From a virus, in the IMG/VR virus record IMGVR_UViG_3300034283_001460, positions 1 through 64,000 of that record: a DNA stretch of 64,000 bases; one strand, written 5' to 3'. The notes beneath the pieces were generated by a model. The model was not told the DNA's origin, made no database searches, and worked only from the letters and a program-made list of their open reading frames with translations. The position numbers were made by a program, and so were the translations under genes. This document shows positions 1-64,000 of the stretch, one piece after another; the stretch's first letter is position 1; every line of letters starts with the position of its first letter.

Positions 1-25
1 GGTAAACTAGAAAAGAATAAATAAA

Positions 26-712
26 ATGAAAATCACATTCATCAGCGACACTCACACTAAACACGAGGAAATCAGTAAAGATCTTCCTGGTGGTGATTTG
101 ATCATTCATGCTGGTGATTTGATGAACTCAGGTTACGAGCCAATTGATATTACTCGATTTGTTAACTGGTACAGTTCATTGCTTACAATGGATTATAAAC
201 ACCGAGTGTTTATTGCTGGTAATCACGATCGAATGTTTGAAGATAATCCTGAATTAACTAAGGAGTTAATCAATGCCTATAGTGGTGGATTGATTTACTT
301 ACAAGATCAAACTCACGTTATTGATGGTGTAAAAATTTATGGTTCACCTTGGCAACCAGCATTTTACGATTGGGCGTTTAACCTACCAAGATGTGGTCAA
401 GATTTAATGCGAGTATGGAATGCAATTCCAAACAATACTGATATCTTAATTACACACGGACCACCATTTGGTCATTGTGATGTCACCCCTTCCGGTAACC
501 TAAATGTAGGTTGTGAGCTACTTAGGGTTCGAGTGGATGAAATCAAACCTAAAATTCATGTTTTTGGACACGTTCATTCAGGTTATGGTTACAAGTTCTA
601 TGAAGGTACTCATTTTATTAATGCTGCTGTATTAAACGAAAGATACAAATACGCAAACAAACCACTTACTGTTGAGTGGGATCCTGAAACCAACGAATTA
701 GAATTTATTTAG
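26..712 (+). CDS. calcineurin-like metallophosphoesterase
   Basis: A 228-residue metallophosphoesterase. The five metal-binding blocks of the family are visible in order: SDTHT near residue 7, HAGD near 28, GNHD near 65, ITHGPP near 140 and GHVHSG near 180. The compact size and the THGPP/GHVH pair resemble the MPPED1/2-like branch, cytoplasmic enzymes hydrolysing phosphodiesters or phosphomonoesters; the substrate cannot be read from the sequence. No signal peptide. The gene opens the window, and the next gene starts 2 bases after its stop, so they are probably cotranscribed. The ATG follows an AT-rich stretch with no Shine-Dalgarno, as elsewhere here. Confidence 0.88.
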   Translation: MKITFISDTHTKHEEISKDLPGGDLIIHAGDLMNSGYEPIDITRFVNWYSSLLTMDYKHRVFIAGNHDRMFEDNPELTKELINAYSGGLIYLQDQTHVIDGVKIYGSPWQPAFYDWAFNLPRCGQDLMRVWNAIPNNTDILITHGPPFGHCDVTPSGNLNVGCELLRVRVDEIKPKIHVFGHVHSGYGYKFYEGTHFINAAVLNERYKYANKPLTVEWDPETNELEFI

Positions 713-714
713 TT

Positions 715-1299
715 ATGAGAAACTTTGAATTTCTAAAAATACTTAACTCCCCGTTTAAGATACCTCGGGTTAAGTTTTATATCGGTAAGGTGGCTATTGG
801 TACACCATATTTTCATCCACGCAATTGGGTTAAACCAACCCCTAAAATGGCTATGGATGAAGCTAAAAAGGAGTTAGCACGTAGGGAGAAGTGGAATAAC
901 GCAAATCCCGATGTTCAATTTAAACAAACTATTATACCACTTGATGAGATGTATAAAGAAAAACTACGTTACCGATTCCCAGTTCCTAAAAAGATTGGAT
1001 TTGATTTCGTAGGACTAGGTTATAAAACTAAATGGAGTGAAACCGATTACAGGCATGAATGGAATCCTATCTGGTCTTTTGTATTTTTTAAATGGCAGAT
1101 TGCTTTAATATTTACTTCTCCAGAACGTGAGTGTAACTCTCAATACTGGGAGGCTTGGTTGTATTATCAGTACCACACTAAAGGAAGTAAACAAGAACGT
1201 ATTGAACAATGTAAGAAAGATTACCCTCAGAAATATACTATTAACAGTGTTAATGGTGATATGAAAAAGGTTAATTACTATGATATTATTTTAAAATGA
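715..1299 (+). CDS. hypothetical protein, 194 aa
   Basis: Not recognised. A basic protein rich in aromatic residues (Trp, Tyr, Phe) with no signal peptide or membrane segment. The Trp/Tyr-rich middle (about residues 100-150, containing FFKWQIALIF and YWEAWLYYQYH) suggests a small globular domain. It starts 2 bases after the metallophosphoesterase stop and overlaps the next gene by 4 bases (ATGA), so it belongs to the same transcription unit. Similar proteins of unknown function are common in early regions of large phages. Confidence 0.7.
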   Translation: MRNFEFLKILNSPFKIPRVKFYIGKVAIGTPYFHPRNWVKPTPKMAMDEAKKELARREKWNNANPDVQFKQTIIPLDEMYKEKLRYRFPVPKKIGFDFVGLGYKTKWSETDYRHEWNPIWSFVFFKWQIALIFTSPERECNSQYWEAWLYYQYHTKGSKQERIEQCKKDYPQKYTINSVNGDMKKVNYYDIILK

Positions 1300-1544
1300 A
1301 ACCAATGACTGAACAAACCTTTATTGATTTAGGATTTAAACGTAATGACGTTACAGTAGATGGTCAGGACTTCTACTACTATACTCTCGATATTGGAAAT
1401 ACTTTTTTAACTACAAATGCGAGTGATGAAGCAGAACGGATTGGGTGGGAATGTTGGAAAGCTACCCTACCTGATAATCCACTAGCAAGTGAAGTTAAAG
1501 ATTTAAGTGAGCTAGAAAATCTAGTTCGTACTCTTCAAAATTAA
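1296..1544 (+). CDS. small hypothetical protein, paralogue of the gene at 2644
   Basis: An 82-residue protein of unknown function. It shares a recognisable plan with the 83-residue protein at 2644-2895: MTE..F..LGF at the start, then FYYYTLDIG, a TN..DEA segment, GWE, and a C-terminal DLE.LVR motif. They are paralogues in the same cluster. ATG at 1296 overlaps the upstream stop; ATG at 1305 matches the paralogue's start better and is a real alternative. No membrane segment or known catalytic motif is visible. Confidence 0.7.
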   Translation: MKPMTEQTFIDLGFKRNDVTVDGQDFYYYTLDIGNTFLTTNASDEAERIGWECWKATLPDNPLASEVKDLSELENLVRTLQN

Positions 1545-1550
1545 AGTAAT

Positions 1551-1787
1551 ATGAAAAAAGAACAATTTTTAGAACAAATGAATCAATGGTATGATAATTC
1601 AGATGCACATTATGATAGTTTTGTAGAGCAATTCAGTAAAGATAAAGAGGGGTTAATTGAACTACTAGCCTTAGTAGGTCAATCAACCTCAACAACTTCA
1701 GTGAACGCTGCTAAATTATTTGAACCTAAAAGTAAAGAAGAGTGGTTATTGGATATCTTAAAACCATTTAACACCAAAGAGAAATGA
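1551..1787 (+). CDS. small acidic hypothetical protein, 78 aa
   Basis: Not recognised. An acidic, probably helical small protein with a short Ser/Thr-rich stretch (residues about 50-56) and no membrane segment. It lies 6 bases downstream of the previous gene. The strong stem-loop with a T tract that follows (1790-1859) may end this transcription unit. Confidence 0.6.
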   Translation: MKKEQFLEQMNQWYDNSDAHYDSFVEQFSKDKEGLIELLALVGQSTSTTSVNAAKLFEPKSKEEWLLDILKPFNTKEK

Positions 1788-1788
1788 G

Positions 1789-1860
1789 AACTCCGCCCGC
1801 TTATAGCGCATTAGGATTCAGCAAGCGGAAAGCTACCGCCCTGATTAACGGAGTCTTTTT
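1789..1860 (+). terminator. compound stem-loop followed by T tract
   Basis: ACTCCG (1790-1795) pairs with CGGAGT (1849-1854), and inside it CCGCTT (1797-1802) pairs with AAGCGG (1823-1828), leaving an internal single-stranded arm with ACCGCCC. The outer helix is followed by TCTTTTTC. This is larger than an ordinary intrinsic terminator hairpin, so a small structured RNA or a regulatory leader for the following gene is possible. Seen in sequence; function inferred. Confidence 0.5.
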
Positions 1861-1877
1861 CTTTAACACCAATAAAA

Positions 1878-2021
1878 ATGCCTAAATATCTTAAAACCGC
1901 ATTTGTAAGAGAACTAGAACAACAGGTTAGAAGAGGTGAACTTTCACACACCCGAATGCTTGACTTAATCCAAGATGAGGTAATTAAAAATTACAACGAT
2001 GAGCAAACTCAAGCAAACTAA
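1878..2021 (+). CDS. small hypothetical protein, 47 aa
   Basis: A short reading frame beginning MPKYLKTAFVREL and ending NYNDEQTQAN; charged and likely helical. It overlaps the next gene by 23 bases in another frame, which is longer than usual in this genome and lowers confidence. The codon pattern looks coding-like and it fills an otherwise empty gap. Function unknown. Confidence 0.5.
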   Translation: MPKYLKTAFVRELEQQVRRGELSHTRMLDLIQDEVIKNYNDEQTQAN

Positions 2022-2355
2022 AATTCCAATGACATTAGAAGATAATGTTATGAAGGTTGCTCTTGAACAAGGAGTAATTGAAAACGAATTCAATTGGAAA
2101 TTAGTTCGTGAGCGAGACGGACTAACTAACCAATCTAAGGAAGTAATGTGGGTTGAATGGAATCAAGAAAATAAGTTTAAAGCCCGTCACGATAAACCAG
2201 CAATTGGCTATTCTTTGATTATGTCTCCACTTAATCAGTTCTTTACTTGGCAAACAACTCCTATTACAGAGGTGTTGGAAAAACGAGAAAATTTTCTTAA
2301 ATTTAAGACTAAGAACTCAGTATACGAATTATGGAAGCTAAACGCAAACGATTAA
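1999..2355 (+). CDS. hypothetical protein, 118 aa
   Basis: Not recognised. A 118-residue mixed-charge protein with no signal peptide or membrane segment and several Trp residues in its second half. It overlaps its neighbours at both ends (23 bases upstream, 25 downstream), consistent with translational coupling in a compact phage operon. Confidence 0.65.
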   Translation: MSKLKQTKIPMTLEDNVMKVALEQGVIENEFNWKLVRERDGLTNQSKEVMWVEWNQENKFKARHDKPAIGYSLIMSPLNQFFTWQTTPITEVLEKRENFLKFKTKNSVYELWKLNAND

Positions 2356-2642
2356 CTCGAGACCAAAAAAAAGACAAAGCAATTGTTGATTTAATCAATC
2401 AAATGTTTATTATTGCCGGTCACGATGTTACCTATGATGATATTGTAGGTGTAAAGGATTGGTTTAGAGAATACACAATGACTGTTGAACAGGGTGAGGA
2501 ATTCAAAAAATGGGGTAAAAAATATCTTATGAAGGAATTACGCGAATCAGCTAAATCAGCAGAACGTGAAATGTCGTGGTTTAATCTACAGTGGGGTTTG
2601 ACTTACAGTAACTGGGAAGATTATCATAAAATAAAGAAATAA
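2331..2642 (+). CDS. hypothetical protein, 103 aa
   Basis: Not recognised. The N terminus is strongly basic (MEAKRKRLTRDQKKDK) and could contact nucleic acid; the rest is helical and Trp-rich (NLQWGLTYSNWEDY near the end). It overlaps the previous gene by 25 bases and ends 1 base before the next start. No catalytic motif is seen. Confidence 0.65.
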   Translation: MEAKRKRLTRDQKKDKAIVDLINQMFIIAGHDVTYDDIVGVKDWFREYTMTVEQGEEFKKWGKKYLMKELRESAKSAEREMSWFNLQWGLTYSNWEDYHKIKK

Positions 2643-2643
2643 T

Positions 2644-2895
2644 ATGACTGAGGAGATTTTTGAAAAATTAGGCTTTGTAAAAGAAGTAGTAACACCTGAA
2701 GATTCAGGCCTTAATAGGGACTTCTACTACTACACCCTTGATATTGGCGATATTTGTATTATTACAAATTGCGATGATGAAGCAGCTAAGGAAGGTTGGG
2801 AAGCCTATATCTTTGATTCTCTATCTATGAGGGTTAAAGGTGAGGGTGATCTAGAGGACCTAGTTCGTATTATTAGAAATAATACCAATGGTTAA
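2644..2895 (+). CDS. small hypothetical protein, paralogue of the gene at 1296
   Basis: An 83-residue protein sharing its whole layout with the 82-residue protein at 1296-1544 (FYYYTLDIG core, TN.DDEA, GWE, DLEDLVR). The two copies are about 1.1 kb apart, suggesting an old tandem duplication within this small-gene cluster. Function unknown. Overlaps the next gene start by 8 bases. Confidence 0.7.
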   Translation: MTEEIFEKLGFVKEVVTPEDSGLNRDFYYYTLDIGDICIITNCDDEAAKEGWEAYIFDSLSMRVKGEGDLEDLVRIIRNNTNG

Positions 2896-3058
2896 GAAAA
2901 AGCAGGTATCTGAAAAGTGGGTTGTGATTGATTCAGACGATCACATCTACTACTACCCTACTTTCCTGGCTGCCTTGAAACATCCAGGCAGTAGGGTAAG
3001 CATAATGACAGAAGAATATTATACAACAGCTTATAAAGAAATTACAGCTAAGACATGA
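2888..3058 (+). CDS. small hypothetical protein, 56 aa
   Basis: A 56-residue frame beginning MVKKKQVSEKW, with a Tyr-rich segment (DDHIYYYPTFL). Its stop overlaps the thymidylate synthase ATG as ATGA (3055-3058), the coupling arrangement seen throughout this genome, which supports it as real. Function unknown. Confidence 0.6.
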   Translation: MVKKKQVSEKWVVIDSDDHIYYYPTFLAALKHPGSRVSIMTEEYYTTAYKEITAKT

Positions 3059-4131
3059 ACAATCTAGATAAAACATACCAGGCACTACTTCAGGACATCC
3101 TAGATAATGGAGTAGAGAAAACAGACAGAACAGGTACTGGAACAATCTCAGTATTCGGTCGTCAAATTAGACATAAAATGTCTGAAGGTTATCCTTTGCT
3201 TACTACCAAGAAAATGGCATTCAAAACTATGGTAACTGAGTTACTATGGTTTCTAAGAGGAGATACCAACATCAAGTATTTGGTTGATAATGGTTGTCAT
3301 ATTTGGGATGGTGATGCTTACAAAAATTACCTTGATAATGTTAAGTCCGTTGAAGAAGGGAAACAGGTTGAAGAAAATGGAAAAATTTATACCTATAGAA
3401 AATATACTAAAGAAGAATTCGTTGATTATATTAAAAATGGAAAGGATATTGAATATAGAATATGGGCTGATTTAGGACCAATTTATGGTAAGCAATGGAG
3501 AAATTGGAATGGGGATAATTTTATTTATGGTGACCTTAAAAATGGTATAGACCAAATCGCAAACCTAATCAACGACCTTAAAACAAATCCAGACTCAAGA
3601 CGATTGATGGTTAATGCTTGGAATGTGGGGGAGTTGGATAAAATGACTTTACCTCCTTGTCATTATGGATTTCAAGTTTATACAAGAGAGTTAAGTAGGG
3701 AAGAACGAATGAGAATTCTTTCAAAAACTCAACCAGTTCAGAGCTGGGAAGGTTATATGAAAAAAGATTTAGATGCGATTGGTGTTCCTAAACGAGCAAT
3801 CTCTTTAATGTGGAATCAACGCTCAGTAGATACATTCTTGGGTTTACCATTCAACATTGCTTCATACGGACTATTACTTGAAATGATTGCTAAGGAAGTA
3901 AATATGATCCCAGATGAATTGATTAGTAATCTAGGAGATGTTCATTTGTATAAGAATCATATCGAACAGGCAAAAGAACAAATCACTAGAGAGCCGTTTG
4001 AATTACCTAAATTAGGAATGAATTATAGAGAGGGAGAATATAATAAAAATTTAACAGATTTTATTCCTGATGATTTTTATCTTATAGATTATCAATCACA
4101 CCCAACAATTAAAGCACCTTTATCAAATTGA
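3055..4131 (+). CDS. thyA: thymidylate synthase (ThyA type)
   Basis: Converts dUMP to dTMP using 5,10-methylene-tetrahydrofolate, raising the thymidine pool for phage replication. Recognisable blocks: DRTGTGT near residue 23, the catalytic-cysteine motif LPPCHYGFQ near 200, LMWNQRSVD, FNIASYG and GDVHLYKNH toward the C terminus. At 358 residues it is longer than the usual ~264; the extra length is mainly an insertion around residues 95-125 and another after the catalytic cysteine. Its final codons are duplicated about 480 bases downstream (4572-4610), flanking an unrelated gene. The start is fixed by overlap with the preceding stop. Confidence 0.95.
   Translation: MNNLDKTYQALLQDILDNGVEKTDRTGTGTISVFGRQIRHKMSEGYPLLTTKKMAFKTMVTELLWFLRGDTNIKYLVDNGCHIWDGDAYKNYLDNVKSVEEGKQVEENGKIYTYRKYTKEEFVDYIKNGKDIEYRIWADLGPIYGKQWRNWNGDNFIYGDLKNGIDQIANLINDLKTNPDSRRLMVNAWNVGELDKMTLPPCHYGFQVYTRELSREERMRILSKTQPVQSWEGYMKKDLDAIGVPKRAISLMWNQRSVDTFLGLPFNIASYGLLLEMIAKEVNMIPDELISNLGDVHLYKNHIEQAKEQITREPFELPKLGMNYREGEYNKNLTDFIPDDFYLIDYQSHPTIKAPLSN
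4091..4129 (+). repeat. direct repeat, copy 1 (3' end of thyA)
   Basis: About 38 bases from ATCAATCACACCCAACA onward, ending at the thyA stop. A near-identical copy, with about four mismatches, lies at 4572-4610 just after the next gene. The pair brackets the 4159-4593 gene. Confidence 0.75.
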
Positions 4132-4158
4132 TCGATATTTACTAATAAAAACATAACC

Positions 4159-4593
4159 ATGAAAAAATCAGAATTCAGTCAAATAATTAAGGAAATACTT
4201 ACCGAAGTGTTAAATGAAGCAACTACTGAATTTGAATTTAATCCTACTATATATGCAAAAGGCAATATTAAAGTTAAGGAAGGTGATGATTACTTAAATG
4301 GTAAGGTAGTTGGTAAAAATTATACGTTTTTTAACACAGAAGTATCTCCGAATCCTACACTCAAGGTATCTAGATGGAAAGAAGGTAAAGAACCGAACAA
4401 CTATACAGTATATTTTTCAGTGCCTAGCGAGTTTGCTGAATCGTATAAGCCTTTAAGCTTAAAATTAAAATCAAGCGGTAAAATTGTTAGTAGCAATAAT
4501 ACATCATCTGAACAGTATAGTCGATTTAATTTATCTAAAAACGAATTGATGTCTTTATTAGAACTATTTGCATCAATCACACCCAACAGTTAA
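4159..4593 (+). CDS. hypothetical protein flanked by a duplicated thyA tail
   Basis: A 144-residue protein of unknown function. The N terminus (KSEFSQIIKEILTEVLNEAT) is an amphipathic helix resembling the start of the partial protein at 63872 (LLKEIQNVIAEATKV); the remainder is beta-rich and Ser/Lys-rich with no membrane segment. The gene sits between two copies of a ~38-base repeat derived from the thyA 3' end, so it may have been gained by recombination; its last codons themselves come from the second copy. Confidence 0.65.
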   Translation: MKKSEFSQIIKEILTEVLNEATTEFEFNPTIYAKGNIKVKEGDDYLNGKVVGKNYTFFNTEVSPNPTLKVSRWKEGKEPNNYTVYFSVPSEFAESYKPLSLKLKSSGKIVSSNNTSSEQYSRFNLSKNELMSLLELFASITPNS

Positions 4594-4610
4594 AACACCT
4601 TTATCTAACT
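4572..4610 (+). repeat. direct repeat, copy 2 (degenerate thyA tail)
   Basis: Matches the thyA C-terminal coding end at 4091-4129 with about four substitutions. It overlaps the last codons of the 144-residue gene and lies just before a tiny membrane-protein gene. Confidence 0.75.
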
Positions 4611-4616
4611 AAAATT

Positions 4617-4706
4617 ATGGAATGGTTAAAAGCAGGATTTCTCATTTTATTTGCACTATTTTTTTTAGCAAATGTTTTTCATCACTTTAGTTGGGATTTA
4701 GGATAA
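4617..4706 (+). CDS. tiny membrane protein, 29 aa
   Basis: A 29-residue frame beginning MEWLKAGFLILFALFFLANV: one hydrophobic span with a charged start. Its stop TAA (4704-4706) overlaps the next ATG as TAATG, the usual coupling here, which supports translation. Function unknown; a single-pass inner-membrane peptide is likely. Confidence 0.5.
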   Translation: MEWLKAGFLILFALFFLANVFHHFSWDLG

Positions 4707-4951
4707 TGGACGAGAATAAATGGCATCACCGAATTATGCACCTAACTTCTTTTAGTTTAGGTATAATAGTATCAGCCTTAGTAATCTCAAAAGGACTGTT
4801 TAACCTAATGCTATATACGATAATTGGAAGTATAGCTATTCTACTATTTTCCTTTCTGTACAATTACGTACGCGGGATAGATTATATGGTTAAAAATCAT
4901 CCTGATTACGAAGGTGAAGACCTTTTCAATGAAGAAGAAACTAAATCCTAA
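4706..4951 (+). CDS. two-pass membrane protein, 81 aa
   Basis: Starts at the ATG coupled to the previous stop; an upstream TTG in frame is less likely. Two hydrophobic segments (about residues 13-32 and 37-55) are separated by a short turn, and the acidic C terminus (DYEGEDLFNEEETKS) is probably cytoplasmic. No recognised family. It overlaps the next gene. Confidence 0.6.
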   Translation: MDENKWHHRIMHLTSFSLGIIVSALVISKGLFNLMLYTIIGSIAILLFSFLYNYVRGIDYMVKNHPDYEGEDLFNEEETKS

Positions 4952-5153
4952 CTTCAAGTTTAGGTCCGGTAAATACACGGACTGGACAGTGCAGGAGGTA
5001 TTCGCTTCTGATCCCGGATACCTTAACTGGGTATATGACAATAAACCCCAGATGCTAAAAGGAGCCGAAGTCACCCCTGCTCAAGCTCCGGCACCCCTGC
5101 CTGTTGCAAGCTCAAAGTACATCCGACCTTCAAACTACGATGAAGCATTCTGA
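4929..5153 (+). CDS. small protein with DPGYL-W exonuclease-tail-like motif
   Basis: A 74-residue protein beginning MKKKLNPNFKF (a GTG at 4914 in frame would add five residues). The block FRSGKYTDWTVQEV then DPGYLNWVYD resembles the small domain (DUF3820-like) found at the end of RNase T/exonuclease-type proteins and as free-standing phage proteins. The Pro/Ala-rich C-terminal third looks like a linker. Function unknown; a nucleic-acid role is plausible by family only. Confidence 0.55.
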   Translation: MKKKLNPNFKFRSGKYTDWTVQEVFASDPGYLNWVYDNKPQMLKGAEVTPAQAPAPLPVASSKYIRPSNYDEAF

Positions 5154-5230
5154 GTGTTTTGATTAATTTTAGGTACGTTAAATACTGGAATGAAATTGCT
5201 GCTACCTATTTACTAATACGGGTGTAGGAG

Positions 5231-5260
5231 TTGGACCCTAGCAAATTTTTTCGTATATTA
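5231..5260 (+). promoter_or_regulatory. Bacteroidota-type promoter
   Basis: TTG at 5231-5233, 20 bases, then TATATTA at 5254-5260, preceded by TTTTTTCG. The next ATG is at 5274. Confidence 0.65.
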
Positions 5261-5273
5261 AATATTATCTATA

Positions 5274-5387
5274 ATGGAAGTACTAGTTTCTATATTGCAA
5301 GGTTTCGGAGCAGTCTGTGGACTACTTTTACTATTTTATGTAAGTAAATCTATCGTACAAGCTATTCAGGGTAAATATAAGGATTAA
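5274..5387 (+). CDS. tiny membrane protein, 37 aa
   Basis: MEVLVSILQGFGAVCG followed by a Leu-rich span and a short basic tail (QGKYKD). One membrane segment. It lies 14 bases after a clear promoter element. A weak GCTAC/GTAGC hairpin with a short T run follows its stop (5388-5416). Function unknown. Confidence 0.55.
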   Translation: MEVLVSILQGFGAVCGLLLLFYVSKSIVQAIQGKYKD

Positions 5388-5430
5388 GCTACTATCCTAA
5401 TCATACTGTAGCAGTTTTAATTAAAGTTAT

Positions 5431-6363
5431 ATGGAAATAGAAAATAAAGTAGGATGTCACTGCGTAGTGAGTCTATCCGGAGGAATGGATTCCTCTACGT
5501 TGCTGCTTAAGGCATTAACTGAATTTGATACTGTCACGGCAGTTTCATTTGACTACGGTCAAAAGCACAGAGTAGAGCTTGATCGAGCTCAAGATTTGGT
5601 AAACTATCTAAATGGCAGAGCTGATGAGACTAAGTATAAAAGTGATTTAGCAGAAGTTATTATGCATCACTTCCCTAAAGTCAACTACCAAGTAATTAAG
5701 CTTGACGGCCTGAGCCAGCTCCTAAACTCGGCCCTAGTAACAGGAGGTGCCGAAGTTCCGGAAGGTCACTACGCATCCGAGAATATGAAAGCGACAGTAG
5801 TACCTAACAGAAACAAAATTTTTAGCTCAATCACCCAAGCCATCGCTTTATCTATAGCAAATGAAAAACAAGAAGACTGCTCCATCGCCCTTGGAATCCA
5901 CGCCGGAGACCATGCCATCTACCCTGACTGCAGACAAGAGTTCAGAGACGCTGACGACCACGCATTTCGTATGGGTAACTGGGATAGCGATCGGGTATCT
6001 TATTGGACTCCTTACCTGGATGGTGATAAGTTCACTATCCTAGAAGACGGAGAGAAGTTGTGTAAGGAGCTAGGGCTTGACTTTGATGAAGTATATTCAC
6101 GCACTAATACTTCCTACAAGCCAATCCTTCTAGAGGTAGAATCAGACACCCCAGGAAAAAAAGTAATGAATGTAGGTATGTGGAATCAAGGCTACTACAA
6201 ATGGTATTCTGATTATAAATCAGCCTCTTCAGTTGAACGTGTAGAAGCATTTATCAAGCTAGGGCGTCCCGATCCTGCAGAATATGCAGATGAGACAGGT
6301 CCTGTGGACTGGGGGTACGTAGTAGGAGAAGTTTCAAAGGTTCTTGCAGCTGTAGAGAAATAA
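5431..6363 (+). CDS. queC: QueC-like 7-cyano-7-deazaguanine (preQ0) synthase
   Basis: Member of the QueC family of ATP-dependent enzymes that convert 7-carboxy-7-deazaguanine to preQ0. The ATP-pyrophosphatase P-loop SGGMDSS lies near residue 14, followed by SFDYGQKH, VVPNRN and ALGIHAGDH, all QueC signatures. At 310 residues it exceeds the usual ~230. The C-terminal region that normally carries the zinc-binding cysteines (C..C..C pattern before the R..AF..G..DP block) keeps AFIKLGRPDP but has no cysteines. It is therefore a divergent QueC; loss of the zinc site is seen, its effect is not known. QueD, QueE, FolE and QueF nearby fix the pathway. Confidence 0.88.
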   Translation: MEIENKVGCHCVVSLSGGMDSSTLLLKALTEFDTVTAVSFDYGQKHRVELDRAQDLVNYLNGRADETKYKSDLAEVIMHHFPKVNYQVIKLDGLSQLLNSALVTGGAEVPEGHYASENMKATVVPNRNKIFSSITQAIALSIANEKQEDCSIALGIHAGDHAIYPDCRQEFRDADDHAFRMGNWDSDRVSYWTPYLDGDKFTILEDGEKLCKELGLDFDEVYSRTNTSYKPILLEVESDTPGKKVMNVGMWNQGYYKWYSDYKSASSVERVEAFIKLGRPDPAEYADETGPVDWGYVVGEVSKVLAAVEK

Positions 6364-6375
6364 TTTAAAGAGAGC

Positions 6376-6406
6376 TTGTCTCTCCCACTATTTATAACTA
6401 TATTTA
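6376..6406 (+). promoter_or_regulatory. Bacteroidota-type promoter
   Basis: TTG at 6376-6378, 20 bases, TATATTTA at 6399-6406. Drives the lipoprotein/QueD/QueE block. Confidence 0.7.
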
Positions 6407-6437
6407 GAGTGTCGGAGCACCACTATAAAAACACCCA
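6407..6437 (+). promoter_or_regulatory. conserved 5' leader, copy 1
   Basis: GTGTCGGAGCACCACTATAA followed by AAACACCC just before the ATG. A near-identical leader (GTGTCGTAGCACCACCTTAA, then AAACAC) precedes folE at 11759-11795. GTG/CAC can form a small hairpin with loop TCGGAG. Confidence 0.55.
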
Positions 6438-7031
6438 ATGAAAAAGTTACTTCTATTTTTGCCCTTAATCTGGGCTTGCGAGACGATCGAGCCTGCTGCT
6501 CCTGAGCCATGCCAGGAATGCATCACCTCCCATCGTGTAGATACAATCCAGCATCCCGGCACCTACCTCCAGGACGGATACTGGCATTTAAAGTATTCCG
6601 GCCTTATCTACTTCCAGGTGGTAGGTCAGCTAGATTCCATACATCCTAGATATGCTGTAAATGGAGTACCCTTATTAGAAGTAACGTATGATAGCGATAC
6701 CTGGTATGTGTTTGATACCATTGCTATGCAAATACCTCTGTACTCTCCTTTTACCTCACAGTTTACTTCTCCGAACTTCAACTACCCCATCTCCGTTGGA
6801 GATACTACGATCTATATCACCAACCCTAACTACATCGTAAATGCGGTAGGATATACATTCGGGAGTACGAATTTTGTAAATGCTATGCACACGTATCAGC
6901 CCCGGTGCGAGGTCCTAGTATTCGAAGAAATGATCGGAGATACAATCTCAGTTTTCATCCGCACACGGTACAACTACGATACCGGTAAACAAAAAATAGT
7001 AGGAGACACACTTAAAGTTATAATAGAATGA
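6438..7031 (+). CDS. putative lipoprotein, 197 aa
   Basis: Begins MKKLLLFLPLIWACETIEP: a short lipoprotein signal with the modified cysteine at residue 14. The mature part has two further Cys (C..C) close to the N terminus and is Tyr/Thr/Ile-rich, suggesting a beta fold on the periplasmic or outer-membrane side. No family recognised. It lies at the head of a promoter-driven operon with queD and queE; a role in the same pathway is not evident, and co-expression may be coincidental. Overlaps the next gene by ATGA. Confidence 0.65.
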   Translation: MKKLLLFLPLIWACETIEPAAPEPCQECITSHRVDTIQHPGTYLQDGYWHLKYSGLIYFQVVGQLDSIHPRYAVNGVPLLEVTYDSDTWYVFDTIAMQIPLYSPFTSQFTSPNFNYPISVGDTTIYITNPNYIVNAVGYTFGSTNFVNAMHTYQPRCEVLVFEEMIGDTISVFIRTRYNYDTGKQKIVGDTLKVIIE

Positions 7032-7270
7032 GCAAAAAACAGCTGCTGACCGAACCGGTCCTCCCTAAGGAGAGAATCCTTAACCCTGAATTTGTATATA
7101 CTACAAAGAGTTTAGAGAAGATGCCTGACCAGAAGTGGCACCAGATCATCTCTTTCATCAAGTCCGGAGTTAGGATTGTAGGTTACGGAATCATTCCTTT
7201 CGATTTGGTAGCTGCGGCTATCGTTCTTATATTTAGTGAAGTGATCGGCATTATCGAAGAACTGGTTTAA
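7028..7270 (+). CDS. small protein with C-terminal membrane segment, 80 aa
   Basis: Hydrophilic N-terminal half, then a hydrophobic C-terminal region (about residues 47-78, GIIPFDLVAAAIVLIFSEVI). It could be tail-anchored. No family recognised. Coupled by ATGA to the lipoprotein gene and followed 10 bases later by queD. Confidence 0.6.
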   Translation: MSKKQLLTEPVLPKERILNPEFVYTTKSLEKMPDQKWHQIISFIKSGVRIVGYGIIPFDLVAAAIVLIFSEVIGIIEELV

Positions 7271-7280
7271 AATTATTAAA

Positions 7281-7742
7281 ATGAGTTATCAAGCAACTAA
7301 AGTATTTGACGGCTACTCGACGGTGTTCCGTCAATGGAAAGCTGAAGGGACTCACTGCCGATTCCTGCACGGGTACGGAGTAAGTCTGAAGGTATGGTTC
7401 GAAGGCGAACTAGACGAAAGGAACTGGGTATGGGATTTCGGAGGTATGAAACGTGCTATAGGTAATATAGACGGAATGAATCCTAAGACATGGATGGATT
7501 ATATGCTCGATCATACCACCATTATAGCTGAAGATGATCCTGAGCTTGAAAACTTTAAAGCAATGCACGAAAGAGGACTTATTCAGTTGAGAGTCATCCC
7601 TGATACGGGAGCTGAACGCTTTGCAGAATACTTCCACGGGAAGTTAAACGATTTCGTCCAGGCTGAGACCCAGCACCGGGTGAGAGTAGTACAGGTAGAG
7701 TTCCGGGAGCATGAGAAGAATACAGCAATTTACAAAGCATAA
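7281..7742 (+). CDS. queD: QueD-like 6-carboxytetrahydropterin synthase
   Basis: Converts dihydroneopterin triphosphate to 6-carboxy-5,6,7,8-tetrahydropterin, the second step of 7-deazaguanine synthesis. Seen: zinc-ligand and catalytic motif THCRFLHGYG (about residues 24-33), WDFGGMK, then LDHTTII with its Asp-His pair, and a late EFREHEKN block carrying the conserved Glu. Length 153 is typical for phage QueD. Followed 2 bases later by queE, so the two are cotranscribed. Confidence 0.93.
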   Translation: MSYQATKVFDGYSTVFRQWKAEGTHCRFLHGYGVSLKVWFEGELDERNWVWDFGGMKRAIGNIDGMNPKTWMDYMLDHTTIIAEDDPELENFKAMHERGLIQLRVIPDTGAERFAEYFHGKLNDFVQAETQHRVRVVQVEFREHEKNTAIYKA

Positions 7743-7744
7743 TT

Positions 7745-8527
7745 ATGGCACTAAAAAGAGTTGAAGATTATAATAAGATTCTACCTATTGTAGAGCTTTA
7801 TACCTGCATACAGTCTGAAGGTTCAAGGGCAGGTAGACCTACTGTCGCCGTTAGGACTACCGGCTGTACCCACCGCTGCTATTTCGGTGAAGGGGGCTGG
7901 TGCGATTCTTGGTATACAAGCATTCACCCTGAAAAAGGTAAATATACCTTCCAGGATATTATCAATATTTACGATGCTAATCCTGAAATTAAGGAGATGA
8001 TGCTTACTGGAGGTTCTCCTTCGATGCACCCTACCATTGTAAATGAACTTACTCATTTTGCAAATGAAAGACAAATCATCATTACTATTGAAACTGAAGG
8101 AAGTCATTTCGTCGAAACAGATTACCCTCTTGGCCTTATTAGCTTCAGTCCTAAATTTAGCAATAGCGTACCTGTTTTGGGGGCTACTACACCCTTAGGA
8201 AGTACTGTAGATCAAAAGTTTATTGATACCCATAATCGTTTACGTTTAAATAAAGATTCTATTAAGCAATCAATGGCTTATCATTCTGATTACCATATGA
8301 AGGTAGTTGTTAATCCTGTTGAGCGTCCTGATGTTTGGACTGAGATTAGATCATTTATGGATGAGCTAGAGGTACCAAAAGACAAGATATGGATTATGCC
8401 CCCGGGTGATAATCGTGAAGAGCTAATCCGTGTTTATCCTATGGTAATTAATTGGTGTACTGAAAATATGTACAACTTCACAGGCCGGGAACATATCATT
8501 GCTTTTGATACTAAAAGAGAAGTCTAA
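7745..8527 (+). CDS. queE: QueE-like 7-carboxy-7-deazaguanine synthase (radical SAM)
   Basis: Radical SAM enzyme that turns carboxytetrahydropterin into 7-carboxy-7-deazaguanine. The cluster motif reads TTGCTHRCYFGEGGWCDS (about residues 32-49): three cysteines spaced C-x3-C-x7-C, with five residues inserted compared with compact C-x3-C-x2-C forms. LTGGSPSMHP near 90 is the SAM-binding GG motif. Length 260. Its stop overlaps the next ATG (TAATG). Confidence 0.93.
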   Translation: MALKRVEDYNKILPIVELYTCIQSEGSRAGRPTVAVRTTGCTHRCYFGEGGWCDSWYTSIHPEKGKYTFQDIINIYDANPEIKEMMLTGGSPSMHPTIVNELTHFANERQIIITIETEGSHFVETDYPLGLISFSPKFSNSVPVLGATTPLGSTVDQKFIDTHNRLRLNKDSIKQSMAYHSDYHMKVVVNPVERPDVWTEIRSFMDELEVPKDKIWIMPPGDNREELIRVYPMVINWCTENMYNFTGREHIIAFDTKREV

Positions 8528-8706
8528 TGCCCTACATAATTCTTAAACACACCACCATCAACGGTAGTCCCAGGACTATCCTTGTGAATGATAGTGAAGG
8601 AATTTCTATGGAGTTTACGACTTTTGAAAGTGCTTCTAAGCTAGCAGAACTTTTCCAGGCCAACTCTACCTCCGGGAATATCTACGAAATAAAAGAGTTA
8701 AAATAA
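8527..8706 (+). CDS. small hypothetical protein, 59 aa
   Basis: A 59-residue frame, TAATG-coupled to queE upstream and to the following frame downstream. Mixed beta/helix composition, no membrane segment. It looks like a small phage accessory protein; function unknown. Confidence 0.55.
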   Translation: MPYIILKHTTINGSPRTILVNDSEGISMEFTTFESASKLAELFQANSTSGNIYEIKELK

Positions 8707-8882
8707 TGCCGCACAACTACCTTCAGGTACTTCATCAGTTATGGGCTCTTAAGGTTATAGAACCTTCCGGCATCATAGCCGCCATACACCCTTACGGATA
8801 CAGGCTAAGCTACATCACCCTTGACGGATTAGGGGTAGAGAGTGAGAGTGAAAAGTTTCAATTCAAGCACGGAGTCCGATAA
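8706..8882 (+). CDS. small hypothetical protein, 58 aa
   Basis: A 58-residue frame starting MPHNYLQVLHQLWALKV, TAATG-coupled to the previous one and followed 3 bases later by the next gene. No recognised domain. Confidence 0.5.
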   Translation: MPHNYLQVLHQLWALKVIEPSGIIAAIHPYGYRLSYITLDGLGVESESEKFQFKHGVR

Positions 8883-8885
8883 AGC

Positions 8886-9074
8886 ATGAAACTCGGAGAG
8901 ACAATAAACGTAGGAGATGATTGGTATAAAATTTTTAGAACAGTTAGAGAAGATCGCCAATGGGATGCTGAACTTCTTAAACAGTACTGGTTTTGTACAC
9001 ATACCTTCCGTAAGGATGGTGTGCTCTATTTTTGTAGGGAGATTGAAAAAGTTAAATTTGAAGAAGTAATATGA
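8886..9074 (+). CDS. small hypothetical protein, 62 aa
   Basis: A 62-residue acidic protein with two cysteines (FCTHTF, FCREIEK) and no clear zinc motif. Overlaps the following glycosyltransferase start by 4 bases. Function unknown. Confidence 0.55.
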   Translation: MKLGETINVGDDWYKIFRTVREDRQWDAELLKQYWFCTHTFRKDGVLYFCREIEKVKFEEVI

Positions 9075-9880
9075 ACTCAATTCCAGTTATAGGAACCCCA
9101 ATTGTTAACGGCTTTGAATGGTTACAACGTCTAGTAGATAGTGTAGACTTTCCAGTTGATAAATTTGTTATTGTAGATAATAACGGTAGAGGAGAGCTTA
9201 CAGAGCAGCTTCGCAAACTTGCAGAAACTCCACATAAATTTATTTCAAAAATTTATTTAATTGAACTGCCAAGTAACTTAGGAGTAGCCGCTTCGTGGAA
9301 CCTAATAATTAAAACTAATTTAACTGCACCTTACTGGCTTTTTGCAAGCCACGATGTAGCTTTTACACCTGGCCTCCTAGAAGAAATCTGCACAGAAGCT
9401 CAAAATTCTGAAGTTGAAATGATACACGCTAATGCAGGTGAATTTGGCGACGGTGCATACGACCTATTCTTACTCAAGGATAAAGTAGTCCAGAAGTTAG
9501 GTATGTTTGATGAAAACTTTTATCCTGCTTACTGCGAGGATATAGACTATATAATGAGAGTTACAAGATGGAATTGGAATAATCCTGAAAATAATATAAA
9601 CAGATTAGCAGGACTAAAGAGTCCGTACTACCACGGACATGCAATATCTACCGACCCTGACTACTACAGAGACGGAGCTCAGACAAAAAAACACTCCACA
9701 GAACTTAATACAAAATTAGACCAAATTAATGTGTTGAATTTTGAATATATGTACGAAAAATGGGGTCCAGGCTGGAGAATGACGAACCCGCAAGTGCACC
9801 CTTTTGGAAGGCACGGAACTCCTATCACTACAACAACCTTTAATCTAGAATTCGCAAGAAAAAAGCATTTAGGATTTTAA
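9071..9880 (+). CDS. family 2-like glycosyltransferase
   Basis: GT-A fold glycosyltransferase, 269 residues. The N terminus has the family 2 pattern (PVIGTPIVNG, then FVIVDNNGRGE for nucleotide binding) and the middle has SNLGVAASWN and a metal-site-like ASHDVAF instead of a classical DxD. CEDIDY near residue 157 matches the catalytic ED motif. Donor and acceptor unknown. The next gene starts 2 bases downstream. Confidence 0.82.
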   Translation: MNSIPVIGTPIVNGFEWLQRLVDSVDFPVDKFVIVDNNGRGELTEQLRKLAETPHKFISKIYLIELPSNLGVAASWNLIIKTNLTAPYWLFASHDVAFTPGLLEEICTEAQNSEVEMIHANAGEFGDGAYDLFLLKDKVVQKLGMFDENFYPAYCEDIDYIMRVTRWNWNNPENNINRLAGLKSPYYHGHAISTDPDYYRDGAQTKKHSTELNTKLDQINVLNFEYMYEKWGPGWRMTNPQVHPFGRHGTPITTTTFNLEFARKKHLGF

Positions 9881-9882
9881 TT

Positions 9883-10557
9883 ATGAAACAGTATTTTGAA
9901 CGTGACAGCGATACATCGTCTCAATGGGGGATAGTATCTGGGAATATCGGAACTAGATCAGAGCATGATAAGCCTCGGTTCTGGGTAGTAGATGATTTTT
10001 ATGAGAATCCTGATGCGATGCGAGAATATGCACTATCTCAAACCTTTTTTGAAGGAGAAGGCGCAGTAGGTTGGAGGACTCGCAAACAGTTTCTTTTTGA
10101 CGGACTTAAGGAAAGCTTTGAGGATATCATGGGTAAGAAGATCTTAGACCATACACCTGAAGGTACCGGCTGGTACGATGTAGGTATTAATGGGCGATTC
10201 CAAGCTTGTGAAGCAGGTACTAAGATGGTATACCATTGTGACAAACAATCTTGGGCTGCTGTGCTTTACCTAACTCCCGATGCACCTCCTCAGAGCGGCA
10301 CTAGCTTTTACAGACATAAAGAAACTAAAGTAAGACATGCCAGCGAGATAGCTTGGGGGACTGGGGATGAACTGCGGACATTTAATCAAAAAACTTTTGT
10401 TGATCCTACACCTTTTGAGAGAGTAGATACGGTAGGAAATGTCTATAATAGGCTGGTAATCTTCGACGGTCAATTAATACATTCCGGTAATGACTATTTC
10501 GGATGGGATATAGCATCAAGCAGATTTTTTCAGATCTTTTTTTTCGACGTCGAATAG
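9883..10557 (+). CDS. putative Fe(II)/2-oxoglutarate oxygenase-like protein (DUF6445-like)
   Basis: A 224-residue protein with an oxygenase-like layout: HCDKQSW (His-x-Asp iron ligands) near residue 111, LYLTPDAPPQSGTSFYRHK after it, and LVIFDGQLIHSG near 200 supplying the distal His and possible co-substrate ligand. Such small proteins hydroxylate amino-acid side chains or sugars; the substrate is not readable. It is next to a glycosyltransferase, so glycan or virion-protein modification is one possibility. Confidence 0.65.
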   Translation: MKQYFERDSDTSSQWGIVSGNIGTRSEHDKPRFWVVDDFYENPDAMREYALSQTFFEGEGAVGWRTRKQFLFDGLKESFEDIMGKKILDHTPEGTGWYDVGINGRFQACEAGTKMVYHCDKQSWAAVLYLTPDAPPQSGTSFYRHKETKVRHASEIAWGTGDELRTFNQKTFVDPTPFERVDTVGNVYNRLVIFDGQLIHSGNDYFGWDIASSRFFQIFFFDVE

Positions 10558-10565
10558 TATTTTAT

Positions 10566-10634
10566 ATGAGTTCAATGAAACGTCTCCTTAACCAGTTAGC
10601 TAAAGCTTTTTTTAAATTTATACAACACCACTAA
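10566..10634 (+). CDS. possible leader-size peptide, 22 aa
   Basis: MSSMKRLLNQLAKAFFKF then IQHH: an amphipathic basic peptide in the gap before the secreted nuclease, ending 2 bases before its ATG. Small enough to be chance; kept because of the tight spacing. Confidence 0.25.
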   Translation: MSSMKRLLNQLAKAFFKFIQHH

Positions 10635-10636
10635 CA

Positions 10637-11230
10637 ATGAAAAACCTACTGTTCTTACTTTTGCTTCCCGTCCCCCTTCTTGCACAGCTCCGGGATAGCG
10701 TCTACTTCAACAACACCCATTTCACTGTAAACTACTCCGAGATTCTGGAAGGACCAAGATCCATTCGATATACGGTACTATGTCCAACCGGGACAGCTTC
10801 AAGATCGGGTATGGAGTTCTACAAAGAAAAAAAGATTCACACTTCAGATCACAAAGATTATGAAGCAAATGAATGGGATAAAGGACATATGGCTCCTGCT
10901 GCATCATTTAACTGCAACCGGGATATGTTATTCTCTACCTTTACTTACGTAAACTCTAGCTTGCAGCACCAGAGCCTTAATAGAGGAGTTTGGAAGAAAC
11001 TCGAGGTCCGAGAAAGAGAATTAGCTACAAAAGGAAGTTTAAAGGTCTTTATTAGAATAGAGTACCCGACTGAACCCGTCAGAGTTACTACCGGTGCTGC
11101 TATACCTTTAGGGTACTACAAAGAAATAAAAGTTGGAAATAATAGAGAATGTTACTATTTTAAGAACGTGCAACCGAACACATCAGATCTTCAGACTTAT
11201 AAATGCCCATGCAGAAATGCTATTAAATAA
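10637..11230 (+). CDS. secreted DNA/RNA non-specific endonuclease
   Basis: NucA/EndA-type nuclease with a signal peptide (MKNLLFLLLLPVPLLAQ). WDKGHMAPAASF near residue 82 corresponds to the DRGH catalytic motif (His general base), and N.LQHQSLNRGVW near 118 carries the magnesium-binding Asn. Total 197 residues, compact for the family. Being exported, it would act in the periplasm or outside the cell, for example degrading competing DNA or released host DNA. Its stop overlaps the next start by 1 base. Confidence 0.85.
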   Translation: MKNLLFLLLLPVPLLAQLRDSVYFNNTHFTVNYSEILEGPRSIRYTVLCPTGTASRSGMEFYKEKKIHTSDHKDYEANEWDKGHMAPAASFNCNRDMLFSTFTYVNSSLQHQSLNRGVWKKLEVRERELATKGSLKVFIRIEYPTEPVRVTTGAAIPLGYYKEIKVGNNRECYYFKNVQPNTSDLQTYKCPCRNAIK

Positions 11231-11736
11231 TGCGTAACCTTTTTACACCTCAGGAAATAGATCTTAAGATTAAGATAATTGCTAAAAAGATTTCCGCGGA
11301 ACACCAGGGAGATAAAACTCCCGTAGTCATGGTAGGGCTTCTCAATGGAGCGTTTATGTTCTACTCAGACTTAGTACGTAATCTGTCAATTGACGTAGAG
11401 TGTGATTTTATAAGAGTCAAAAGCTATACAGCCCAGTTTAAGCAAGGTGATATCAAAATTCTTAAAGACCTTGAGACTCCTATCAAAGGTAAACACGTAT
11501 ACTTGGTAGATGATATCTACGATACAGGCTCTACCATGAAAGCACTAATTGAGTACCTGGAGGTTAAGAAGCCTGCCTCTATCTCGATTATAACTCTCCT
11601 TGTAAGAGAAACCTCTCCAGCCCCTCAACAGACCTGCTACCATGCCTTGTCTATCAAGGATGAATGGGTGGTGGGTTACGGGATGGATGACGAAAACGGT
11701 TATTCAAGAAATTTAGATGGAGTGTTTGCACTCTGA
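11230..11736 (+). CDS. hypoxanthine/guanine phosphoribosyltransferase-like
   Basis: Type I phosphoribosyltransferase of 168 residues. VGLLNGAFMFYSDL is the HPRT-like N-terminal loop, VYLVDDIYDTGSTMKAL near 95 is the PRPP-binding motif, and WVVGYGMDDENGYSRNL near 145 matches the base-binding end. Purine salvage is the family role. Its place among 7-deazaguanine genes makes a deazapurine substrate conceivable, but that is speculation. Confidence 0.88.
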   Translation: MRNLFTPQEIDLKIKIIAKKISAEHQGDKTPVVMVGLLNGAFMFYSDLVRNLSIDVECDFIRVKSYTAQFKQGDIKILKDLETPIKGKHVYLVDDIYDTGSTMKALIEYLEVKKPASISIITLLVRETSPAPQQTCYHALSIKDEWVVGYGMDDENGYSRNLDGVFAL

Positions 11737-11754
11737 GATAAGTTTCGTATATTA
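11726..11754 (+). promoter_or_regulatory. Bacteroidota-type promoter upstream of folE
   Basis: TTG at 11726-11728, 19 bases, TATATTA at 11748-11754, inside the end of the preceding gene. Confidence 0.6.
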
Positions 11755-11758
11755 TACA

Positions 11759-11795
11759 ACGGTGTCGTAGCACCACCTTAAAAACACTAATTAAT
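11759..11795 (+). promoter_or_regulatory. conserved 5' leader, copy 2 (folE)
   Basis: GGTGTCGTAGCACC can fold as GGTG/CACC with loop TCGTAG, then CACCTTAAAAACAC. Closely matches the leader at 6407-6437 before the lipoprotein/queD/queE operon; both lead genes of the same pathway. Confidence 0.55.
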
Positions 11796-12506
11796 ATGGC
11801 AGATAAAAAGCATTATGATGTTGAACTAGCTAAAGCCGGGTTCGCTAACGGCATCTCTACCCAGCTCGCTGATAAGTTCAAGAAGCATAAGATGATCGAT
11901 ATTCATCTTTCCGAGCAGGAAAAACTTAGCATCATCCAAGACGCTGCGCAGGCGTTTGGAAAGTTCCTAGATGCGCTGGGTGTTGACTGGAAGAACGATC
12001 CTAACTCCTCCGACACCCCTAACCGAGTTGCTAAGGCTTACGTAAACGATTTATGGGCCGGACGATTCAATCCTATGCCCGCTATCACGGCATTCCCTGC
12101 CGACGACTACGACGGGATAGTCTTTGAAGGTAATATCCCTTTAACCTCTATGTGCTCCCACCATCATCAAGCCATTCAAGGCCGGGTTCATATCGCTTAT
12201 ATCCCAGGTCCGGGCGGCAAAGTGATCGGGCTATCTAAACTAAACCGAGTAGTAGAGCATTTCGGTCGCCGAGGAGCAATCCAAGAACAGCTCACGGTCG
12301 CCATCCATAACGCAGTCAATACCGTTTGCGAGGATAACATCGGTGTAGCTGTTATGATTGAAGCTACTCACAACTGTGTTTCCTGCAGAGGAACAAAACA
12401 CGCAGGAGCCTCTATGAAAACTTCTAAGTTATCAGGAAGCTTCTTAAACGAAGACTCAGCCCGTGCTGAATTTTATGAGTTTGTAAAAGGATACTCATGC
12501 AAGTAG
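11796..12506 (+). CDS. folE: GTP cyclohydrolase I
   Basis: Converts GTP to dihydroneopterin triphosphate, the entry step to 7-deazaguanine (and folate) synthesis. FolE signatures: TSMCSHHHQAI (zinc Cys and His) near residue 108, GRVHIAYIPG, GLSKLNRVVEHF, RRGAIQEQLT, and NCVSCRGTKHAG carrying the second zinc cysteine near 192. Length 236 with a ~50-residue N-terminal extension. It has its own promoter and a leader shared with the queD/queE operon. Overlaps the next gene by 10 bases. Confidence 0.96.
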   Translation: MADKKHYDVELAKAGFANGISTQLADKFKKHKMIDIHLSEQEKLSIIQDAAQAFGKFLDALGVDWKNDPNSSDTPNRVAKAYVNDLWAGRFNPMPAITAFPADDYDGIVFEGNIPLTSMCSHHHQAIQGRVHIAYIPGPGGKVIGLSKLNRVVEHFGRRGAIQEQLTVAIHNAVNTVCEDNIGVAVMIEATHNCVSCRGTKHAGASMKTSKLSGSFLNEDSARAEFYEFVKGYSCK

Positions 12507-13000
12507 AAAAAGTAAAATTTGTTGACGAGGTAGAGCTTTTTAATTCTACCTTTGGAAAACCTAACAACTACACCCCTATCGTCCCTAATGATAAAAAGCT
12601 TACTGACTTTGTAGTTAGCTTTATTAGGGAGGAGACTGATGAGTTGGAGCAGGCTATTAAGGATAAAGATATCGTTGAGGTACTGGATGCTATTTGTGAT
12701 CTTCTGTATGTTGCAGTTGGCAACGCAACTATGGTCTTTGGTCTCAAGGATAAACTAGTCCCAGCTTATGCAGAGGTCCAGGCCTCGAATATGTCTAAGA
12801 GCTGTGCTACTGAAGAAGAAGCAAAAGCTACAGTAGAGGAAAGATCTAAAGAGCATGGAGAGTGTTACTACCGTCAGGTAGGAGACCGATATGTTGTCTA
12901 CCGAAAGTCCGACGATAAGGTTATGAAGTCTATTAACTACTTCGCCCCTAATCTCGAGCAATTCTTCACTGAAAAAGAAATTAAAAAAGCCAAGCAATGA
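12497..13000 (+). CDS. MazG-like nucleotide pyrophosphohydrolase
   Basis: All-alpha NTP pyrophosphohydrolase. IREETDELEQAIKD (residues about 44-57) and VLDAICDLLYVAVG (about 62-75) form the E-E-x-x-E ... E/D-x-x-D metal site of the MazG/PRA-PH superfamily. Such phage proteins clean non-canonical dNTPs or lower (p)ppGpp. The C-terminal ~60 residues extend beyond the core. Located between folE and dpdA. Confidence 0.85.
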   Translation: MQVEKVKFVDEVELFNSTFGKPNNYTPIVPNDKKLTDFVVSFIREETDELEQAIKDKDIVEVLDAICDLLYVAVGNATMVFGLKDKLVPAYAEVQASNMSKSCATEEEAKATVEERSKEHGECYYRQVGDRYVVYRKSDDKVMKSINYFAPNLEQFFTEKEIKKAKQ

Positions 13001-13185
13001 CACCCCAGGAATTAATCGATCAAAATAAAACTTTCTCAGAAGAGTTGCAGCAATGGATTGTACCTCTTATCTTTGTAGACGAAGCTCTTAGGATGAAAAC
13101 TGCTCAGGAGGTCGACCAGAGTATTAAACAGCTTGAAGAAGTAATGCAAGAATTAAATTCAGTAATTAATAAGATAAATGATTAA
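12997..13185 (+). CDS. small helical hypothetical protein, 62 aa
   Basis: An acidic, helical protein ending in a likely coiled coil (VDQSIKQLEEVMQELNSVI). Overlaps both neighbours (4 and 8 bases). Function unknown; a partner for an adjacent enzyme is possible. Confidence 0.55.
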   Translation: MTPQELIDQNKTFSEELQQWIVPLIFVDEALRMKTAQEVDQSIKQLEEVMQELNSVINKIND

Positions 13186-14008
13186 GATAGCTCATGAAGC
13201 TCCAAAAGCCATCTTCGGTAAGATGCAAGAACTTACTGATTACGATTATGCTTTAGTGCATCTCTTTGAAGAAGATCCTGAATACCTTCAGCAGTTCAAA
13301 GACGCTTTAGCAGCAGGCAGGGAGGTTATCTTAGATAATTCTATCTTTGAACTTGAAGAAGCTTTTGATGCCGAGCGTTTTACTTACTGGATCAACGAAC
13401 TTAAGCCGACCTGGTATATTGTTCCTGACGCATTAGAGAACGTAAAGAAGACTATGTCTAATATGGCAGAGTGGAATGTTAGGTATGCTCACAAAGTACC
13501 CGCTGAATGTAAGAAGATTGGGGTTGTGCAGGGTAAGACTTATACCGAGCTCGCTAACTGCTACGATCACATGATCAATTCAGCTCAAGTTGATATGGTT
13601 GCTATCTCTTTTGACTACAGCTACTACGAGGAAAAGTTTCCTCACCCTAATAAGTACGTCAGCTGGATGCTGGGTAGGGTTCAGCTGCTAGGTCGAATGC
13701 TTAAAGACGGAGTAATTAATACTGATATGCCTCACCACCTTCTAGGTTGCGGACTACCTCAAGAGTTTCAATTTTACCGCGAAGCTAACTACGATTGGAT
13801 TTACTCCTTAGATACTTCCAACCCAGTAGTCCACGGCCTGAAGGAGGTCTACTACAAGGATCAAGGGCTATGGAATAAAGAATCTCAGAAACTCTTTACC
13901 ATGATTAACTCTGAAGTAACTTCTACTCAGATGGAGGTCATTCGTCATAATGTCTCACGTTTTAGATGGTTTGCAAATGGAAACGCGCAAGTGGGTAGCA
14001 TTCTTTAG
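13178..14008 (+). CDS. dpdA: DpdA-like DNA 7-deazaguanine transglycosylase
   Basis: Related to tRNA-guanine transglycosylase; the phage DpdA branch exchanges guanine in DNA for a 7-deazaguanine base. Support: VILDNSIFELEEAFD near residue 50 (active-site-like Asp region), IVPDALEN, GVVQGKTYTEL near 108 and HLLGCGLPQEF near 188, matching the TIM-barrel substrate loops. At 276 residues it is compact, as in phage-type DpdA, and lacks the Cys-rich zinc site of bacterial TGT. It sits between folE and queF with a formyltransferase directly overlapping. Family placement is good; DNA specificity rather than tRNA is inferred from the phage context. Confidence 0.82.
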   Translation: MIKIAHEAPKAIFGKMQELTDYDYALVHLFEEDPEYLQQFKDALAAGREVILDNSIFELEEAFDAERFTYWINELKPTWYIVPDALENVKKTMSNMAEWNVRYAHKVPAECKKIGVVQGKTYTELANCYDHMINSAQVDMVAISFDYSYYEEKFPHPNKYVSWMLGRVQLLGRMLKDGVINTDMPHHLLGCGLPQEFQFYREANYDWIYSLDTSNPVVHGLKEVYYKDQGLWNKESQKLFTMINSEVTSTQMEVIRHNVSRFRWFANGNAQVGSIL

Positions 14009-14513
14009 TCAGACTGGTTCCGAGATCGTTCAGATCTCAGAAGCTTTAGGAAGGTGGCCGGATATGATTATTAGTAATCGCCGGCCTGAGTCTGCTAGGA
14101 TTATTAATTCCGGGATACCTGAAGATAAGATTTACTATACCTCCAATAGTCCAGAGGGGTATGAGTATTTTCATTATCTCTGTCAGGTAGAAGATCCGAT
14201 AGTTACTCTTCACGGATGGCTGAGAGTAGTACCAGAGGAAATTTGTACTAATTACGAGATGTATAACGGACATCCAGGGCTTATAACCAAGTACCCTGAA
14301 CTCAAAGGTAAAGATCCTCAGATCCGAGCCTTCGAAGGAAATTACAATACAGGAGGTTGCGTTATTCATAAAGTAACTCCTGGGGTAGACGAAGGAGAGA
14401 TTCTTATGGAAAGAGAAGTAGGAATCAGGCTGTTGGATCATGAGGGTTTATTTCGTATCTTGCATAAGACTTCGGTAGATATGTGGGTAGAATTCCTTAA
14501 AGAAAGGTTATGA
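13977..14513 (+). CDS. formyltransferase (PurN/Fmt-like fold)
   Basis: 10-formyltetrahydrofolate-dependent formyltransferase domain. The start METRKWVAFFSQTGSEI is preferred because it matches the family N terminus; an upstream ATG at 13950 lies deeper inside dpdA. The catalytic triad context is visible: YNGHPGLITKYPELKG (Asn and His) near residue 95 and VTPGVDEGEIL (Asp) near 135. About 178 residues, the size of a lone catalytic domain. Overlap with dpdA and closeness to queF suggest it acts on the aminomethyl group of preQ1, giving a formylaminomethyl base in DNA. The fold is seen; the substrate is inferred. Confidence 0.8.
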   Translation: METRKWVAFFSQTGSEIVQISEALGRWPDMIISNRRPESARIINSGIPEDKIYYTSNSPEGYEYFHYLCQVEDPIVTLHGWLRVVPEEICTNYEMYNGHPGLITKYPELKGKDPQIRAFEGNYNTGGCVIHKVTPGVDEGEILMEREVGIRLLDHEGLFRILHKTSVDMWVEFLKERL

Positions 14514-15028
14514 TTAAGAGATTGGCATTAGTAGGGGCTAGCAGTACTGGTAAAACGACTGTGTATGAGCTGCTTAAGAATCAGCTCCCTAAGTGGGAGT
14601 TTGTAAATGAGAGTACTAGGACGGTAGCTCGGTATGGCTTCCCTATCAACGAACTCGGTACTACCGAAACTCAGTTAGCTATCTCAAGCTTTCATCTAGA
14701 GGCATTACTCAAGCCTTATAACCTAATCTTAGATCGCTGCTACTTAGACTTAGTAGTTTACTCCCGTCATATGCCCGGACTCTCCCAGTCCGGCCTAGAG
14801 TACATAGAAGATACTTGGAAGAGAGTCCAGGATGAATATACTCACTATATTTATTTCCCTATCGAGTTCCAGGCGATCGATGACGGAGAAAGAAGTGTTG
14901 ATGAAGATTGGAGAAAGATCATCGATCAAGAATTTAAATACCAGTTGGATCAGACTGACAGGCATTACCTGGCTGTGACCGGCTCACCTATGCAGAGAAT
15001 AAATCAAATCCTTAAATACATTAAATAA
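14510..15028 (+). CDS. P-loop NTPase/kinase (NadR-like AAA_28)
   Basis: A 172-residue P-loop protein. Walker A ALVGASSTGKTT lies at residue 7, LILDRCYLDLVVYSRH near 78 carries the Walker B-like Asp and a lid region follows. This resembles NadR-type kinase domains and related phage kinases that phosphorylate nucleosides or nucleotides. In this operon a role in nucleotide supply is the simplest reading. Overlaps both neighbours. Confidence 0.75.
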   Translation: MIKRLALVGASSTGKTTVYELLKNQLPKWEFVNESTRTVARYGFPINELGTTETQLAISSFHLEALLKPYNLILDRCYLDLVVYSRHMPGLSQSGLEYIEDTWKRVQDEYTHYIYFPIEFQAIDDGERSVDEDWRKIIDQEFKYQLDQTDRHYLAVTGSPMQRINQILKYIK

Positions 15029-15942
15029 TGGACCATAACAAGAACCAAAGTGCAGTTGTAGAGATTGCAAGCAAACACCTCGGCCAGGTAGGAGGTGCCG
15101 GGTACTCCGATCAGTACGATCCTTCGTTGCTGGTTGCGATCCCGCGTTACCTAAACCGAGAGGCTTACGGCATCAAAGAAGAGAGCCTACCTTTTATAGG
15201 AGTGGATGTCTGGAATGCTTACGAAGTCTCGGCGATCACTAAGAAAGGATTACCGGTAGCAGGGATGCTTAAGATTGTATGTCCTGCTGACTCACCTTTC
15301 CACGTAGAGTCAAAGTCAATTAAACTTTATCTGAACTCTTTTAACATGACTGCTTTCGGCGAGACTGCTAGAGAGTGTATCGAGTTTATCGAAAGTCAGG
15401 TCTCTAAAGATCTTACCGACCTCCTGCAAGGAGAGGTGACCTGTAAGTTCTTCACCAGCAACGATATTCACGAGTATCAGTTTGTAGAGTTTACTCCCCT
15501 CGGTGCTTTGGTTGATCTGGATGCAGTAGAGTTTACTTCCTTCCATTCTGATGCTACCCAGCTTAAGATCTGGCACACAAAAGAGGATGTAGTAGTTAAG
15601 AAGATTGAATCTGATCTACTAAGATCTAATTGCCGGGTGACCAATCAGCCGGATTGGGGTGATGTTTATATTCATATGATTGGTAAGAACGTTCCTGATG
15701 AGGCATCACTGGCCCAATACATAGTCTCTCACCGCCAGGTATCCCACTTCCACGAAGAGATTTGTGAGATGATCTTTACCCACCTTACTGAGGCTTATCA
15801 GCCTGAAGGTTTGATGGTAGCATGTCTTTACACCCGAAGAGGAGGATTGGATATTAATCCTATCCGATCAACGCACGCTAATCTGATCCCGGGCTGGTAC
15901 AAAGATCCTACCAAGCGGATGAAGAAAACTTTACGTCAATAA
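15028..15942 (+). CDS. queF: QueF-like preQ0 reductase
   Basis: NADPH-dependent nitrile reductase turning preQ0 into preQ1. ESKSIKLYLNSFNMTAF near residue 92 is the QueF substrate-binding signature. LRSNCRVTNQPDWGDVYIHM near 200 contains the catalytic Cys with the conserved Asp after it, and SHRQVSHFHEEICEMIF supplies His/Glu. At 304 residues it is the long, two-domain form like the E. coli enzyme. Its presence means the pathway in this phage goes past preQ0, so the DNA base is predicted to be preQ1 or a derivative. A terminator-promoter element follows directly. Confidence 0.95.
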   Translation: MDHNKNQSAVVEIASKHLGQVGGAGYSDQYDPSLLVAIPRYLNREAYGIKEESLPFIGVDVWNAYEVSAITKKGLPVAGMLKIVCPADSPFHVESKSIKLYLNSFNMTAFGETARECIEFIESQVSKDLTDLLQGEVTCKFFTSNDIHEYQFVEFTPLGALVDLDAVEFTSFHSDATQLKIWHTKEDVVVKKIESDLLRSNCRVTNQPDWGDVYIHMIGKNVPDEASLAQYIVSHRQVSHFHEEICEMIFTHLTEAYQPEGLMVACLYTRRGGLDINPIRSTHANLIPGWYKDPTKRMKKTLRQ

Positions 15943-15945
15943 GAG

Positions 15946-15976
15946 TTGGCTCCTTCGGGAGCCTTTCTTATCTTTA
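15946..15976 (+). promoter_or_regulatory. promoter with a terminator hairpin in its spacer (polymerase)
   Basis: TTG at 15946-15948 and TATCTTTA at 15969-15976 are 20 bases apart; between them GGCTCC-TTCG-GGAGCC (15948-15963) followed by TTTCTT forms a UUCG-capped stem that would end the queF transcript. The polymerase ATG (15982) lies only 5 bases after the -7 element, so its mRNA is probably leaderless. Confidence 0.7.
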
Positions 15977-15981
15977 GCTAT

Positions 15982-18315
15982 ATGTCAATAGAAAAAAAGT
16001 ACTACCTCGTCACCGATAAAGAGACTGTAAACCTCTTAATCCAACACATCCAGGAATCAAAAGTAATCGCTTATGATACCGAGACTGACTCCCTCAATAT
16101 GAGGAAAGGTCAGATTATAGGATTCTCCGTATCGGGGGATATCGGGATGGGGTTCTACCTCCCTACTATGGCCTGGAACCACCAGACCGGTACCCTAGAT
16201 GAACTTAACATCGAAGGGGTACCTTGCCACTCTATAGCAAAAAAAATCTTACCTATGTTAATCGGCAAGAAGCTTGTGATGCACAACGCATCATTTGACT
16301 GCCGTTTTACTAAAAACTTCTATAAGGTTGACCTCCTGGAAAGTTTATGGGTAGATACTGCCTTACTAGTCCACACCGTCCAAGAGGAGGGAGCAGGGAT
16401 GGGAGTATTCGGTCTTAAATCTCTAGCAATATCAGTACAGAATGAAATCGGACTCGACGTCGAAAAAGCTGCCAACGAAGAGCAGGTCCTGCTCAAGGAA
16501 TCTATTAAAGCCAACGGAGGTTCAGCTACTAAGGAAAACTACGAGATTTACAAAGCCGACATGGAGCTTTTGGGGAAGTACGCTGCTGCTGATACCGACC
16601 TTACTCTTCGTCTCTGTAGTCATTTTATGGACGTCCTTCAACGAGAGGGTCTTGAGAAATTCTTCTTCGAAGACGAAGTAATGCCCCTCTACAAGGAGGT
16701 TACTATCCCGATGGAGGAGATGGGTGTTGACTTGAATATAGATTTGCTACTTGAGACCAGGGATGAGATCTTAAAAGACTTGGCTGAGAATAAGCAGATC
16801 GTTCTCAAATCTCTGATAGGTACTAAGGCCGGTCAGGAATGGGTTGTAGACACTGCTCTAAATGAGTTCCCGCCCTCTAACAAAGGTACATGGGCACAGA
16901 CACTAGCCGAGCGCTACTCCCTCTCTCTGCCTAAATCTGATAAGACTGGTAAGTTCTCTATAACCAAAAAGACTTTAGAGGAGCTAGAAGATTCTCCTGC
17001 TAAGGAATACTTACTAACCGGGGATCTAAACCTCTTAGATACTATGGAGGCTATGAAGATATCGATGTCTTTATGGAAGCAAAAGAACGACGGTGACTAT
17101 GTTAACATCCAGTCTAAAAAGCACCTAGGAGAGATAGCATTTAAGTATATGAATATCCGGGCTAGGTCTCAGACCGCTAAAGGTCAGGACCAGTTCGATA
17201 TGGATATGTTGGAGGATTTATCTAAGACTCACTCCTGGGCCGAAAACCTCCGGGTGTATAATAAGCTTCTTAAGATTAAGTCTACTTACATCGATCGATT
17301 TGTTGATAACGCCGAAGATGGGAAGTACTTCTTTTACTTCAAGCAGCACGGTACTGTCTCCGGCCGATACGGTTCCGACGCCCAGCAGCTACCCAAACCC
17401 AAGGAAGAGGGTGAGGACGTTCCAATTATCGTTAAGTACAATAACGCTGTTAGGGCTTTCTTGATAGCGGGAGAAGGAAGGAAGATAATTGATGCTGACT
17501 ACGAGTCACTAGAACCTCACTGCTTTGCTTCAGTATCCGGGGATAGGGGTCTGCAAGATATCTTTAATAATGGATGGGACTTCTACTCTACAGTTGCTAT
17601 TAAGGCCGAGAAGCTAGAACTAGATAAAGTCAACTACCCTAATGGAGTTAGTCCGGATAAAAAATCTCCGGTCTACCTTAAGAAGATTGATCCCGTTAAA
17701 AGGAATAAAGCCAAGGCCTACTCGCTAGGAATCGCTTACGGTATGGAGGCTTACGCGTTAGGAAAGTCTCTTGACATAGATCAGAAAGCAGCCCAGATAC
17801 TAGTTGACGGATACTTGGATGGGTTCCCTGAGCTTAAGGCCTGGAGGATCAACTCCCGGCAGCACGTCAAAGAGCACGGCTCTATTAAGAATAAAGTAGG
17901 CCGAGTGAGGCACCTACCTAAAGTCCAGAGACTCTACCTTAAGTACGGAGATCAGATCATGGACTGGAGATATAGGAATGAGCTCGCTAATACTTACGGC
18001 AAGGAACAGGTCATGAGCATGTATAGGGATTATCGCAACGGACTTAATAACTGCCTGAACTATCAGCTGCAGTCACTAGCAGCGGCTGTTGTAAACCGGG
18101 CTGCTATTCAGATCAATCGAAAACTTAAAGAGATGGGTATCGACGGACGAGTCCAGGCTCAGGTCCATGACCAGCTCATAATCAACGTCCCGGAACATCA
18201 GGCTGAGTTAGTAGCTCCTATCGTAAAAGAGATCATGGAAAACACCACCCAGCTAGAAGGAGTAACTCTAAAAGCACCTCCTGAGATTACCAATAATTGG
18301 CGAGACGGACACTAA
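15982..18315 (+). CDS. family A DNA polymerase with 3'-5' exonuclease
   Basis: Replicative polymerase of the Pol I family, about 777 residues. The start at 15982 (MSIEKKYYLV) is chosen because an upstream in-frame ATG falls inside the promoter. Exonuclease motifs: YDTETDSL, HNASFDCRF, then AAADTDLTLRL. Polymerase motif A is IIDADYESLEPHCFA, motif B runs KAKAYSLGIAYGMEAYALG, and motif C reads QVHDQL. The usual motif C is HDE; here the Glu is Gln while the catalytic Asp is kept. No N-terminal 5'-nuclease domain, typical of phage enzymes. A modified-dG template could relate to the unusual active site, but that is conjecture. Confidence 0.95.
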   Translation: MSIEKKYYLVTDKETVNLLIQHIQESKVIAYDTETDSLNMRKGQIIGFSVSGDIGMGFYLPTMAWNHQTGTLDELNIEGVPCHSIAKKILPMLIGKKLVMHNASFDCRFTKNFYKVDLLESLWVDTALLVHTVQEEGAGMGVFGLKSLAISVQNEIGLDVEKAANEEQVLLKESIKANGGSATKENYEIYKADMELLGKYAAADTDLTLRLCSHFMDVLQREGLEKFFFEDEVMPLYKEVTIPMEEMGVDLNIDLLLETRDEILKDLAENKQIVLKSLIGTKAGQEWVVDTALNEFPPSNKGTWAQTLAERYSLSLPKSDKTGKFSITKKTLEELEDSPAKEYLLTGDLNLLDTMEAMKISMSLWKQKNDGDYVNIQSKKHLGEIAFKYMNIRARSQTAKGQDQFDMDMLEDLSKTHSWAENLRVYNKLLKIKSTYIDRFVDNAEDGKYFFYFKQHGTVSGRYGSDAQQLPKPKEEGEDVPIIVKYNNAVRAFLIAGEGRKIIDADYESLEPHCFASVSGDRGLQDIFNNGWDFYSTVAIKAEKLELDKVNYPNGVSPDKKSPVYLKKIDPVKRNKAKAYSLGIAYGMEAYALGKSLDIDQKAAQILVDGYLDGFPELKAWRINSRQHVKEHGSIKNKVGRVRHLPKVQRLYLKYGDQIMDWRYRNELANTYGKEQVMSMYRDYRNGLNNCLNYQLQSLAAAVVNRAAIQINRKLKEMGIDGRVQAQVHDQLIINVPEHQAELVAPIVKEIMENTTQLEGVTLKAPPEITNNWRDGH

Positions 18316-18325
18316 AATTTCTAAC

Positions 18326-19177
18326 GTGCTAATAGATACATTTCCATACTTTAACGAACGAGAACTTTTAGAGTTACGTATCAAGCTTCTGTACGATCAC
18401 GTAGATAAGTTTATTATCTGTGAAGGAGACCATACACACAAAGGAGATCCTAAACCTCTAACCTGTAAACAGACTCTTAAGGAACTAGGACTTCTAACTG
18501 ATAAAGTACAGGTTGTAGAGGTTAAAATGCCTTCATACGATCAAGAACCAGATCCCTGGGTTCGAGAGAGAATGCAGCGCAATGCTGTTCAAGAGTTCAT
18601 ACAGGAAGGAGATGTAATTATTGTCTCTGATTGTGATGAGATTATCGACCCAGCTGTTATCAGTCACCATGTCGCTTCAGTATATAACCTCCCTGAGAAA
18701 ATATTAAGGCTTCCAATGGTGAATCTTAACGGGAGAGCAGATCTACGAGTGCACAAAACATCTGGCGAACCAGCTCACTGGTGGGCAGGATTTGTATGCG
18801 GAACTTTTCACTTACAGAAGTGGTCTTTATCTGATTTACGAGAATCTGCTACATTAGGGAAACCTTTATTAGAGTACACTCACTCTCATTTAATACTGGA
18901 AGATCACCCGACTATGGGATGGCACTTCACCTGGATGGGAAACCCTCAAAGACGTAAGATTAAAAAGAAAGCTTTCGCTCACTGGAATGATAAGATTGAC
19001 GGTATAGGAAATCTAGATAGCGATAAACTTGATAAATTTATAGACGAGTACAATCCGGCTCCCGAAAGTACTGATCCGCTAGGAAGAGAAGATAGTATCC
19101 TTCAACCTTACAGCACTGAAGACCTTCCAGATCTTATTTTTAAATTACCTGCTGTGAAAAAATTTTTATTTAACTAA
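18326..19177 (+). CDS. GT17-like glycosyltransferase
   Basis: A 283-residue protein beginning at GTG. MLIDTFPYFNERELLELRIK, FIICEGDHTHKGDPKPL and VIIVSDCDEIIDP are the signature blocks of the family 17 (beta-1,4-N-acetylglucosaminyltransferase-like) group common in phages and bacteria; SDCDE is the metal-binding motif. Substrate unknown. Its stop and the next ATG overlap by one base. Confidence 0.8.
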   Translation: MLIDTFPYFNERELLELRIKLLYDHVDKFIICEGDHTHKGDPKPLTCKQTLKELGLLTDKVQVVEVKMPSYDQEPDPWVRERMQRNAVQEFIQEGDVIIVSDCDEIIDPAVISHHVASVYNLPEKILRLPMVNLNGRADLRVHKTSGEPAHWWAGFVCGTFHLQKWSLSDLRESATLGKPLLEYTHSHLILEDHPTMGWHFTWMGNPQRRKIKKKAFAHWNDKIDGIGNLDSDKLDKFIDEYNPAPESTDPLGREDSILQPYSTEDLPDLIFKLPAVKKFLFN

Positions 19178-19749
19178 TGGAACATTTTTACCATAATATA
19201 CAAGGGTGGTTTACTTACCCAAATCTATACTCTGAAATGGTTAATAGAGCTTTAGTTCCTGCACATTTTGTAGAGGTAGGGGTTTGGAAAGGAACTAGTG
19301 CAGCCTACATGGCAGTAGAAATAGCAAATTCGGGAAAAACTATAAAGTTTGACTGTATTGATACCTGGGAGGGATCAGAAGAACATTTGGACCCTGCTAG
19401 TTCAGCTTTTGAACTCAACCTCTTGACTAACCAAGACTGGCTTTATGATACCTTTATAACTAATATGAAACCAGTACAAGAATGGTATACTCCTTACCGA
19501 ATGGAATCGCTGCAGGCAGTAAAGCTCTATCAGCCAGCTTCATTGGATTTTGTATTTATTGATGCTGCCCACGACTACCAAAGTGTACTAGCTGATATTC
19601 AAGCATGGTTTCCAAAAGTAAAAGGAAGTATTGCAGGTCATGACTATAGCTGGAGCGAGGAAGTTAAGCAGGCTGTACATGATTTTTTTGACCCACTAGG
19701 ACTAGAGGTGAGAGAAACTGAAGGTTGTTGGGTTGTATATAAAAGTTAA
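19177..19749 (+). CDS. class I SAM methyltransferase
   Basis: A 190-residue methyltransferase of the Methyltransf_24 type. FVEVGVWKGTSAAYMA near residue 28 is the SAM-binding motif I, FDCIDTWEGS near 63 is motif II, and DFVFIDAAHDYQSVLADI near 120 is the acidic motif. Usually acts on sugars or small molecules. It is paired with the GT17-like gene and resembles those in the glycan island. Confidence 0.82.
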   Translation: MEHFYHNIQGWFTYPNLYSEMVNRALVPAHFVEVGVWKGTSAAYMAVEIANSGKTIKFDCIDTWEGSEEHLDPASSAFELNLLTNQDWLYDTFITNMKPVQEWYTPYRMESLQAVKLYQPASLDFVFIDAAHDYQSVLADIQAWFPKVKGSIAGHDYSWSEEVKQAVHDFFDPLGLEVRETEGCWVVYKS

Positions 19750-19763
19750 TTTGTATATATTTA
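19733..19763 (+). promoter_or_regulatory. Bacteroidota-type promoter (hsp20)
   Basis: TTG 19733-19735, 20 bases, TATATTTA 19756-19763, followed by TATAAAA; TATATATTTATATAA variant shared with 23515 and 29707. Confidence 0.7.
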
Positions 19764-19770
19764 TATAAAA

Positions 19771-19812
19771 GAGCAGGGGACCGCTCTAAACGACTCACCG
19801 ACTGGGAGTCAG
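19771..19812 (+). promoter_or_regulatory. two-hairpin 5' UTR of hsp20
   Basis: GAGC-AGGGGACC-GCTC (19771-19786) and GACTC-ACCGACTGG-GAGTC form two adjacent hairpins. The first loop, AGGGGACC, is complementary to GGTCCCC in the loop of the terminator hairpin after the gene (20300-20306). A thermometer or end-to-end contact is possible. Confidence 0.55.
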
Positions 19813-19851
19813 GTTATGTTAAATTATTAATTAAAAATAGATCTTAGGACT

Positions 19852-20289
19852 ATGACACACATCAAGTACACCCCATGGACTGTAGATTATACATCCACAT
19901 TCGATATCCTTTTTAAGGATTTCTTTAACACAAACTCAACGTTTGTATCCCCGATCGATCAAAAGATCGGACATCCAGTAGATATTTATGAAAACGAAAA
20001 AGGGTTATTCTTCGAGATCGCCGCTACCGGCCTCTCGAAACAAGATACCAAAATCTCCATTGAAGGTGACGTCCTTCGAATTATTCACGATAAAGTGGAA
20101 GAGCAGATCGATAAGACTAAAGTTCGTTATTACAACAAAGGACTTAGTAAGCGATCGTTCAATCTAGGTTATAAGATCGCCCGTCGATTTGATTTGAGTA
20201 GCATTGACGCTCAGATGAAAGACGGATTACTAACTATTTCAATCTCTCATGCTGAAGGCAATAAGCCTCACGAAGTAGAGATTAAATAG
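19852..20289 (+). CDS. small heat-shock protein (Hsp20/alpha-crystallin)
   Basis: ATP-independent holdase chaperone, 145 residues. The alpha-crystallin domain begins at about residue 42 (PVDIYENEKGLFFEIAATGL) and ends with the hallmark DGLLTISIS near 125. The N-terminal region is aromatic, as in class members that oligomerise. It precedes groES/groEL, forming a phage chaperone block that could help fold virion proteins. The 5' UTR has two hairpins and the 3' end a terminator whose loops are complementary. Confidence 0.92.
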   Translation: MTHIKYTPWTVDYTSTFDILFKDFFNTNSTFVSPIDQKIGHPVDIYENEKGLFFEIAATGLSKQDTKISIEGDVLRIIHDKVEEQIDKTKVRYYNKGLSKRSFNLGYKIARRFDLSSIDAQMKDGLLTISISHAEGNKPHEVEIK

Positions 20290-20291
20290 AG

Positions 20292-20318
20292 TTGCATTTG
20301 GTCCCCTGCAATTTTTTT
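20292..20318 (+). terminator. intrinsic terminator after hsp20, overlapping a promoter
   Basis: TTGCA (20292-20296) pairs with TGCAA (20307-20311), then seven T. The ten-base loop TTTGGTCCCC can pair with the 5' UTR loop of the same mRNA. Confidence 0.6.
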
Positions 20319-20328
20319 CGTATCTTTA
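20298..20328 (+). promoter_or_regulatory. promoter for the groES-groEL operon
   Basis: TTG at 20298-20300 lies in the terminator loop; 20 bases on is TATCTTTA (20321-20328), preceded by TTTTTTTCG. ATG of the next gene is at 20348. Confidence 0.65.
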
Positions 20329-20347
20329 AGTATTAATCAATATAGTT

Positions 20348-20629
20348 ATGACAAGAGGAAAAAAAGTTGGGCATATTAAGCCGCAAATTACCATTAAGGA
20401 TGAGATGATCAATCCTTACTACGTTAGTGTAGATGAGAATCAATTCACCGTTCAGATCGAAGGTTCTACTCTCCCGCTTGGGTACTTCAGTACTCTGGAA
20501 GTAGCTATCAAACGTATCGCAAAATACAAGCTTGTAGAGAATCTTAATCAGTCTACTGTTGACTTGAATAGCTTTCTCAAGGCTTACGATACTGTTCTAA
20601 ATCAAATCAATAATAGAATCCCAGTATGA
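20348..20629 (+). CDS. hypothetical protein, 93 aa, first gene of groESL operon
   Basis: Not recognised. Basic N terminus (MTRGKKVGHIKPQ), a beta-rich middle and a helical C terminus. Overlaps the groES ATG by 4 bases, so it is cotranscribed and probably coupled with the chaperonins. Function unknown. Confidence 0.65.
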   Translation: MTRGKKVGHIKPQITIKDEMINPYYVSVDENQFTVQIEGSTLPLGYFSTLEVAIKRIAKYKLVENLNQSTVDLNSFLKAYDTVLNQINNRIPV

Positions 20630-20922
20630 AAAAATTAATTCCGCTCAATGATCGGATAGTTGTAAAACCTATCGAGCAGTCCGAGCAGATGTACGGCAAT
20701 ATTATTATTGCTGATATGGGCAGAGAGCGCCCGGAGATGGGTGAAGTCATCGCAGTAGGACCCGGTCGGATGTCCGAATACGGCAAATTCATTCCCGTCA
20801 ACGTAAATGTTGGGGATGTGGTGCTGCTGCCTAAGATCGGAACTATCCGAGTAGAGTTCGACGGTGAGGAATACTACATCGGTCAATCAAGAGAAATCCT
20901 TTGTAAAGTAACAGAAAAATGA
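20626..20922 (+). CDS. groES: GroES co-chaperonin
   Basis: A 98-residue co-chaperonin that caps GroEL. LIPLNDRIVVKPIEQSEQ at the N terminus and GEVIAVGPG are characteristic; the mobile-loop position has MYGNIIIAD. GDVVLLPKIGT and the end EILCKV complete the fold. Coupled by ATGA overlaps to both neighbours. Carrying its own GroES fits a phage that needs matched chaperonin for a bulky capsid protein. Confidence 0.95.
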   Translation: MKKLIPLNDRIVVKPIEQSEQMYGNIIIADMGRERPEMGEVIAVGPGRMSEYGKFIPVNVNVGDVVLLPKIGTIRVEFDGEEYYIGQSREILCKVTEK

Positions 20923-22553
20923 GTAAGAGAGTAGAATTTTCAAATCAAGCCCGTCTACGGCTCCTAGCAGGAGTTGAGCAGCTTGCCAACGCAGTAACTT
21001 CGACATTAGGTCCTAACGGCCGGAATGTCATCATCGAGCAATCAGCCGGTAACCCGACCTCAACCAAGGACGGTGTGACGGTTGCCAAGGCGATGGAGCT
21101 AGAAGATACTATCGAGAACATGGGTGCCCAGCTGGTAAAGCAAGCATCCATTAAGACCGCTGACGGAGCCGGTGACGGTACTACTACCTCAACCCTTCTG
21201 GCGTACGAGATCTACAGAGAGGGTCTAGAGTATCTAGACTTACATAACGCTGTTGATATCAGCCGAGGAGTAGCCAAGGCTACTAAAGGAGTGGTAGAGT
21301 ATCTGGAGAAACAGGCCCGCGAAATCACTGACGAGAATCAGCTAAGACAGGTAGCTACTATCTCAGCCAACAACGACCCAGAGGTCGGAGAGCTGATTGC
21401 TGCTGCAATGGATAAGGTAGGCCGGGATGGAGTCGTTACTATTGAAGAGTCAAGGACGGGTGAGACCTATCTAGAGACTGTTGAGGGTATGCAATTCAAT
21501 AGAGGTTACAAGTCGATATACTTTGTTACCGATAACAATAGCATGACTGCAGCTCTGACTAATCCACTGGTGCTGATAACGGATAAAAAGGTTACCGCTG
21601 CTAAAGAGCTGCTACCTATACTAGAGGCTTGCTCGGCACAGAACAAGGCTCTGCTTATTATCGCCGATGACATCGACGGTGAGGCTTTATCAACGCTGGT
21701 GGTCAATAAGATGAGAGGTATCTTGCAGGTGGTGGCTGTGAAGGCTCCTGAGTTCGGAGATCGCAAAAAAGCTATCCTTGAGGATATCGCTACACTGACC
21801 GGCGGTCAAGTAGTATCAGCCGAGAAAGGAATGAGACTTGAGAAGTTCAATACCGACTGGCTAGGTTCAGCCCGGAAGGTCACCATCGGGAAAGAAGAGA
21901 CTACAATCGTTGACGGCAAAGGCACCTCAGAAGCTATCCAGGAACGGGTTGAAGAGATCAAAGCTATGATCGATAACTCAAAGTCACCTTTCGAAAAAGA
22001 GTCCTTGCAGGACCGGTTAGGTAGGCTAATAGGCGGTGTAGCGATCGTTTACGTAGGAGGTCAATCTGAACTAGAGATGAAGGAGAAAAAAGATAGGGTA
22101 GAGGATGCACTGCATGCTACTAAGGCAGCCTTGCAGGAGGGCATTTTGCCGGGTGGTGGTATCGCACTGCTTAACGCCGGCCGCTTCCTGGAGTCAAATA
22201 AAGGTGATCTGCATTTCGCTAACACCTCTACTGAGGTCGGATATAATATCCTTCTGCAGGCTATCAATAAGCCCTTCTTTAAGATCCTGACTAATGCCGG
22301 GTACAGTACCGAGTACTGTGATGGCATCAAGGCTAAGGTTCTTGACACGGGTAATCCCTGGCAAGGTTTTAATCTACGGACTGAAGAGTACGTTGATATG
22401 TTTGAGGAAGGTATTATCGATCCTGCCAAGGTAACACGCCTGGCATTAGAAAATGCAGCTTCAATTGCAGGTACTATGCTTACAACCGAATGCGTTATAA
22501 GCAACCTAAAGGAGAAGAGCAGTGACCCTATGGATTTTAATTCAATGATGTAA
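20919..22553 (+). CDS. groEL: GroEL chaperonin, full length
   Basis: A complete 544-residue GroEL. ATP-binding TLGPNGRNV and DGAGDGTTTSTLLA, apical-domain VEGMQFNRGYKSIYFVT and the C-terminal LPGGGIALLNA blocks are all present. The tail ends DPMDFNSMM instead of a Gly-Gly-Met repeat. Full-length phage GroEL is uncommon. It likely forms a ring with the phage GroES, either to fold phage proteins or to replace a host chaperonin that cannot. The next small gene starts within its stop codon. Confidence 0.97.
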   Translation: MSKRVEFSNQARLRLLAGVEQLANAVTSTLGPNGRNVIIEQSAGNPTSTKDGVTVAKAMELEDTIENMGAQLVKQASIKTADGAGDGTTTSTLLAYEIYREGLEYLDLHNAVDISRGVAKATKGVVEYLEKQAREITDENQLRQVATISANNDPEVGELIAAAMDKVGRDGVVTIEESRTGETYLETVEGMQFNRGYKSIYFVTDNNSMTAALTNPLVLITDKKVTAAKELLPILEACSAQNKALLIIADDIDGEALSTLVVNKMRGILQVVAVKAPEFGDRKKAILEDIATLTGGQVVSAEKGMRLEKFNTDWLGSARKVTIGKEETTIVDGKGTSEAIQERVEEIKAMIDNSKSPFEKESLQDRLGRLIGGVAIVYVGGQSELEMKEKKDRVEDALHATKAALQEGILPGGGIALLNAGRFLESNKGDLHFANTSTEVGYNILLQAINKPFFKILTNAGYSTEYCDGIKAKVLDTGNPWQGFNLRTEEYVDMFEEGIIDPAKVTRLALENAASIAGTMLTTECVISNLKEKSSDPMDFNSMM

Positions 22554-22690
22554 TGAGCAAAGTTTCAAGCAAAGCCCGGTACGAGGCATTTCAGGAGTGG
22601 TATAAGTGGGCGTCCAATCGCTACGCTTCTTTAAAAAAGAAAAGACGCCCTGACTCCCAGGACGGTAACTCCAATACTCCTCAGCGATGA
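22553..22690 (+). CDS. small basic hypothetical protein, 45 aa
   Basis: A basic peptide-size protein (ASLKKKRRPDSQDG near the end), coupled to the groEL stop (TAATG) and overlapping the next ATG. Function unknown. Confidence 0.5.
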   Translation: MSKVSSKARYEAFQEWYKWASNRYASLKKKRRPDSQDGNSNTPQR

Positions 22691-22854
22691 AGTTCAAGCC
22701 CGGTGATACAGTCAAGGTTCTAGATCCTAGAATCAGCTTTACAGTATGTAAGGTAGTAGAAGTAGAAGGTGCTATCATCCGTATAGAAGATGCCTCAGGA
22801 GCAATCCACGAAGTATTCGCTGAACAGCTCCATAAGCAGCTACTATTTGGTTAA
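22687..22854 (+). CDS. small SH3/KOW-like hypothetical protein, 55 aa
   Basis: MKFKPGDTVKVLDP followed by VCKVVEVEGAIIRIEDASG is the short beta-barrel pattern of KOW/SH3-like domains (GDxVxV, then V..VEG). Binding role only inferred. ATGA-coupled to the preceding frame. Confidence 0.55.
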   Translation: MKFKPGDTVKVLDPRISFTVCKVVEVEGAIIRIEDASGAIHEVFAEQLHKQLLFG

Positions 22855-22931
22855 AACTCTTCTTAGCAGCTTTAGACCTTCGGGGCTATTTATCTTAGTA
22901 CTATCTCTAGTTTAATTTTGTCTTACTAAAA

Positions 22932-23102
22932 ATGGATCTTAATCGGATTGAAGAACTAGGGTTCTTAGCTCACAAGGAAGGTTTTTTCACTCAATGGCAG
23001 GACACTGCCTCGCGTTATCTAAAGCGAGAGAACTACCAAGATTCTACTGAAGCCTACGAAAGAGCTTACGCAAAATACTCCCAAACAGTTGGATCAAATT
23101 AA
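22932..23102 (+). CDS. small hypothetical protein, 56 aa
   Basis: Begins MDLNRIEELGFLAHKEGFF; acidic/aromatic, helical. Its final codons overlap the -33 element of the next promoter. Function unknown. Confidence 0.5.
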   Translation: MDLNRIEELGFLAHKEGFFTQWQDTASRYLKRENYQDSTEAYERAYAKYSQTVGSN

Positions 23103-23119
23103 ACAAGTTATTATATTTA
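23089..23119 (+). promoter_or_regulatory. Bacteroidota-type promoter
   Basis: TTG 23089-23091, 20 bases, TATATTTA 23112-23119; ATG five bases later at 23125 (near leaderless). Its CAGTTGGATC start matches the promoter at 63837. Confidence 0.65.
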
Positions 23120-23124
23120 GCTAG

Positions 23125-23259
23125 ATGAATGGTTTTAGATTTTTGTATTGGGATGATTATGAAGCGCCTAAGGGAGACAGCAGAGGAGAGAGCTCTAGCA
23201 CAGAAGATACGCCGGAAAATGATTCAAAGGGATCACGGGGCGGAAAAGACCCGGTATAG
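23125..23259 (+). CDS. small hypothetical protein, 44 aa
   Basis: MNGFRFLYWDDYEAPKGDSR then a Ser/Glu/Gly-rich disordered tail. Probably translated from a near-leaderless mRNA. Function unknown. Confidence 0.45.
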   Translation: MNGFRFLYWDDYEAPKGDSRGESSSTEDTPENDSKGSRGGKDPV

Positions 23260-23282
23260 ACGAGATAAGAGTTGGATGCGAA

Positions 23283-23369
23283 ATGAGTTGGATTGACGAA
23301 TACGACAATTGGGCACCCGACAGTCCTATGAGCGGACACGTCCTCCATATAGAGGAGGAAGAGGAGTAA
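23283..23369 (+). CDS. possible small acidic peptide, 28 aa
   Basis: MSWIDEYDNWAPDSPM ending in a run of Glu. It ends 13 bases before the tRNA-Leu. Marginal; could be chance. Confidence 0.3.
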   Translation: MSWIDEYDNWAPDSPMSGHVLHIEEEEE

Positions 23370-23382
23370 ACTCCTAAACCAA

Positions 23383-23467
23383 GCACCAGTGATGAAATGG
23401 TAGACATGAGGGACTTAAAATCCCTTGGGCAGGAATGCTCGTGCCGGTTCGAGTCCGGCCTGGTGTA
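23383..23467 (+). tRNA. tRNA-Leu(TAA)
   Basis: Class II tRNA: acceptor GCACCAG/CTGGTGT (G-U at the first pair), anticodon stem AGGGA/TCCCT with loop CTTAAAA, long variable arm, T arm GCCGG/CCGGC, discriminator A. It precedes the two arrays. Confidence 0.93.
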
Positions 23468-23491
23468 CAAAAGAAAAAGTTTTTAAAAAAG

Positions 23492-23522
23492 TTGCCTTAA
23501 TAAAAAATTCTTCATATATTTA
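23492..23522 (+). promoter_or_regulatory. Bacteroidota-type promoter for a small RNA
   Basis: TTG 23492-23494, 20 bases, TATATTTA 23515-23522, then TATAACG. Followed by a terminated ~140-base RNA. Confidence 0.7.
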
Positions 23523-23527
23523 TATAA

Positions 23528-23677
23528 CGATGAGACACTGCTTTACATATAACGCGTCGTGGACACTTCCAGTGCAGAGCATTGAGAAGGATGGTCCTAT
23601 GTATGCCGGGTGAAGCAGTCTTAGAGTAACTACGAGACTACAGAAGCCCGGCCCCCAAAGCCGGGTTTTTTGTTTTT
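23528..23677 (+). ncRNA. candidate independent small RNA with own promoter and terminator
   Basis: Between the promoter and a strong terminator (CCCGGC 23647-23652 / GCCGGG 23660-23665, then TTTTTTG) lies about 140 bases with no convincing reading frame. ACTGCTT (23537-23543) pairs with AAGCAGT (23613-23619), and AGTCT/AGACT forms another helix. No known family recognised. A short in-frame peptide from ATG 23530 cannot be excluded. Confidence 0.55.
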
Positions 23678-23709
23678 AAGTAGTTACAAAAAAAAAAATA
23701 GCCGAAAAG

Positions 23710-23740
23710 TTGGACTGAAGTAAAAACGGTTCTATCTTTA
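23710..23740 (+). promoter_or_regulatory. promoter of tRNA array 1
   Basis: TTG 23710-23712, 20 bases, TATCTTTA 23733-23740. Confidence 0.75.
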
Positions 23741-23766
23741 GGTCACTGAGTCGGTAACACGGCGAA

Positions 23767-23790
23767 GTTCTTTGACATACTGGTAAAAAT
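23767..23790 (+). promoter_or_regulatory. boxA-like leader of tRNA array 1
   Basis: GTTCTTTGACATACTGGTAA then AAAT, directly before the first tRNA. CTTTGACATACTGGTAAAA recurs at 27183-27201 before array 2 and resembles the boxA antitermination element of Bacteroidota rRNA leaders. Confidence 0.65.
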
Positions 23791-23863
23791 GATTCCGTAG
23801 CTCAGTTGGTAGAGCAGTACACTTTTAATGTACGGGCCGTGGGTTCGAGCCCCACCGGGATCA
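23791..23863 (+). tRNA. tRNA-Lys(TTT)
   Basis: Acceptor GATTCCG/CGGGATC, anticodon stem GTACA/TGTAC with loop CTTTTAA, T arm GTGGG/CCCAC, discriminator A. First tRNA of array 1. Confidence 0.95.
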
Positions 23864-23866
23864 CAG

Positions 23867-23965
23867 GCGGTTATGCTTCCGAAGTGCTGGTTAGACTGAG
23901 ACACCTAATCGATGAGCCCATCAAAAAGTGAGTAGTTTTGTGGTAACTACTTAAAAGTAAACCGC
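23867..23965 (+). ncRNA. structured spacer RNA
   Basis: GCGGTT (23867-23872) pairs with AACCGC (23960-23965), enclosing a GGTTAG/CTAATC helix and a 7-bp hairpin AGTAGTT/AACTACT. The ends bring the flanking tRNA and tRNA-like RNA together. No known family. Confidence 0.5.
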
Positions 23966-23970
23966 AACAC

Positions 23971-24088
23971 AGTCAGGTGGCGGAATGGTAGACGCACGAA
24001 AAAGCAGGTGAGATACAGACTGCTCCAGCAATGGATGATCAAGTGTCCTTGGAAGGCTCACACACAGGTTCGATTCCTGTCCTGACTA
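23971..24088 (+). ncRNA. tRNA-Leu-like scaffold RNA 1
   Basis: 5' part AGTCAGG-TG-GCGGAATGGTAGACGC and 3' part ACAGG-TTCGATT-CCTGT-CCTGACT-A form acceptor, D and T arms of a leucine tRNA, but the ~68 bases between contain no anticodon arm. They fold as AGCAG/CTGCT, TCCA-GCAA-TGGA and CAAG-TGTC-CTTG, with GTGAG in the first loop able to pair with CTCAC before the T arm (pseudoknot). Confidence 0.75.
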
Positions 24089-24178
24089 CGATTCATAGTG
24101 AACCATCTATGAACACAACCAAAGAGTAATATTGGAGGAACTATCAAAGTGGTGACGGCTCGGAAAGACGAGTATTAT
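24089..24178 (+). other. structured spacer with GAAAGA-loop hairpin
   Basis: TTCATAG/CTATGAA 7-bp hairpin; TAATATT/AGTATTA long-range helix; hairpin CTCG-GAAAGA-CGAG (24159-24172) six bases before the next tRNA-like RNA. The same capped hairpin occurs at 24403-24420 and 28642-28657. Confidence 0.5.
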
Positions 24179-24250
24179 TGGACAGAGCAGGGTATTGCAG
24201 CTTGAGGTTCCTAGGCTCAAGAAGATGTGGTTCGAGCCCACACTGTCCAG
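24179..24250 (+). tRNA. tRNA-like gene with 9-base anticodon loop
   Basis: Acceptor TGGACAG/CTGTCCA, D arm GCA/TGC, T arm TGTGG/CCACA, discriminator G. The anticodon stem is six pairs (CTTGAG/CTCAAG) with loop GTTCCTAGG of nine bases rather than seven, and only one base joins acceptor and D stem. If a G-G mismatch closes the loop the anticodon would be CCT (Arg). Isotype left open. Confidence 0.6.
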
Positions 24251-24255
24251 CAAAC

Positions 24256-24339
24256 AGTCAGGTGGCGGAATGGTAGACGCAGTAGGGAGAGCCAAAGAGG
24301 TATCTACGAAAGTTACAGGTTCGAATCCTGTCCTGACTA
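24256..24339 (+). ncRNA. tRNA-Leu-like scaffold RNA 2
   Basis: Same acceptor, D arm and T arm as scaffold 1. The middle is 34 bases, close to normal class II size, but has no 5-bp/7-base anticodon arm; instead GTAG/CTAC encloses a small GCC/GGT hairpin. Confidence 0.72.
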
Positions 24340-24420
24340 CCTAGCCTTGATTTGGGGCAAGTGCTCGTACATGTTTGCGGGTAAGTCAATACTAAATCTA
24401 TACTGATGGAAAGACATCGG
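24340..24420 (+). other. structured spacer with GAAAGA-loop hairpin
   Basis: Ends in CTGATG-GAAAGA-CATCGG (24403-24420), abutting the next tRNA-like RNA. The upstream part contains GCAAGTG, also present in the 28577-28662 spacer. Confidence 0.45.
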
Positions 24421-24496
24421 AGTCGGGAAAAGTTGGCATCGGAATGAGCAGTTCGAAATGTTTCACCGAGTGCAGGTTCGAATCCTGTCCTGACTA
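24421..24496 (+). ncRNA. tRNA-Leu-like scaffold RNA 3 (divergent 5' half)
   Basis: Acceptor AGTCGGG pairs with the shared CCTGACT through one G-U; T arm GCAGG/CCTGT. The standard D arm is missing. A TCGG/CCGA helix closes an inner hairpin in place of the anticodon domain. Confidence 0.6.
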
Positions 24497-24668
24497 CAAA
24501 GTGTTGGTATCCAGGTGGGTGAAGTAGGGGATATACACTTAAATAAAACAACAACGGTGAAAATATGTAACGGCCGATAAACATAGAAGTAGCAACGAAG
24601 CCCGTGACACCAAGTAGATGCCTCCACGTGGCGGTGTTGGATAACCAACCAAATCTATAAATTAAAAT
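24497..24668 (+). ncRNA. structured spacer RNA
   Basis: GTTGGTATCC (24503-24512) pairs with GGATAACCAAC (24639-24649), 10 bp with one bulge. Inside is GGTGAAGTA...GATATACACTT, a motif shared with the spacers at 24974 and 27926. Confidence 0.5.
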
Positions 24669-24771
24669 AGTCAGGTGGCGGAATGGTAGACGCTAAGTGG
24701 GTACACACGATCCCTATTGCAGCAAGGTACACGGCGGCTGGGGAGTACAGGTTCAAATCCTGTCCTGACTA
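24669..24771 (+). ncRNA. tRNA-Leu-like scaffold RNA 4
   Basis: Standard shared 5' and 3' arms (T loop TTCAAAT). The ~53-base insert has GTG/CAC and a bulged CC..TTG/CAA..GG hairpin; no anticodon arm. Confidence 0.72.
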
Positions 24772-24846
24772 CGATGCTTAAAACTAAAACTGAGTGGTTG
24801 TCAGTTTATGTTACGCTTTGTTTACGATGGTTCGACTCCATCATAC
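24772..24846 (+). other. spacer containing a possible degenerate tRNA-like fold
   Basis: GATGG-TTCGACT-CCATC is a canonical T arm; upstream ACTGAGT (24789-24795) pairs six of seven with ATACAGT, whose last bases overlap the next scaffold. No D or anticodon arm is evident; a decayed tRNA is possible. Confidence 0.35.
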
Positions 24847-24973
24847 AGTCAGGTGGCGAAATGGTAGACGCAAATGCCACTCGGAGAAGAAGGAACTACG
24901 CCAACATCTCCTTGCAAGTGGTAGGGTATCCTAAAGAGTAAATCCCATACAGGTTCGAATCCTGTCCTGACTA
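24847..24973 (+). ncRNA. tRNA-Leu-like scaffold RNA 5
   Basis: Shared arms (D arm GCGAAATGGTAGACGC). The 77-base insert has a strong stacked stem GCCACT/AGTGGT plus GGAGA/TCTCC, then a second domain starting AGGGTATCCT. No anticodon arm. Confidence 0.75.
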
Positions 24974-25087
24974 CAGGGATATACACTCAAAAAGTGTTGT
25001 TAGCAATTCGAATTAGTACGGCTTTGTCTGAGCGAAATTCTTAGGTTGTATAGGCAGTGGAGCGACACCACATATCTTTTCTAAAAT
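24974..25087 (+). other. structured spacer
   Basis: Begins CAGGGATATACACTCAAAAA; GGGATATACACT is shared with the 24497 spacer. GTGTT and several short helices are possible, but no clear closing stem is seen. Confidence 0.4.
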
Positions 25088-25195
25088 AGTTAGGTGGCGG
25101 AATTGGTAACGCACATACAACGAGAGTTCTGCGGGCTCAACCATAAAGAGAGGTGTATGGTGGTATAAATACAGGTTCGAATCCTGTCCTGACTA
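25088..25195 (+). ncRNA. tRNA-Leu-like scaffold RNA 6
   Basis: Acceptor AGTTAGG pairs with CCTGACT (one G-U), D arm GCGGAATTGGTAACGC is slightly altered, T arm shared. The insert is closed by CATACA/TGTATG with GAG/CTC inside. Confidence 0.72.
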
Positions 25196-25199
25196 CAAT

Positions 25200-25274
25200 G
25201 CACCCTTAGCTCAGTTGGTTCAGAGCGTCTCGTTTACACCGAGAGGGTCGGAGGTTCGAATCCTTCAGGGTGCA
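25200..25274 (+). tRNA. tRNA-Val(TAC)
   Basis: Acceptor GCACCCT/AGGGTGC, anticodon stem TCTCG/CGAGA with loop TTTACAC, T arm GGAGG/CCTTC, discriminator A then CA. Confidence 0.93.
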
Positions 25275-25280
25275 CAAAAT

Positions 25281-25362
25281 GCCTGTATCGCATAGCGGCA
25301 ATTGCAGCTGACTGTAAATCAGCTCCCATTCGGGTTCGGAGGTTCGAGTCCTTCTGCAGGCA
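25281..25362 (+). tRNA. tRNA-Tyr(GTA), copy 1
   Basis: Class II: acceptor GCCTGTA/TGCAGGC, anticodon stem GCTGA/TCAGC with loop CTGTAAA, long variable arm, discriminator A. A second Tyr tRNA follows at 25521. Confidence 0.94.
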
Positions 25363-25520
25363 CAAAATTTAAGTTCCTTGTATCTCGTAAAGAGATTCCC
25401 GAAAAATAGACTGTCAGCTAGAAGTAGGGTATCGATGATAAGAGTTGAGGAGACGTAGAAGCGGGTGAATGAATTAGCACTAATAGGTCACCGACGTCGT
25501 GCCAAGCTTAAATTTTTAAC
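25363..25520 (+). ncRNA. structured spacer RNA between two tRNA-Tyr
   Basis: AAATTTAAG (25365-25373) pairs perfectly with CTTAAATTT (25507-25515). Inside is ATCTC/GAGAT and a CGACGTCG palindrome. About 150 bases; no known family. Confidence 0.55.
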
Positions 25521-25602
25521 GGGGGTATCGCATAGCGGCAATTGCAAGGGACTGTAACTCCCTCCTCATTCGAGTTCGGTGGTTCGAGTCCACCTGCCCC
25601 CA
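25521..25602 (+). tRNA. tRNA-Tyr(GTA), copy 2
   Basis: Acceptor GGGGGTA/TGCCCCC, anticodon stem AGGGA/TCCCT with loop CTGTAAC, long variable arm. Shares the ATCGCATAGCGGCAATTGCA D region with copy 1, so a duplication. Confidence 0.93.
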
Positions 25603-25607
25603 CACTC

Positions 25608-25681
25608 GCACTGGTAGCTCAATTGGATAGAGCACTTGACTACGGATCAAGAGGTTCGGGGTTCGACTCCCTGCCGGTGCA
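25608..25681 (+). tRNA. tRNA-Arg(ACG)
   Basis: Acceptor GCACTGG/CCGGTGC, anticodon stem CTTGA/TCAAG with loop CTACGGA; ACG needs A-to-I editing to read CGU/CGC/CGA. Discriminator A. Confidence 0.94.
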
Positions 25682-25763
25682 CTGAAGATGGTTATAACAA
25701 ATACCTGTACCAGAATACCGGTCAAAAATCAGGAATGTGTAGGTAGCGACTTACCGCTAAACA
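25682..25763 (+). other. spacer with short helices
   Basis: CCTG/CAGG and GGTA-GCGACT-TACC can form; no closing stem of the kind seen in the other spacers. Little else. Confidence 0.35.
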
Positions 25764-25836
25764 GGACCCGTAGCTCAGTTGGTAGAGCGTCGCCCTGAAG
25801 AGGCGAGCGTCAGCAGTTCGAATCTGTTCGGGTCCA
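25764..25836 (+). tRNA. tRNA-Phe(GAA)
   Basis: Acceptor GGACCCG/CGGGTCC, anticodon stem TCGCC/GGCGA with loop CTGAAGA, discriminator A. Confidence 0.95.
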
Positions 25837-25842
25837 CAGCAC

Positions 25843-25917
25843 TGGAATGTAGCTCAGTTGGTTTAGAGCACCTCGCTGATACCGAGGGGGTCGTAGGTTC
25901 GAGTCCTATCTTTCCAA
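25843..25917 (+). tRNA. tRNA-Ile(GAT)
   Basis: Acceptor TGGAATG/CTTTCCA with a T-T mismatch at the sixth pair, anticodon stem CCTCG/CGAGG with loop CTGATAC, discriminator A. Confidence 0.92.
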
Positions 25918-25921
25918 CAAC

Positions 25922-25995
25922 GGTCCTGTACCCAAGCGGTCAAAGGGAACTGTTTGCAAAACAGCCACTCGCTGGTTCGAATCCAGCCGGGACCT
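25922..25995 (+). tRNA. tRNA-Cys(GCA)
   Basis: Acceptor GGTCCTG/CGGGACC, anticodon loop TTGCAAA, discriminator T, which is the cysteine identity base. Confidence 0.93.
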
Positions 25996-26001
25996 CTACA
26001 G

Positions 26002-26072
26002 TACCCCGTCGTCTAATGGCAGGACAAATGACTTTGACTCATTTAATGGTAGTTCGAATCTATCCGGGGTAA
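26002..26072 (+). tRNA. tRNA-Gln(TTG)
   Basis: Acceptor TACCCCG/CGGGGTA, D arm of the Gln type (TCGTCTAATGGCAGGACA), anticodon stem AATGA/TCATT with loop CTTTGAC, discriminator A. Confidence 0.93.
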
Positions 26073-26077
26073 CAAAC

Positions 26078-26148
26078 GCGTCTGTAGTGAAAGGGTATCA
26101 TAGGGGTCTCCAAAACCTTTGTTGAGGGTTCGAATCCTTCCGGGCGTG
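26078..26148 (+). tRNA. tRNA-Trp(CCA)
   Basis: Acceptor GCGTCTG/CGGGCGT (three G-U pairs), anticodon loop CTCCAAA, discriminator G as expected for Trp. Confidence 0.9.
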
Positions 26149-26154
26149 CTAGAT

Positions 26155-26228
26155 GGCGAGGTAGCTCAGATGGTTAGAGCGCAGGATTCATAACCCTGAG
26201 GTCGGCAGTTCGATCCTGCCTCTCGCTA
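26155..26228 (+). tRNA. tRNA-Met(CAT), elongator type
   Basis: Acceptor GGCGAGG/TCTCGCT, anticodon region CAGGA-TTCATAA-CCCTG (A-C at the last stem pair), discriminator A. TTCATAA is typical of elongator Met. Confidence 0.88.
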
Positions 26229-26467
26229 CTAAAATAAGAGGACCTATCGCTTCAAAAGAAGAGGAAACTCAGGACATCACAGCTTAAGGTGGAAGATATA
26301 AGGTGTACGCCTTATCTCGCACGATTATAAGGTTACAGCCTTATAACATTACACCACCGAGGATGCAACCCGAAACAGTCTATAATGGTGAGCTGATTAG
26401 ACAAGGTAGGGGCAAAGATTAATGATAGGATAAAACAAGATCCTGGTTACTCTCTTATTTTAAACAT
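26229..26467 (+). ncRNA. large structured spacer RNA (~230 nt)
   Basis: TAAAATAAGAG (26230-26240) pairs perfectly with CTCTTATTTTA (26452-26462), 11 bp. Inside, ATAAGGTGTACGCCTTAT and TATAAGGTTACAGCCTTATA are strong hairpins, and GAGG-AAACTC lies near the 5' end. A resemblance to RNase P core (GAGGAAA) was considered but is too short to support. Family unknown. Confidence 0.6.
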
Positions 26468-26541
26468 GGTGGATGTAGCTCAGTTGGTAGAGCAATAGAT
26501 TGTGGTTCTATTGGTCGCGGGTTCGATTCCCGTCATTCACC
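26468..26541 (+). tRNA. tRNA-His(GTG)
   Basis: Acceptor GTGGATG/CATTCAC with the extra 5' G (position -1) opposite C73, anticodon loop TTGTGGT. Confidence 0.94.
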
Positions 26542-26550
26542 CTAAACAAA

Positions 26551-26638
26551 GGAAGGTTGGCTGAGTGGACGAAAGCGGTAGTTTGCTAAACTATTGATCG
26601 GGTTAACCGGTCCACAGGTTCGAATCCTGTACCTTCCG
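26551..26638 (+). tRNA. tRNA-Ser(GCT)
   Basis: Class II: acceptor GGAAGGT/ACCTTCC, anticodon stem GTAGT/ACTAT with loop TTGCTAA, long variable arm, discriminator G. Last tRNA of array 1. Confidence 0.94.
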
Positions 26639-26655
26639 CATTTTAGTTATTAATC

Positions 26656-27117
26656 ATGAACAAGGTATTTAAAAGCGGTACTACCGGCAGACCTATCAAC
26701 TTAATCAGTTACATTCTGGATTACATAAAAGAATATCCAGAGACAAAGATTTACGTTGGTACTGACTCCCAGAACAGGGGTCCGGAGACAATCTACGCTA
26801 CTACGGTAGTGCTGAGATACAGAACAAGAGGATGCCATGTTCTGTATTACAAAACAAGAGTTCCTCTGGTAAGAGATTTTTGGAGCAGGCTCTGGAGAGA
26901 GACAGAAATGTCAATCGAAACTGCTACATTTATTGTGGAGAATAGTCCTCTAAAGGTGGAGTCAATAGATCTTGACTTTAATGATGATGAGTATAAGGCT
27001 TCAAATAAATTAGTCTCTGCTTCTAAAGGATGGGTATCGGCTGCAGGCTTTAAGTCTACAACCAAACCTGCCCTGCAGATTGCAACCAGAGCAGCCGATC
27101 ACATTATCAGAAATTAA
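26656..27117 (+). CDS. RNase H-like protein (YkuK/DUF458 family)
   Basis: A 153-residue protein with IYVGTDSQNRG near residue 33 (first acidic residue of an RNase H-like fold), LWRETEMSIETA near 85, and SIDLDFNDDEYKASNKL near 112. This is the pattern of the YkuK/DUF458 family, predicted RNase H-fold nucleases of unknown substrate, frequently phage-encoded. It sits between two tRNA arrays, 17 bases after tRNA-Ser, so RNA processing is an attractive but unproven role. Confidence 0.8.
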   Translation: MNKVFKSGTTGRPINLISYILDYIKEYPETKIYVGTDSQNRGPETIYATTVVLRYRTRGCHVLYYKTRVPLVRDFWSRLWRETEMSIETATFIVENSPLKVESIDLDFNDDEYKASNKLVSASKGWVSAAGFKSTTKPALQIATRAADHIIRN

Positions 27118-27128
27118 TTCTGAAAGAG

Positions 27129-27159
27129 TTGCCAGAATGTAAAAACGTTCGTATCTTTA
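27129..27159 (+). promoter_or_regulatory. promoter of tRNA array 2
   Basis: TTG 27129-27131, 20 bases, TATCTTTA 27152-27159. Shares AATGTAAAAACG-like spacer text with the array 1 promoter. Confidence 0.75.
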
Positions 27160-27179
27160 TATAGTTGAAAGAGAACAAC

Positions 27180-27201
27180 GATCTTTGACATACTGGTAAA
27201 A
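27180..27201 (+). promoter_or_regulatory. boxA-like leader of tRNA array 2
   Basis: GATCTTTGACATACTGGTAA AAA; CTTTGACATACTGGTAAAAA is identical to the array 1 leader (23770-23788). Placed after the promoter and before an HNH gene and the tRNAs. Confidence 0.65.
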
Positions 27202-27257
27202 AAACTTAGACACGTTCTCGTGTTTTCCAAGCCTCTACCTATTTATATAAAAGAGGT

Positions 27258-27686
27258 ATGAGAAAAGAAACACGAGAAGACTTTCAAAAAGCTATAGAAG
27301 CTTCAAACTCTATGCAAGAAGCTGCTAGACTGTTGGGAATGAGCTACGATACTTTTAGAAGCTATGCTCGTAAGTACGGAGTTTTTAATCCTAATCAAGC
27401 GGGGAAAGGACGTATGAAGGCTAAAATTTATAAAGAGGCTGATGACGTATTTCAAAAGGTTGATAAACAGATCGGTAGAGCTATTGTAAAGAAATGGCTT
27501 CTGCAGGAAAGAGAGTATAGATGTCAAAAATGTGGAAATAGTGGGGAGTGGCAAGGAGAGCCTCTAGCTTTAGAGTTAGAACATATAAATGGAGATTCAC
27601 TTGATAATACGAGAGAAAATCTACTTATACTATGTCCTAACTGCCACTCCCAAACTTCTACCTTTAGAGGTAGGAAAATTAAATAA
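27258..27686 (+). CDS. HNH homing-type endonuclease with HTH
   Basis: A 142-residue nuclease. Residues about 10-40 (SMQEAARLLGMSYDTFRSYA) are a helix-turn-helix; near 90 the HNH block runs CQKCGNSGEWQGEPLALELEHINGD, then NLLILCPNCHSQT, with two C-x2-C zinc pairs and the catalytic His. This is the free-standing HNH layout of phage mobile endonucleases. It lies inside the leader of array 2 and its stop codon directly abuts tRNA-Leu(TAG), so it probably inserted between leader and tRNAs; the tRNAs would be transcribed through it. Confidence 0.88.
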   Translation: MRKETREDFQKAIEASNSMQEAARLLGMSYDTFRSYARKYGVFNPNQAGKGRMKAKIYKEADDVFQKVDKQIGRAIVKKWLLQEREYRCQKCGNSGEWQGEPLALELEHINGDSLDNTRENLLILCPNCHSQTSTFRGRKIK

Positions 27687-27760
27687 GCCCTCGTGACGGA
27701 ACTGGCATACGTACTAGACTTAGGATCTAGGTTTTGGGAGTTCGACTCTCCCCGGGGGTA
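27687..27760 (+). tRNA. tRNA-Leu(TAG) with short variable region
   Basis: Acceptor GCCCTCG/CGGGGGT, anticodon stem CTAGA/TCTAG with loop CTTAGGA, T arm GGGAG/CTCCC, discriminator A. The variable region is only GTTTT, whereas bacterial leucine tRNAs normally carry a long variable arm. Confidence 0.88.
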
Positions 27761-27769
27761 CAAAAATAT

Positions 27770-27843
27770 GGTCTCGTAGCTCAGCTGGATAGAGCATCGC
27801 ACTTCTAATGCGACGGTCATTGGTTCGAATCCAATCGAGATCA
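27770..27843 (+). tRNA. tRNA-Arg(TCT)
   Basis: Acceptor GGTCTCG/CGAGATC, anticodon stem TCGCA/TGCGA with loop CTTCTAA, discriminator A followed by an encoded CCA. Confidence 0.95.
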
Positions 27844-27850
27844 CCACAAT

Positions 27851-27923
27851 GGTCGGTTCATCTAGGGGTCTAGGATGTTACCCTTTCACGGTAGACACAC
27901 GGGTTCGAATCCCGTACCGACTA
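27851..27923 (+). tRNA. tRNA-Glu(TTC)
   Basis: Acceptor GGTCGGT/ACCGACT, anticodon stem TTACC/GGTAG with loop CTTTCAC, discriminator A. Confidence 0.93.
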
Positions 27924-28034
27924 CAAAAGTGTTAACCACCCGACCTACTAGGGTGAAGTATCGAGTACGATATACTTGAATAGAATAGGTGGCTACCATA
28001 AGAACGCCATAAACTCGTTAACACTTTCTTATAT
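27924..28034 (+). ncRNA. structured spacer RNA with 11-bp closing stem
   Basis: AAAGTGTTAAC (27926-27936) pairs perfectly with GTTAACACTTT (28017-28027). CACCC/GGGTG forms a hairpin whose loop ACCTA can pair with TAGGT (27986-27990), a possible pseudoknot, and AAGTATCG/CGATATACTT a bulged hairpin. Carries the GGTGAAGTA...GATATACTT motif. Confidence 0.6.
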
Positions 28035-28106
28035 CGCGGGATAGAGCAGAGGTAGCTCACAAGGCTCATAACCTTGGGGTCGGAGGTTCGATTCCTTCTC
28101 CCGCAA
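28035..28106 (+). tRNA. initiator tRNA-fMet(CAT)
   Basis: Acceptor CGCGGGA/TCCCGCA with an unpaired C1-A72, the hallmark of bacterial initiator tRNA. Anticodon stem CAAGG/CCTTG with loop CTCATAA, discriminator A. The stem lacks the usual run of three G-C pairs. Confidence 0.92.
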
Positions 28107-28113
28107 CTAGATA

Positions 28114-28187
28114 GGGGGATTAGCTCAGCTGGCTAGAGCGACTGCCTTGCACGCAGTAGGTCAACGGTTCGACTCCGTTATTCTCCA
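28114..28187 (+). tRNA. tRNA-Ala(TGC)
   Basis: Acceptor GGGGGAT/ATTCTCC, anticodon stem ACTGC/GCAGT with loop CTTGCAC, discriminator A. The G3-U70 pair, the alanine identity element, is present. Confidence 0.94.
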
Positions 28188-28276
28188 CTAAGAAGTGTCG
28201 CAATACGCGTTTCAATCTGATTGATAGACGTATCAATAAAAGATGTCCGGAGGTGAAAATCCTTAGCTTCTTAAAT
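28188..28276 (+). ncRNA. structured spacer RNA
   Basis: TAAGAAG (28189-28195) pairs with CTTCTTA (28267-28273); inside are ATACG/CGTAT and TCAAT-CTG-ATTGA hairpins. Confidence 0.5.
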
Positions 28277-28384
28277 AGTCAGGAGCGGAGTGGCTCCGTG
28301 ATCGCAACTTAAAGAGATAGTCATACGAACTTTATGTGTCAGGCTATGTACGCGGTAGAACAGGTTCGATTCCTGTCCTGACTA
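28277..28384 (+). ncRNA. tRNA-Leu-like scaffold RNA 7 (altered D arm)
   Basis: Acceptor AGTCAGG/CCTGACT and shared T arm. The D arm is changed: GCG/CGC remains but its loop contains a CGGAG-TGG-CTCCG hairpin. The insert has ATAG/CTAT and ATAC/GTGT helices. Confidence 0.68.
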
Positions 28385-28435
28385 CGAGGCTATATTTTTG
28401 CATGTTTATTATAGCGAATAAAGAAAACATGCGTT
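28385..28435 (+). other. spacer hairpin
   Basis: GCATGTTT/AAACATGC, an 8-bp stem with an 18-base AT-rich loop, just before scaffold 8. Confidence 0.5.
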
Positions 28436-28576
28436 AGTCAGGTGGCGGAATGGTAGACGCACCCAAAGTATGTGAGGGAAAAATAATCATATAGGTTGCT
28501 GCCTTAAGGTAGTAAGGCCTGAAAGTTTAAACTTTTAATTGTAAAAGTTATACAGGTTCAAATCCTGTCCTGACTA
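28436..28576 (+). ncRNA. tRNA-Leu-like scaffold RNA 8
   Basis: Shared arms exactly as in scaffold 1 (T loop TTCAAAT). The ~91-base insert holds CTGCC-TTAA-GGTAG and AACTTTT-AATTGT-AAAAGTT hairpins and a TATG/CATA helix. Confidence 0.74.
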
Positions 28577-28662
28577 CACAATCAGCCACAAGAGGATTGG
28601 CATTGAGTTGTTGCAACTAAACAAAATGCAAGTGGTTGACAGCTTGGAAAGACAAGCAACAT
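28577..28662 (+). other. structured spacer with GAAAGA-loop hairpin
   Basis: GCATT/AATGC encloses AGTTG-TTG-CAACT; then GCTTG-GAAAGA-CAAGC (28642-28657) five bases before scaffold 9. AAGTGGT.GAC before the hairpin matches the 24089 spacer. Confidence 0.5.
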
Positions 28663-28895
28663 AGTCAGGTGGCGGAATGGCTACTTCAACCCCGCGCAGT
28701 CGGAGCAATAGATACGGTTCGAATCCGTTGTGGGGTCAATGAGTAGTTTTGGTAGACGCAGGTTTGTAGGTTACGTGCCACGAGATGAAAGCAACCTTAA
28801 TATCGGAGTTAACAACCGAAAAGATAGTTAAACTATTGACCTGAATTGACAGGAAGTTAAATAATGGCTTACAGGTTCAAATCCTGTCCTGACTA
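28663..28895 (+). ncRNA. tRNA-Leu-like scaffold RNA 9, with nested tRNA-like insert
   Basis: Largest scaffold (233 bases). Shared acceptor and T arms; the D loop is split after GCGGAATGG by about 70 bases (28681-28750), then resumes GGTAGACGC. The usual anticodon position holds a further ~115-base structured insert. Confidence 0.72.
28681..28750 (+). ncRNA. mini tRNA-like insert in the D loop of scaffold 9
   Basis: CTACT/AGTAG closes a fold in which ACCCCGC (28689-28695) pairs with GTGGGGT (28730-28736), with a T arm (ACGG-TTCGAAT-CCGT) and a D-arm-like GC-AGTCGGA-GC but no anticodon arm. About 48 bases, far below tRNA size. Confidence 0.6.
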
Positions 28896-29110
28896 CAATG
28901 AGTAAGAGATACTCAGAGTCTTTAATCCAAGACTTAAACAATGGATAGGGTATTGGGCCGGACATCCTTAAACGCCGGTTTCGTGGGAACAAAGGAGAGC
29001 GACACACCTCCTCCCAGTAGTGTTGACTTTTTCAAGGTGTAAGAACCGCAGGGTTTTGAAAGCAAAAAACCGGGAATATCTACTCACTGGAATCTCAGGT
29101 GGGGTAATTT
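28896..29110 (+). ncRNA. large structured spacer RNA (~215 nt)
   Basis: TGAGTA (28899-28904) pairs with TACTCA (29091-29096). Inside: AGTCTT-TAATCC-AAGACT, GGAT/ATCC, stacked TGGGA/TCCCA with AGGAG/CTCCT, and GGTTTT/AAAACC. Family unknown. Confidence 0.58.
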
Positions 29111-29184
29111 GGTGCGGTAGTTCAGTCGGTTAGAATACAGGCCTGTCACGCCTGGGGTCGCGGGTTCGAGTCCCGTCCGCACCG
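29111..29184 (+). tRNA. tRNA-Asp(GTC)
   Basis: Acceptor GGTGCGG/CCGCACC, anticodon stem CAGGC/GCCTG with loop CTGTCAC, discriminator G. Confidence 0.95.
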
Positions 29185-29323
29185 CTATAGAAACAGAGGA
29201 GGCGTAGAGCAACTAGCCGGGAGAGCGGCGACGCAAGGGTACACACTTAGTAGCTCTCTTATTGGTGTGTGAAGCTTCTTAGTCAGATTCCTGATAAAGT
29301 TGTTCCTGTTTCTTTTGTATATT
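29185..29323 (+). ncRNA. structured spacer RNA
   Basis: AGAAACAG (29189-29196) pairs with CTGTTTCT (29306-29313). Inside: GCGT/ACGC enclosing GCCG/CGGC, ACACAC/GTGTGT, and TCAG-ATTC-CTGA. Confidence 0.58.
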
Positions 29324-29408
29324 GGAGGTTTGGCAGAGTGGTCGATTGCGGTAGTCTTGAAAACTATTGACTGTAACAGGTCCCGGGGTTCGAATCCCTG
29401 AGCCTCCG
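29324..29408 (+). tRNA. tRNA-Ser(TGA)
   Basis: Class II: acceptor GGAGGTT/AGCCTCC, anticodon stem GTAGT/ACTAT with loop CTTGAAA, discriminator G followed by encoded CCA. Confidence 0.94.
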
Positions 29409-29412
29409 CCAT

Positions 29413-29485
<73 letters not shown>

Positions 29486-29509
29486 CTAACTTTTAAATCC
29501 CCCTTTCTT

Positions 29510-29701
29510 ATGTCAAAAGCAGAGAAAATTCTCTACATGGTTATGTACACCTTGTTCACCGTTGGTACAATCCTTGCAATTGCTCGTAATGAATACGGCC
29601 ATGCAATCTGGGTTATCACCGGGTTTATGTGGATGCATAACGCCTTTACCAATCGCCGGGAAGTAATTAAGCTCCAGGAAGAGTTGGAAAGTACAAAGTA
29701 A
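29510..29701 (+). CDS. small two-pass membrane protein, 63 aa
   Basis: Begins MSKAEKILYMVMYTLFTVGT; two hydrophobic segments (about residues 7-24 and 29-45) and a charged C-terminal tail (KLQEELESTK). It lies between tRNA-Pro and a lipoprotein gene within array 2. No recognised family. Confidence 0.65.
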   Translation: MSKAEKILYMVMYTLFTVGTILAIARNEYGHAIWVITGFMWMHNAFTNRREVIKLQEELESTK

Positions 29702-29714
29702 GTTCATATATTTA
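29684..29714 (+). promoter_or_regulatory. Bacteroidota-type promoter (small lipoprotein)
   Basis: TTG 29684-29686, 20 bases, TATATTTA 29707-29714, then TATAAG; same variant as 23515. Confidence 0.72.
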
Positions 29715-29746
29715 TATAAGTTAATCAATTAATTAAATTCAAAGTT

Positions 29747-29902
29747 ATGAAAAATTTCATGCTTATGGCTGCTGCCGTTCTCGCTCTTGCTTCTTGCGCT
29801 AACACCGAAGAAGTAGCTGTTGAAGAAGTATCAGTAGACACTACCGCCGTAGTAGAAGATACTACTGTAGTAGCAGAAGGTGACGAAGCAGCTGCAGAAT
29901 AA
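29747..29902 (+). CDS. small acidic lipoprotein, 51 aa
   Basis: MKNFMLMAAAVLALASCANT is a textbook lipoprotein signal with the Cys at residue 17. The mature ~35 residues are almost only Glu, Val, Thr, Asp and Ala in a repetitive pattern, probably disordered. It has its own promoter inside the tRNA array. Function unknown; similar tiny acidic lipoproteins are common in Bacteroidota genomes. Confidence 0.7.
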   Translation: MKNFMLMAAAVLALASCANTEEVAVEEVSVDTTAVVEDTTVVAEGDEAAAE

Positions 29903-30029
29903 TACTGAGTCTAGCCTCCAAATCCTAATAGCCGAAAGGTGATGGTTAGGTTGACGTGGGAAAAGTCAACAACAGAGCAGGGGAAGAGCGTGAACCAATA
30001 AGCGCCTCGTCGAAATGCTTCCCCAATTT
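29903..30029 (+). ncRNA. structured spacer RNA
   Basis: CCTAA/TTAGG (29924-29950), TTGAC/GTCAA hairpin, and GGGGAAG (29980-29986) paired with CTTCCCC (30018-30024). Confidence 0.55.
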
Positions 30030-30102
30030 GCCTCCATAGCTCAGTTGGTAGAGCTGCTGATTTGTAATCAGCAGGTCGGCGGTTCGAGTCCGTCTGGAGG
30101 CT
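30030..30102 (+). tRNA. tRNA-Thr(TGT)
   Basis: Acceptor GCCTCCA/TGGAGGC, anticodon stem GCTGA/TCAGC with loop TTTGTAA, discriminator T. Confidence 0.95.
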
Positions 30103-30251
30103 CAGCAGTTACCTGATTTAGCACTAGGACGGTAACAACCATTGGAGGAAGCTAACCTCACGAATGGTCCTGTAGGTTGTCGATTAATCGCGTAAAGTTT
30201 CCTACCAGGTAGAGTAGGTGAGTCCTTGTTGGTGATAAAGCTCTACCGTTT
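30103..30251 (+). ncRNA. structured spacer RNA
   Basis: GTTACC/GGTAAC (30108-30136), ACAACC (30135-30140) with GGTTGT (30175-30180), ACCATT/AATGGT, and GGTAGAG (30208-30214) with CTCTACC (30241-30247). Confidence 0.52.
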
Positions 30252-30324
30252 GCGAAAGTAGCTCAGTTGGTAGAGCATGACCTTGCCAAGGTCAGGGTCG
30301 CCGGTTCGAACCCGGTCTTTCGCT
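30252..30324 (+). tRNA. tRNA-Gly(GCC)
   Basis: Acceptor GCGAAAG/CTTTCGC, anticodon stem TGACC/GGTCA with loop TTGCCAA, discriminator T. Confidence 0.95.
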
Positions 30325-30329
30325 CTAAT

Positions 30330-30402
30330 GCGGTAATAGCTCAGTTGGTAGAGCACGTTCCTTCCAAGTACGGGGTCGCAGGTTCGAATCCTGTTTACCG
30401 CT
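30330..30402 (+). tRNA. tRNA-Gly(TCC)
   Basis: Acceptor GCGGTAA/TTACCGC, anticodon region CGTTC-CTTCCAA-GTACG with one T-T mismatch in the stem, discriminator T. Confidence 0.91.
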
Positions 30403-30706
30403 CAAAAGTAATGTGGCTGAATAAAGGGTTAAGAGTCCTTAAGGCACTGGTCGATCTGCTGAAAAGCAGTGAGGTTGGGTCATACAGACATATGAGTTAA
30501 AACCACTCAAACTATAGGGTAGAATGCGCAACCCGGTAGTCAATGAGGTCCCGCCAAGTGAGATAATTATGATCTTTGCAACGGGTGCTGGTAGTCAAGC
30601 CAGCTGGTCATTACAGCAGAACTAGCTACTCTGTTGGACCATGGGTGAAAAGGGGTATGTCCAGGACGTGTAGGTAGTCAGGAATCCTATCATTATTTTT
30701 TTTTAA
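30403..30706 (+). ncRNA. large structured RNA (~300 nt) between tRNA-Gly and tRNA-Asn
   Basis: No plausible gene in about 300 bases. Hairpins: TTAAG-AGTC-CTTAA, CTGCT-GAAA-AGCAG (30456-30469, GNRA loop), TGAGT/ACTCA, long-range ACCCG (30531-30535) with CGGGT (30582-30586), CTGG/CCAG, CAGCAG/CTGTTG and TGGAC/GTCCA. GGTAGTCA occurs three times (30535, 30590, 30673). A T9 tract lies near the 3' end. No match to RNase P, tmRNA or group I intron that I can recognise. Confidence 0.6.
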
Positions 30707-30778
30707 GCTCATGTGGCGCAGTGGTAGCGCAGTAGACTGTTAATCTATTGGTCGTTGGTTCGAATCCATCCATGAGCG
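30707..30778 (+). tRNA. tRNA-Asn(GTT)
   Basis: Acceptor GCTCATG/CATGAGC, anticodon stem GTAGA/TCTAT with loop CTGTTAA, discriminator G. Confidence 0.95.
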
Positions 30779-30803
30779 CTTAATTTACCAGTATGTCAAA
30801 AAT

Positions 30804-30877
30804 GGGCCTGTAGCTCAGTCGGTTAGAGCGAGGGACTCATAATCCCCAGGTCCCAGGTTCGAGCCCTGGCAGGCCCA
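30804..30877 (+). tRNA. tRNA with CAT anticodon (Ile2 or Met)
   Basis: Acceptor GGGCCTG/CAGGCCC, anticodon region AGGGA-CTCATAA-TCCCC, discriminator A. The body resembles tRNA-Ile2, whose C34 is changed to lysidine to read AUA; elongator Met is the alternative. Confidence 0.9.
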
Positions 30878-30961
30878 CACTTAAACTAAACATAAACTTA
30901 AGTTAAACTTGATAAGAGAGTTTAATTCTATCTTATAATAAGATTAATTAACTTAACGATT

Positions 30962-32470
30962 ATGAAAAAACTAGCGTTACTATTTGGGTTTATTTCAACA
31001 ACCCTACTTGCACAAACTTCATTTTGGACTCCTACAGTATATAGAGGAGCATTTGAACCAGCTCCGGCCCCGATGTGGACTGACAGCTGGACTAACTGGG
31101 ACCCGCAGTATACAATCTATCCAACTCCTACTGATGTAGTATCGGATTCAATTACTTCAAATACTACTTGGACTAACAACAAGACTTATTTAGTTCAAGG
31201 CCCACTCTACGTAAAAGCTAATCTTACTATCCAGCCAGGTACTGTAGTTTTATTTGATAAGACAGCAGCCGGTTCTGCTTTGATTGTAACCAATAAGGGT
31301 AGACTATTTGCAGACGGACAAGAGAACAGCCCAATCATATTTGCTTCAAATGCCATCCCGGGTCAAAGATCAATCGGGGACTGGGGAGGAATTGTACTAT
31401 TAGGTGAGGCTAAAAATAATCTGCCAGCTAACACTGCTTCAGGTACTCCTGCAGGTATTGGTTATATTGAAGGTTTACCTACATCCAAAAATACTCAATA
31501 CGGAGGCAACAACGATGAAGACACCTCAGGAGTTCTAAGGTATATCAGGATTGAATTTGCCGGGTATGCTTACCAGCCTGATAAGGAAATCAATGGTATA
31601 ACATTTGGTTCAGTGGGTAGAGGTACTCTAGTAGATTACGTTCAAGTATCGTTTGCTAATGATGATGCCTTTGAATGGTTTGGAGGTACTATAAATTGCA
31701 AGCACTTGGTTTCATACCGCAACCTGGACGACGACATGGATTGCGATTTTGGCTACAGAGGTAAAGTTCAATTTGCTTTAATTGTTAGAGATCCTTTTAT
31801 TGCTGACCAGTCATCAGGTTCAACCTCAGAAGGATTTGAATGTGATAATGACGGCTCCGGCTCTAACAACGGACCTAAGACAGCTGCTACATTCTCTAAC
31901 GTAACTGCTATCGGTCCACTAAGAGGTGACCTACAAGCTACAGTCGATCCTAAGTTTAGAAGAGCTTTAAGACTCCGCCGGAACAGTGAAATGAAAATCT
32001 TCAACTCAGTCTTTATAGACTTTAAAGATGGTATTCATATTGACGGAACTTCCACAGAAACAAATGCACTACAGAGTAGGTTAGTGTTCCAAAATAATCT
32101 GATTGCTGGCTGCAGCGGTAAATTTATCCTCAGAGGCACTAATCCTTCTTTTGATGCCGGTGCCTGGTATTTTACTTCTAATGATACTCTAGCAGTTTCT
32201 ACTGGATTATTTACCACTCCCTACAGCTACCTACAGCCTGACTATCGTCCATCAGCTACTAGCGGACTAGACACAGGAGCAAGCTTCACCGACACAAACT
32301 TGATCGGTAACACTATCTCAGTTAACGAAGAGCAGTTAGATGTTACTTATGAGATTTATGATTGGTACGGTAACTTAGTCTATATTGGGAAACATATACC
32401 CTACGACAGACTTAAAGGATTATATGTAATCAAATATAGTGCCAAGCTAGAAAAAGTATTTGTATACTAA
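30962..32470 (+). CDS. secreted beta-helix-like protein with possible T9SS-type C terminus
   Basis: A 502-residue exported protein. Signal peptide MKKLALLFGFISTTLLAQ. The body has a right-handed beta-helix rhythm (YLVQGPLYVKANLTIQPGTV, then IIFASN, GGIVLLGEA, LRYIRIEFAGY, VDYVQVSFANDDAFEWFGG) as in Bacteroidota surface proteins. The end (YDWYGNLVYIGK ... LKGLYVIKYS ... KVFVY) resembles a T9SS sorting domain. Upstream is AT-rich with only a weak promoter. Likely secreted or displayed on the infected cell; a virion role is possible. Confidence 0.68.
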   Translation: MKKLALLFGFISTTLLAQTSFWTPTVYRGAFEPAPAPMWTDSWTNWDPQYTIYPTPTDVVSDSITSNTTWTNNKTYLVQGPLYVKANLTIQPGTVVLFDKTAAGSALIVTNKGRLFADGQENSPIIFASNAIPGQRSIGDWGGIVLLGEAKNNLPANTASGTPAGIGYIEGLPTSKNTQYGGNNDEDTSGVLRYIRIEFAGYAYQPDKEINGITFGSVGRGTLVDYVQVSFANDDAFEWFGGTINCKHLVSYRNLDDDMDCDFGYRGKVQFALIVRDPFIADQSSGSTSEGFECDNDGSGSNNGPKTAATFSNVTAIGPLRGDLQATVDPKFRRALRLRRNSEMKIFNSVFIDFKDGIHIDGTSTETNALQSRLVFQNNLIAGCSGKFILRGTNPSFDAGAWYFTSNDTLAVSTGLFTTPYSYLQPDYRPSATSGLDTGASFTDTNLIGNTISVNEEQLDVTYEIYDWYGNLVYIGKHIPYDRLKGLYVIKYSAKLEKVFVY

Positions 32471-32471
32471 G

Positions 32472-32502
32472 TTGGGGGACTAAAAGGCTCTTCGTATCTT
32501 TA
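32472..32502 (+). promoter_or_regulatory. Bacteroidota-type promoter, near-leaderless
   Basis: TTG 32472-32474, 20 bases, TATCTTTA 32495-32502; ATG at 32506, three bases later. Confidence 0.72.
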
Positions 32503-32505
32503 GGT

Positions 32506-33009
32506 ATGGAAGATATGTGCCCGTTTAAGCCCGTTCACTCGGTGGAGTGGCTGGAGAACTACTTTGCCGAGAACTGCTTTAAGAAGCCCTACGACCGCTT
32601 TATGTGGTGGAGGGGATACGTTACTAAGAAGAAGCCTTTGTTCGCTCATGCTCACCTCAAGGATAAAGTAATGAACGGGGACTACGACTTACCTCATTAC
32701 GGGTACGAGGCCGAGCTTGTGGAGCATAAGCTACGTCATGCCTACTTGACTAGGAATGATATTACCGGGTTTAACGAAGCTCAGGGTCTGAATATGTCCC
32801 GGCGCAAGCGACTGCTTGAAGATCAGATCAAAGAAGATACCAAGCGCCTGGAAGGACTTTATAAGGATTGTAAAAAGAACTACGACCTGACTAAGGAGCA
32901 GGTCCAGGATGAGATAATGAATCTTGACGGCGATAGTGTTAAGGATCTTTATTTGATGCTAGAAAAAAAATACGGAAAAAAAACTGTTGCCGTTCCTAAA
33001 TTTAAATAG
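32506..33009 (+). CDS. hypothetical protein, 167 aa
   Basis: Not recognised. The N-terminal half is aromatic (NYFAENCFKKPYDRFMWWRG), the C-terminal half charged and helical, probably coiled coil. A similar plan occurs in uncharacterised structural or replication-associated proteins of T4-like phages. Its mRNA is probably leaderless. Confidence 0.62.
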   Translation: MEDMCPFKPVHSVEWLENYFAENCFKKPYDRFMWWRGYVTKKKPLFAHAHLKDKVMNGDYDLPHYGYEAELVEHKLRHAYLTRNDITGFNEAQGLNMSRRKRLLEDQIKEDTKRLEGLYKDCKKNYDLTKEQVQDEIMNLDGDSVKDLYLMLEKKYGKKTVAVPKFK

Positions 33010-33027
33010 AGGAAAAGTAAATCCGTA

Positions 33028-33035
33028 TATATTTA
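33028..33035 (+). promoter_or_regulatory. weak promoter-like -7 element
   Basis: TATATTTA followed by TATAAAA, as in the TATATATTTATATAA promoter variant, but no TTG lies 20 bases upstream. Confidence 0.4.
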
Positions 33036-33059
33036 TATAAAATAAAAAAAGTAAAAATT

Positions 33060-33362
33060 ATGTTAAAGCGTTTTTGGAATTGGTTATTAGGTAAGACTAC
33101 TGTTGATGAAAAGATTGTTGAGAAAGTTCATCAGATCAAAGTAAGAGCAGAAAGGATTGAAAAAGAGATTGAAGATGTAGTTGTTGCTGTAAAAGAAGTA
33201 GGTAAGCAAGCCTCCGATGTCGCTAAAGCTGTGAAGGGCTCACCGAGCCGCACTCGCAAGCCAGCAGCAAAAAAAAATGCTCCTGCACCGACTGCAACTG
33301 CAGTTGAAGCTACTCCTGCTGCCAAGAGAACAGCCTCCAACGGCCGCAAATCTAGCAAGTAG
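33060..33362 (+). CDS. coiled-coil protein with basic Ala/Lys/Pro-rich tail
   Basis: A 100-residue protein. Residues about 14-60 form a likely coiled coil (ERIEKEIEDVVVAVKEVG); residues 60-100 are a histone H1-like tail (SRTRKPAAKKNAPAPTATAV, AAKRTASNGRK). DNA or nucleoid binding is suggested by composition only. The next gene starts at GTG overlapping the stop. Confidence 0.6.
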   Translation: MLKRFWNWLLGKTTVDEKIVEKVHQIKVRAERIEKEIEDVVVAVKEVGKQASDVAKAVKGSPSRTRKPAAKKNAPAPTATAVEATPAAKRTASNGRKSSK

Positions 33363-33604
33363 TGAATCCTAACTTGAACGTAAGCCTAGATCAGACCCTC
33401 CCTGTTGAGTGTGAGGAGTGCGGAGGGCTTTACTTTGAACAGGCTCTCCACATCCGAAAGGTATCAGGCCTCTTAACGGGGACTGGACAGACCTCATACC
33501 TTCCGATTCCGGTCTTTGCGTGTAAGGCATGCGGACACGTTAACACGGAATTTTTACCCAAAGAGTTAAAAGATTTGCCGGGTGATCAAGACAGTACAAA
33601 TTAG
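33362..33604 (+). CDS. zinc-ribbon protein, 80 aa
   Basis: Two cysteine pairs, CEECGG near residue 17 and CKACGH near 54, form a zinc ribbon around a short beta segment. Starts at GTG overlapping the previous stop. No enzymatic motif. Zinc ribbons of this sort are often small transcription or repair partners in phages. Confidence 0.65.
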   Translation: MNPNLNVSLDQTLPVECEECGGLYFEQALHIRKVSGLLTGTGQTSYLPIPVFACKACGHVNTEFLPKELKDLPGDQDSTN

Positions 33605-33686
33605 AGTTCAGTTCAACGAACCGATCTGGATGTATGACGGACTTCAGGAGTCTATCTACGATGATTTTACGGACGAAGAAGAGTAA
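33582..33686 (+). CDS. small acidic hypothetical protein, 34 aa
   Basis: Starts at GTG inside the zinc-ribbon gene and ends in DDFTDEEE; short but neatly bounded by overlap and a terminator. Function unknown. Confidence 0.45.
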   Translation: MIKTVQIRVQFNEPIWMYDGLQESIYDDFTDEEE

Positions 33687-33711
33687 CTAAAAAGGTAACT
33701 TTTCTTTAGGG

Positions 33712-33731
33712 AGGGACTTCAGGTCCCTTTT
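33712..33731 (+). terminator. intrinsic terminator
   Basis: AGGGAC-TTCAG-GTCCCT followed by TTTCC; closes the 32.5-33.7 kb unit. Confidence 0.65.
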
Positions 33732-33804
33732 CCTGTTTCTATTTATTAAGGAATTGTTATTAGTAATTGTTGTTTAGAAGACAAAATATAATTAATAACT
33801 TTCT

Positions 33805-35739
33805 ATGAAAAGAATTTTTGTAGCCCTCGCTATACTAATAGGAGCAACAGCCCAAGCCCAGAACGGTGCCAACGAAATACTGCCAGCCCCTAACTCCGCC
33901 ACCCCTTTTATATTGGTTGATACTCTGTTTACTCTGAGTAACTATCCAGCCACTTACACTGACGTGTACATCCACTTTGCCAACCCGACTGCAAGTCCGG
34001 TTAAAGCTGTTCAGTTTAGGTTATACTACGACAATACTAAATTCTCTGGAGCGACGATGTTCTGGGGTCCAACAGCACAGCCCATCGCCGATAAGTACGG
34101 ATCTTACTTCGATGTAAATGCTAGCGGGTATCTCAACATAGTAGCGACCTACACCGGTACCAATACTACTTACGACTGGAATGACGGTGCGATGTTTAAA
34201 TTAAGACTTACTCACGGTGCAAACTACAAAGGAGTTGTTACTCCTGTAGTCACTACCGGAGCCGGATCCTACACCAGTCTAGCCACAGTAGGCAACGGAA
34301 CGGACGTAGCTCTTACCTTATTTAACTACGGAGGAGCATTCCAAATGACACCTCTAACCTTCCCTATCAGGGTTAAGAACCCAGATCTATCTCCTGCACA
34401 GGGTGTTTGGTTTTCAGCAGCAAAGAGACTTAAGTCAACTCCTCAAGCTACTTGGCAGTCTATCGCTTCTGATTCCACCAACGGAAGCGGTTTAGTACAG
34501 TTCACCCATCCTCTTGATACCAACTACTGGCATCTTAAGATTGCCTCTCGTACTGATACGATGTCAGACGGAGGTGCTATCTCTATAACCGATGCTTACA
34601 AATTAGCCAACCACGTCACCGGTCAAGATACTCTTGCAGGTACCGAGTGGTATGCTGGTGATATCAATGAATCAGGAACGGTAACCATCTCTGACGGCTT
34701 CTCAGTATTCAGTAGACTGGCTCTACAGAGCACTACCTGGAGCGGATTGTTTACAGGAGTCAATAACGTTGCAATGCAATGGCCTAATGGTTTTGCAACA
34801 GCTCAATCAGCAGTAGCAGCTCCCAACTGGAGTACCAATCCTAGAATGTACAGCATCGATACAATCGTTAACAGACTAGACTCAATCAACCCTTACATTT
34901 ATGTGATCGGTGATGCTACTACAACCGGGTATAACAACCCCGCCACCATCCTTGCCAAGAAAGACCCAACCGGTGATGGAACTACCCAGTACATCTTAGA
35001 CCCAGGAGTCTATCTTTCAAACAAGTTAGACACAGTTCAGTTTAGGTTCCCTAAGTTAGTACTATCGACTGACAACTTCGTTGACGTACCGGTTACCATG
35101 TACACCTTCGGCAATAAGATCGGAGCAGCTCAGATGGGCTTTGAATACGACACCAACATCTTCGAATTTACTTCCATAGAAGCAGGACCAGTAGCTGCTA
35201 AATGGACTAGCCTGATCAGTGTTGAGAAGGGAAGAGTGTTCTGGGCCGGTCACGAAGACAAGCTGAACCCAGGAGTGCTAGAGGCGATGAGTAATGCTTT
35301 CACTTTCAGATTCAGAGTTAAATCAATCCTAGGATGGACTTCTACTCCGATCAGAATCTTTGATAAGGCAGCTGGTAACGAAAAAGCAGTTGACCTATCG
35401 GTTAAGCCTTCTCCTAACGATGGATCGATCATCAACGGAAGAGCTGCTCTAGACCCTGCCACATTGGAGAAGATATACGGCTTCTATGTCTACCCTAACC
35501 CGATCACAGAACTTACCAACGGATGGGCTATAGCTGAATTCTACACCGAAGACAAGCAGCCCCTCACCATAGTAGTTGCTAACATGCAGGGACAGATTCT
35601 AAAAGCTGAAAAAATAGAAGAGACTGATTTAGGTTTCCAAGTCAAAGGAATCTATATGGGTGACCTACCCAGAGGAACTTACTTCGTAAGAATGGTTATG
35701 AACGATAGAGATAAAGTTTACAAAATAATTAAATACTAA
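33805..35739 (+). CDS. secreted protein with dockerin-like repeat and T9SS sorting domain
   Basis: A 644-residue exported protein. Signal peptide MKRIFVALAILIGATAQAQ. Two cohesin-like beta regions (residues about 35-170 and 400-510), and between them a dockerin-like calcium motif GDINESGTVTISDGF near 290. The last ~80 residues (YGFYVYPNPITE ... VANMQGQIL ... GTYFVRMV ... YKIIKY) are a type A T9SS C-terminal sorting domain, the signal that sends Bacteroidota proteins across the outer membrane. In a phage this implies hijack of host T9SS to put a phage protein on the cell surface. First gene of the surface operon. Confidence 0.85.
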   Translation: MKRIFVALAILIGATAQAQNGANEILPAPNSATPFILVDTLFTLSNYPATYTDVYIHFANPTASPVKAVQFRLYYDNTKFSGATMFWGPTAQPIADKYGSYFDVNASGYLNIVATYTGTNTTYDWNDGAMFKLRLTHGANYKGVVTPVVTTGAGSYTSLATVGNGTDVALTLFNYGGAFQMTPLTFPIRVKNPDLSPAQGVWFSAAKRLKSTPQATWQSIASDSTNGSGLVQFTHPLDTNYWHLKIASRTDTMSDGGAISITDAYKLANHVTGQDTLAGTEWYAGDINESGTVTISDGFSVFSRLALQSTTWSGLFTGVNNVAMQWPNGFATAQSAVAAPNWSTNPRMYSIDTIVNRLDSINPYIYVIGDATTTGYNNPATILAKKDPTGDGTTQYILDPGVYLSNKLDTVQFRFPKLVLSTDNFVDVPVTMYTFGNKIGAAQMGFEYDTNIFEFTSIEAGPVAAKWTSLISVEKGRVFWAGHEDKLNPGVLEAMSNAFTFRFRVKSILGWTSTPIRIFDKAAGNEKAVDLSVKPSPNDGSIINGRAALDPATLEKIYGFYVYPNPITELTNGWAIAEFYTEDKQPLTIVVANMQGQILKAEKIEETDLGFQVKGIYMGDLPRGTYFVRMVMNDRDKVYKIIKY

Positions 35740-35745
35740 AATGTC

Positions 35746-36138
35746 ATGAGTGAAGAGCAAGAAGGCGGAATGTCCGGAGTAAAGAAAACAATCCTAGGAG
35801 TCCTAGGAACAGCCGTTACCGGGATAGGTATCTGGGCTTCCACCCAGGTCAATACCATCCTAGGTATAGAAGATGAAGGAGCAGCTACTGAACAGGTAGC
35901 TCCTGTAGAGCAGTCTAACAATCAGAGCGTTAACGTCTCCGGTCCTGCTATTACTATTAATGTACCTGATCAGCAGCCTGCCAGAACCAATACTGTCATC
36001 AGAGAGACTGTTAGAGAGGTACCTGCTGCCCAGCCAGCTCCAGCTGCAGCTCCTGCAGAAGAGAAGAAAGAAACTCCTCAAGAGAGAATGGCTCGTCTTA
36101 AACAGAAGAAGGCTGACCAGGCCGGCGGTACGGAATGA
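35746..36138 (+). CDS. single-pass membrane protein with Pro/Ala-rich domain
   Basis: A 130-residue protein. One hydrophobic segment near residues 14-30 (ILGVLGTAVTGIGIWAS), then a Gln/Val/Pro/Ala-rich probably extended periplasmic stretch (QPAPAAAPAEE) and a charged helical end. The layout recalls an envelope-spanning adaptor such as a TonB-like linker, but no TonB domain is present. ATGA-coupled to the CsgG-like gene. Confidence 0.6.
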   Translation: MSEEQEGGMSGVKKTILGVLGTAVTGIGIWASTQVNTILGIEDEGAATEQVAPVEQSNNQSVNVSGPAITINVPDQQPARTNTVIRETVREVPAAQPAPAAAPAEEKKETPQERMARLKQKKADQAGGTE

Positions 36139-36875
36139 GAACTAGGAAGGACGAAATCCTTGAGAGCATTTTTGCTCCCGCAGGAATACTACTTGTAATC
36201 GCATCCTTGATGTTTGTCGGGACTATGGCTACGTCTTGCAAATCCTCGATTGGGGTGCAGCAGTACCAGGCCGAGTTTGAGAAAGCAGAACCTTTAAACT
36301 CTCTGCCAGCTTTTGCAGGTGAGAGACAGATCGTTCAGCTATCTAAGCTTAATGTCAATAAGGAGTTATGGGATATGTTTCCTGAGCTTAGAGACAAGAG
36401 AGTAGGGATGGGAGTATCAAATAGAATAATTGAGAACTTCGAACAGACAGGTCGCTTTAGCTACGCCGAAGAGAAAGAAGCAATACAGACTCAGATGCTA
36501 GATGCGTGGGAGACTGAATTAAATGGACTTAGCGATGGTAAAACTAAGCTTTCAATGGAAGGTATAGCTTTGCCGAAATACATCGTCTATGCTGAAATTT
36601 ATGACTTCTCTGTATCTTATGCCGAAACATACGATAAGGGAAAGACTAATAAGACTAACACCACCATCGTTGGTATTCAGATCAGGATGGTGAACGTTGA
36701 TAACTCCCAGTACATAGTTGCTTCAGGCCAAGGAACTTCAACTCAGGTAGGAGAAGGATTCTTTAAGAACCCTCAGATGGGCTTTGACGGTTCAACAGTA
36801 GGTGTTGCTACACAACGTGCGCTAGAGGTTGCGACAGTAAACCTTGTCAAGCGGATGGAAACTTATGGATGGTAG
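36135..36875 (+). CDS. CsgG-like outer-membrane lipoprotein
   Basis: A 246-residue exported protein. The signal ends MATSCKSS, with the lipidated Cys near residue 34. VGMGVSNRIIENFEQTGRF near 95, VYAEIYDFSVSY near 155 and VASGQGTSTQVG near 205 follow the CsgG/curli secretion channel family, which forms an outer-membrane ring pore. CsgG homologues have been noted in some marine phages. Here it lies in an operon with surface proteins and just before the lysis genes, so either export or outer-membrane permeabilisation is plausible. Confidence 0.72.
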   Translation: MRTRKDEILESIFAPAGILLVIASLMFVGTMATSCKSSIGVQQYQAEFEKAEPLNSLPAFAGERQIVQLSKLNVNKELWDMFPELRDKRVGMGVSNRIIENFEQTGRFSYAEEKEAIQTQMLDAWETELNGLSDGKTKLSMEGIALPKYIVYAEIYDFSVSYAETYDKGKTNKTNTTIVGIQIRMVNVDNSQYIVASGQGTSTQVGEGFFKNPQMGFDGSTVGVATQRALEVATVNLVKRMETYGW

Positions 36876-38412
36876 ATGGAGAATAGTCTTAATTTTTCTT
36901 CTTACAGGGTTTAAAGGGTTTAGTCAGTATATTTACAACTACACCGACCCGTGTACGGGGACGTTAAACTCTATTACTATCTCACAGCCCTCCGGGTCGG
37001 TGACTCTTTTTTATGCCGGGCAATATCAGACCTTCACAGCTACCCAGTTACAGTCTGGAGCCTTCGAGTTATGGGTACAGGGCATTAATGCAGCTGCTCC
37101 TGTTGGAAGCAACCCCTGCGCTGGAAATGGGGGTTCTATCGCAACTGGATCAAATGCTGCTATTGGAACTAATACGGTCAATAACGTATCAGGCATAGTC
37201 GGTATTGCAGCCAACATTGGCGGGAGTATAGGATCTTCCTCTATCCCGGGTGGAGGCATGGCCGGAAGCGGTAACTCTAATTCTAATTCAAATGACAATG
37301 GTACGAATTCTTCTGGTAGCGGTTCTAGTGGTTCTGGGAATGGTGGTGGTGGTGCTGGGACTGGCTCCGGTGGTTCCGGATCAGGCTCTACAGGTAGCGG
37401 AGGGAGCACTGGGGGGAGTGGCGGTAGCGGTAGTACTGGTGGCGGTGGCTCTAGCTCGGGTTCTGGGGGAGGTTCCGGAGGAGGTTCAGGAACTGGAGGC
37501 TCTGGTTCTTCAGGCGGCTCAGGCTCAGGCGGTTCGGGATCGGGTGGTTCAGGATCAGGTCAACCTTCCTCCGGTCAGGGTGAAGGCGGCGGAGGATCTA
37601 TTCCATCTTCGGGCGGAGGCGGCTCAACAGAAGGCGGTGGTGCAGATGCAGGAGCAGTCGGAGGCCAGGAAAATACAACCTCAGCATCGGGTGGTGAATC
37701 CGAAAGTTCATCCAGTGGTGGTGGAGGCGGTAAAGGAGGTGGCGGTGGCCAAAAACAAAAAAGCAGGCAAGAAAAAGTAGGCAGAGGAGCTCTCATAGGT
37801 TCCGGTGACTTTGTCGCTATCAGGAACTCCGGCAACATCAGGGACACAGGTCAAGATAATTTTAGGTTCAACTCCTCTATCACCCATGTCAATACCAAGC
37901 AAAACTTTATCAAAGGAGTTAATCTGAATTACACTACCGGTGAGAATGTCCTGAATACTACTCTATACGGTTCTTACAAACATAAAGGGTTTATGGGGGT
38001 ATTCTCTAATTCGGTGATGAGTAACTTTAAGACCGATTGGTTCAATACAGTCACTGCTCTAACAGCTCAAAAGGCAGGTCCTGTAACGATGATGGCAGGG
38101 ACTAACTTTACGGCCGGGCAGCTGGGGAAGAGCTGGTTCCAGAACTGGTCTTTGATCGGAGGAGGGTTCACTAACTTTAAAGGAGGTAGGACGGTAAGCG
38201 GGAACTTAATGATGCTGGGGGTTTACTCTCCTTACATCTTTTACTACCAAGGCCAGTGGTACAGTTCAGGGATGCTGCTGGTACCTCTTGCTAACATAGA
38301 CTTTAAACTAACAGATAAATTTAAATGGAGTATATCTTTCTCTGGTGCCTATCAGTGGAATGCAGAAATACTTAACTACCAGATATCAACAGGAACAAAA
38401 ATGTTATTATGA
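36865..38412 (+). CDS. Gly/Ser-rich exported protein with C-terminal beta domain
   Basis: Start chosen at ATG 36865 because it opens a signal peptide (MDGRWRIVLIFLLTGFKGFS). Residues about 125-300 are low complexity, almost only Gly and Ser with some Thr, Asn and Glu; the following ~200 residues alternate polar/hydrophobic (GVNLNYTTGENVLNTTLYGS, FMGVFSNSVM, LTDKFKWSISFSGAYQW), typical of outer-membrane beta strands. The beta end shares a LTDKF motif with the next protein. Probably an outer-membrane anchored protein with a flexible linker. 515 residues. Confidence 0.68.
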   Translation: MDGRWRIVLIFLLTGFKGFSQYIYNYTDPCTGTLNSITISQPSGSVTLFYAGQYQTFTATQLQSGAFELWVQGINAAAPVGSNPCAGNGGSIATGSNAAIGTNTVNNVSGIVGIAANIGGSIGSSSIPGGGMAGSGNSNSNSNDNGTNSSGSGSSGSGNGGGGAGTGSGGSGSGSTGSGGSTGGSGGSGSTGGGGSSSGSGGGSGGGSGTGGSGSSGGSGSGGSGSGGSGSGQPSSGQGEGGGGSIPSSGGGGSTEGGGADAGAVGGQENTTSASGGESESSSSGGGGGKGGGGGQKQKSRQEKVGRGALIGSGDFVAIRNSGNIRDTGQDNFRFNSSITHVNTKQNFIKGVNLNYTTGENVLNTTLYGSYKHKGFMGVFSNSVMSNFKTDWFNTVTALTAQKAGPVTMMAGTNFTAGQLGKSWFQNWSLIGGGFTNFKGGRTVSGNLMMLGVYSPYIFYYQGQWYSSGMLLVPLANIDFKLTDKFKWSISFSGAYQWNAEILNYQISTGTKMLL

Positions 38413-39221
38413 AAAACTTAGTACTACTAGCTCTACTACCTTTAAACATATTAGCTCAGACTTCCGAGAATACTCAGACTATATCCGATGTTACTTCAAT
38501 ACAGTATATTGATTTTGACAACGATGTTATGAGTAGCTCCAACGTATCGGTTGGGTACCTAGGTGATATGAGGATATTGAGTTACAACCTAACCTATGAA
38601 TGGGGTAAAGAGAATGTAACAAATGGAATATTTGCATCCAATACTCCTTTCTTCAAGTACACCAAAGTAGGGTACAGTCATAGTAGGTCTAAAACTCTTA
38701 AGAATATAGATAGAACAACCTCATACGGAATGACGGTATCAGCATTTGCCGATCATTCGGCTGTAGCAATAAGCCCTTATTTTAATCAGATTTACGAGTT
38801 TAGAAATAATACCAAACTTGGATACACTCTCTTTATCAGAGACAATACTCACGATGATTTTTATTTGTTTGAGCAATTTTATCCTGCTGCATCCTATACA
38901 AAATACAGTGGGATGCTCATAGCAATGAAAGAATTTGAATATAAGAGATTTGTATTAGGACCCGAATTATTCTTACTATCTTCTATAAGAACACACTATT
39001 TTAATTTAGATGACTTTGAAGGCGCATTAGATATTTGGTACTGGGATAATTTCAACCTTAGTGCATACTACGGCTCTTCAGTAAAATATAAACTGACTGA
39101 CAAATTTATGTTCGGGACTAAACTTAGAAGCTGCTACACCTACTCTCCTTCAGATAAAACTATTGGGTTTCGTAAGGCAACTCCCTATATACTTTCAATA
39201 GGTTGTAATTATGATTTTTAA
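38409..39221 (+). CDS. outer-membrane beta-barrel-like protein
   Basis: A 270-residue exported protein: signal peptide MKNLVLLALLPLNILAQ and then short alternating beta strands ending in SIGCNYDF, a C-terminal aromatic typical of barrel proteins. It shares the YKLTDKF...K strand motif with the preceding gene's C terminus, so the two are probably related. ATGA-coupled upstream; overlaps the lectin gene by 11 bases. Confidence 0.66.
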   Translation: MKNLVLLALLPLNILAQTSENTQTISDVTSIQYIDFDNDVMSSSNVSVGYLGDMRILSYNLTYEWGKENVTNGIFASNTPFFKYTKVGYSHSRSKTLKNIDRTTSYGMTVSAFADHSAVAISPYFNQIYEFRNNTKLGYTLFIRDNTHDDFYLFEQFYPAASYTKYSGMLIAMKEFEYKRFVLGPELFLLSSIRTHYFNLDDFEGALDIWYWDNFNLSAYYGSSVKYKLTDKFMFGTKLRSCYTYSPSDKTIGFRKATPYILSIGCNYDF

Positions 39222-40200
39222 ATTGAAAATACTACTCCTACTGATTCTACCTCTATCTCTGATAGGGCAAACATTTACCCACTCAGGTACTATCAGAACT
39301 GATGCAGGAGCCGGAATACCAGGAGTAACAGTCAAACTTTACAAGAGAGTTACACCTACTATTACAGGATTTACAAATCAGCAGAATTACAACGGCCACT
39401 CCTACTATAGGTCAACAGGTTCAGCATTTTGGTTAACAGCCAAAGCTGCTTGTGAGAATATGGGTGGACACCTAGTAACAGTAACTTCGGCAGCTGAAAA
39501 TAGCTTTATTTTTAATCTATGGCCATCCGGCTGGATTGGACTAACAGACGAAGTAACGGAAGGACAATGGAGATGGGTAACAGGAGAACCTTATTCATAT
39601 TCTTCTTGGAATCCTGGAGAGCCAAACAACGCAGGTAATGAAGACTACGTTCAGTTTGTTGGTAGTGGTAGATGGAATGACCTACCAAACAACCAGAGTT
39701 TACCTTACGTACTAGAGTTTGAATACATAGTTACAACAACAGCCTGGGCTGTGGATGCAACATCAATCACAAATGCTAATGGACAATACTCTTTCAGCCG
39801 CCCAACCAATCCTTCAGTGGAATGGTACATTGAAGTAGTAGTGCCTACAGTCTCTTCTAATTTATCTACCGCAGACTTTGATGGACCCGGTGATGTGGTG
39901 TTAGGAAAGACAGCATTAAAGCCTTTCCATTACCATAAGTACGATTTGAATAATGACAGCAAGCTCACAGTAGGAGATATTTGTTGGATAGCAGATGTAA
40001 TAAACGGAGCACCTTTTATAAAAAATACTCTACTCTTTACAAACTCACAATGGACTAGCTTGAACACAGGGACGGCTGATCTCAGAAGCACCATCCCAGG
40101 TACCACCGGTGCATTTACCTTCACACCAACCTCAGGAGGAACAAACAACTTCTATTTATTATCATCTGGATATTACAACCAAGCTACCCTCCAATACTAA
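39211..40200 (+). CDS. secreted C-type lectin-domain protein
   Basis: A 329-residue exported protein. Signal peptide MIFKLKILLLLILPLSLIGQ; an N-terminal beta-sandwich repeat (TIRTDAGAGIPGVTVKLYKR); then a C-type lectin domain from about residue 60 with WIGLTDEV, W.W..GEP, WNPGEPNN and RWNDLP, i.e. the EPN motif associated with mannose-type sugars and the WND calcium motif; finally a dockerin-like YDLNNDSKLTVGD. It probably binds a glycan at the host surface or on neighbouring cells. Confidence 0.8.
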   Translation: MIFKLKILLLLILPLSLIGQTFTHSGTIRTDAGAGIPGVTVKLYKRVTPTITGFTNQQNYNGHSYYRSTGSAFWLTAKAACENMGGHLVTVTSAAENSFIFNLWPSGWIGLTDEVTEGQWRWVTGEPYSYSSWNPGEPNNAGNEDYVQFVGSGRWNDLPNNQSLPYVLEFEYIVTTTAWAVDATSITNANGQYSFSRPTNPSVEWYIEVVVPTVSSNLSTADFDGPGDVVLGKTALKPFHYHKYDLNNDSKLTVGDICWIADVINGAPFIKNTLLFTNSQWTSLNTGTADLRSTIPGTTGAFTFTPTSGGTNNFYLLSSGYYNQATLQY

Positions 40201-40209
40201 TTTACTATT

Positions 40210-40632
40210 ATGATAAATCCAATCCTTGCCATGTGCTTCTACGTAGCTAGCGTAACTTCGAATGCTAACCTAGCCGGTATCGACAATCAAAAATTTACTT
40301 TCGGACTAAGACAGATCACCGAGGACGTTCTCAATGAAAGAGGTAATCCTTTGTGCGACCAAAGCGATAAAAATGCTAGCCCGGTTTACGTTACGGTGAC
40401 TGAAATTAAAGCACCTACTCAAGGTATCAGAGTAGGACCTTTTGAGTTTAAGCAGAAGAAAACAATCGTTGAAGTAGATATCGCAATAGGTTCGACAGTC
40501 CACCACGGAGTAGGTAGAGCTAATACAAACGTTGCTGCTACGCTAATGCAGCTCCAGGATGAGACTCTTGCATTCGAAAGAACAGAATTTTCAGTAGCTG
40601 TTAAGAAAGCTATCGTTGACGCCCTAAAGTAG
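40210..40632 (+). CDS. hypothetical protein, CsgG-neighbour
   Basis: A 140-residue protein with a hydrophobic start (INPILAMCFYVASV) that may be a weak signal. VYVTVTEIKAPTQG and VEVDIAIGS...GVGRANTNV recall the repeated strands of CsgG-like proteins, but the match is weak. Last gene of the surface operon. Function unknown. Confidence 0.5.
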   Translation: MINPILAMCFYVASVTSNANLAGIDNQKFTFGLRQITEDVLNERGNPLCDQSDKNASPVYVTVTEIKAPTQGIRVGPFEFKQKKTIVEVDIAIGSTVHHGVGRANTNVAATLMQLQDETLAFERTEFSVAVKKAIVDALK

Positions 40633-40709
40633 GTCTATTTATATCAAAGGGTTGCCGTAAATTGTTTTCTTAATTAGTTCTACAAGTTTAACTTTTTAAA
40701 TAAAAATTT

Positions 40710-40952
40710 ATGGCATTTTGGGACATTTTTAAAGATAAAAATGACTTCAACGAGAAGACAATCGTTGGCTTTTTATCATTCTCGGTGATGGCTATCTTCG
40801 CAGGAGCAGACATAGTAACAGGTATTTTAGGTAACCAACTGGTAATCAGCGATACAATCTTTAATTCATTTGTAATGATTACGCTAGGTGCATTTGGTAT
40901 TGCAGAGGCAGGAAAGATTTTCGGAGGAAAGAAAGAAGAGAATAACGATTAA
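40710..40952 (+). CDS. small two-pass membrane protein, possible holin
   Basis: An 80-residue protein with two hydrophobic segments (about residues 17-40 and 48-68) and a charged C terminus (GGKKEENND). Position 10 bases before the endolysin suggests a holin or pinholin; another holin-like gene follows the endolysin, so the roles may be split. A weak TTG-containing sequence at 40653 may serve as promoter. Confidence 0.55.
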   Translation: MAFWDIFKDKNDFNEKTIVGFLSFSVMAIFAGADIVTGILGNQLVISDTIFNSFVMITLGAFGIAEAGKIFGGKKEENND

Positions 40953-40962
40953 AAATTAGATT

Positions 40963-41574
40963 ATGAGCTTAAAAAGTTTACAAGAGAAGATGGGTATAGC
41001 TGCTGACGGCGCTTTTGGTCCCGGAACAATGAAGAAAGCAATGGAGTTTTATAAGTTGACTCCAGTGAGAGCAGCTCACTTCTTCGCTCAAACAGCCCAC
41101 GAAACAGGAGGCTTCAAAGCATTTTCAGAGAACCTAAACTACTCCGCCCAAGGCCTGCAAGGTATCTTCGGCAAGTACTTCCCCGGTAACCTCGAAGAGT
41201 CTTACGCCCGCCAGCCTGAAAAGATTGCAAACCGAGTCTACGCCGACAGGATGGGCAACGGAGCTGAAGCATCAGGAGATGGATACAAGTTCAGAGGCAG
41301 AGGAGCTCTTCAGTTGACTGGTAAAGCCAACTACGAAGCATTTGCAAAGTACTTAGGCAATGACGAGGTCTTGACTAACCCTGATACGGTTGCAACTAAG
41401 TATGCTTTCGAATCAGCTATGTTTTTCTTTGAAAGAAATAAGCTATGGACTATCTGTGATAAGGGCATCAACGATGCAGCTATCCTAGAGCTCACCAAGC
41501 GCATCAACGGCGGTACTCACGGACTTGAAGACAGAAATGCCAAGACCAAGAAGTACTTCGAGTACGTAAAGTAA
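40963..41574 (+). CDS. GH19 (chitinase/lysozyme-type) endolysin
   Basis: A 203-residue peptidoglycan hydrolase. A short peptidoglycan-binding-like N terminus (SLKSLQEKMGIAADGAFGPG) leads into the GH19 fold: RAAHFFAQTAHETGGF (catalytic Glu) near residue 39, then FRGRGALQLTGKANYEAF near 108 and FWERNKLW-like FFFERNKLW. No signal peptide, so release needs a holin. TAATG-coupled to the next gene. Confidence 0.92.
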   Translation: MSLKSLQEKMGIAADGAFGPGTMKKAMEFYKLTPVRAAHFFAQTAHETGGFKAFSENLNYSAQGLQGIFGKYFPGNLEESYARQPEKIANRVYADRMGNGAEASGDGYKFRGRGALQLTGKANYEAFAKYLGNDEVLTNPDTVATKYAFESAMFFFERNKLWTICDKGINDAAILELTKRINGGTHGLEDRNAKTKKYFEYVK

Positions 41575-41990
41575 TGAAACAAACTGCCATCTTTCTTTCC
41601 ATCACCACTTCTCTTTCATTCGGCTGCTCTTATTTTCTAGAGCTGACAATGGGTAATTTTGAGCAGTATCTTGCTCTGATTGCTGTAGTGTTTGTGGATG
41701 GGTTCTTCGGAATTATAGCCGGGATCAAGAGAGAGGGCTTCAAGACCTTTAAGGCTGTGAAGGTGCTGCAGAGAGCAATAACTTGGGTGGTGCTGCTGAC
41801 TGTCATACTGATGGTAGAGAAAGGATTTGCAGGTACCAGTTGGTTATCTGAAACCATTATCGTACCTTTCATACTTCTACAGCTTATAAGTGCTCTTAAG
41901 AATGCTTCGATGTCAGGCTACATTCAGATAGGGGATCTAAATAAGATCTTAGATCGAATAGATCCTCACAAAGGAGAAAGAAAAGAATAA
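41574..41990 (+). CDS. phage holin (holin-4/toxin-secretion family-like)
   Basis: A 138-residue membrane protein with three or four hydrophobic segments. AVVFVDGFFGIIAGIKREGF near residue 38 is the D.F.GI..A.K signature of the phage holin 4 family. It overlaps the endolysin stop by one base, the classical lysis pairing. The unit is closed by a terminator at 41999-42015. Confidence 0.82.
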   Translation: MKQTAIFLSITTSLSFGCSYFLELTMGNFEQYLALIAVVFVDGFFGIIAGIKREGFKTFKAVKVLQRAITWVVLLTVILMVEKGFAGTSWLSETIIVPFILLQLISALKNASMSGYIQIGDLNKILDRIDPHKGERKE

Positions 41991-41998
41991 AAGATAAG

Positions 41999-42015
41999 GC
42001 CCTTACGGGCTTTTT
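41999..42015 (+). terminator. intrinsic terminator after lysis genes
   Basis: GCCC-TTAC-GGGC followed by TTTTT. Confidence 0.75.
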
Positions 42016-42028
42016 CTATTTATAATAT

Positions 42029-43126
42029 ATGCAGAAGTTAAAGCCATACCTCTTCCCAATACTTGTAGGACTATCAGCACTATCAGTCTCTGCATCCGCT
42101 GCATTTTATTCTGTTAGTGGATTAACTAAGTTATTTGCTGGCGCCGCTCTAGAAGTAGCAATCATGGCCGGCTCTCTCGAAGTAGCTAAACTAGTAACAG
42201 CTTCTTTATTATACCAGTATTGGGATAAATTAAATAAAGGGCTGCGAACATACCTTGCAGTTGCTACTGTAGTGCTTATTATTATAACTTCTATGGGCAT
42301 CTACGGCTTCTTATCAGCCGCTTATCAAGAAACAGCTAACAAAGCCAGCAATATTGACGCTAAAATTGCCCTTATAGAGACAAAGAGGGATAACATAAAG
42401 GAGCAGCTAGCAGTATATGCCTCTGAAAAAGAGTCTATCAACAGAGCGGTGAGTGATTTAAGAGCAGGACTAGCTAACAATGTTATACGATATAAGGATA
42501 AAGACGGGAACCTTATTACTACTACATCTTCTGCTACTAGAACAGCTTTAGAAAAACAGTTAGACCAGGCTATAGGGAGACAAGCTGCAATTAACGCTAA
42601 GGTAGATAAGTTTAACGATCAACTTTTTACATATGAAACTGATATAGTAAGTACTAATACCGGTAATGAGACAGCCGGGGAGCTAGGCCCATTAAAGTAT
42701 CTATCAGGATTAACAGGAGTACCGATGGATAAGATTATAAATGCTTTGCTTTTAATTATAATTTTTGTATTTGATCCCCTAGCAATTTCACTAGTAGTAG
42801 CAGCTAATTTTGCATTTACCCAGATTAAATTAAAGATTAAAGAAGAGGAGGAAGTACCTGAAAGTCTTCCTATATTAGAAGGAGAAAGTATTCAAGAACT
42901 ACACCAAGAAGACCTAGCTATAGAACAGCCACCAGCTGCCCCTTCTAAAACATACTCAGGAGACAGTTATCAAAAATTAGCTCGACAACCCGGTCACTAT
43001 TACAAAGACATGAAAATTGAGAAAGTAGTAAATAAGGCTGGACGTACTTGGGATATTGTTGTAGGAGATAAGAGATACAAGATAGATAAAAGAGATATAG
43101 AAATAGTAAGTAGGCTCAAAGAATAG
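42029..43126 (+). CDS. membrane protein with periplasmic coiled coil
   Basis: A 365-residue protein. Two N-terminal membrane segments (about residues 10-50) plus another near 75-95, a long charged coiled-coil region (110-205, IALIETKRDNIKEQLA, LEKQLDQAIGRQAAIN), a fourth membrane segment near 235-260, and a ~100-residue cytoplasmic tail ending in a small basic domain (VNKAGRTWDIVVGDKRYKID). Seen repeatedly in phages of this host group; function unknown. Confidence 0.6.
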   Translation: MQKLKPYLFPILVGLSALSVSASAAFYSVSGLTKLFAGAALEVAIMAGSLEVAKLVTASLLYQYWDKLNKGLRTYLAVATVVLIIITSMGIYGFLSAAYQETANKASNIDAKIALIETKRDNIKEQLAVYASEKESINRAVSDLRAGLANNVIRYKDKDGNLITTTSSATRTALEKQLDQAIGRQAAINAKVDKFNDQLFTYETDIVSTNTGNETAGELGPLKYLSGLTGVPMDKIINALLLIIIFVFDPLAISLVVAANFAFTQIKLKIKEEEEVPESLPILEGESIQELHQEDLAIEQPPAAPSKTYSGDSYQKLARQPGHYYKDMKIEKVVNKAGRTWDIVVGDKRYKIDKRDIEIVSRLKE

Positions 43127-43157
43127 TTGAACTTCTAAGCAAAAGTTCGTATATTAA
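43127..43157 (+). promoter_or_regulatory. Bacteroidota-type promoter
   Basis: TTG 43127-43129, 20 bases, TATATTAA 43150-43157 preceded by TTCG; ATG at 43162. Confidence 0.7.
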
Positions 43158-43161
43158 GGTT

Positions 43162-43521
43162 ATGAATGATAAGAAAGTTACTGCTCAAGCGAGCGCCGTT
43201 GAGATTCTAAAGAAAGAATACCCGACCATCTATAACGGATATACTCAGATCCAGCAAGAGCAACTAGAACTCTTTGCTAAGAAGCACCTTGATTACGGGA
43301 TGCATAACATCACTGCAGGCACCCAGCTCGCTACTGAAGATGAGATTGGCTTTGCTCTGACCGGGCTCTGGTATCGGATCTCCGATAAAGTAAGCCGATG
43401 GAAGAATCTGCTTATTAATCGACGAAGTGTTCAGAACGAATCCTTGATGGATACTTACCAGGACCTGGCTAACTACGGCATCATAGCTCAGTTAGTAGCT
43501 AGGGGGATGTGGAAGAAGTAA
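43162..43521 (+). CDS. DUF1599/nucleotide-modification-associated domain protein
   Basis: A 119-residue protein. ELFAKKHLDYGMHNI near residue 36, GFALTGLWYRISDKVSRWKNLL near 66, and ESLMDTYQDLANYGIIAQLV near 95 match the DUF1599 (Nmad1) pattern described with phage base-modification genes. The exact activity is not established. With 7-deazaguanine genes elsewhere in the genome, a role in modified-nucleotide metabolism is plausible. Near-leaderless from its own promoter. Confidence 0.75.
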   Translation: MNDKKVTAQASAVEILKKEYPTIYNGYTQIQQEQLELFAKKHLDYGMHNITAGTQLATEDEIGFALTGLWYRISDKVSRWKNLLINRRSVQNESLMDTYQDLANYGIIAQLVARGMWKK

Positions 43522-43522
43522 G

Positions 43523-44461
43523 ATGGCAAAAAAGAAACTTCCTAAGGAGGTAAGCCTGGTTCGTGAATATGAAGTAGAGAAGTACGACACGAAGGAGAAT
43601 AAAAACATCTCCTACAGTCAATACTCAATCTACAGTACGTGTCCACATCAGTGGTACCTTTCGTATCCGAAAAAGCTAGCACCTTATACTCCTAGCATCC
43701 ATACTGTCTTCGGGACTGCACTTCATGAGACAGTCCAGAACTGGCTTGATGTACTTTTTAATGAGTCCGTGAAAGCTTCTAATGAGATCGATCTACCGGC
43801 CTATCTTATGGACCGGTTAAAGAAGACTTACAAGAAGGAGAGGTTTAGTAACGGAAACAAAGACTTCACCACTCCAGCTCAGCTCCAGGAATTCCACAAC
43901 GACGGAATAGCGATACTAGACTACCTAAAAAAGAAACGAGCTATCTACTTTAGCACCAAGGGCACATACTTAGTAGGGGTAGAGATTCCGCTTATCCAGA
44001 AGCTTAAACCCGGGCTATACTTCAAAGCCTACCTGGACTTAGTCTTCTTTAACGAAGTTACAGGAAAGTATTTGATATTAGATATCAAGACTTCGACCAA
44101 GGGATGGAGTGACTATGAGAAGAAAAGCGATACTAAGATCTCTCAGATTCTATTCTATAAAGAATTCTTCGCCCAGCAGTTCGGTACTGATGTAGATAGC
44201 ATCAACGTAGAATTTTTTATCGTTAGAAGGAAAATATTTGAAGGAGGGGAGTTCGTACCTAAGAGGGTGCAGCAATTCCGACCTGCTTCAGGAAAGATCA
44301 AAAGAGGACAGGTGATGTCTGGTTTGAATAGGTTTGTGGAGGAAGCCTTTAATAACTCCGGTGAATATATAGAAAAAGATTTTACTAAGAACGCATCAAA
44401 GAACAACTGTAGATTCTGTCCATTTAACAAAAGCCCTCTCTGCAATGCAGCTATTCTGTAG
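43523..44461 (+). CDS. PD-(D/E)XK nuclease with iron-sulfur cluster (RecB/Cas4-like)
   Basis: A 312-residue nuclease. SQYSIYSTCPHQWYLSY near residue 30 has the first cluster Cys, VFGTALHETVQNWL near 65 the conserved His, KAYLDLVFF near 170 the Asp and ILDIKTSTKGW near 188 the D-x-K core. The C terminus (NNCRFCPFNKSPLC near 298) supplies three cluster cysteines. This is the RecB-family 4Fe-4S exonuclease arrangement, used in DNA end processing or recombination. One base after the previous gene. Confidence 0.85.
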   Translation: MAKKKLPKEVSLVREYEVEKYDTKENKNISYSQYSIYSTCPHQWYLSYPKKLAPYTPSIHTVFGTALHETVQNWLDVLFNESVKASNEIDLPAYLMDRLKKTYKKERFSNGNKDFTTPAQLQEFHNDGIAILDYLKKKRAIYFSTKGTYLVGVEIPLIQKLKPGLYFKAYLDLVFFNEVTGKYLILDIKTSTKGWSDYEKKSDTKISQILFYKEFFAQQFGTDVDSINVEFFIVRRKIFEGGEFVPKRVQQFRPASGKIKRGQVMSGLNRFVEEAFNNSGEYIEKDFTKNASKNNCRFCPFNKSPLCNAAIL

Positions 44462-44500
44462 CCACAGCCTATTTATATATGTATATATAAAACAAAGGCT

Positions 44501-44683
44501 ATGGACAACAAAAAGCTGACAAGCGTCAAAGTAGAGCAGCAGTTATTCGATGAGTTTAAAGTTCAATGCGTACGCTATAAATTTTCATTCCAAAAGTTGG
44601 CAGATAGAGCGATCTTTTTCTATCTTACGGATGATACGTTTAGAAACAAAGTACATAATCAGAACGATTTAAACATAAAATAA
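44501..44683 (+). CDS. ribbon-helix-helix-like small protein
   Basis: A 60-residue protein. SVKVEQQLFDEFKVQCVRYK followed by SFQKLADRAIFFYL has the strand-helix-helix pattern of RHH (CopG/Arc) regulators. AT-rich TATATATGTATATATAAA precedes it. It may regulate the glycan island, since it is coupled to the first glycosyltransferase gene (one base shared). Confidence 0.6.
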   Translation: MDNKKLTSVKVEQQLFDEFKVQCVRYKFSFQKLADRAIFFYLTDDTFRNKVHNQNDLNIK

Positions 44684-46128
44684 TGCAAGACAAATTTGGT
44701 TATATTGAGCAGAAAAATCGAAAGAAGATTCTTCTGCTATGTGATGATATAAGGCTGCACTCCGGAGTCGCTACTATGGCGAGAGAGATTGTAGTAGGTA
44801 CCTCCCACCACTTTAACTGGGTGAATCTAGGAGGGGCGATGAAGCACCCTGACGAGAAGAAAGCTTTCGACCTCTCTGAAGATGTAAACAAACAGAATGG
44901 AATTCAGGATGCTAGTGTTAAGCTTTATGCAACATCCGGTTACGGGACAGCTGACATAGTCAGGGAACTTATCAGGACTGAGAAGCCAGATGCAATACTG
45001 CACTTCACCGATCCCAGGTACTGGACTTGGTTGTATGATATCGAAAGAGAGATCAGGCAACAAATTCCTTTGCTGTACTTGAATATCTGGGACGATTATC
45101 CGGCTCCGCTATACAATAAGGCTTACTACGAGTGCTGTGACTTGCTGATGGGAATCTCTAAGCAGACTACCAACATTAATAAGCTTGTATTAGAAGAAGC
45201 TGCTGGTAAGAAAATTATTGAATATGTTCCTCACGGCATCAATCAAAAGTATTTCTTTCCTATCACTCCTGAGTATAAGAACTTTGACAAGTATCAGGAG
45301 TTTAGAAAGACTATCTTTGAAGGCAAAGAGATCGACTATGTAGTGTTCTGGAACTCTAGAAATATTAGACGTAAGTCACCCGGTGATGTTATATTAGCCT
45401 ACCGAAACTTCTGCGATAAGATTGGTGTTGAGAAAGCTAAGAAGTGTGCTCTGATAATGCATACCCAGCCCGTGGACGAAAATGGAACTGATCTATATGC
45501 CGTAAGAGAGGCTGTATGCGACTCATCATACGTGAATGTATTCTTCTCTCAGGAAAGACTCGGTACCGAATCAATGAACTGGCTTTATAATCTAGCCGAC
45601 GTCACTGTGCTGATCTCTTCTAACGAAGGTTGGGGTTTAAGTCTGACTGAATCTATGATGGCCGGGACTATGATCATCGGTAATGTTACCGGTGGGATGC
45701 AAGATCAGATGAGGTTTGTTGATCACAAAGGTGAATGGTATACTCCTTCATTTGAAGTACCTTCCAACCATATGGGGACTTATAAGGAGCATGGTGAGTG
45801 GGTAGTACCAGTCTTCCCTTCTAACATTTCACTAGTAGGTTCAGTTCCGACTCCCTACATCTTCGATGATAGATGTGACTTTAGAGATGTAACGGATGCT
45901 ATCCTCAAGGTCTATGAGATGTCAAGCCAGGAGAGGCAGAGCAGAGGAGCAGCCGGCCGAGAGTGGGCTCTATCAGAAGAATCAATGATGTCAGCTGATA
46001 ACATGGGTAGAAATATTATTAAGTATATTGATAGGACTTTTCAGGAGTTTACTCCTCGTACCAGCTACGATATCATTAAGGTAAAGGATGTAGAAAAAAA
46101 ATATGTTAAACACCCAATAGTCTACTAA
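44683..46128 (+). CDS. GT4-like glycosyltransferase 1 of the glycan island
   Basis: A 481-residue GT-B glycosyltransferase. The N-terminal domain has HSGVATMAREIVVG near residue 27; VVFWNSRNIRRKSPGDVI near 224 begins the nucleotide-sugar domain; SSNEGWGLSLTESMMAGT near 308 is the family 4 E-x7-E motif. It opens an unbroken run of about twenty overlapping glycan genes. Coupled at both ends by single-base overlaps. Confidence 0.86.
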   Translation: MQDKFGYIEQKNRKKILLLCDDIRLHSGVATMAREIVVGTSHHFNWVNLGGAMKHPDEKKAFDLSEDVNKQNGIQDASVKLYATSGYGTADIVRELIRTEKPDAILHFTDPRYWTWLYDIEREIRQQIPLLYLNIWDDYPAPLYNKAYYECCDLLMGISKQTTNINKLVLEEAAGKKIIEYVPHGINQKYFFPITPEYKNFDKYQEFRKTIFEGKEIDYVVFWNSRNIRRKSPGDVILAYRNFCDKIGVEKAKKCALIMHTQPVDENGTDLYAVREAVCDSSYVNVFFSQERLGTESMNWLYNLADVTVLISSNEGWGLSLTESMMAGTMIIGNVTGGMQDQMRFVDHKGEWYTPSFEVPSNHMGTYKEHGEWVVPVFPSNISLVGSVPTPYIFDDRCDFRDVTDAILKVYEMSSQERQSRGAAGREWALSEESMMSADNMGRNIIKYIDRTFQEFTPRTSYDIIKVKDVEKKYVKHPIVY

Positions 46129-47438
46129 TGGATAAAATTTCAGTTATAGTTAGCTGCCCGATCGATACTTACAGCGGTTACGGTGGGCGGTCAAGAGATC
46201 TCGTTAAGGCTCTTCTTAAGTCAGGTAAGTACGATGTTAAGATTTTAGGTCAGCGCTGGGGCAGTACTCGATTCGGATATCTCAAAGAGCATTCCGAGCA
46301 TGAGCTCGCTTCCCTTATAGTACCTTCGATTACAAGGAAACCTAACCTTTGGATTCAGATTACAGTACCTAACGAATTCCAGGTAGTAGGAGATTATAAT
46401 ATCGGTATCACAGCCGGTATTGAAACCACTGTTTGTGATCCTAGTTGGATTGAAGGTTTGAATAGGATGGACCTTAACTTGGTGTCATCTGAGCATTCTA
46501 AAGAAACCTTTCAACGGTCTCAGTTTAACATTGAAGAGAACGGCAAAGTCAAAGGACAGGTGAAGTTACAAAAACCTGTTGAGGTATTATTTGAAGGAGC
46601 TGATCTCACTAAGTACCTCCCGACCACTTCAAAGTTTAACCTCGAAAGCATTCAGGAAGAGTTCGCCTACCTATTTGTAGGACATTGGCTACAAGGTAAC
46701 GTAGGTCAAGACAGAAAGAATGTAGGGTATATGGTTAAAATTTTCTTAGAAGTATTTAAGAATAAAAAAAAGCAACCTGCTCTAATTTTAAAGACTCAGT
46801 CAGCTAATGCCTCTATCCTTGATAGGGATCAGCTGCTGCAAAAAATTGATGCTATAAGAAAGACCGTTAAAGGTTCACTACCTAACATCTATATAATCCA
46901 CGGGGAGATGTCCGATCAGGAGATTAACCATCTCTACAATCACCCTAAAGTAAAAGCAATGATTAGCTTCACAAAGGGAGAAGGCTTCGGAAGACCTCTA
47001 CTAGAGTTCAGTTTAATTAACAAACCTATTATTGCCTGCAACTGGTCCGGTCATGTTGACTTCCTGGATAAGGAATTTTGCTATCTAGTCAACGGAACCT
47101 TAACCAATGTTGATAAGAGCGCTGCAGTAGATAAGATGCTTTTAAAAGAATCTCAATGGTTTACCCCTAACGATTCTGAAGCAGCTACCGCTCTCCGACT
47201 TGTCTTTGAAGACTATAAAAAGTACGCAGAGCTGGCTAAAAGACAGGGTTATAAGTCTCGTACAAGCTTTAGCTGGGAGAAGATGGCAGAGCAATTAGAT
47301 ACAATTCTAACAGCTAATCTCCCCACCTTCACCAAGCAGGTAGAGCTCAAGCTTCCTACTTTGAATCTTCCTAAACTGCAGAAAGTAGATGAACTGCCAG
47401 AACTTAAACTACCTAAACTAAAAAAAATAAATGGATAA
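46128..47438 (+). CDS. GT4-like glycosyltransferase 2 with LPKL-repeat tail
   Basis: A 436-residue GT-B enzyme: YSGYGGRSRDLVKALL at the N terminus, FTKGEGFGRPLLEFS near 284 as the donor-binding E-x7-E motif, and CNWSGHVDF after it. The last ~30 residues carry repeats of the type LP.L.LPKL.K, an odd amphipathic tail that may bind a partner or membrane. Overlaps the following gene by 8 bases. Confidence 0.84.
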   Translation: MDKISVIVSCPIDTYSGYGGRSRDLVKALLKSGKYDVKILGQRWGSTRFGYLKEHSEHELASLIVPSITRKPNLWIQITVPNEFQVVGDYNIGITAGIETTVCDPSWIEGLNRMDLNLVSSEHSKETFQRSQFNIEENGKVKGQVKLQKPVEVLFEGADLTKYLPTTSKFNLESIQEEFAYLFVGHWLQGNVGQDRKNVGYMVKIFLEVFKNKKKQPALILKTQSANASILDRDQLLQKIDAIRKTVKGSLPNIYIIHGEMSDQEINHLYNHPKVKAMISFTKGEGFGRPLLEFSLINKPIIACNWSGHVDFLDKEFCYLVNGTLTNVDKSAAVDKMLLKESQWFTPNDSEAATALRLVFEDYKKYAELAKRQGYKSRTSFSWEKMAEQLDTILTANLPTFTKQVELKLPTLNLPKLQKVDELPELKLPKLKKING

Positions 47439-47868
47439 GTTAACCGATTGCAAGAGATGTGGCTCCAATGCCTGCTACGAACAGCACGTCACCGACAAGC
47501 TAACGACGTGGCTTTGTATGGGGTGCGGGTTCACAACCTCAACAGTTATGACTGAAGGCAGTCAAGCTACTACGAATGCTTTAGAATCTTCTCCAGAGCT
47601 CTACAAAGACCTCCTTCATAAAGACCAGGACGGGAACATCTGGATGCCTGCTACGGTGACATTGCCGGGTAGAGGGATGGTTTTCATAGACGGAACTACT
47701 AAGGAGAACTGGGTATGGACTGCTGTTAAAGCTATTGAGATTCTAAAAGAGGAACAGCACAAGTACCCTGAAGGTCAGACCCATAAAATGGATATGAAAG
47801 GAGCCCGGAACTTCAAGCAAAGAGACTTTATGGATGCTCTAGAGGTAATTGAGTTTTACGCAATGTAA
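47431..47868 (+). CDS. zinc-ribbon hypothetical protein, 145 aa
   Basis: N-terminal C-x2-C pairs (CKRCGS at residue 7 and CMGCGF at 30) form a zinc ribbon; the remainder (WMPATVTLPGRGMVFIDGTT, KENWVWTAVKAI) is a small domain common in phage proteins of unknown function. It sits inside the glycan run, coupled to both neighbours, yet shows no glycosyltransferase feature. Confidence 0.62.
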   Translation: MDKLTDCKRCGSNACYEQHVTDKLTTWLCMGCGFTTSTVMTEGSQATTNALESSPELYKDLLHKDQDGNIWMPATVTLPGRGMVFIDGTTKENWVWTAVKAIEILKEEQHKYPEGQTHKMDMKGARNFKQRDFMDALEVIEFYAM

Positions 47869-48494
47869 TGAAAATTAGTTATGCTGTAACGGTTTGTAAT
47901 GAGCTTGTAGAGATACAGCGGCTACTCCCTTACCTGATTGAAAATAAGAGGAAAGAAGATGAGATAGTTATCTTCTATGATTCCAATAATGGAAGTAAGT
48001 CAGTTGATGAGTACTTAAGAAGCTTATCTTCTAATACCTTTGCTCCATTCCGCTCTATACATTACCACTTCGATGGGCATTTTGCTAATATGAAGAACGC
48101 TTTGACGGAAGCCTGTCTAGGAGATTACATATTTCAGATCGATGCTGACGAAGTACCTAACCTACACTTACTTCAATACCTCCCCACCCTACTAGAGGCT
48201 AATGAAATAGAAGTACTAAGGGTACCTAGAGTCAATACAGTTCATGGACTAACTTCGGAACATACCCGGAAGTGGGGATGGACTGTTGACAATCACGGAA
48301 GGGTTAACTGGCCCGACCTCCAATGGAGGATCTATGCCAACAATGGAAAGATTAAATGGAAAAATAAAGTCCATGAAGTGTTGGAAGGATACCAAACTTA
48401 CGCTATATTGCCTTTAGAGGTGGAGTATAGTCTGAGTCACCACAAGTATATTGATAGGCAGGAGCGACAAAACGAATTTTACAGTACGTTATGA
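47868..48494 (+). CDS. GT2-like glycosyltransferase
   Basis: A 208-residue GT-A protein. YAVTVCNELVEIQRL at the start, DEIVIFYDSNNGSKSVDEY next, and FQIDADEVPN near 88 as the metal-binding D-x-D; LPLEVEYSLSHHKYIDRQ near the end is typical of short family 2 enzymes. Overlaps the aminotransferase-like gene by 4 bases. Confidence 0.82.
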   Translation: MKISYAVTVCNELVEIQRLLPYLIENKRKEDEIVIFYDSNNGSKSVDEYLRSLSSNTFAPFRSIHYHFDGHFANMKNALTEACLGDYIFQIDADEVPNLHLLQYLPTLLEANEIEVLRVPRVNTVHGLTSEHTRKWGWTVDNHGRVNWPDLQWRIYANNGKIKWKNKVHEVLEGYQTYAILPLEVEYSLSHHKYIDRQERQNEFYSTL

Positions 48495-49633
48495 AAAAAA
48501 TTTGGTATGCTCCGTATAAGTTTGAATCTTACGGAGAAGAAGAGATTAAAGCAGTAGAAGAATCTCTCCGTTCAGGATGGCTAGGAGGACAAGGTCCTAA
48601 GTCGGGTGAATTTGAAGAAAAGATTGCTGCCCGCTTTGGTAAGAAGTACGGTTTATTTGTTAACTCCGGGTCATCTGCCTGTTTATTAGCTATTGCAGCT
48701 TTAAATCTACCTAAGGGAAGTAAGATTATTACACCTGCTTGTACATTCTCAACTACTCTAGCTCCTATCCTACAGCTAGGATACAGGCCGGTATTTGTAG
48801 ATGTGAGCTTAAGTGATTATGTTGCTAATCTCGATCAAGTAGTAGCAGCTATTACTCCGGATGTAAAAGCAATTATGCTACCAAACCTCATTGGTAACAA
48901 GCCTGATTGGAAGCGTCTTAGGCAAGAAATTAGACTACTAGGTAGAGCCGATATATACCTAATCGAAGACTCAGCTGATACAATCACAGAGACTCTAGAG
49001 TCTGATATTGCTACTACTAGCTTCTATGCCTCACACGTTATTACAGCCGGCGGAGTAGGCGGCATGGTTATGTTTAACGATAAGAAACACGTTACGTTAG
49101 CCCTTCAGTACAGAGACTGGGGCCGCCTAGGAGACGATTCTGAAATTATGGACGACCGCTTTAACCACATTGTGGACGGTATTCCTTACGATCACAAGTT
49201 TCTATATTCGGTACTGGGCTATCATATGAAGGCAAGTGAAATGAATGCTGCTTTCGGACTAGTTCAATTAAGCCGTTTTAAAAAGTTCGCACAAATTCGT
49301 AGAGCAAATATCGAACGATACATTGAGAACCTCTATGGGGTAGGAGACCTAATCCTTCCAGATGATTCAATTAAACCAAACTGGCTTGCTCTTCCTCTGC
49401 AAACTGAACGTCGTTTTGAACTACTTACATTCTTAGAAAATAATAACATTCAGACCCGTGTAACGTTTGCTGGTAATGTAACCCGTCACCCAGCCTATAG
49501 AGAGTTCTTACAGGATTTCGAAAACGCAGATACTATTATGAAAAATGGTTTCTTGTTAGGAGCACACCACGGAATGACTATCGAGGATGTAGATTACGTC
49601 TGCGATAAGATTAAAGATTTTTTTAACCGGTGA
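48491..49633 (+). CDS. DegT/DnrJ/EryC1-family protein with His in place of the PLP lysine
   Basis: A 380-residue PLP-fold enzyme for sugar-nucleotide modification. FVNSGSSACLLAI near residue 57, TPACTFSTTLAPI and IYLIEDSADTI near 157 are family signatures. At the lysine position the sequence reads TSFYASHVITAGGVGGM: His replaces the Schiff-base Lys, as in the RfbH/ColD (3-dehydrase) branch rather than true aminotransferases. That points to deoxy-sugar formation. Partner reductases and epimerases are in the same island. Confidence 0.82.
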   Translation: MKKIWYAPYKFESYGEEEIKAVEESLRSGWLGGQGPKSGEFEEKIAARFGKKYGLFVNSGSSACLLAIAALNLPKGSKIITPACTFSTTLAPILQLGYRPVFVDVSLSDYVANLDQVVAAITPDVKAIMLPNLIGNKPDWKRLRQEIRLLGRADIYLIEDSADTITETLESDIATTSFYASHVITAGGVGGMVMFNDKKHVTLALQYRDWGRLGDDSEIMDDRFNHIVDGIPYDHKFLYSVLGYHMKASEMNAAFGLVQLSRFKKFAQIRRANIERYIENLYGVGDLILPDDSIKPNWLALPLQTERRFELLTFLENNNIQTRVTFAGNVTRHPAYREFLQDFENADTIMKNGFLLGAHHGMTIEDVDYVCDKIKDFFNR

Positions 49634-50352
49634 AAGTAGTTATTCTCGGTAACGGCTTACTAGGCACAGAGCTTGTAAAGCAATCAAGATGGGATATTAT
49701 TTCTCGTAAAGAAGATGGCTTTGATATTACAAATCCCTCTACATTCGACCTCTTGCTAGAATGTACAGAAGATCTGCATTTAGGAAAAGCTATATGTAAA
49801 GCTAGGTATGACACAGTTATTAACTGTATAGCATTTACAGACACCTACTCTGAAGATAAAAGTAAGCACTGGGGTGTAAACTACAGAGGAGTAGCTGACC
49901 TCGTTAAATTTTGCAATACCTGGGATATAAAACTGGTGCACATTTCTACTGATTATGTATACGCTAACTCTATCGGGATACCTTCCGAAGAAGACGTACC
50001 AGTGCATCAGGCAACGCATTACGCACATACTAAATTGCTAGCGGATGGGTATGTAGAGTTAAAAGCTATTCACTATTTGATTATCAGAGCCACTCACAAA
50101 TCCTATCCTTTTCCTTATAAAGGAGCTTGGATAGATCAGCTAGGGAACTTTGACTACGTAAATGTTATAGCAGCTGGAATTATTAAGAGTATTGAAAAGC
50201 AGGTAGAGGGGGTCTTAAATATAGGAACAGAGTTTAAAAGTATGTTTAACCTGGCCCGAAGAACCAACCCTACTGTAACTCCTATACGAATCAAAGATAT
50301 AAAAATACCTCTGAACACGCAGATGGATGTAAGCAAGTTTAATAGTTTATGA
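49630..50352 (+). CDS. RmlD-like sugar-nucleotide reductase
   Basis: A 240-residue short-chain reductase starting at GTG. Nucleotide-binding VVILGNGLLGTELV at the N terminus, VINCIAFTDTYSED near 60, HISTDYVYAN near 97 and HYAHTKLLADG with the Y-x3-K pair near 126. This resembles dTDP-4-dehydrorhamnose reductase but is shorter. Overlaps both neighbours by 4 bases. Confidence 0.8.
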   Translation: MKVVILGNGLLGTELVKQSRWDIISRKEDGFDITNPSTFDLLLECTEDLHLGKAICKARYDTVINCIAFTDTYSEDKSKHWGVNYRGVADLVKFCNTWDIKLVHISTDYVYANSIGIPSEEDVPVHQATHYAHTKLLADGYVELKAIHYLIIRATHKSYPFPYKGAWIDQLGNFDYVNVIAAGIIKSIEKQVEGVLNIGTEFKSMFNLARRTNPTVTPIRIKDIKIPLNTQMDVSKFNSL

Positions 50353-50573
50353 AACTTCATATAGCACTACCTAAAATTAGGACTAATCCTAGGCAAGAAT
50401 TTAAATGTCCAGACAAACCAGTCTCTCAGCTTAAATATAATAACCTAGACTTTCAAATATATTTTGTCGCAAATGTACCTGATCCCGAGTTTAGTAGCTA
50501 TTCTACTACCTTAAACAAGATACAGGAGAGTATTTTAAATCTTGAATTTAGTATTTTAAGCGAAACTTTATGA
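50349..50573 (+). CDS. small hypothetical protein, 74 aa
   Basis: Begins MKLHIALPKIRTNPRQEF. Its start looks like a GT-A N terminus, but the remaining length cannot hold an active enzyme; a truncated glycosyltransferase or an independent small protein are both possible. ATGA-coupled to both neighbours. Confidence 0.5.
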   Translation: MKLHIALPKIRTNPRQEFKCPDKPVSQLKYNNLDFQIYFVANVPDPEFSSYSTTLNKIQESILNLEFSILSETL

Positions 50574-51595
50574 TAAAGATCAGGCTAGTGCAACCAGATC
50601 TGCATCGGAATGAGATTGCTTTCCGGCCGTATTGGAGAGCTAGAGAAGTATTCAAGCAAGTAGGTATAGAATTTATTACCGAAGATGCTTCTTATGATTT
50701 TGCTTTTATTGCACAGGCAAGTTTTATTGATAAGCAAGTTTCCTTATCTGAATCAATTGAAAAAGGAATAGAATTTGTTTCTAAATTTGGTAAGGATGTA
50801 TTGTTGCTAGACGGACAAGATTCTCATTCCCTGATAGGTACTGCAGAGATCCTGAAAGGCACAGACGTTAGAGTTATGTTTAAGAATACTTTGCTAAAAG
50901 ACCTCTCCCAATACAAGCAAGGATGGGTTAACGGCAGAACCTACTGGGGTAATGGGGACTACTCAGTACCTTACATTGATGATATTAGAGATAGGATAAA
51001 GCTGAGCGGTACAAACTGGCTTTCAACTATAACTCCTACCTGGTATAAGTACGACAGTAATAAGCCTTTTGATGTATCGTGTATGTTTAGCTGGGGGGAT
51101 AATTCAAATTACGAGTACGGTAATCTTACCTCTCCCCATTATGACAATCACCGCAAAGAACTTTTAAAGAAGTTAGAAAACACTTCTTACAAGGTTACAA
51201 AAAGAGAAAAAGGAGTAAGAATTCCTCAAGATCAATTCTATCAGAATATGTACAACTCTAAAATTGTTACAGCTCCTATCGGGTACGGGGAGATAGCAGT
51301 TAGAGATATTGAAGCAGCTAGCTTTGGCAGTGTATTGCTAAAGCCGGATATGTCTCATTTAGATTCATATCCTTTTATCTATAAGGATAAAGAAACATAC
51401 ATTGCATGTAAGTATGATTGGTCTGACGTACTAGAAAAGATAGACTATATTCTGACTAATTACAACGAACTGCAGCCTTACCTGACTGAGAATATTAAAA
51501 ATGAATACACCCAGCAGTACTCCAACGAAAGCTTAGTTAAGTATTTTTATAATCAACTATTAACAGTACAAGGAATTGGACATGAGAATAACTAA
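50570..51595 (+). CDS. putative glycosyltransferase, GT-B type
   Basis: A 341-residue protein. VLLLDGQDSHSL near 82, VSCMFSWGDN near 168, then IVTAPIGYGEIAVRDIEAASFGSVLLKPDMSHL near 228 resembles the C-terminal acceptor/donor half of family 1/92-like bacterial transferases. No classical E-x7-E. Best read as a glycan-island enzyme of uncertain family. Confidence 0.6.
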   Translation: MIKIRLVQPDLHRNEIAFRPYWRAREVFKQVGIEFITEDASYDFAFIAQASFIDKQVSLSESIEKGIEFVSKFGKDVLLLDGQDSHSLIGTAEILKGTDVRVMFKNTLLKDLSQYKQGWVNGRTYWGNGDYSVPYIDDIRDRIKLSGTNWLSTITPTWYKYDSNKPFDVSCMFSWGDNSNYEYGNLTSPHYDNHRKELLKKLENTSYKVTKREKGVRIPQDQFYQNMYNSKIVTAPIGYGEIAVRDIEAASFGSVLLKPDMSHLDSYPFIYKDKETYIACKYDWSDVLEKIDYILTNYNELQPYLTENIKNEYTQQYSNESLVKYFYNQLLTVQGIGHENN

Positions 51596-52010
51596 CATAG
51601 ATACTTTAAGCGCCTACCTTGATAGGCTTATTACTGAAAGCATTAAGTTATATTTTTTTAATAAAGATGGCCTAGCTGATAAAGTAGCTCATCAAAGAGA
51701 ATTAATTGACGAAATAAAACTTAAAATTTCGGAACTATTAGTTGAATCCACAGAAAGTAACTCGTATATTTATTTAGAAGAGCATCGAACTTTTGATGAG
51801 AATTCTATTGTTGAACAGCTTGAAGAGCTTATTCAAAATGATATTAATATAGGAGAAGCAGATAGGGCTAGATTAGAAGAAACAAAAAAAGCTGAACCTA
51901 GTTTGGAAAGAATGATAGTTAACGAAAAAAGACTTCGTAAAGCTAACGAAGGTAGAGCAGCTAACAAGAACGAAATAGATAGAACTTTTAAAAGTATAGT
52001 TGAGAAATGA
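51582..52010 (+). CDS. hypothetical helical protein, 142 aa
   Basis: Starts MRITNIDTLSAYLDRLITES; the in-frame upstream TTG is less likely. Strongly charged and alpha-helical throughout, likely coiled coil (LIDEIKLKISELLVEST, RMIVNEKRLRKANEGRA). No catalytic motif. Nested between glycan enzymes and overlapping both (14 and 4 bases). It might be a scaffold or chaperone for them. Confidence 0.55.
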   Translation: MRITNIDTLSAYLDRLITESIKLYFFNKDGLADKVAHQRELIDEIKLKISELLVESTESNSYIYLEEHRTFDENSIVEQLEELIQNDINIGEADRARLEETKKAEPSLERMIVNEKRLRKANEGRAANKNEIDRTFKSIVEK

Positions 52011-53005
52011 ATAAGACTGTTTTAATTACAGGGGTTGCTGGCTTGTTAGGATCTAGATTAGCAGACTGGATTATAAAGAACAAACCAGGTTACAGAGTAA
52101 TAGGAATCGATGACTTGAGCGGAGGCTATAAGGAGAACATCCACCCAGATGTAACTTTCTGGCAAATGGATCTGGTTGATCATCCTATCGAAAATTGTTT
52201 TGAAGCTCATAAGCCTGATTACGTATTTCACTTTGCAGCCTATGCTGCAGAGGGACTGTCTCCTTTTATACGCACATACAACTACAAGAACAATCTAGTA
52301 GCTACAGCTCGGATTGTTAATGAATGCATCAAGCATGATGTAGAAAGGCTGGTGTTTACCTCTACCATGGCCGTTTACGGATTTGGAGAGGGAGGTATTT
52401 TTCATGAGGATATGAAGCGCTCTCCAATCGATCCTTACGGAGTAGCTAAATCAGCTTGTGAGCATGATATTGAAATCGCCAACCAGCAGCACGGACTTGA
52501 CTACTGCATTATCAGACCTCATAACGTCTACGGCGCTAATCAAAACATCTGGGACAAGTACCGCAACGTTCTTGGGATTTGGATGTACTATCATATGGAA
52601 GGTCAGCCGGTAACTATTTTTGGAGACGGTACTCAAAAGAGAGCATTTAGCTACATCGATGATTCTTTAGAACCTCTATGGAATGCTGCAGTACGCCCTG
52701 AAGCTTCCAAGCAGATTATTAACCTAGGAGGTATTCAAGAGTATTCTATCAACGAAGCAGCTGATATTCTAACTGAAGTTGTTGGAGGTGCTGAAAGAGT
52801 TTATTTAGAGAAACGCCACGAGGTACATTACGCTATCCCAACCTACGACAAGTCTATCGAGCTACTAGGATTCCAGCACAAAACAGATCTTAAAGAAGGT
52901 TTGACTAAGATGTGGGAATGGGCTCAGCACCAACCTAAACGAGAGAGATTTGTTTGGGAGAATTACGAAATAGAAAAAGGAATTTATTCGTTCTGGAAAA
53001 AATAA
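52007..53005 (+). CDS. NAD-dependent sugar-nucleotide epimerase/dehydratase
   Basis: A 332-residue extended SDR enzyme. VLITGVAGLLGSRLADW at the N terminus (G-x2-G-x2-G), DYVFHFAAYAAEGL near 70, VFTSTMAVYG near 117 and DPYGVAKSACEHD near 144 with Y-x3-K. Resembles UDP-glucose 4-epimerase-type proteins. It supplies activated sugars for the island. Substrate not assignable. Confidence 0.86.
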   Translation: MNKTVLITGVAGLLGSRLADWIIKNKPGYRVIGIDDLSGGYKENIHPDVTFWQMDLVDHPIENCFEAHKPDYVFHFAAYAAEGLSPFIRTYNYKNNLVATARIVNECIKHDVERLVFTSTMAVYGFGEGGIFHEDMKRSPIDPYGVAKSACEHDIEIANQQHGLDYCIIRPHNVYGANQNIWDKYRNVLGIWMYYHMEGQPVTIFGDGTQKRAFSYIDDSLEPLWNAAVRPEASKQIINLGGIQEYSINEAADILTEVVGGAERVYLEKRHEVHYAIPTYDKSIELLGFQHKTDLKEGLTKMWEWAQHQPKRERFVWENYEIEKGIYSFWKK

Positions 53006-53007
53006 AC

Positions 53008-53892
53008 ATGAAGCGGATTGTTATAATTCCTTGCTTTGGTGAAGGGCACTTTACTGCCTTACAGATTGAAAATCTTGTAAACACTATAAAGCCTACTCAC
53101 ATTATTTACAATGAAGGACTATTCCCAAAAGGACCTGAAAATAAAGGAGGAGTAGATGAAAGCTTTCGTAAAGAGTTCTGTTTCGAGGATACTAACCTAG
53201 CCTGGGATACGCAAGTAGTACAAGCAGCTGTAAAAGAAGCTCAAATAAAGTACCCCGAGATACAAATTACCTGGAATGCAGTAGACTACTCAGCCATAGA
53301 TGCTAACGACTGCTACGTACATTCAGTTAGTAACTTTGAAGAATTAGGTGTAGTTGTACAAGAAGGAGATTTGATATTTCCTCTCGAAGGAGATGTATTC
53401 TTTCACAAAAATGATACCGACTTACTAGAAGAACTTATCTCCAATTTAAATCCTGATGAAGGTCTTCAAGCTCCGTACTTAGACTTTATGGAGAATCAAT
53501 ACTACATAGAGGCAGAAAGTTTAGATCCTTCCCGCATTCATAAAAGAAGAATTGTTATTAAGTTTGGAACCTGGGAATACTACAGAGAGGTTGTAAAGAA
53601 CTTCACAAGTCAGAAATACCCTCAGCTAACAATCTTTCCAAGATACGTATTTCACTATGCCTGGTGGAGACCCGGTAAGTATAAAGATCTTAGATTTAGA
53701 CAACTCATACGCCCAGAAGCTTACAGAAATGCTTTTAAGTCTGCATTAGAGCAGGCTAAGCATAACAACCAGGACAATATTATTATCAGGCCGGATAGAT
53801 TAGAAGCTGATCCTCTACGTTATATAACTCGAATTAATATAGATCACCCGTTGGAGATCTATACTCATCCTAACTATATTAAAGCATTATGA
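53008..53892 (+). CDS. hypothetical protein of the glycan island, 294 aa
   Basis: Start at ATG 53008 (MKRIVIIPCFGEGHFTA) because the longer in-frame start lies inside the epimerase. The order of blocks (THIIYNEG, FPLEGDVFFHKNDTD, PRYVFHYAWWRPGKYKD) suggests a GT-A-like transferase with GDVFF near the metal-site position, but I do not recognise a family. Confidence 0.55.
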   Translation: MKRIVIIPCFGEGHFTALQIENLVNTIKPTHIIYNEGLFPKGPENKGGVDESFRKEFCFEDTNLAWDTQVVQAAVKEAQIKYPEIQITWNAVDYSAIDANDCYVHSVSNFEELGVVVQEGDLIFPLEGDVFFHKNDTDLLEELISNLNPDEGLQAPYLDFMENQYYIEAESLDPSRIHKRRIVIKFGTWEYYREVVKNFTSQKYPQLTIFPRYVFHYAWWRPGKYKDLRFRQLIRPEAYRNAFKSALEQAKHNNQDNIIIRPDRLEADPLRYITRINIDHPLEIYTHPNYIKAL

Positions 53893-54461
53893 CACTAGCT
53901 GAAAACAAATACCAGGAACACTGTGGGAGGTATTCCGATATACATGAACATTTACCTACACTTTATAAGTATGCAGCTGAATGTGATCATGTAACTGAGA
54001 TGGGAGTTCGTGAAGTAGTATCTACTTGGGCTTTCCTGCATGCAAAACCTTCTCGGTTAGTTTCGTATGACCTATTTACATCTTCAAATATTTCACTAGC
54101 CAAGCAAGCTGCAAAAGAAATTGAAGTTGATTTTACTTTTATACAAGCAAACGTATTAGATGTTGTAATAGAAGAGACAGACTTACTTTTTATAGACACC
54201 TGGCATAAGTACGGGCAACTATCTCAGGAACTTCCAATGCATTGCAACGCTGTACGTAAGTACATTATACTACACGATACGACAAAGTACGCAACTCAGG
54301 ATGAAGGTACTTGGGGCCGGTATAGCGATCAAAGGACAGAAGGCAAACAGAAGGCTGGACTCTGGTCAGCTGTTGAAGAGTTCTTAGAAATAAACCCCGA
54401 GTGGAGTATTGCTGAAAGATTTACAAACAATAACGGACTTACTGTACTTAAAAGAATATGA
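53889..54461 (+). CDS. putative class I methyltransferase (CmcI-like)
   Basis: A 190-residue protein with a degenerate SAM pocket: VTEMGVREVVSTWAFL near residue 36, LVSYDLFTSS near 58, DLLFIDTWHKYGQL near 96 and KYIILHDTTKY near 125. The DTWHKYG and HDT blocks resemble cephalosporin-hydroxylase-like methyltransferases found with glycan genes. Overlaps both neighbours by 4 bases. Confidence 0.68.
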   Translation: MTLAENKYQEHCGRYSDIHEHLPTLYKYAAECDHVTEMGVREVVSTWAFLHAKPSRLVSYDLFTSSNISLAKQAAKEIEVDFTFIQANVLDVVIEETDLLFIDTWHKYGQLSQELPMHCNAVRKYIILHDTTKYATQDEGTWGRYSDQRTEGKQKAGLWSAVEEFLEINPEWSIAERFTNNNGLTVLKRI

Positions 54462-55102
54462 GACAACTAGCTGAAGAGATAATTAGGGAGGGTATTACAA
54501 AGGTAAGCCTTGAAAGATTCGAAACAATAATTAGGCATTTTGATAAAATTAATGCAGTAGAAGGAGATATTATTGAATGCGGAGTATGGAAAGGTGGAAT
54601 GGGAGTCTTTCTTTCAAAAATATTCGAAAACAGAACTATCTGGCTTGCCGACAGCTACCAAGGGTTTGAAAACCAAAAAACCAGTACCTACTTTTTTAAA
54701 GATGAAAATCACCATGAAGGACCCAGAATGGTTGCACCTCTACAAATAATTCAGGACAGCCTTAAAAAATTTGGCCTTGAAGAAGGTAATCGTATTAAGT
54801 TTTTAAAGGGGTTTGTAAAAGATACTTTGCCTGATGCAGGCATAGGTACCATTGCACTACTCAGAGTAGACGTCGATGCCTACTCGGCAACTAGAGATGT
54901 ATTGGATAACCTGTACGACAAAGTACAAAAAGGAGGTTATATTATTTTTGATGATACTAGCCTCAACGAATCTCGAGCAGCAATAAAAGACTTTATACAA
55001 GAACGAGGTATTTCTTTCACTCTACTCCACCCCGAAACTGATAAGGAAGTAAATCTAAATACAGGCTCTCTTCCTTCCGGATGTTACACAATTAAACAAT
55101 AG
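54458..55102 (+). CDS. TylF-like O-methyltransferase
   Basis: A 214-residue macrocin-O-methyltransferase-family protein. IIECGVWKGGMGVFLSKI near residue 33 (SAM motif), IWLADSYQGFENQK near 58, ALLRVDVDAYSATRDVLD near 133 and GGYIIFDDTSLNESRAAI near 158 are all TylF signatures with the metal-binding Asp residues. Likely methylates a sugar hydroxyl made by the island. Confidence 0.86.
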   Translation: MRQLAEEIIREGITKVSLERFETIIRHFDKINAVEGDIIECGVWKGGMGVFLSKIFENRTIWLADSYQGFENQKTSTYFFKDENHHEGPRMVAPLQIIQDSLKKFGLEEGNRIKFLKGFVKDTLPDAGIGTIALLRVDVDAYSATRDVLDNLYDKVQKGGYIIFDDTSLNESRAAIKDFIQERGISFTLLHPETDKEVNLNTGSLPSGCYTIKQ

Positions 55103-55103
55103 T

Positions 55104-55841
55104 ATGAAAACACTAGCAGTTATTTACAACCACAATCTTCCTGATCTAACCGATCAGCTTTTTGAATCTCTAGAAGCACATAGAGATGATTCTTATGACC
55201 TAATCATTATAGATAACGGTTCTACACCGGAAGGTAAAAGCAAATACACTACTCACGAGACAGGACAGAATGTTTACTTTGGGGGAGCTTTAAACCTTGC
55301 TATGCAATTGTTTTTAGAGAATAAAGAATACGACAGTCTGCTTTCTCTCAATAACGATTTAATTCTACATGGAGGTAACTTTGTTAAATCTCTTCGCAAA
55401 GCTATGTTCGAAAAAGATTACAAAATTGTTTCTCCTTGTGTACTACAGCCTCAAAAGAACCAGTGCAAATGGAAGTATGTTCATTGCTGGTCTGCTACCG
55501 AAGTACGTGATGTTAAGTGGGTAGACTTTCAAGCACCTTTAATGCATAGAGACTTAGTTGAGAAGATTAGTCAGTTTTCTAATCAGCTGATCTACGGCTG
55601 GGGACAGGATGTATACTCAGGTATTGTTTGTGAACAGAACAACTGGAAAGTTGGAGTAGTTGACTGGTGTCCAGTCATACATTACTCAGCTCAGACCTAC
55701 AAGCAGGAAAAAAGTAACTTATCTCTAAATGAATACTGTATGAATGCAGAAGGAAATATGTTTAAGTTCTTTGAAAATAACGATTTAGTTCGTATATTCA
55801 ATGAATACAGAACTCTCTCTGCAAATTATACCTATGCGTAA
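55104..55841 (+). CDS. GT2-like glycosyltransferase
   Basis: A 245-residue GT-A enzyme. LIIIDNGSTPEGKS near 34, YFGGALNLAMQLF near 58 and LLSLNNDLILHGGN near 78 (NND at the D-x-D position) match rhamnosyl/galactosyl-transferase-type family 2 proteins; GWGQDVYSGIV near 168 is the catalytic block. Overlaps the next gene by 8 bases. Confidence 0.82.
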   Translation: MKTLAVIYNHNLPDLTDQLFESLEAHRDDSYDLIIIDNGSTPEGKSKYTTHETGQNVYFGGALNLAMQLFLENKEYDSLLSLNNDLILHGGNFVKSLRKAMFEKDYKIVSPCVLQPQKNQCKWKYVHCWSATEVRDVKWVDFQAPLMHRDLVEKISQFSNQLIYGWGQDVYSGIVCEQNNWKVGVVDWCPVIHYSAQTYKQEKSNLSLNEYCMNAEGNMFKFFENNDLVRIFNEYRTLSANYTYA

Positions 55842-56571
55842 CGTTGTCTTCATCACGAATCTAGCCACAAACTACGATACTGTTAACTATTCTCAGTTCT
55901 GCTTAAACACCTGGCAGCACTGGTGCAAGCGACACGATGTAGAACTCATCGTATTAGATCAACCTCTAGTAGATCCTACTGAGATGAAAGCTACCTGGCA
56001 GAGGTGGTACGTCTTAGATATACTAGAGACAAATAATATTGAGTACGATCAGGTAGCACTGGTGGATATCGATACGATGATTCACTGGGATGCTCCTAAC
56101 TTCTTTAATGAGACTAAGCATAATCTAGCAGCTTGTGTGGATAATGACAACGTAGGATGGGTATGGCAGAGCTTGAAAGGCTACCAGCACCTCTTCCCAG
56201 AAGTCAAATTGGATTGGGTTGATTACTACAATTGCGGATTCGTAGTAATAAACAAGCAGCATAGAGATCTTTGTACTGCTATTACTGACTTCTGGCATAA
56301 AAACTCAGAAACTCTAGTATACTTACAGACAACTCTGCGCAAAGGAACAGATCAAACTCCTGTTAATTACCTCACCCGGCAGTCAGAGTACGATGTAACA
56401 CTATTGAGTAAGAGATGGAATCTAACTCACCTTAACCGGAAAGAACTGCTCAATGATTTTATGTTCGTTGACTGCGGATATGTATGGCATTTTAATGGGT
56501 TTGACAAAGAACATCGCCTAAGCTTTATGAGTCAGACCTGGGATAAATACAAGTCAAACTATGGGAACTAA
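55834..56571 (+). CDS. putative glycosyltransferase (GT8/nucleotide-sugar type)
   Basis: About 245 residues from ATG 55834 (MRNVVFITNLATN); an upstream in-frame ATG at 55801 lies inside the previous gene. VALVDIDTMIHW near residue 75 is a D-x-D metal site, YNCGFVVIN near 132 and CGYVWHFNGFDK near 220 supply the acceptor side. The layout fits GT8-like or hexosyltransferase proteins. Confidence 0.68.
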   Translation: MRNVVFITNLATNYDTVNYSQFCLNTWQHWCKRHDVELIVLDQPLVDPTEMKATWQRWYVLDILETNNIEYDQVALVDIDTMIHWDAPNFFNETKHNLAACVDNDNVGWVWQSLKGYQHLFPEVKLDWVDYYNCGFVVINKQHRDLCTAITDFWHKNSETLVYLQTTLRKGTDQTPVNYLTRQSEYDVTLLSKRWNLTHLNRKELLNDFMFVDCGYVWHFNGFDKEHRLSFMSQTWDKYKSNYGN

Positions 56572-57508
56572 ATTTGCTATTGGATGTCTCGTACAATGGT
56601 ACGAAGTACATATGGTAGAAGAATACTTCAGCACTCTACGCAAATCTATCGATAGCTACTTAGGAGAAGTTTTAGTAGATATTCTAGTATGCGCCAGTCA
56701 AGAACTAGAAGTAGCCCAGCAAGGAAAGTTAGATTATTGCTTAGATACGATTAAAGACCTTGCTAGGAAGTATAACTTTAGCAGCAACGTAACACCTGAC
56801 TTAGTTACTATCGCTCAGTACAGACGAGACTTCAACAACAACTACTGTAACCTAGTTGATATACTTGTATGGGGGGAATCTGATATGTTAGTCCCGCAAC
56901 AAGCCTTTACGGTATTAGATTACCTACATCAGTCTGTCCCTGATACCCCTAAGTACATTACAACATTTGCTATTTGTAAGATGTGGGATAAGAGCTGGGA
57001 ACCTCTAGAACACCCAGAGTTTACAGACAAGCCTTTTATCGAAGGAGATAGTGAGAACTGGTGGAATATTCCCTACACGATGACCGAGCAGGAAATGAAT
57101 AAGTTTAACAATATTGAAGACTTACAGGTAACTTCCATAACCCCTCATAAATTTAATGGATGTGGATTAGCAATATCCTCAGAAATTATTAAAGCAGGAG
57201 TTAATATACCCTCTTCTGTCTTCTTTATTCACGAAGATACAGCTTTCATGCATGTGCTTAGTCGGCTGCTTCCTGCAATTCCGCAGTACCATTTTAAGAA
57301 CTTGCTTGTAGTCCATAATAGAAAGCATCCTAGTAAGAGAAATTACATTGCAGGTGAGCAAGTTTTTGAAGCAAAGGACATAGATAGTAAAAGAAAATCC
57401 CACAACTGGTACAAGTTAGCTAACGAATACTGTAGAAGTAATTCAAACAATTTATTTAATCCTAATTATAAATCCTACACCTGGAAAGACGTTTTTAAAA
57501 ATGCTTAG
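56561..57508 (+). CDS. hypothetical glycan-island protein, 315 aa
   Basis: Starts MGTKFAIGCLVQWYEVHMVE, like a GT-A transferase, and continues LVDILVWGESDMLVPQQAF near 105 with an ESD metal-like triad. HEDTAFMHVLSRLLP near 225 resembles an ED catalytic block. Family uncertain; the 10-base and 8-base overlaps place it in the same operon. Confidence 0.58.
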   Translation: MGTKFAIGCLVQWYEVHMVEEYFSTLRKSIDSYLGEVLVDILVCASQELEVAQQGKLDYCLDTIKDLARKYNFSSNVTPDLVTIAQYRRDFNNNYCNLVDILVWGESDMLVPQQAFTVLDYLHQSVPDTPKYITTFAICKMWDKSWEPLEHPEFTDKPFIEGDSENWWNIPYTMTEQEMNKFNNIEDLQVTSITPHKFNGCGLAISSEIIKAGVNIPSSVFFIHEDTAFMHVLSRLLPAIPQYHFKNLLVVHNRKHPSKRNYIAGEQVFEAKDIDSKRKSHNWYKLANEYCRSNSNNLFNPNYKSYTWKDVFKNA

Positions 57509-58247
57509 AATCTACTACAGAATATCAGAAACAGGTTATAACAAAGTTAAACCTTCTTTTATTAACAACGAGAACTGCTTACGAAATTTTGTGAAACATT
57601 TCGATCCTAGTACCATAACAGTAATAGCTGACAATATAGGAGAGGAAACTTTTGCAATGATCTCCAAGTATGTACCGGTTGAGAATATACAGAAGCACTC
57701 TGTAGGTAACGGAGCAGGTACTTTTAATTTAGCGTTAGATCAAGCTCTTAAATTAGAAGACGACACTACTGTGTATTTTGTAGAGAATGATTACCTACAC
57801 AGGGCCGGAGCAAGAAAGGTCTTAGAGGAAATATTTCTAGCAGGTGTAAACTACGTGACTCTCTACGATCATCCAGATAAGTACATACTCGCTGAACATG
57901 GAGGAAACAAGCTATGCAAAGACGGACCTGAAGTCACTCGAGTATTTGTATCTCAGCACACTCACTGGAAGGTAACTAATTCTACCACTATGACTTTTGC
58001 TACTAAGGTCAAGACCTTGAAAGCAGATGAAGATATCCTGCGCAAGTACACAAACGGAATTCACCCAGAGAGTGGAAAGGTAACGGGACATCCCTACGAC
58101 TTCTCTATGTTTTTGGAATTAAACGCTCGCAAGCGTATATTAATAAGCCCTATACCTGGGTACTCTACTCACGGAGAAACATATTTTATGTCTCCTTTAA
58201 TAAATTGGCAAAGCGAAGTTGATGATTACCACGTGCATCTCCACTAA
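57501..58247 (+). CDS. putative GT-A glycosyltransferase, 248 aa
   Basis: TITVIADNIGEETFAMI near residue 38, GNGAGTFNLALDQAL near 69 and VYFVENDYLHRAGA near 91 (END at the metal position) give a family 2-like core. SQHTHWKVTNSTTMTFA near 150 is a conserved acceptor region in related proteins. Overlaps the next gene by about 26 bases. Confidence 0.65.
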   Translation: MLRIYYRISETGYNKVKPSFINNENCLRNFVKHFDPSTITVIADNIGEETFAMISKYVPVENIQKHSVGNGAGTFNLALDQALKLEDDTTVYFVENDYLHRAGARKVLEEIFLAGVNYVTLYDHPDKYILAEHGGNKLCKDGPEVTRVFVSQHTHWKVTNSTTMTFATKVKTLKADEDILRKYTNGIHPESGKVTGHPYDFSMFLELNARKRILISPIPGYSTHGETYFMSPLINWQSEVDDYHVHLH

Positions 58248-59127
58248 TAATAACTTAAACTACCTTAAGCTAGCTATTGCTTCTGTAAGGAAGAATGCAT
58301 ACTATAAGGGCCAACCTATTATTGTGCATGCTGAAAACTGCACTGACGGAACGGATGAATGGCTGCAAGCAGAGGCTTTAAGCTTAGGAGTAGAGTATTA
58401 TATTGATCATAATACTAAACCTAAAGGTATTGGAGGGGGAATGAACTTCTGCGTCGATAAAGCTCAGTCAGAGTTTGTTAACATTATTCATTCTGATATG
58501 TGGATAGGCCCTAACCAGGACTTAGAACTGCTTAAGCTATTTGAAAATACTAAGAGTAAATTAATTGCTTCTTCGTTTAGAATACAACCTAAAATCTTCC
58601 CAACCGATCCAGACTATAGACCGGGAACAGTATTCTTCCCACCTGAGGCATTTGGGGAGTTTCACTACAATTTTAACTCTGAATTATTTGACCAATTTGC
58701 CTCAGAGTTTTCTGAATTAAACAAAGAAGCTGTAGTACGCAAAGGAGGTGGAGCAGGGTTTTTCTGTCGCAAAAAAGACTTTGTTAATATTGGTGGAAAC
58801 GATCCTATCTTCTCTCCGTCAAGTTGGGAGGATATGGATCTGTTTATCAGAATGCAGGTTGAAGGGTATGAGTTTAAAATGGTTGCTACTTCAGTACTGT
58901 ACCACTTCTCTGCAAGAGGAAGTCACTTTAAAGAAGATAATTTAAAAGAAAAATCTGATAGGCAAAAATCAGCAGAGTTAGCTAATGTTGCTAAGTTTGG
59001 GAACAAGTGGGGACAGCTACCCGAGCATGATGAGCATACTTTTGTGAAACCTATTTATAATAGTGGAGTGAATTCGGTTATGTCTTTTGAAGAAAACTTA
59101 AAATATTTTGAAGGTTATGGAAAGTGA
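58222..59127 (+). CDS. GT2-like glycosyltransferase
   Basis: Starts MITTCISTNNNLNYLKLAI, preferred over the preceding in-frame codon. HAENCTDGTDEWLQ near 33, VNIIHSDMWIGPNQD near 86 (HSDMW metal site) and SWEDMDLFIRMQVEGYEF near 200 are clear family 2 blocks. About 301 residues. Shares its HSDMW/WEDMDLF arrangement with the larger enzyme at 62525. Confidence 0.84.
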   Translation: MITTCISTNNNLNYLKLAIASVRKNAYYKGQPIIVHAENCTDGTDEWLQAEALSLGVEYYIDHNTKPKGIGGGMNFCVDKAQSEFVNIIHSDMWIGPNQDLELLKLFENTKSKLIASSFRIQPKIFPTDPDYRPGTVFFPPEAFGEFHYNFNSELFDQFASEFSELNKEAVVRKGGGAGFFCRKKDFVNIGGNDPIFSPSSWEDMDLFIRMQVEGYEFKMVATSVLYHFSARGSHFKEDNLKEKSDRQKSAELANVAKFGNKWGQLPEHDEHTFVKPIYNSGVNSVMSFEENLKYFEGYGK

Positions 59128-60046
59128 AAAGATTTTTATCACTGGCGGAGCAGGATACCTAGGCCGGAATCTTGTTAAGAGGTATTATACTGATAATGAA
59201 ATAACAGTGTACTCTAGAGACGAGGCAAAGCACTACTATCTTAAAAAAGAGTTCCCAAACATTAATTGTGTCATAGGAGACGTTCGCAACTACGACTTGC
59301 TTAAAAGAGCTTCTGCCGGACATACTATTGGGATTTTTGCTGCATCTCTAAAACAGATTGAAGCTGTAGATCAGAATGTAGAAGAAGGAGTACGAGTGAT
59401 TGTAGATGGAGCTATTAATTCTAGAAGAGTAGCAGAAGAGAATAACTTTAAAGCAGCTTGCTTTATCTCCTCAGATAAATCTAGAGCAGCTACAACCCTA
59501 TACGGTGCTATGAAGTTTGTAGCAGGAGAAGCTTTTATCGTAAATGCTGAAAAGTCTAACGTTAAGCTTTCCACTGCTATCTACGGTAACGTACTGAACT
59601 CAACCGGTTCAATTATCCCTTTGATGTGGGATGCAATCAGAAAAGGTTATAAACTTACTCTATACTCTCCTGAGATGACTCGTTTTATGATCGATATCGA
59701 GCAAGCTATTGACCTTATTGAGGCAGGTCTACAAGAAACTGGGTACAATGTCATACCTAATTTAAACGCTTTTAAGGTAAGAGATCTGTTTGAAATTTAT
59801 GCTGAAAAGTTTGGATTAGAATATAAACTCGGCACACCACGCATCTCTGAAAAGTTGCATGAAATGATGGTTTCAAAGGAGGAGAGGCCAAGAACATTTT
59901 TTAATGTAGGTAATAACACCTACTACATGCATTACAAAGATATCTCAGATAGGGAAGTAAGCTGGGAAGAATTTACAAGCGATCAAGTGGTAGTAAGTAA
60001 GCAGGAACTTGAAGATATTTTGCAACATAATAATTACTTCCAATGA
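59117..60046 (+). CDS. CapD/FlaA1-like sugar-nucleotide dehydratase or epimerase
   Basis: An extended SDR protein of about 309 residues from ATG 59117. IFITGGAGYLGRNLVKRY is the NAD site, CVIGDVRNYDLLKRA near 55, ACFISSDKSRAATTLYGAMK near 110 with Y-x3-K, and GNVLNSTGSIIPLM near 150. The SSDKA-like segment is typical of the UDP-GlcNAc 4,6-dehydratase (CapD/PseB) group. Substrate inferred only. Confidence 0.82.
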   Translation: MESEKIFITGGAGYLGRNLVKRYYTDNEITVYSRDEAKHYYLKKEFPNINCVIGDVRNYDLLKRASAGHTIGIFAASLKQIEAVDQNVEEGVRVIVDGAINSRRVAEENNFKAACFISSDKSRAATTLYGAMKFVAGEAFIVNAEKSNVKLSTAIYGNVLNSTGSIIPLMWDAIRKGYKLTLYSPEMTRFMIDIEQAIDLIEAGLQETGYNVIPNLNAFKVRDLFEIYAEKFGLEYKLGTPRISEKLHEMMVSKEERPRTFFNVGNNTYYMHYKDISDREVSWEEFTSDQVVVSKQELEDILQHNNYFQ

Positions 60047-60762
60047 ACGTTCTAATACTAGGGCACAAAGGGATGCTCGGACACATGGTTTGCGAGTACC
60101 TTTCTGATAACGGGATCACAGTCACTGTTACCCCCTTCCGTTACTTAACTCCTGATTTTGCCGATGCAGTAACTTCTTTTAAAGGAGAATATATTATTAA
60201 CTGTATTGGAGCTATCCCTCAACGGACTAAAGACTTTTCTATTAACGAAACTTTACCGCACTGGCTAGATACTTTAGCAAACACTAAAGTTATCCATCCA
60301 GGAACAGATTGTGAAATGGATAGCGATGAATATGGAGTTTCTAAAAGAGTAGCTAGAGATTTTCTTATATTGAAAGGAACAAGGACTAAGATACTTAAGA
60401 CGTCAATAATTGGTCCTGAGCTAGATTCTAAAGTAAGCTTATTGGGATGGTTTTTAAATAGCGAAGGAAGTGTTACCGGCTACAGCAAAGCGATGTGGAG
60501 CGGTATTACAACTTTAGAATGGGCTAAACAGTGTTATAGTTTAATGCAAGATTGGGATAGTTACGGGGTAGAAAATATTATTCAAAGTACTTGCCTATCT
60601 AAATTTAATTTACTATCTTTAATAAAAGAAGTGTTTAATAAGGATATTGAAATCATACCAAACCCTTTAGTAGAAGTAAATAAATGCCTTGTAGGAGGAA
60701 TAGAAACGAAATCAATTAAAGAGCAGCTCATCGAGTTAAAAGAGTACTACTATGATAATTGA
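60043..60762 (+). CDS. RmlD-like sugar-nucleotide reductase
   Basis: A 239-residue reductase. VLILGHKGMLGHMVCEYL at the N terminus, YIINCIGAIPQRTKD near 48, VIHPGTDCEMDSDEYGVSKRVARD near 87 with Y-x3-K, and LKTSIIGPEL. Companion to the preceding dehydratase: together they could make a deoxy or amino sugar nucleotide. Overlaps by 4 bases upstream and 11 downstream. Confidence 0.8.
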   Translation: MNVLILGHKGMLGHMVCEYLSDNGITVTVTPFRYLTPDFADAVTSFKGEYIINCIGAIPQRTKDFSINETLPHWLDTLANTKVIHPGTDCEMDSDEYGVSKRVARDFLILKGTRTKILKTSIIGPELDSKVSLLGWFLNSEGSVTGYSKAMWSGITTLEWAKQCYSLMQDWDSYGVENIIQSTCLSKFNLLSLIKEVFNKDIEIIPNPLVEVNKCLVGGIETKSIKEQLIELKEYYYDN

Positions 60763-61684
60763 CCTAAACCCAGAGTTTGGCTACGAGCTTGTATGTGCAG
60801 CTCCTTATGCCTACTGGCTTAAAGAGCAAGGAGAGTACGTTAAGGTGATAACAAGTAAAGGAATGAAACCTTACTACTGGTTTTGTGACGAAGTAGAAGA
60901 AAAATATACTAACAGGTCTGTAGATAATTCTACTAACGGGGTACAGAATTTGCCTAACACCTGGGTACATCATAATGCTCTAGCTATTTTTGGGAAAGAC
61001 TATAGTCTACTTACTGAACAAGAGCAGCAACAAGCCAACGGATGGTTAGATTACTCTCAATGGGTAGCACCTCCTTATGCTGAGAAGTATTCTAAAAAAG
61101 GAGTACCTGCTTTAAGTAACTATGTTATTATCTCAAATAGGTTTAACTTAGAGCACGGGCAGGCACCTATCGGATACTTCGATATAGAGAGCTTGTATAC
61201 TATGTTCAACATTCTAACCGAAAAAGGTTATAACATTATCTATAAACGACCTCGTAATACAGAGTTTACTACCGATCCTAATGAACTACAGAATAGAGAT
61301 ATCGTAGCCAATGTAGAAGGTCAAGGAGTAATCACCGACTACCAGCTTACAGAGTACTTTGAGAATGTATACCTACTTGATGATATTGTTAATGAGGTAG
61401 GGGGTACATATAATGAAGCTCAGTTAGAAATATACTCTAGCGCAGAAGGATTTATATCTATGGGCGGAGGTTCAAGTATACTTTGTAGCTACTTTAATAA
61501 ACCTGTTATTATTTACGTAAATACTTCTAAAGATATTAGACCGGGCTATTTTGAAGGAGAATCCTATTTTAATAAACTATCTAAAGCAAAGGTATTACCT
61601 GTAGTTGATACTTTAGACGAAATAGTTAAAAGAGGTTATCGAGATTATTCTAGGGTATTTGAATTTATTAAAGAAATATTGTAA
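60752..61684 (+). CDS. hypothetical glycan-island protein, 310 aa
   Basis: Starts MIIDLNPEFGYELVCAAPYA. GFISMGGGSSILCSYFNKPVIIY near 230 is the donor-binding end of several GT-B-like enzymes (heptosyl or fucosyl type), preceded by LYTMFNILTEKGYNIIYKRP. Probably a transferase; exact family not recognised. Confidence 0.6.
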   Translation: MIIDLNPEFGYELVCAAPYAYWLKEQGEYVKVITSKGMKPYYWFCDEVEEKYTNRSVDNSTNGVQNLPNTWVHHNALAIFGKDYSLLTEQEQQQANGWLDYSQWVAPPYAEKYSKKGVPALSNYVIISNRFNLEHGQAPIGYFDIESLYTMFNILTEKGYNIIYKRPRNTEFTTDPNELQNRDIVANVEGQGVITDYQLTEYFENVYLLDDIVNEVGGTYNEAQLEIYSSAEGFISMGGGSSILCSYFNKPVIIYVNTSKDIRPGYFEGESYFNKLSKAKVLPVVDTLDEIVKRGYRDYSRVFEFIKEIL

Positions 61685-62535
61685 TGAAAGTTCTAGTTAC
61701 AGGCGGCGCCGGTTTTATAGGAACAAACTTAATCAAAAAGTTATTGAAAGATGGGCATGAAGTTCAATCGTTTGATAACTACTCAACTGGATTAAAATCA
61801 AACGAAGTAGAAGGATGTAAGTATTGGAGTGGTAATATTCAAACAATATCTACAATGTATAGTGTTTTTAAAGATTTTGATTTAGTATTTCACATGGCTG
61901 CAATTGCAAGAATTGGTCCATCATTTGAAAGACCTAATCAATACATTGATACAAACTTTAATGGAACCTATGAGGTTGTAAAGTTTTGTATTAAAAACAA
62001 TATACCTTTAATCTACGCAGGTTCTTCATCCAAGCACAGCGGTAAGTTCAAGAACCCTTACACTTTCTCAAAAGACTTAGGTGAAGATATTATAAAGCTA
62101 TACCAAAAGCACTATGGATTAAAAGCCTCTATTGCCCGCTTTTATAATGTTTACGGACCTCACCAGCTCACAGAAGGCGGGTATACAACTTTAATTGGAA
62201 AGTGGATTAGGAGTTGGGAGAATAAAGAAAAGTTCGTAATTTATGGGGATGGAGAACAGAGACGAGACTTTACTCACGTTGATGATATTATTAATGCCCT
62301 TATCCTTATCATGTATAAGCAGGCATATGGATACGAATTCGAACTAGGAAGAGGTAAGAACCATTCAGTTAACGAAGTGTTAAAAATGTTTAACCAGATA
62401 GCCGACTACCTTCCAGCTCAACCAGGAGAAGCTCTTATAACCTTAAACACCGATCCTACTGCAGCTGAGGTCCTGGGTTGGAACCCATCTCGTAACTTAG
62501 AAGATTATTTAAGAAAGATTTTAAATGAAAATTAG
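61684..62535 (+). CDS. NAD-dependent UDP-sugar epimerase
   Basis: A 283-residue extended SDR: VLVTGGAGFIGTNLIKKLL, FDNYSTGLKSN near 31, LVFHMAAIARIGPSFERP near 67, YAGSSSKHSGKFKNPYTFSK near 112 with Y-x3-K, and YGDGEQRRDFTHVDDI near 180, the latter diagnostic for GalE/Gne-type epimerases. The DNA here looks more AT-rich than the surrounding genes. One-base overlap upstream, 11 downstream. Confidence 0.88.
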   Translation: MKVLVTGGAGFIGTNLIKKLLKDGHEVQSFDNYSTGLKSNEVEGCKYWSGNIQTISTMYSVFKDFDLVFHMAAIARIGPSFERPNQYIDTNFNGTYEVVKFCIKNNIPLIYAGSSSKHSGKFKNPYTFSKDLGEDIIKLYQKHYGLKASIARFYNVYGPHQLTEGGYTTLIGKWIRSWENKEKFVIYGDGEQRRDFTHVDDIINALILIMYKQAYGYEFELGRGKNHSVNEVLKMFNQIADYLPAQPGEALITLNTDPTAAEVLGWNPSRNLEDYLRKILNEN

Positions 62536-63712
62536 TTTTATACAACCTAGCCGGAACAACTTAAAGTACCTTAAGTGGTCCTACCAAGCTATTAGAAAGA
62601 ATCAAGGCGATCATGAGGTAGAGATCTGTGTAGCAGATGACGCATCTACAGACGGCACCTGGGACTGGTGTATGGAAACAGAAAAGAAAGATCCTAACTT
62701 TAAATGGATTCGTAACGAGGGACCTGAAAGGTTAGGTCACACAATTTTATACGACCGTTTAATCAACGAAGTAGCAACAAAGGATATCGCTATGATCTAC
62801 CATGCCGATATGTACTTATGCCCAGGAGCACTAGATGCTATTGAACAGGAGATTAAACCTCGCACAATTGTCTCTCTTACTAGAATTGAACCCCCTCTAC
62901 ACCCAGACGGCCCAGAGAAGATTTTAAGAGACTTTGGTGTAGAGCCGGAAGAGTTTAAGGAAGAAGCTTTGCTTGCTTTTATTAATTCCCGAGTACCTAA
63001 TGATAATGTTACCGAAGGCGTGTTTGCCCCCTGGGCATTTTACCGAGAAGACTTCCAAAAGATCGGAGGACATGACCCTCTCTACGCACCTCAATCAAAA
63101 GAAGATTCAGATATCTTTAACCGGTTCCTCCTTGATGGAATAACATTTGTACAGACTTGGCACGGATGTGTTTACCACATGACCTGCAGAGGGAGTAGAC
63201 GTAATACGGCTGATAAAGCTAAGAACATCTACGAAGATAGTCCGGAGTGGCTAGCACAGAATCAAAGAAGTTCTCGAAACTTTATACGCAAATGGGGCCA
63301 CTTTGTTAAACACGATGCTTTAATGAAACCTATCGTATACCCTAAATACGATATTGGGATTAAAGTTACAGGATGTAACAGCGAGCTATTGGAGTTATTA
63401 GAGCCATGGTGTTCAACTATTCTAATCGATGATGAGATGCAAGTGCTAACCTCGCACTATTTGGATAAAGAGCAGCCCAATACCAAAATAGATCTTAGTA
63501 AGAAGGTTAAGACTACTCCTTTGGATAAACTAGAGAATGAAGTAATAATTGGAATAGATAGAGACACTTTTAAAGAAGGAGACTTTCAGATACTACAACA
63601 GCTACCTTTGATACTACAAATGAATGGAAGTCCAGGTAAGTTCATGTTAGGTACTATGACTTTAAAGATTAAAGCACTAACTGAATATCAGAACACTTTA
63701 ATCAATCTATAA
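62525..63712 (+). CDS. GT2-like glycosyltransferase with C-terminal extension
   Basis: A 395-residue GT-A enzyme. EICVADDASTDGTWDW near residue 36, AMIYHADMYLCPGALD near 88 (metal site), SKEDSDIFNRFLLDGI near 198 as catalytic block, and W.H..C.YH after it. The last ~110 residues form a separate domain of unknown role. Ends the glycan run. Confidence 0.84.
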   Translation: MKISFIQPSRNNLKYLKWSYQAIRKNQGDHEVEICVADDASTDGTWDWCMETEKKDPNFKWIRNEGPERLGHTILYDRLINEVATKDIAMIYHADMYLCPGALDAIEQEIKPRTIVSLTRIEPPLHPDGPEKILRDFGVEPEEFKEEALLAFINSRVPNDNVTEGVFAPWAFYREDFQKIGGHDPLYAPQSKEDSDIFNRFLLDGITFVQTWHGCVYHMTCRGSRRNTADKAKNIYEDSPEWLAQNQRSSRNFIRKWGHFVKHDALMKPIVYPKYDIGIKVTGCNSELLELLEPWCSTILIDDEMQVLTSHYLDKEQPNTKIDLSKKVKTTPLDKLENEVIIGIDRDTFKEGDFQILQQLPLILQMNGSPGKFMLGTMTLKIKALTEYQNTLINL

Positions 63713-63716
63713 ACAG

Positions 63717-63851
63717 ATGGGTAAGATCCATTTACAGGACTTAGATCGGCTAGAGGAAGAATCTCGTCCTTACCAGCCTATCAAGACCAATAGGAAGAAA
63801 AAAGTAAGTCCTATTTATAAAAAGGATAGCGACCAGTTGGATCGAAACTAA
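63717..63851 (+). CDS. small basic hypothetical protein, 44 aa
   Basis: MGKIHLQDLDRLEEESRPYQ followed by a Lys/Arg run. Its last codons overlap the TTG of the next promoter, as also seen at 22932-23102. Function unknown. Confidence 0.45.
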   Translation: MGKIHLQDLDRLEEESRPYQPIKTNRKKKVSPIYKKDSDQLDRN

Positions 63852-63867
63852 ATTATTCTTATATTTA
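63837..63867 (+). promoter_or_regulatory. Bacteroidota-type promoter, near-leaderless
   Basis: TTG 63837-63839, 20 bases, TATATTTA 63860-63867; ATG at 63872. Confidence 0.7.
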
Positions 63868-63871
63868 AGCT

Positions 63872-64000
63872 ATGAAAGAACTACTTTTAAAAGAAATCCA
63901 AAACGTAATTGCTGAAGCTACTAAGGTAAACTTCAAGGGTAAGCAGTTTGTACTTAAAGTAGACGTTAACGAAGATCCTAACAAAAAAGGAATTAAAGTG
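63872..64000 (+). CDS. partial hypothetical protein, runs off the window
   Basis: Only the first 43 residues are in view. The N-terminal helix (KELLLKEIQNVIAEATKV) resembles the start of the 144-residue protein at 4159 (IIKEILTEVLNEAT). Such short amphipathic N-terminal helices on otherwise different phage proteins may be sorting or assembly t tags, but no function can be assigned from this fragment. Confidence 0.6.
   Translation, partial: MKELLLKEIQNVIAEATKVNFKGKQFVLKVDVNEDPNKKGIKV

Follow-up and report, generated by a model that had tools for sequence, protein, structure and literature searches.

Environmental phages encode hundreds of tRNA-core RNA elements with exchangeable folded modules in place of the anticodon region

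Phages from water samples carry at least 560 distinct elements built like a tRNA in which the anticodon domain has been replaced by one of many different, exchangeable RNA modules. The elements form a natural tRNA-scaffold class that is absent from Rfam 15 and from the papers searched; natural tRNA scaffolds with interchangeable cargo have, to our knowledge, not been described. The function is inferred only, the most likely being the stable display of RNA domains that bind host factors, which may let a phage keep a changing kit of stable RNA tools inside the cell.

We started from a 64,000-nt window, positions 1 to 64,000 of the IMG/VR virus record IMGVR_UViG_3300034283_001460, for which a preliminary description made from the sequence alone had listed nine tRNA-Leu-like elements with constant ends and variable, self-folding inserts. 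That observation is confirmed: all nine elements are present at the stated coordinates on the + strand, and a 25-base pattern of T arm, acceptor and A73 matches exactly 9 times, with 0 matches expected in shuffled sequence. However, several details needed correction. The acceptor AGTCAGG/CCTGACT, described as shared by all nine, deviates in elements 3 and 6, although both variants still pair (Table 1). The D arm of element 9, described as essentially unchanged, is split in its D loop by a 72-base hairpin module, and a tenth, related element with another acceptor is also present. Folding recovers the acceptor in all nine elements and the T stem in seven of nine, but the inserts taken one by one are not unusually stable (z from +1.0 to −1.8), and over 250 elements the mean insert z is −0.66 ± 0.08, only weakly better than shuffled sequence. 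Hence, the description of the inserts as self-folding rests on comparative evidence rather than on single-sequence energies. The D arm is indeed tRNA-Leu-like, with on average 14.9 of 19 matches to tRNA-Leu against 11.8 or less for every other isotype.

Table 1 Features of the tRNA and noncoding RNA island in the window (all on the + strand; L numbers denote other contigs carrying such elements)
Feature	Position	Length (nt)	Description
Element 1	23971..24088	118	Central insert conserved at about 93% in L125 and also in L136/L142
Element 2	24256..24339	84	Shortest central insert with canonical D arm; scores as tRNA (44 bits) in Rfam but has no anticodon arm
Element 3	24421..24496	76	Acceptor AGTCGGG (G-U pair); divergent D arm; stretch 24312-24694 conserved at 82.5% in L240
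Element 4	24669..24771	103	
Element 5	24847..24973	127	D arm GCGAAAT; insert contains TCCTAAAGAGTAA (13 nt also in E. coli 23S, within chance)
Element 6	25088..25195	108	Acceptor AGTTAGG (U-G pair); homologous inserts in L027 and L308
Element 7	28277..28384	108	Divergent D arm AGCGGAGTGGCTCCGT
Element 8	28436..28576	141	Same central insert in L464, L050 and, joined to the D-loop module of element 9, in L463 and L465
Element 9	28663..28895	233	Both insertion slots occupied
D-loop module X of element 9	28679..28750	72	Hairpin with an internal T-arm-like sequence, GGTTCGAATCC; joined to a different central insert in L463/L465
Central insert of element 9	28760..28870		Joined to a different D-loop module (Y) in L106
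Tenth related tRNA-like element	24179..24250		Acceptor TGGACAG/CTGTCCA, G73, C74; 9-nt loop in the anticodon position
Minimal RNase P RNA-like gene	26231..26465		Inside the array; RF00010 49.7 bits, RF00373 48 bits; a possible maturation enzyme
tRNA/ncRNA island	23383..30878		27 ordinary tRNA genes, all on the + strand, interspersed with the elements

The class is much larger than the window suggested. The 560 or more distinct AGTCAGG...CCTGACT elements were found in viral contigs, at 1–18 per phage record in 40 of 40 records, whereas the reversed control pattern gave 0 of 40. In contrast, only 12 stretches occur in 257 Gb of bacterial and archaeal genomes, and no scaffold match was found in 50,697 records of deposited phages, in which there were only looser analogues. 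The AGTCAGG acceptor is preferred but not obligatory, a point missed in the preliminary description: a scan seeded only on the D arm found 13 or more scaffolds with unrelated but paired acceptors, one of which (L498) carries an insert known under AGTCAGG in L020.

The tRNA core is kept. Acceptor and T-stem pairs covary, T54 and A58 are invariant (U54-A58 in 100%), and the tertiary 15-48 (Levitt) pair switches from A-U to G-C: with A14, A15 goes with T48 in 90% and G15 with C48 in 80% (Fisher p = 6e-13). C74 is encoded in 99% of the 560 elements, the same trailer that is seen in the window's own tRNA genes, and 371 of 371 elements near a normal tRNA share its strand. Five of the nine window elements exceed 29 bits against the tRNA model RF00005. 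Relatives with ordinary anticodon arms interrupted by introns had been named beforehand as one observation that would refute a scaffold, but ordinary anticodon arms are not seen: an anticodon-arm-like hairpin is present in 49 of 533 elements against 36.8 ± 5.6 after shuffling, compared with 980 of 1,018 normal tRNAs.

The central inserts fall into about 400 groups. One recurring family, present in 21 stretches, has clear compensatory changes: 7 of 7 pairs are kept in all 7 distinct sequences, with a covariation of 0.449 against 0.148 for shuffled sequences (0 of 500) and at most 0.129 for slid helices. Across families about 2.4% of predicted insert-pair cells are broken and 45 of 420 pairs change on both sides, although the structures were chosen by RNAalifold and these figures are therefore biased upward. 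There are two insertion slots, the D loop, which the preliminary description missed, and the anticodon position, and modules (X, Y, Z and W) are recombined between them across phages. D-loop module Y grafts an 18-nt loop of flavobacterial 23S rRNA onto a different stem (19 nt identical). However, rRNA mimicry, which would have named the targets, is not general: in two tests with E. coli, Bacteroidota, beta- and alpha-proteobacterial, Bacillota and Actinomycetota rRNA against reversed and complemented controls, no excess was seen and the score distributions for real and reversed rRNA were the same. Only module Y stands out, and the resemblance of one insert family (L038 and relatives) to the 16S 530 region is suggestive but not beyond controls.

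We interpret the elements as non-decoding small RNAs on a tRNA-Leu-derived core (acceptor stem, D arm, T arm and elbow) in which two positions that tolerate insertions, the D loop and the whole anticodon plus variable region, carry exchangeable folded modules. Sequence comparison itself shows the conserved core pairing and tertiary contacts, the loss of the anticodon arm, the covarying helix of one recurring insert family, the recombination of modules between phages, and the placement in tRNA arrays on the same strand and with the same 3′ signature as real tRNAs. From established tRNA maturation we infer that the RNAs would be cut from the tRNA-array transcript by RNase P and a 3′ tRNase, receive CCA and accumulate as stable L-shaped RNAs with the module displayed where the anticodon would be. 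With less certainty we infer that the modules work as protein-binding baits or inhibitors of host RNA-binding factors, including RNA-targeting defences. In this view phages exchange modules by recombination at the constant arms, which keeps a large and changing repertoire. Our confidence in this explanation as a whole, which is drawn from sequence alone, is moderate. No single protein gene accompanies the elements, so a dedicated partner was not found; terminase and homing endonucleases are the commonest neighbours. The preliminary reading is partly supported. Its natural scaffold with constant ends and variable cargo is strongly supported by the relatives in hundreds of phage contigs, the covariation of the tRNA core, the conserved C74 and the conserved and exchangeable inserts, but decoys for anticodon nucleases are not, given that there is no anticodon arm to cut. 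Charging with leucine would be conjecture, and the acceptor varies freely with compensation, which argues against one synthetase reading it; a part in the phage particle, also suggested there, is likewise only a suggestion.

Other explanations appear less likely. The same RNAs could be regulatory, with modules that pair with or bind phage or host mRNAs or ribosomes to time gene expression and a tRNA core that serves only for stability, as tRNA-like cores do in recombinant tRNA-scaffold work. The location in tRNA arrays and the conserved structured inserts would fit, but we consider this unlikely: 60 inserts have an 11-mer antisense match in the neighbouring phage sequence against 58 after shuffling, a pooled query of inserts had no match in 61 Bacteroidota genomes (without a positive control), and structure is conserved more than open single-stranded seed regions. 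Decoys or replacements for host tRNA-cutting defences that read the elbow or the 48/49 position are more doubtful still. Septu and retron-Eco7 cut tRNA-Tyr in the variable loop near 48/49 and phages answer by raising their tRNA dose (PMC13096335), and the elements keep position 48, the T arm and the elbow, but a plain decoy needs no cargo and this does not explain why hundreds of different inserts are conserved and exchanged.

Mobile DNA cassettes, with AGTCAGG/CCTGACT as terminal inverted repeats or recombination sites and an incidental tRNA look, would account for the shuffled modules and for the HNH and GIY-YIG endonuclease genes near many loci. This is already largely refuted by the fixed strand relative to tRNAs and the Levitt-pair covariation, and it is also at odds with the compensated acceptor changes, the conserved D/T-loop tertiary positions and C74, and the covarying helices of the inserts. 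Equally remote are ordinary tRNA genes with introns or decaying pseudogenes. Although some elements score as tRNA in Rfam or ARAGORN, nothing resembling an anticodon arm remains on either side of the insert, elements as short as 54–72 nt cannot hold an intron plus an anticodon arm, and conservation across phages contradicts decay.

A bolder reading, which we regard as possible but unlikely, is a combinatorial RNA-display system: one tRNA-like frame with two slots, loaded from a shared pool of probably about a thousand or more folded modules exchanged between phages, which would act as aptamer-like inhibitors or mimics of host RNAs (module Y already copies an 18-nt 23S rRNA loop), in effect an evolvable RNA counterpart of the anti-defence protein repertoire. 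The elements are abundant in environmental phages, mostly of Bacteroidota as far as hosts can be guessed, and would be mis-annotated as odd or undetermined tRNAs. If the modules bind host proteins, each phage carries an easily read list of host RNA-binding targets. The role of the stable RNAs of phage tRNA clusters, a question since T4 RNA C and D, becomes testable with many natural variants, and the frame is a ready design for stable RNA delivery in Bacteroidota.

Literature searches on phage tRNA-like RNAs, phage RNase P RNA and decoys found no description of the class, but some systems come close. In tmRNA the D arm, T arm and acceptor are likewise kept while a large insert replaces the anticodon arm; here, however, the AGTCAGG class has U3-A70 instead of the G3-U70 identity pair for alanylation, there is no tag reading frame, ARAGORN reports 27 tRNAs and no tmRNA in the window, and there are tens of different inserts per phage group. 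Recombinant tRNA-scaffold technology also places cargo RNA where the anticodon arm would be, to gain processing and stability, but it is man-made, whereas the elements are natural, with a second slot in the D loop and module exchange. For YrlA (Y RNA-like) the best score was 29.3 bits, over ordinary tRNAs and below the family cut-off of 69 bits. GOLLD and ROOL are noncoding RNAs of unknown function in phage tRNA islands, GOLLD sometimes with tRNAs in its linker (PMC12286853), but they are much larger RNAs that form nanocages, unrelated in sequence and without a tRNA core as the frame. Neither matches in the window, and Rfam scans of related arrays gave only tRNA, one GOLLD (elsewhere in contig L217, which also carries the elements) and one freshwater-1-like hit among the matches shown.

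Phage T4 RNA C and RNA D (species 1 and 2 RNA) are stable RNAs of about 120–140 nt transcribed from the phage tRNA cluster, with unknown roles (PMC3014915). RNA C carries a canonical T arm, CCGGGTTCGAATCCCGG, and our scan finds a 91-nt tRNA-like core without anticodon arm inside it; the elements share the position in a phage tRNA cluster, the 3′ T arm and the lack of an anticodon arm. However, RNA C is one RNA with a 5′ extension and an unrelated sequence, without a Leu-type D arm or a family of exchangeable inserts. The looser analogues in deposited Bacteroidota phages are undetermined tRNAs annotated in Tenacibaculum phages pT24 and Gundel_1 and an unannotated one in crAss-like cr4_1. These are tRNA-like genes with abnormal or missing anticodon loops in tRNA clusters, but with other acceptors and D arms, and are single cases not recognised as a class.

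The window is part of a 66.4-kb IMG/VR virus record and contains an RNA island with 27 ordinary tRNA genes, all on the + strand, an RNase P RNA-like gene and nine elements built on a tRNA-like frame. The preliminary description of these nine elements holds, given that the 3' scaffold pattern matches exactly nine times with none expected, although two of the acceptors differ at one base and still pair, and a tenth element carries a different acceptor. Its interpretation is partly supported: the reading as a natural tRNA scaffold with variable cargo holds, but one of the roles it proposed, as decoys for anticodon nucleases, is unlikely. Neighbouring genes (family A DNA polymerase, GroEL, thymidylate synthase, QueC and a protein with a T9SS-type C-terminal domain) and the bacterial contigs that hold similar sequence point to phages of Bacteroidota, which is an inference and not a host assignment.

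We next evaluated how widespread the elements are. An exact 25-base 5' pattern and three 3' patterns each matched at least about 120 stretches in viral contigs, which are partly redundant, and from these we extracted 560 distinct elements with a median length of 104 nt. In 40 phage records of 46-373 kb, every record has 1-18 copies of the 3' pattern and none of the reversed control. In contrast, the same pattern occurs in only 12 stretches among 84,980 bacterial and archaeal genomes, nearly all titled as metagenome-assembled contigs, and was not found in 50,697 deposited phage records. The sample is seeded by the AGTCAGG acceptor. Of 120 stretches sampled by a scan seeded only on the D arm, 63 were loci already recovered by the scaffold-seeded scans, and of the 57 new ones about half are ordinary tRNA-Leu and at least 13 are scaffolds with unrelated, paired acceptors. 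Hence, AGTCAGG is the commonest version and not a requirement.

The elements have a tRNA core. T8, A14, the D-loop GG and the T-loop TTCRA are strongly conserved, U54-A58 is invariant, and acceptor and T-stem pairs change with compensation. Within the AGTCAGG class the tertiary pair 15-48 switches from A-U to G-C (391/18 against 3/12, Fisher p = 6e-13), a pair that is far apart in secondary structure and is a specific signature of the folded tRNA core. The D arm is that of tRNA-Leu. Position 74 is C in 99% of elements, as in nearly all ordinary tRNAs of the window, whereas positions 75-76 are mostly not CA, which is the trailer expected when the CCA end is completed enzymatically. All 371 elements within 3 kb of an ordinary tRNA lie on its strand.

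The elements do not decode. A hairpin of 5 bp and 7 nt with U33 in the anticodon position occurs in 49 of 533 elements, compared with 36.8 +/- 5.6 after shuffling and with 980 of 1018 ordinary tRNAs. A few look like real tRNAs on the same frame, for example four with a Lys-like CTTTTAA or ATTTTAA loop. Elements of only 54-72 nt also exist, and this disposes of the reading as intron-bearing tRNAs, which the preliminary description had set as a refuting outcome.

The cargo is conserved, structured and modular. Among 631 non-nested elements (mostly AGTCAGG, but including some with other acceptors and a few odd tRNAs) the central inserts form 417 clusters, of which 302 are singletons. These counts depend on a BLAST threshold, and a Chao-type estimate from them is about a thousand. 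The sampling is far from saturated. One recurring family, found in 21 stretches, has a 7-bp helix that is kept in all seven distinct sequences, with three Watson-Crick types at two positions and a covariation of 0.449, compared with 0.148 in shuffles (0 of 500 reach it) and at most 0.129 for slid helices. Over 35-odd families, 45 of 420 predicted insert pairs change on both sides and 41 of 1727 cells are broken, although this overstates the support because the structures were chosen on the same alignments.

Hairpin modules also sit in a second slot, in the D loop between GAA and GGTAGACGC, and the two slots assort independently. Module X of window element 9 is joined in L463 and L465 (L numbers denote the phage stretches compared) to the central insert of window element 8, whereas L106 has the central insert of element 9 with module Y, and module Y occurs with another central insert in L066. 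Module Z occurs with four different central inserts and a core sequence W with two, and some central inserts recur under different acceptors.

Module Y contains TTAGTAGTGGCGAGCGAAC, which is identical over 19 nt to flavobacterial 23S rRNA, with the same loop closed by a different stem. This looks like a grafted rRNA loop, but rRNA-likeness is not general, given that real and reversed rRNA give the same score distributions. We do not see any antisense signal in the fetched phage stretches, any host homologue in a limited search, or any constant neighbouring protein gene. Many different, structurally conserved, exchangeable RNA domains on a stable frame fit best with protein-binding baits or inhibitors, plausibly against host RNA-directed factors including defence. 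The structural description rests on sequence comparison and we hold it with high confidence, whereas this functional step is inferred without RNA data and remains tentative, and processing by RNase P, 3' tRNase and CCA addition is likewise only expected from known tRNA biology. Decoys for anticodon nucleases are unlikely because the arm is missing, but decoys for enzymes that read the variable-loop edge, such as Septu (PMC13096335), remain possible for a subset of elements.

The closest precedent is T4 RNA C, a stable RNA of unknown role from the T4 tRNA region (PMC3014915), which has a canonical T arm and an anticodon-less tRNA-like core in its 3' part. tmRNA shares the layout but fails on G3-U70 and on the tag, and GOLLD and ROOL share the neighbourhood only (PMC12286853). 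Deposited Bacteroidota phages contain isolated oddities annotated as undetermined tRNAs. Rfam has no family for these RNAs, and searches of the open literature, which did not extend to subscription papers and preprints, found no description of them. In the same literature we found no report of a phage RNase P RNA such as the one in the window, which is also below the curated cut-offs.

Coordinates of the RNA island, selected elements and accompanying features in the window and in related phage stretches
Sequence	Position	Feature
Window	23.4-30.9 kb	RNA island
Window	24179-24250	Tenth element, with a different acceptor
Window	24421; 25088	Elements whose acceptors differ at one base and still pair
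Window; L240	26231-26465; 7850-8090	Minimal phage-encoded RNase P RNA (about 231-235 nt; conserved GAGGAAA, ACAnAA...GGTTA motifs; RF00010 49.7 bits, E 3e-13; RF00373 48 bits), 71% identical homologue in another phage
Window	28191-28271; 27929-28024	Two further conserved spacer RNAs: one about 90% identical in L298 and L005, one closed by GTGTTAAC/GTTAACAC
Window	28679-28750	Module X of element 9
Window; L023, L117, L107, L298, L321, L005	28896-29107 (window)	Untranslated stretch of roughly 210 bases, conserved at 71-79% in several phages in different gene orders; probably another noncoding RNA of these islands, with no Rfam match
Window	30392-30700	Weak match to the manA RNA motif (31 bits, E 4e-5), conserved at 82% in L023
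L106; L066	8065; 420 (minus strand)	D-loop module copying an 18-nt loop of 23S rRNA (E. coli region 240-257) on a new stem
L536 (crAss-like cr4_1)	5943-6025	Unannotated tRNA-like element in a human gut crAss-like phage, with a D arm, a 9-nt loop in the anticodon position and a canonical T arm
L217	8832-9239	GOLLD RNA (336 bits) in an array that also holds the tRNA-core elements
L007	4124-4186	Freshwater-1-like RNA (70.1 bits, cut-off 72) in an array that also holds the tRNA-core elements

In L026, L101, L217, L218 and L272 we also observed a recurring element family in which a T-arm-like hairpin sits where the D arm belongs and a GGGTAGCTCCC hairpin sits before the real T arm, as if the tRNA elbow were permuted.
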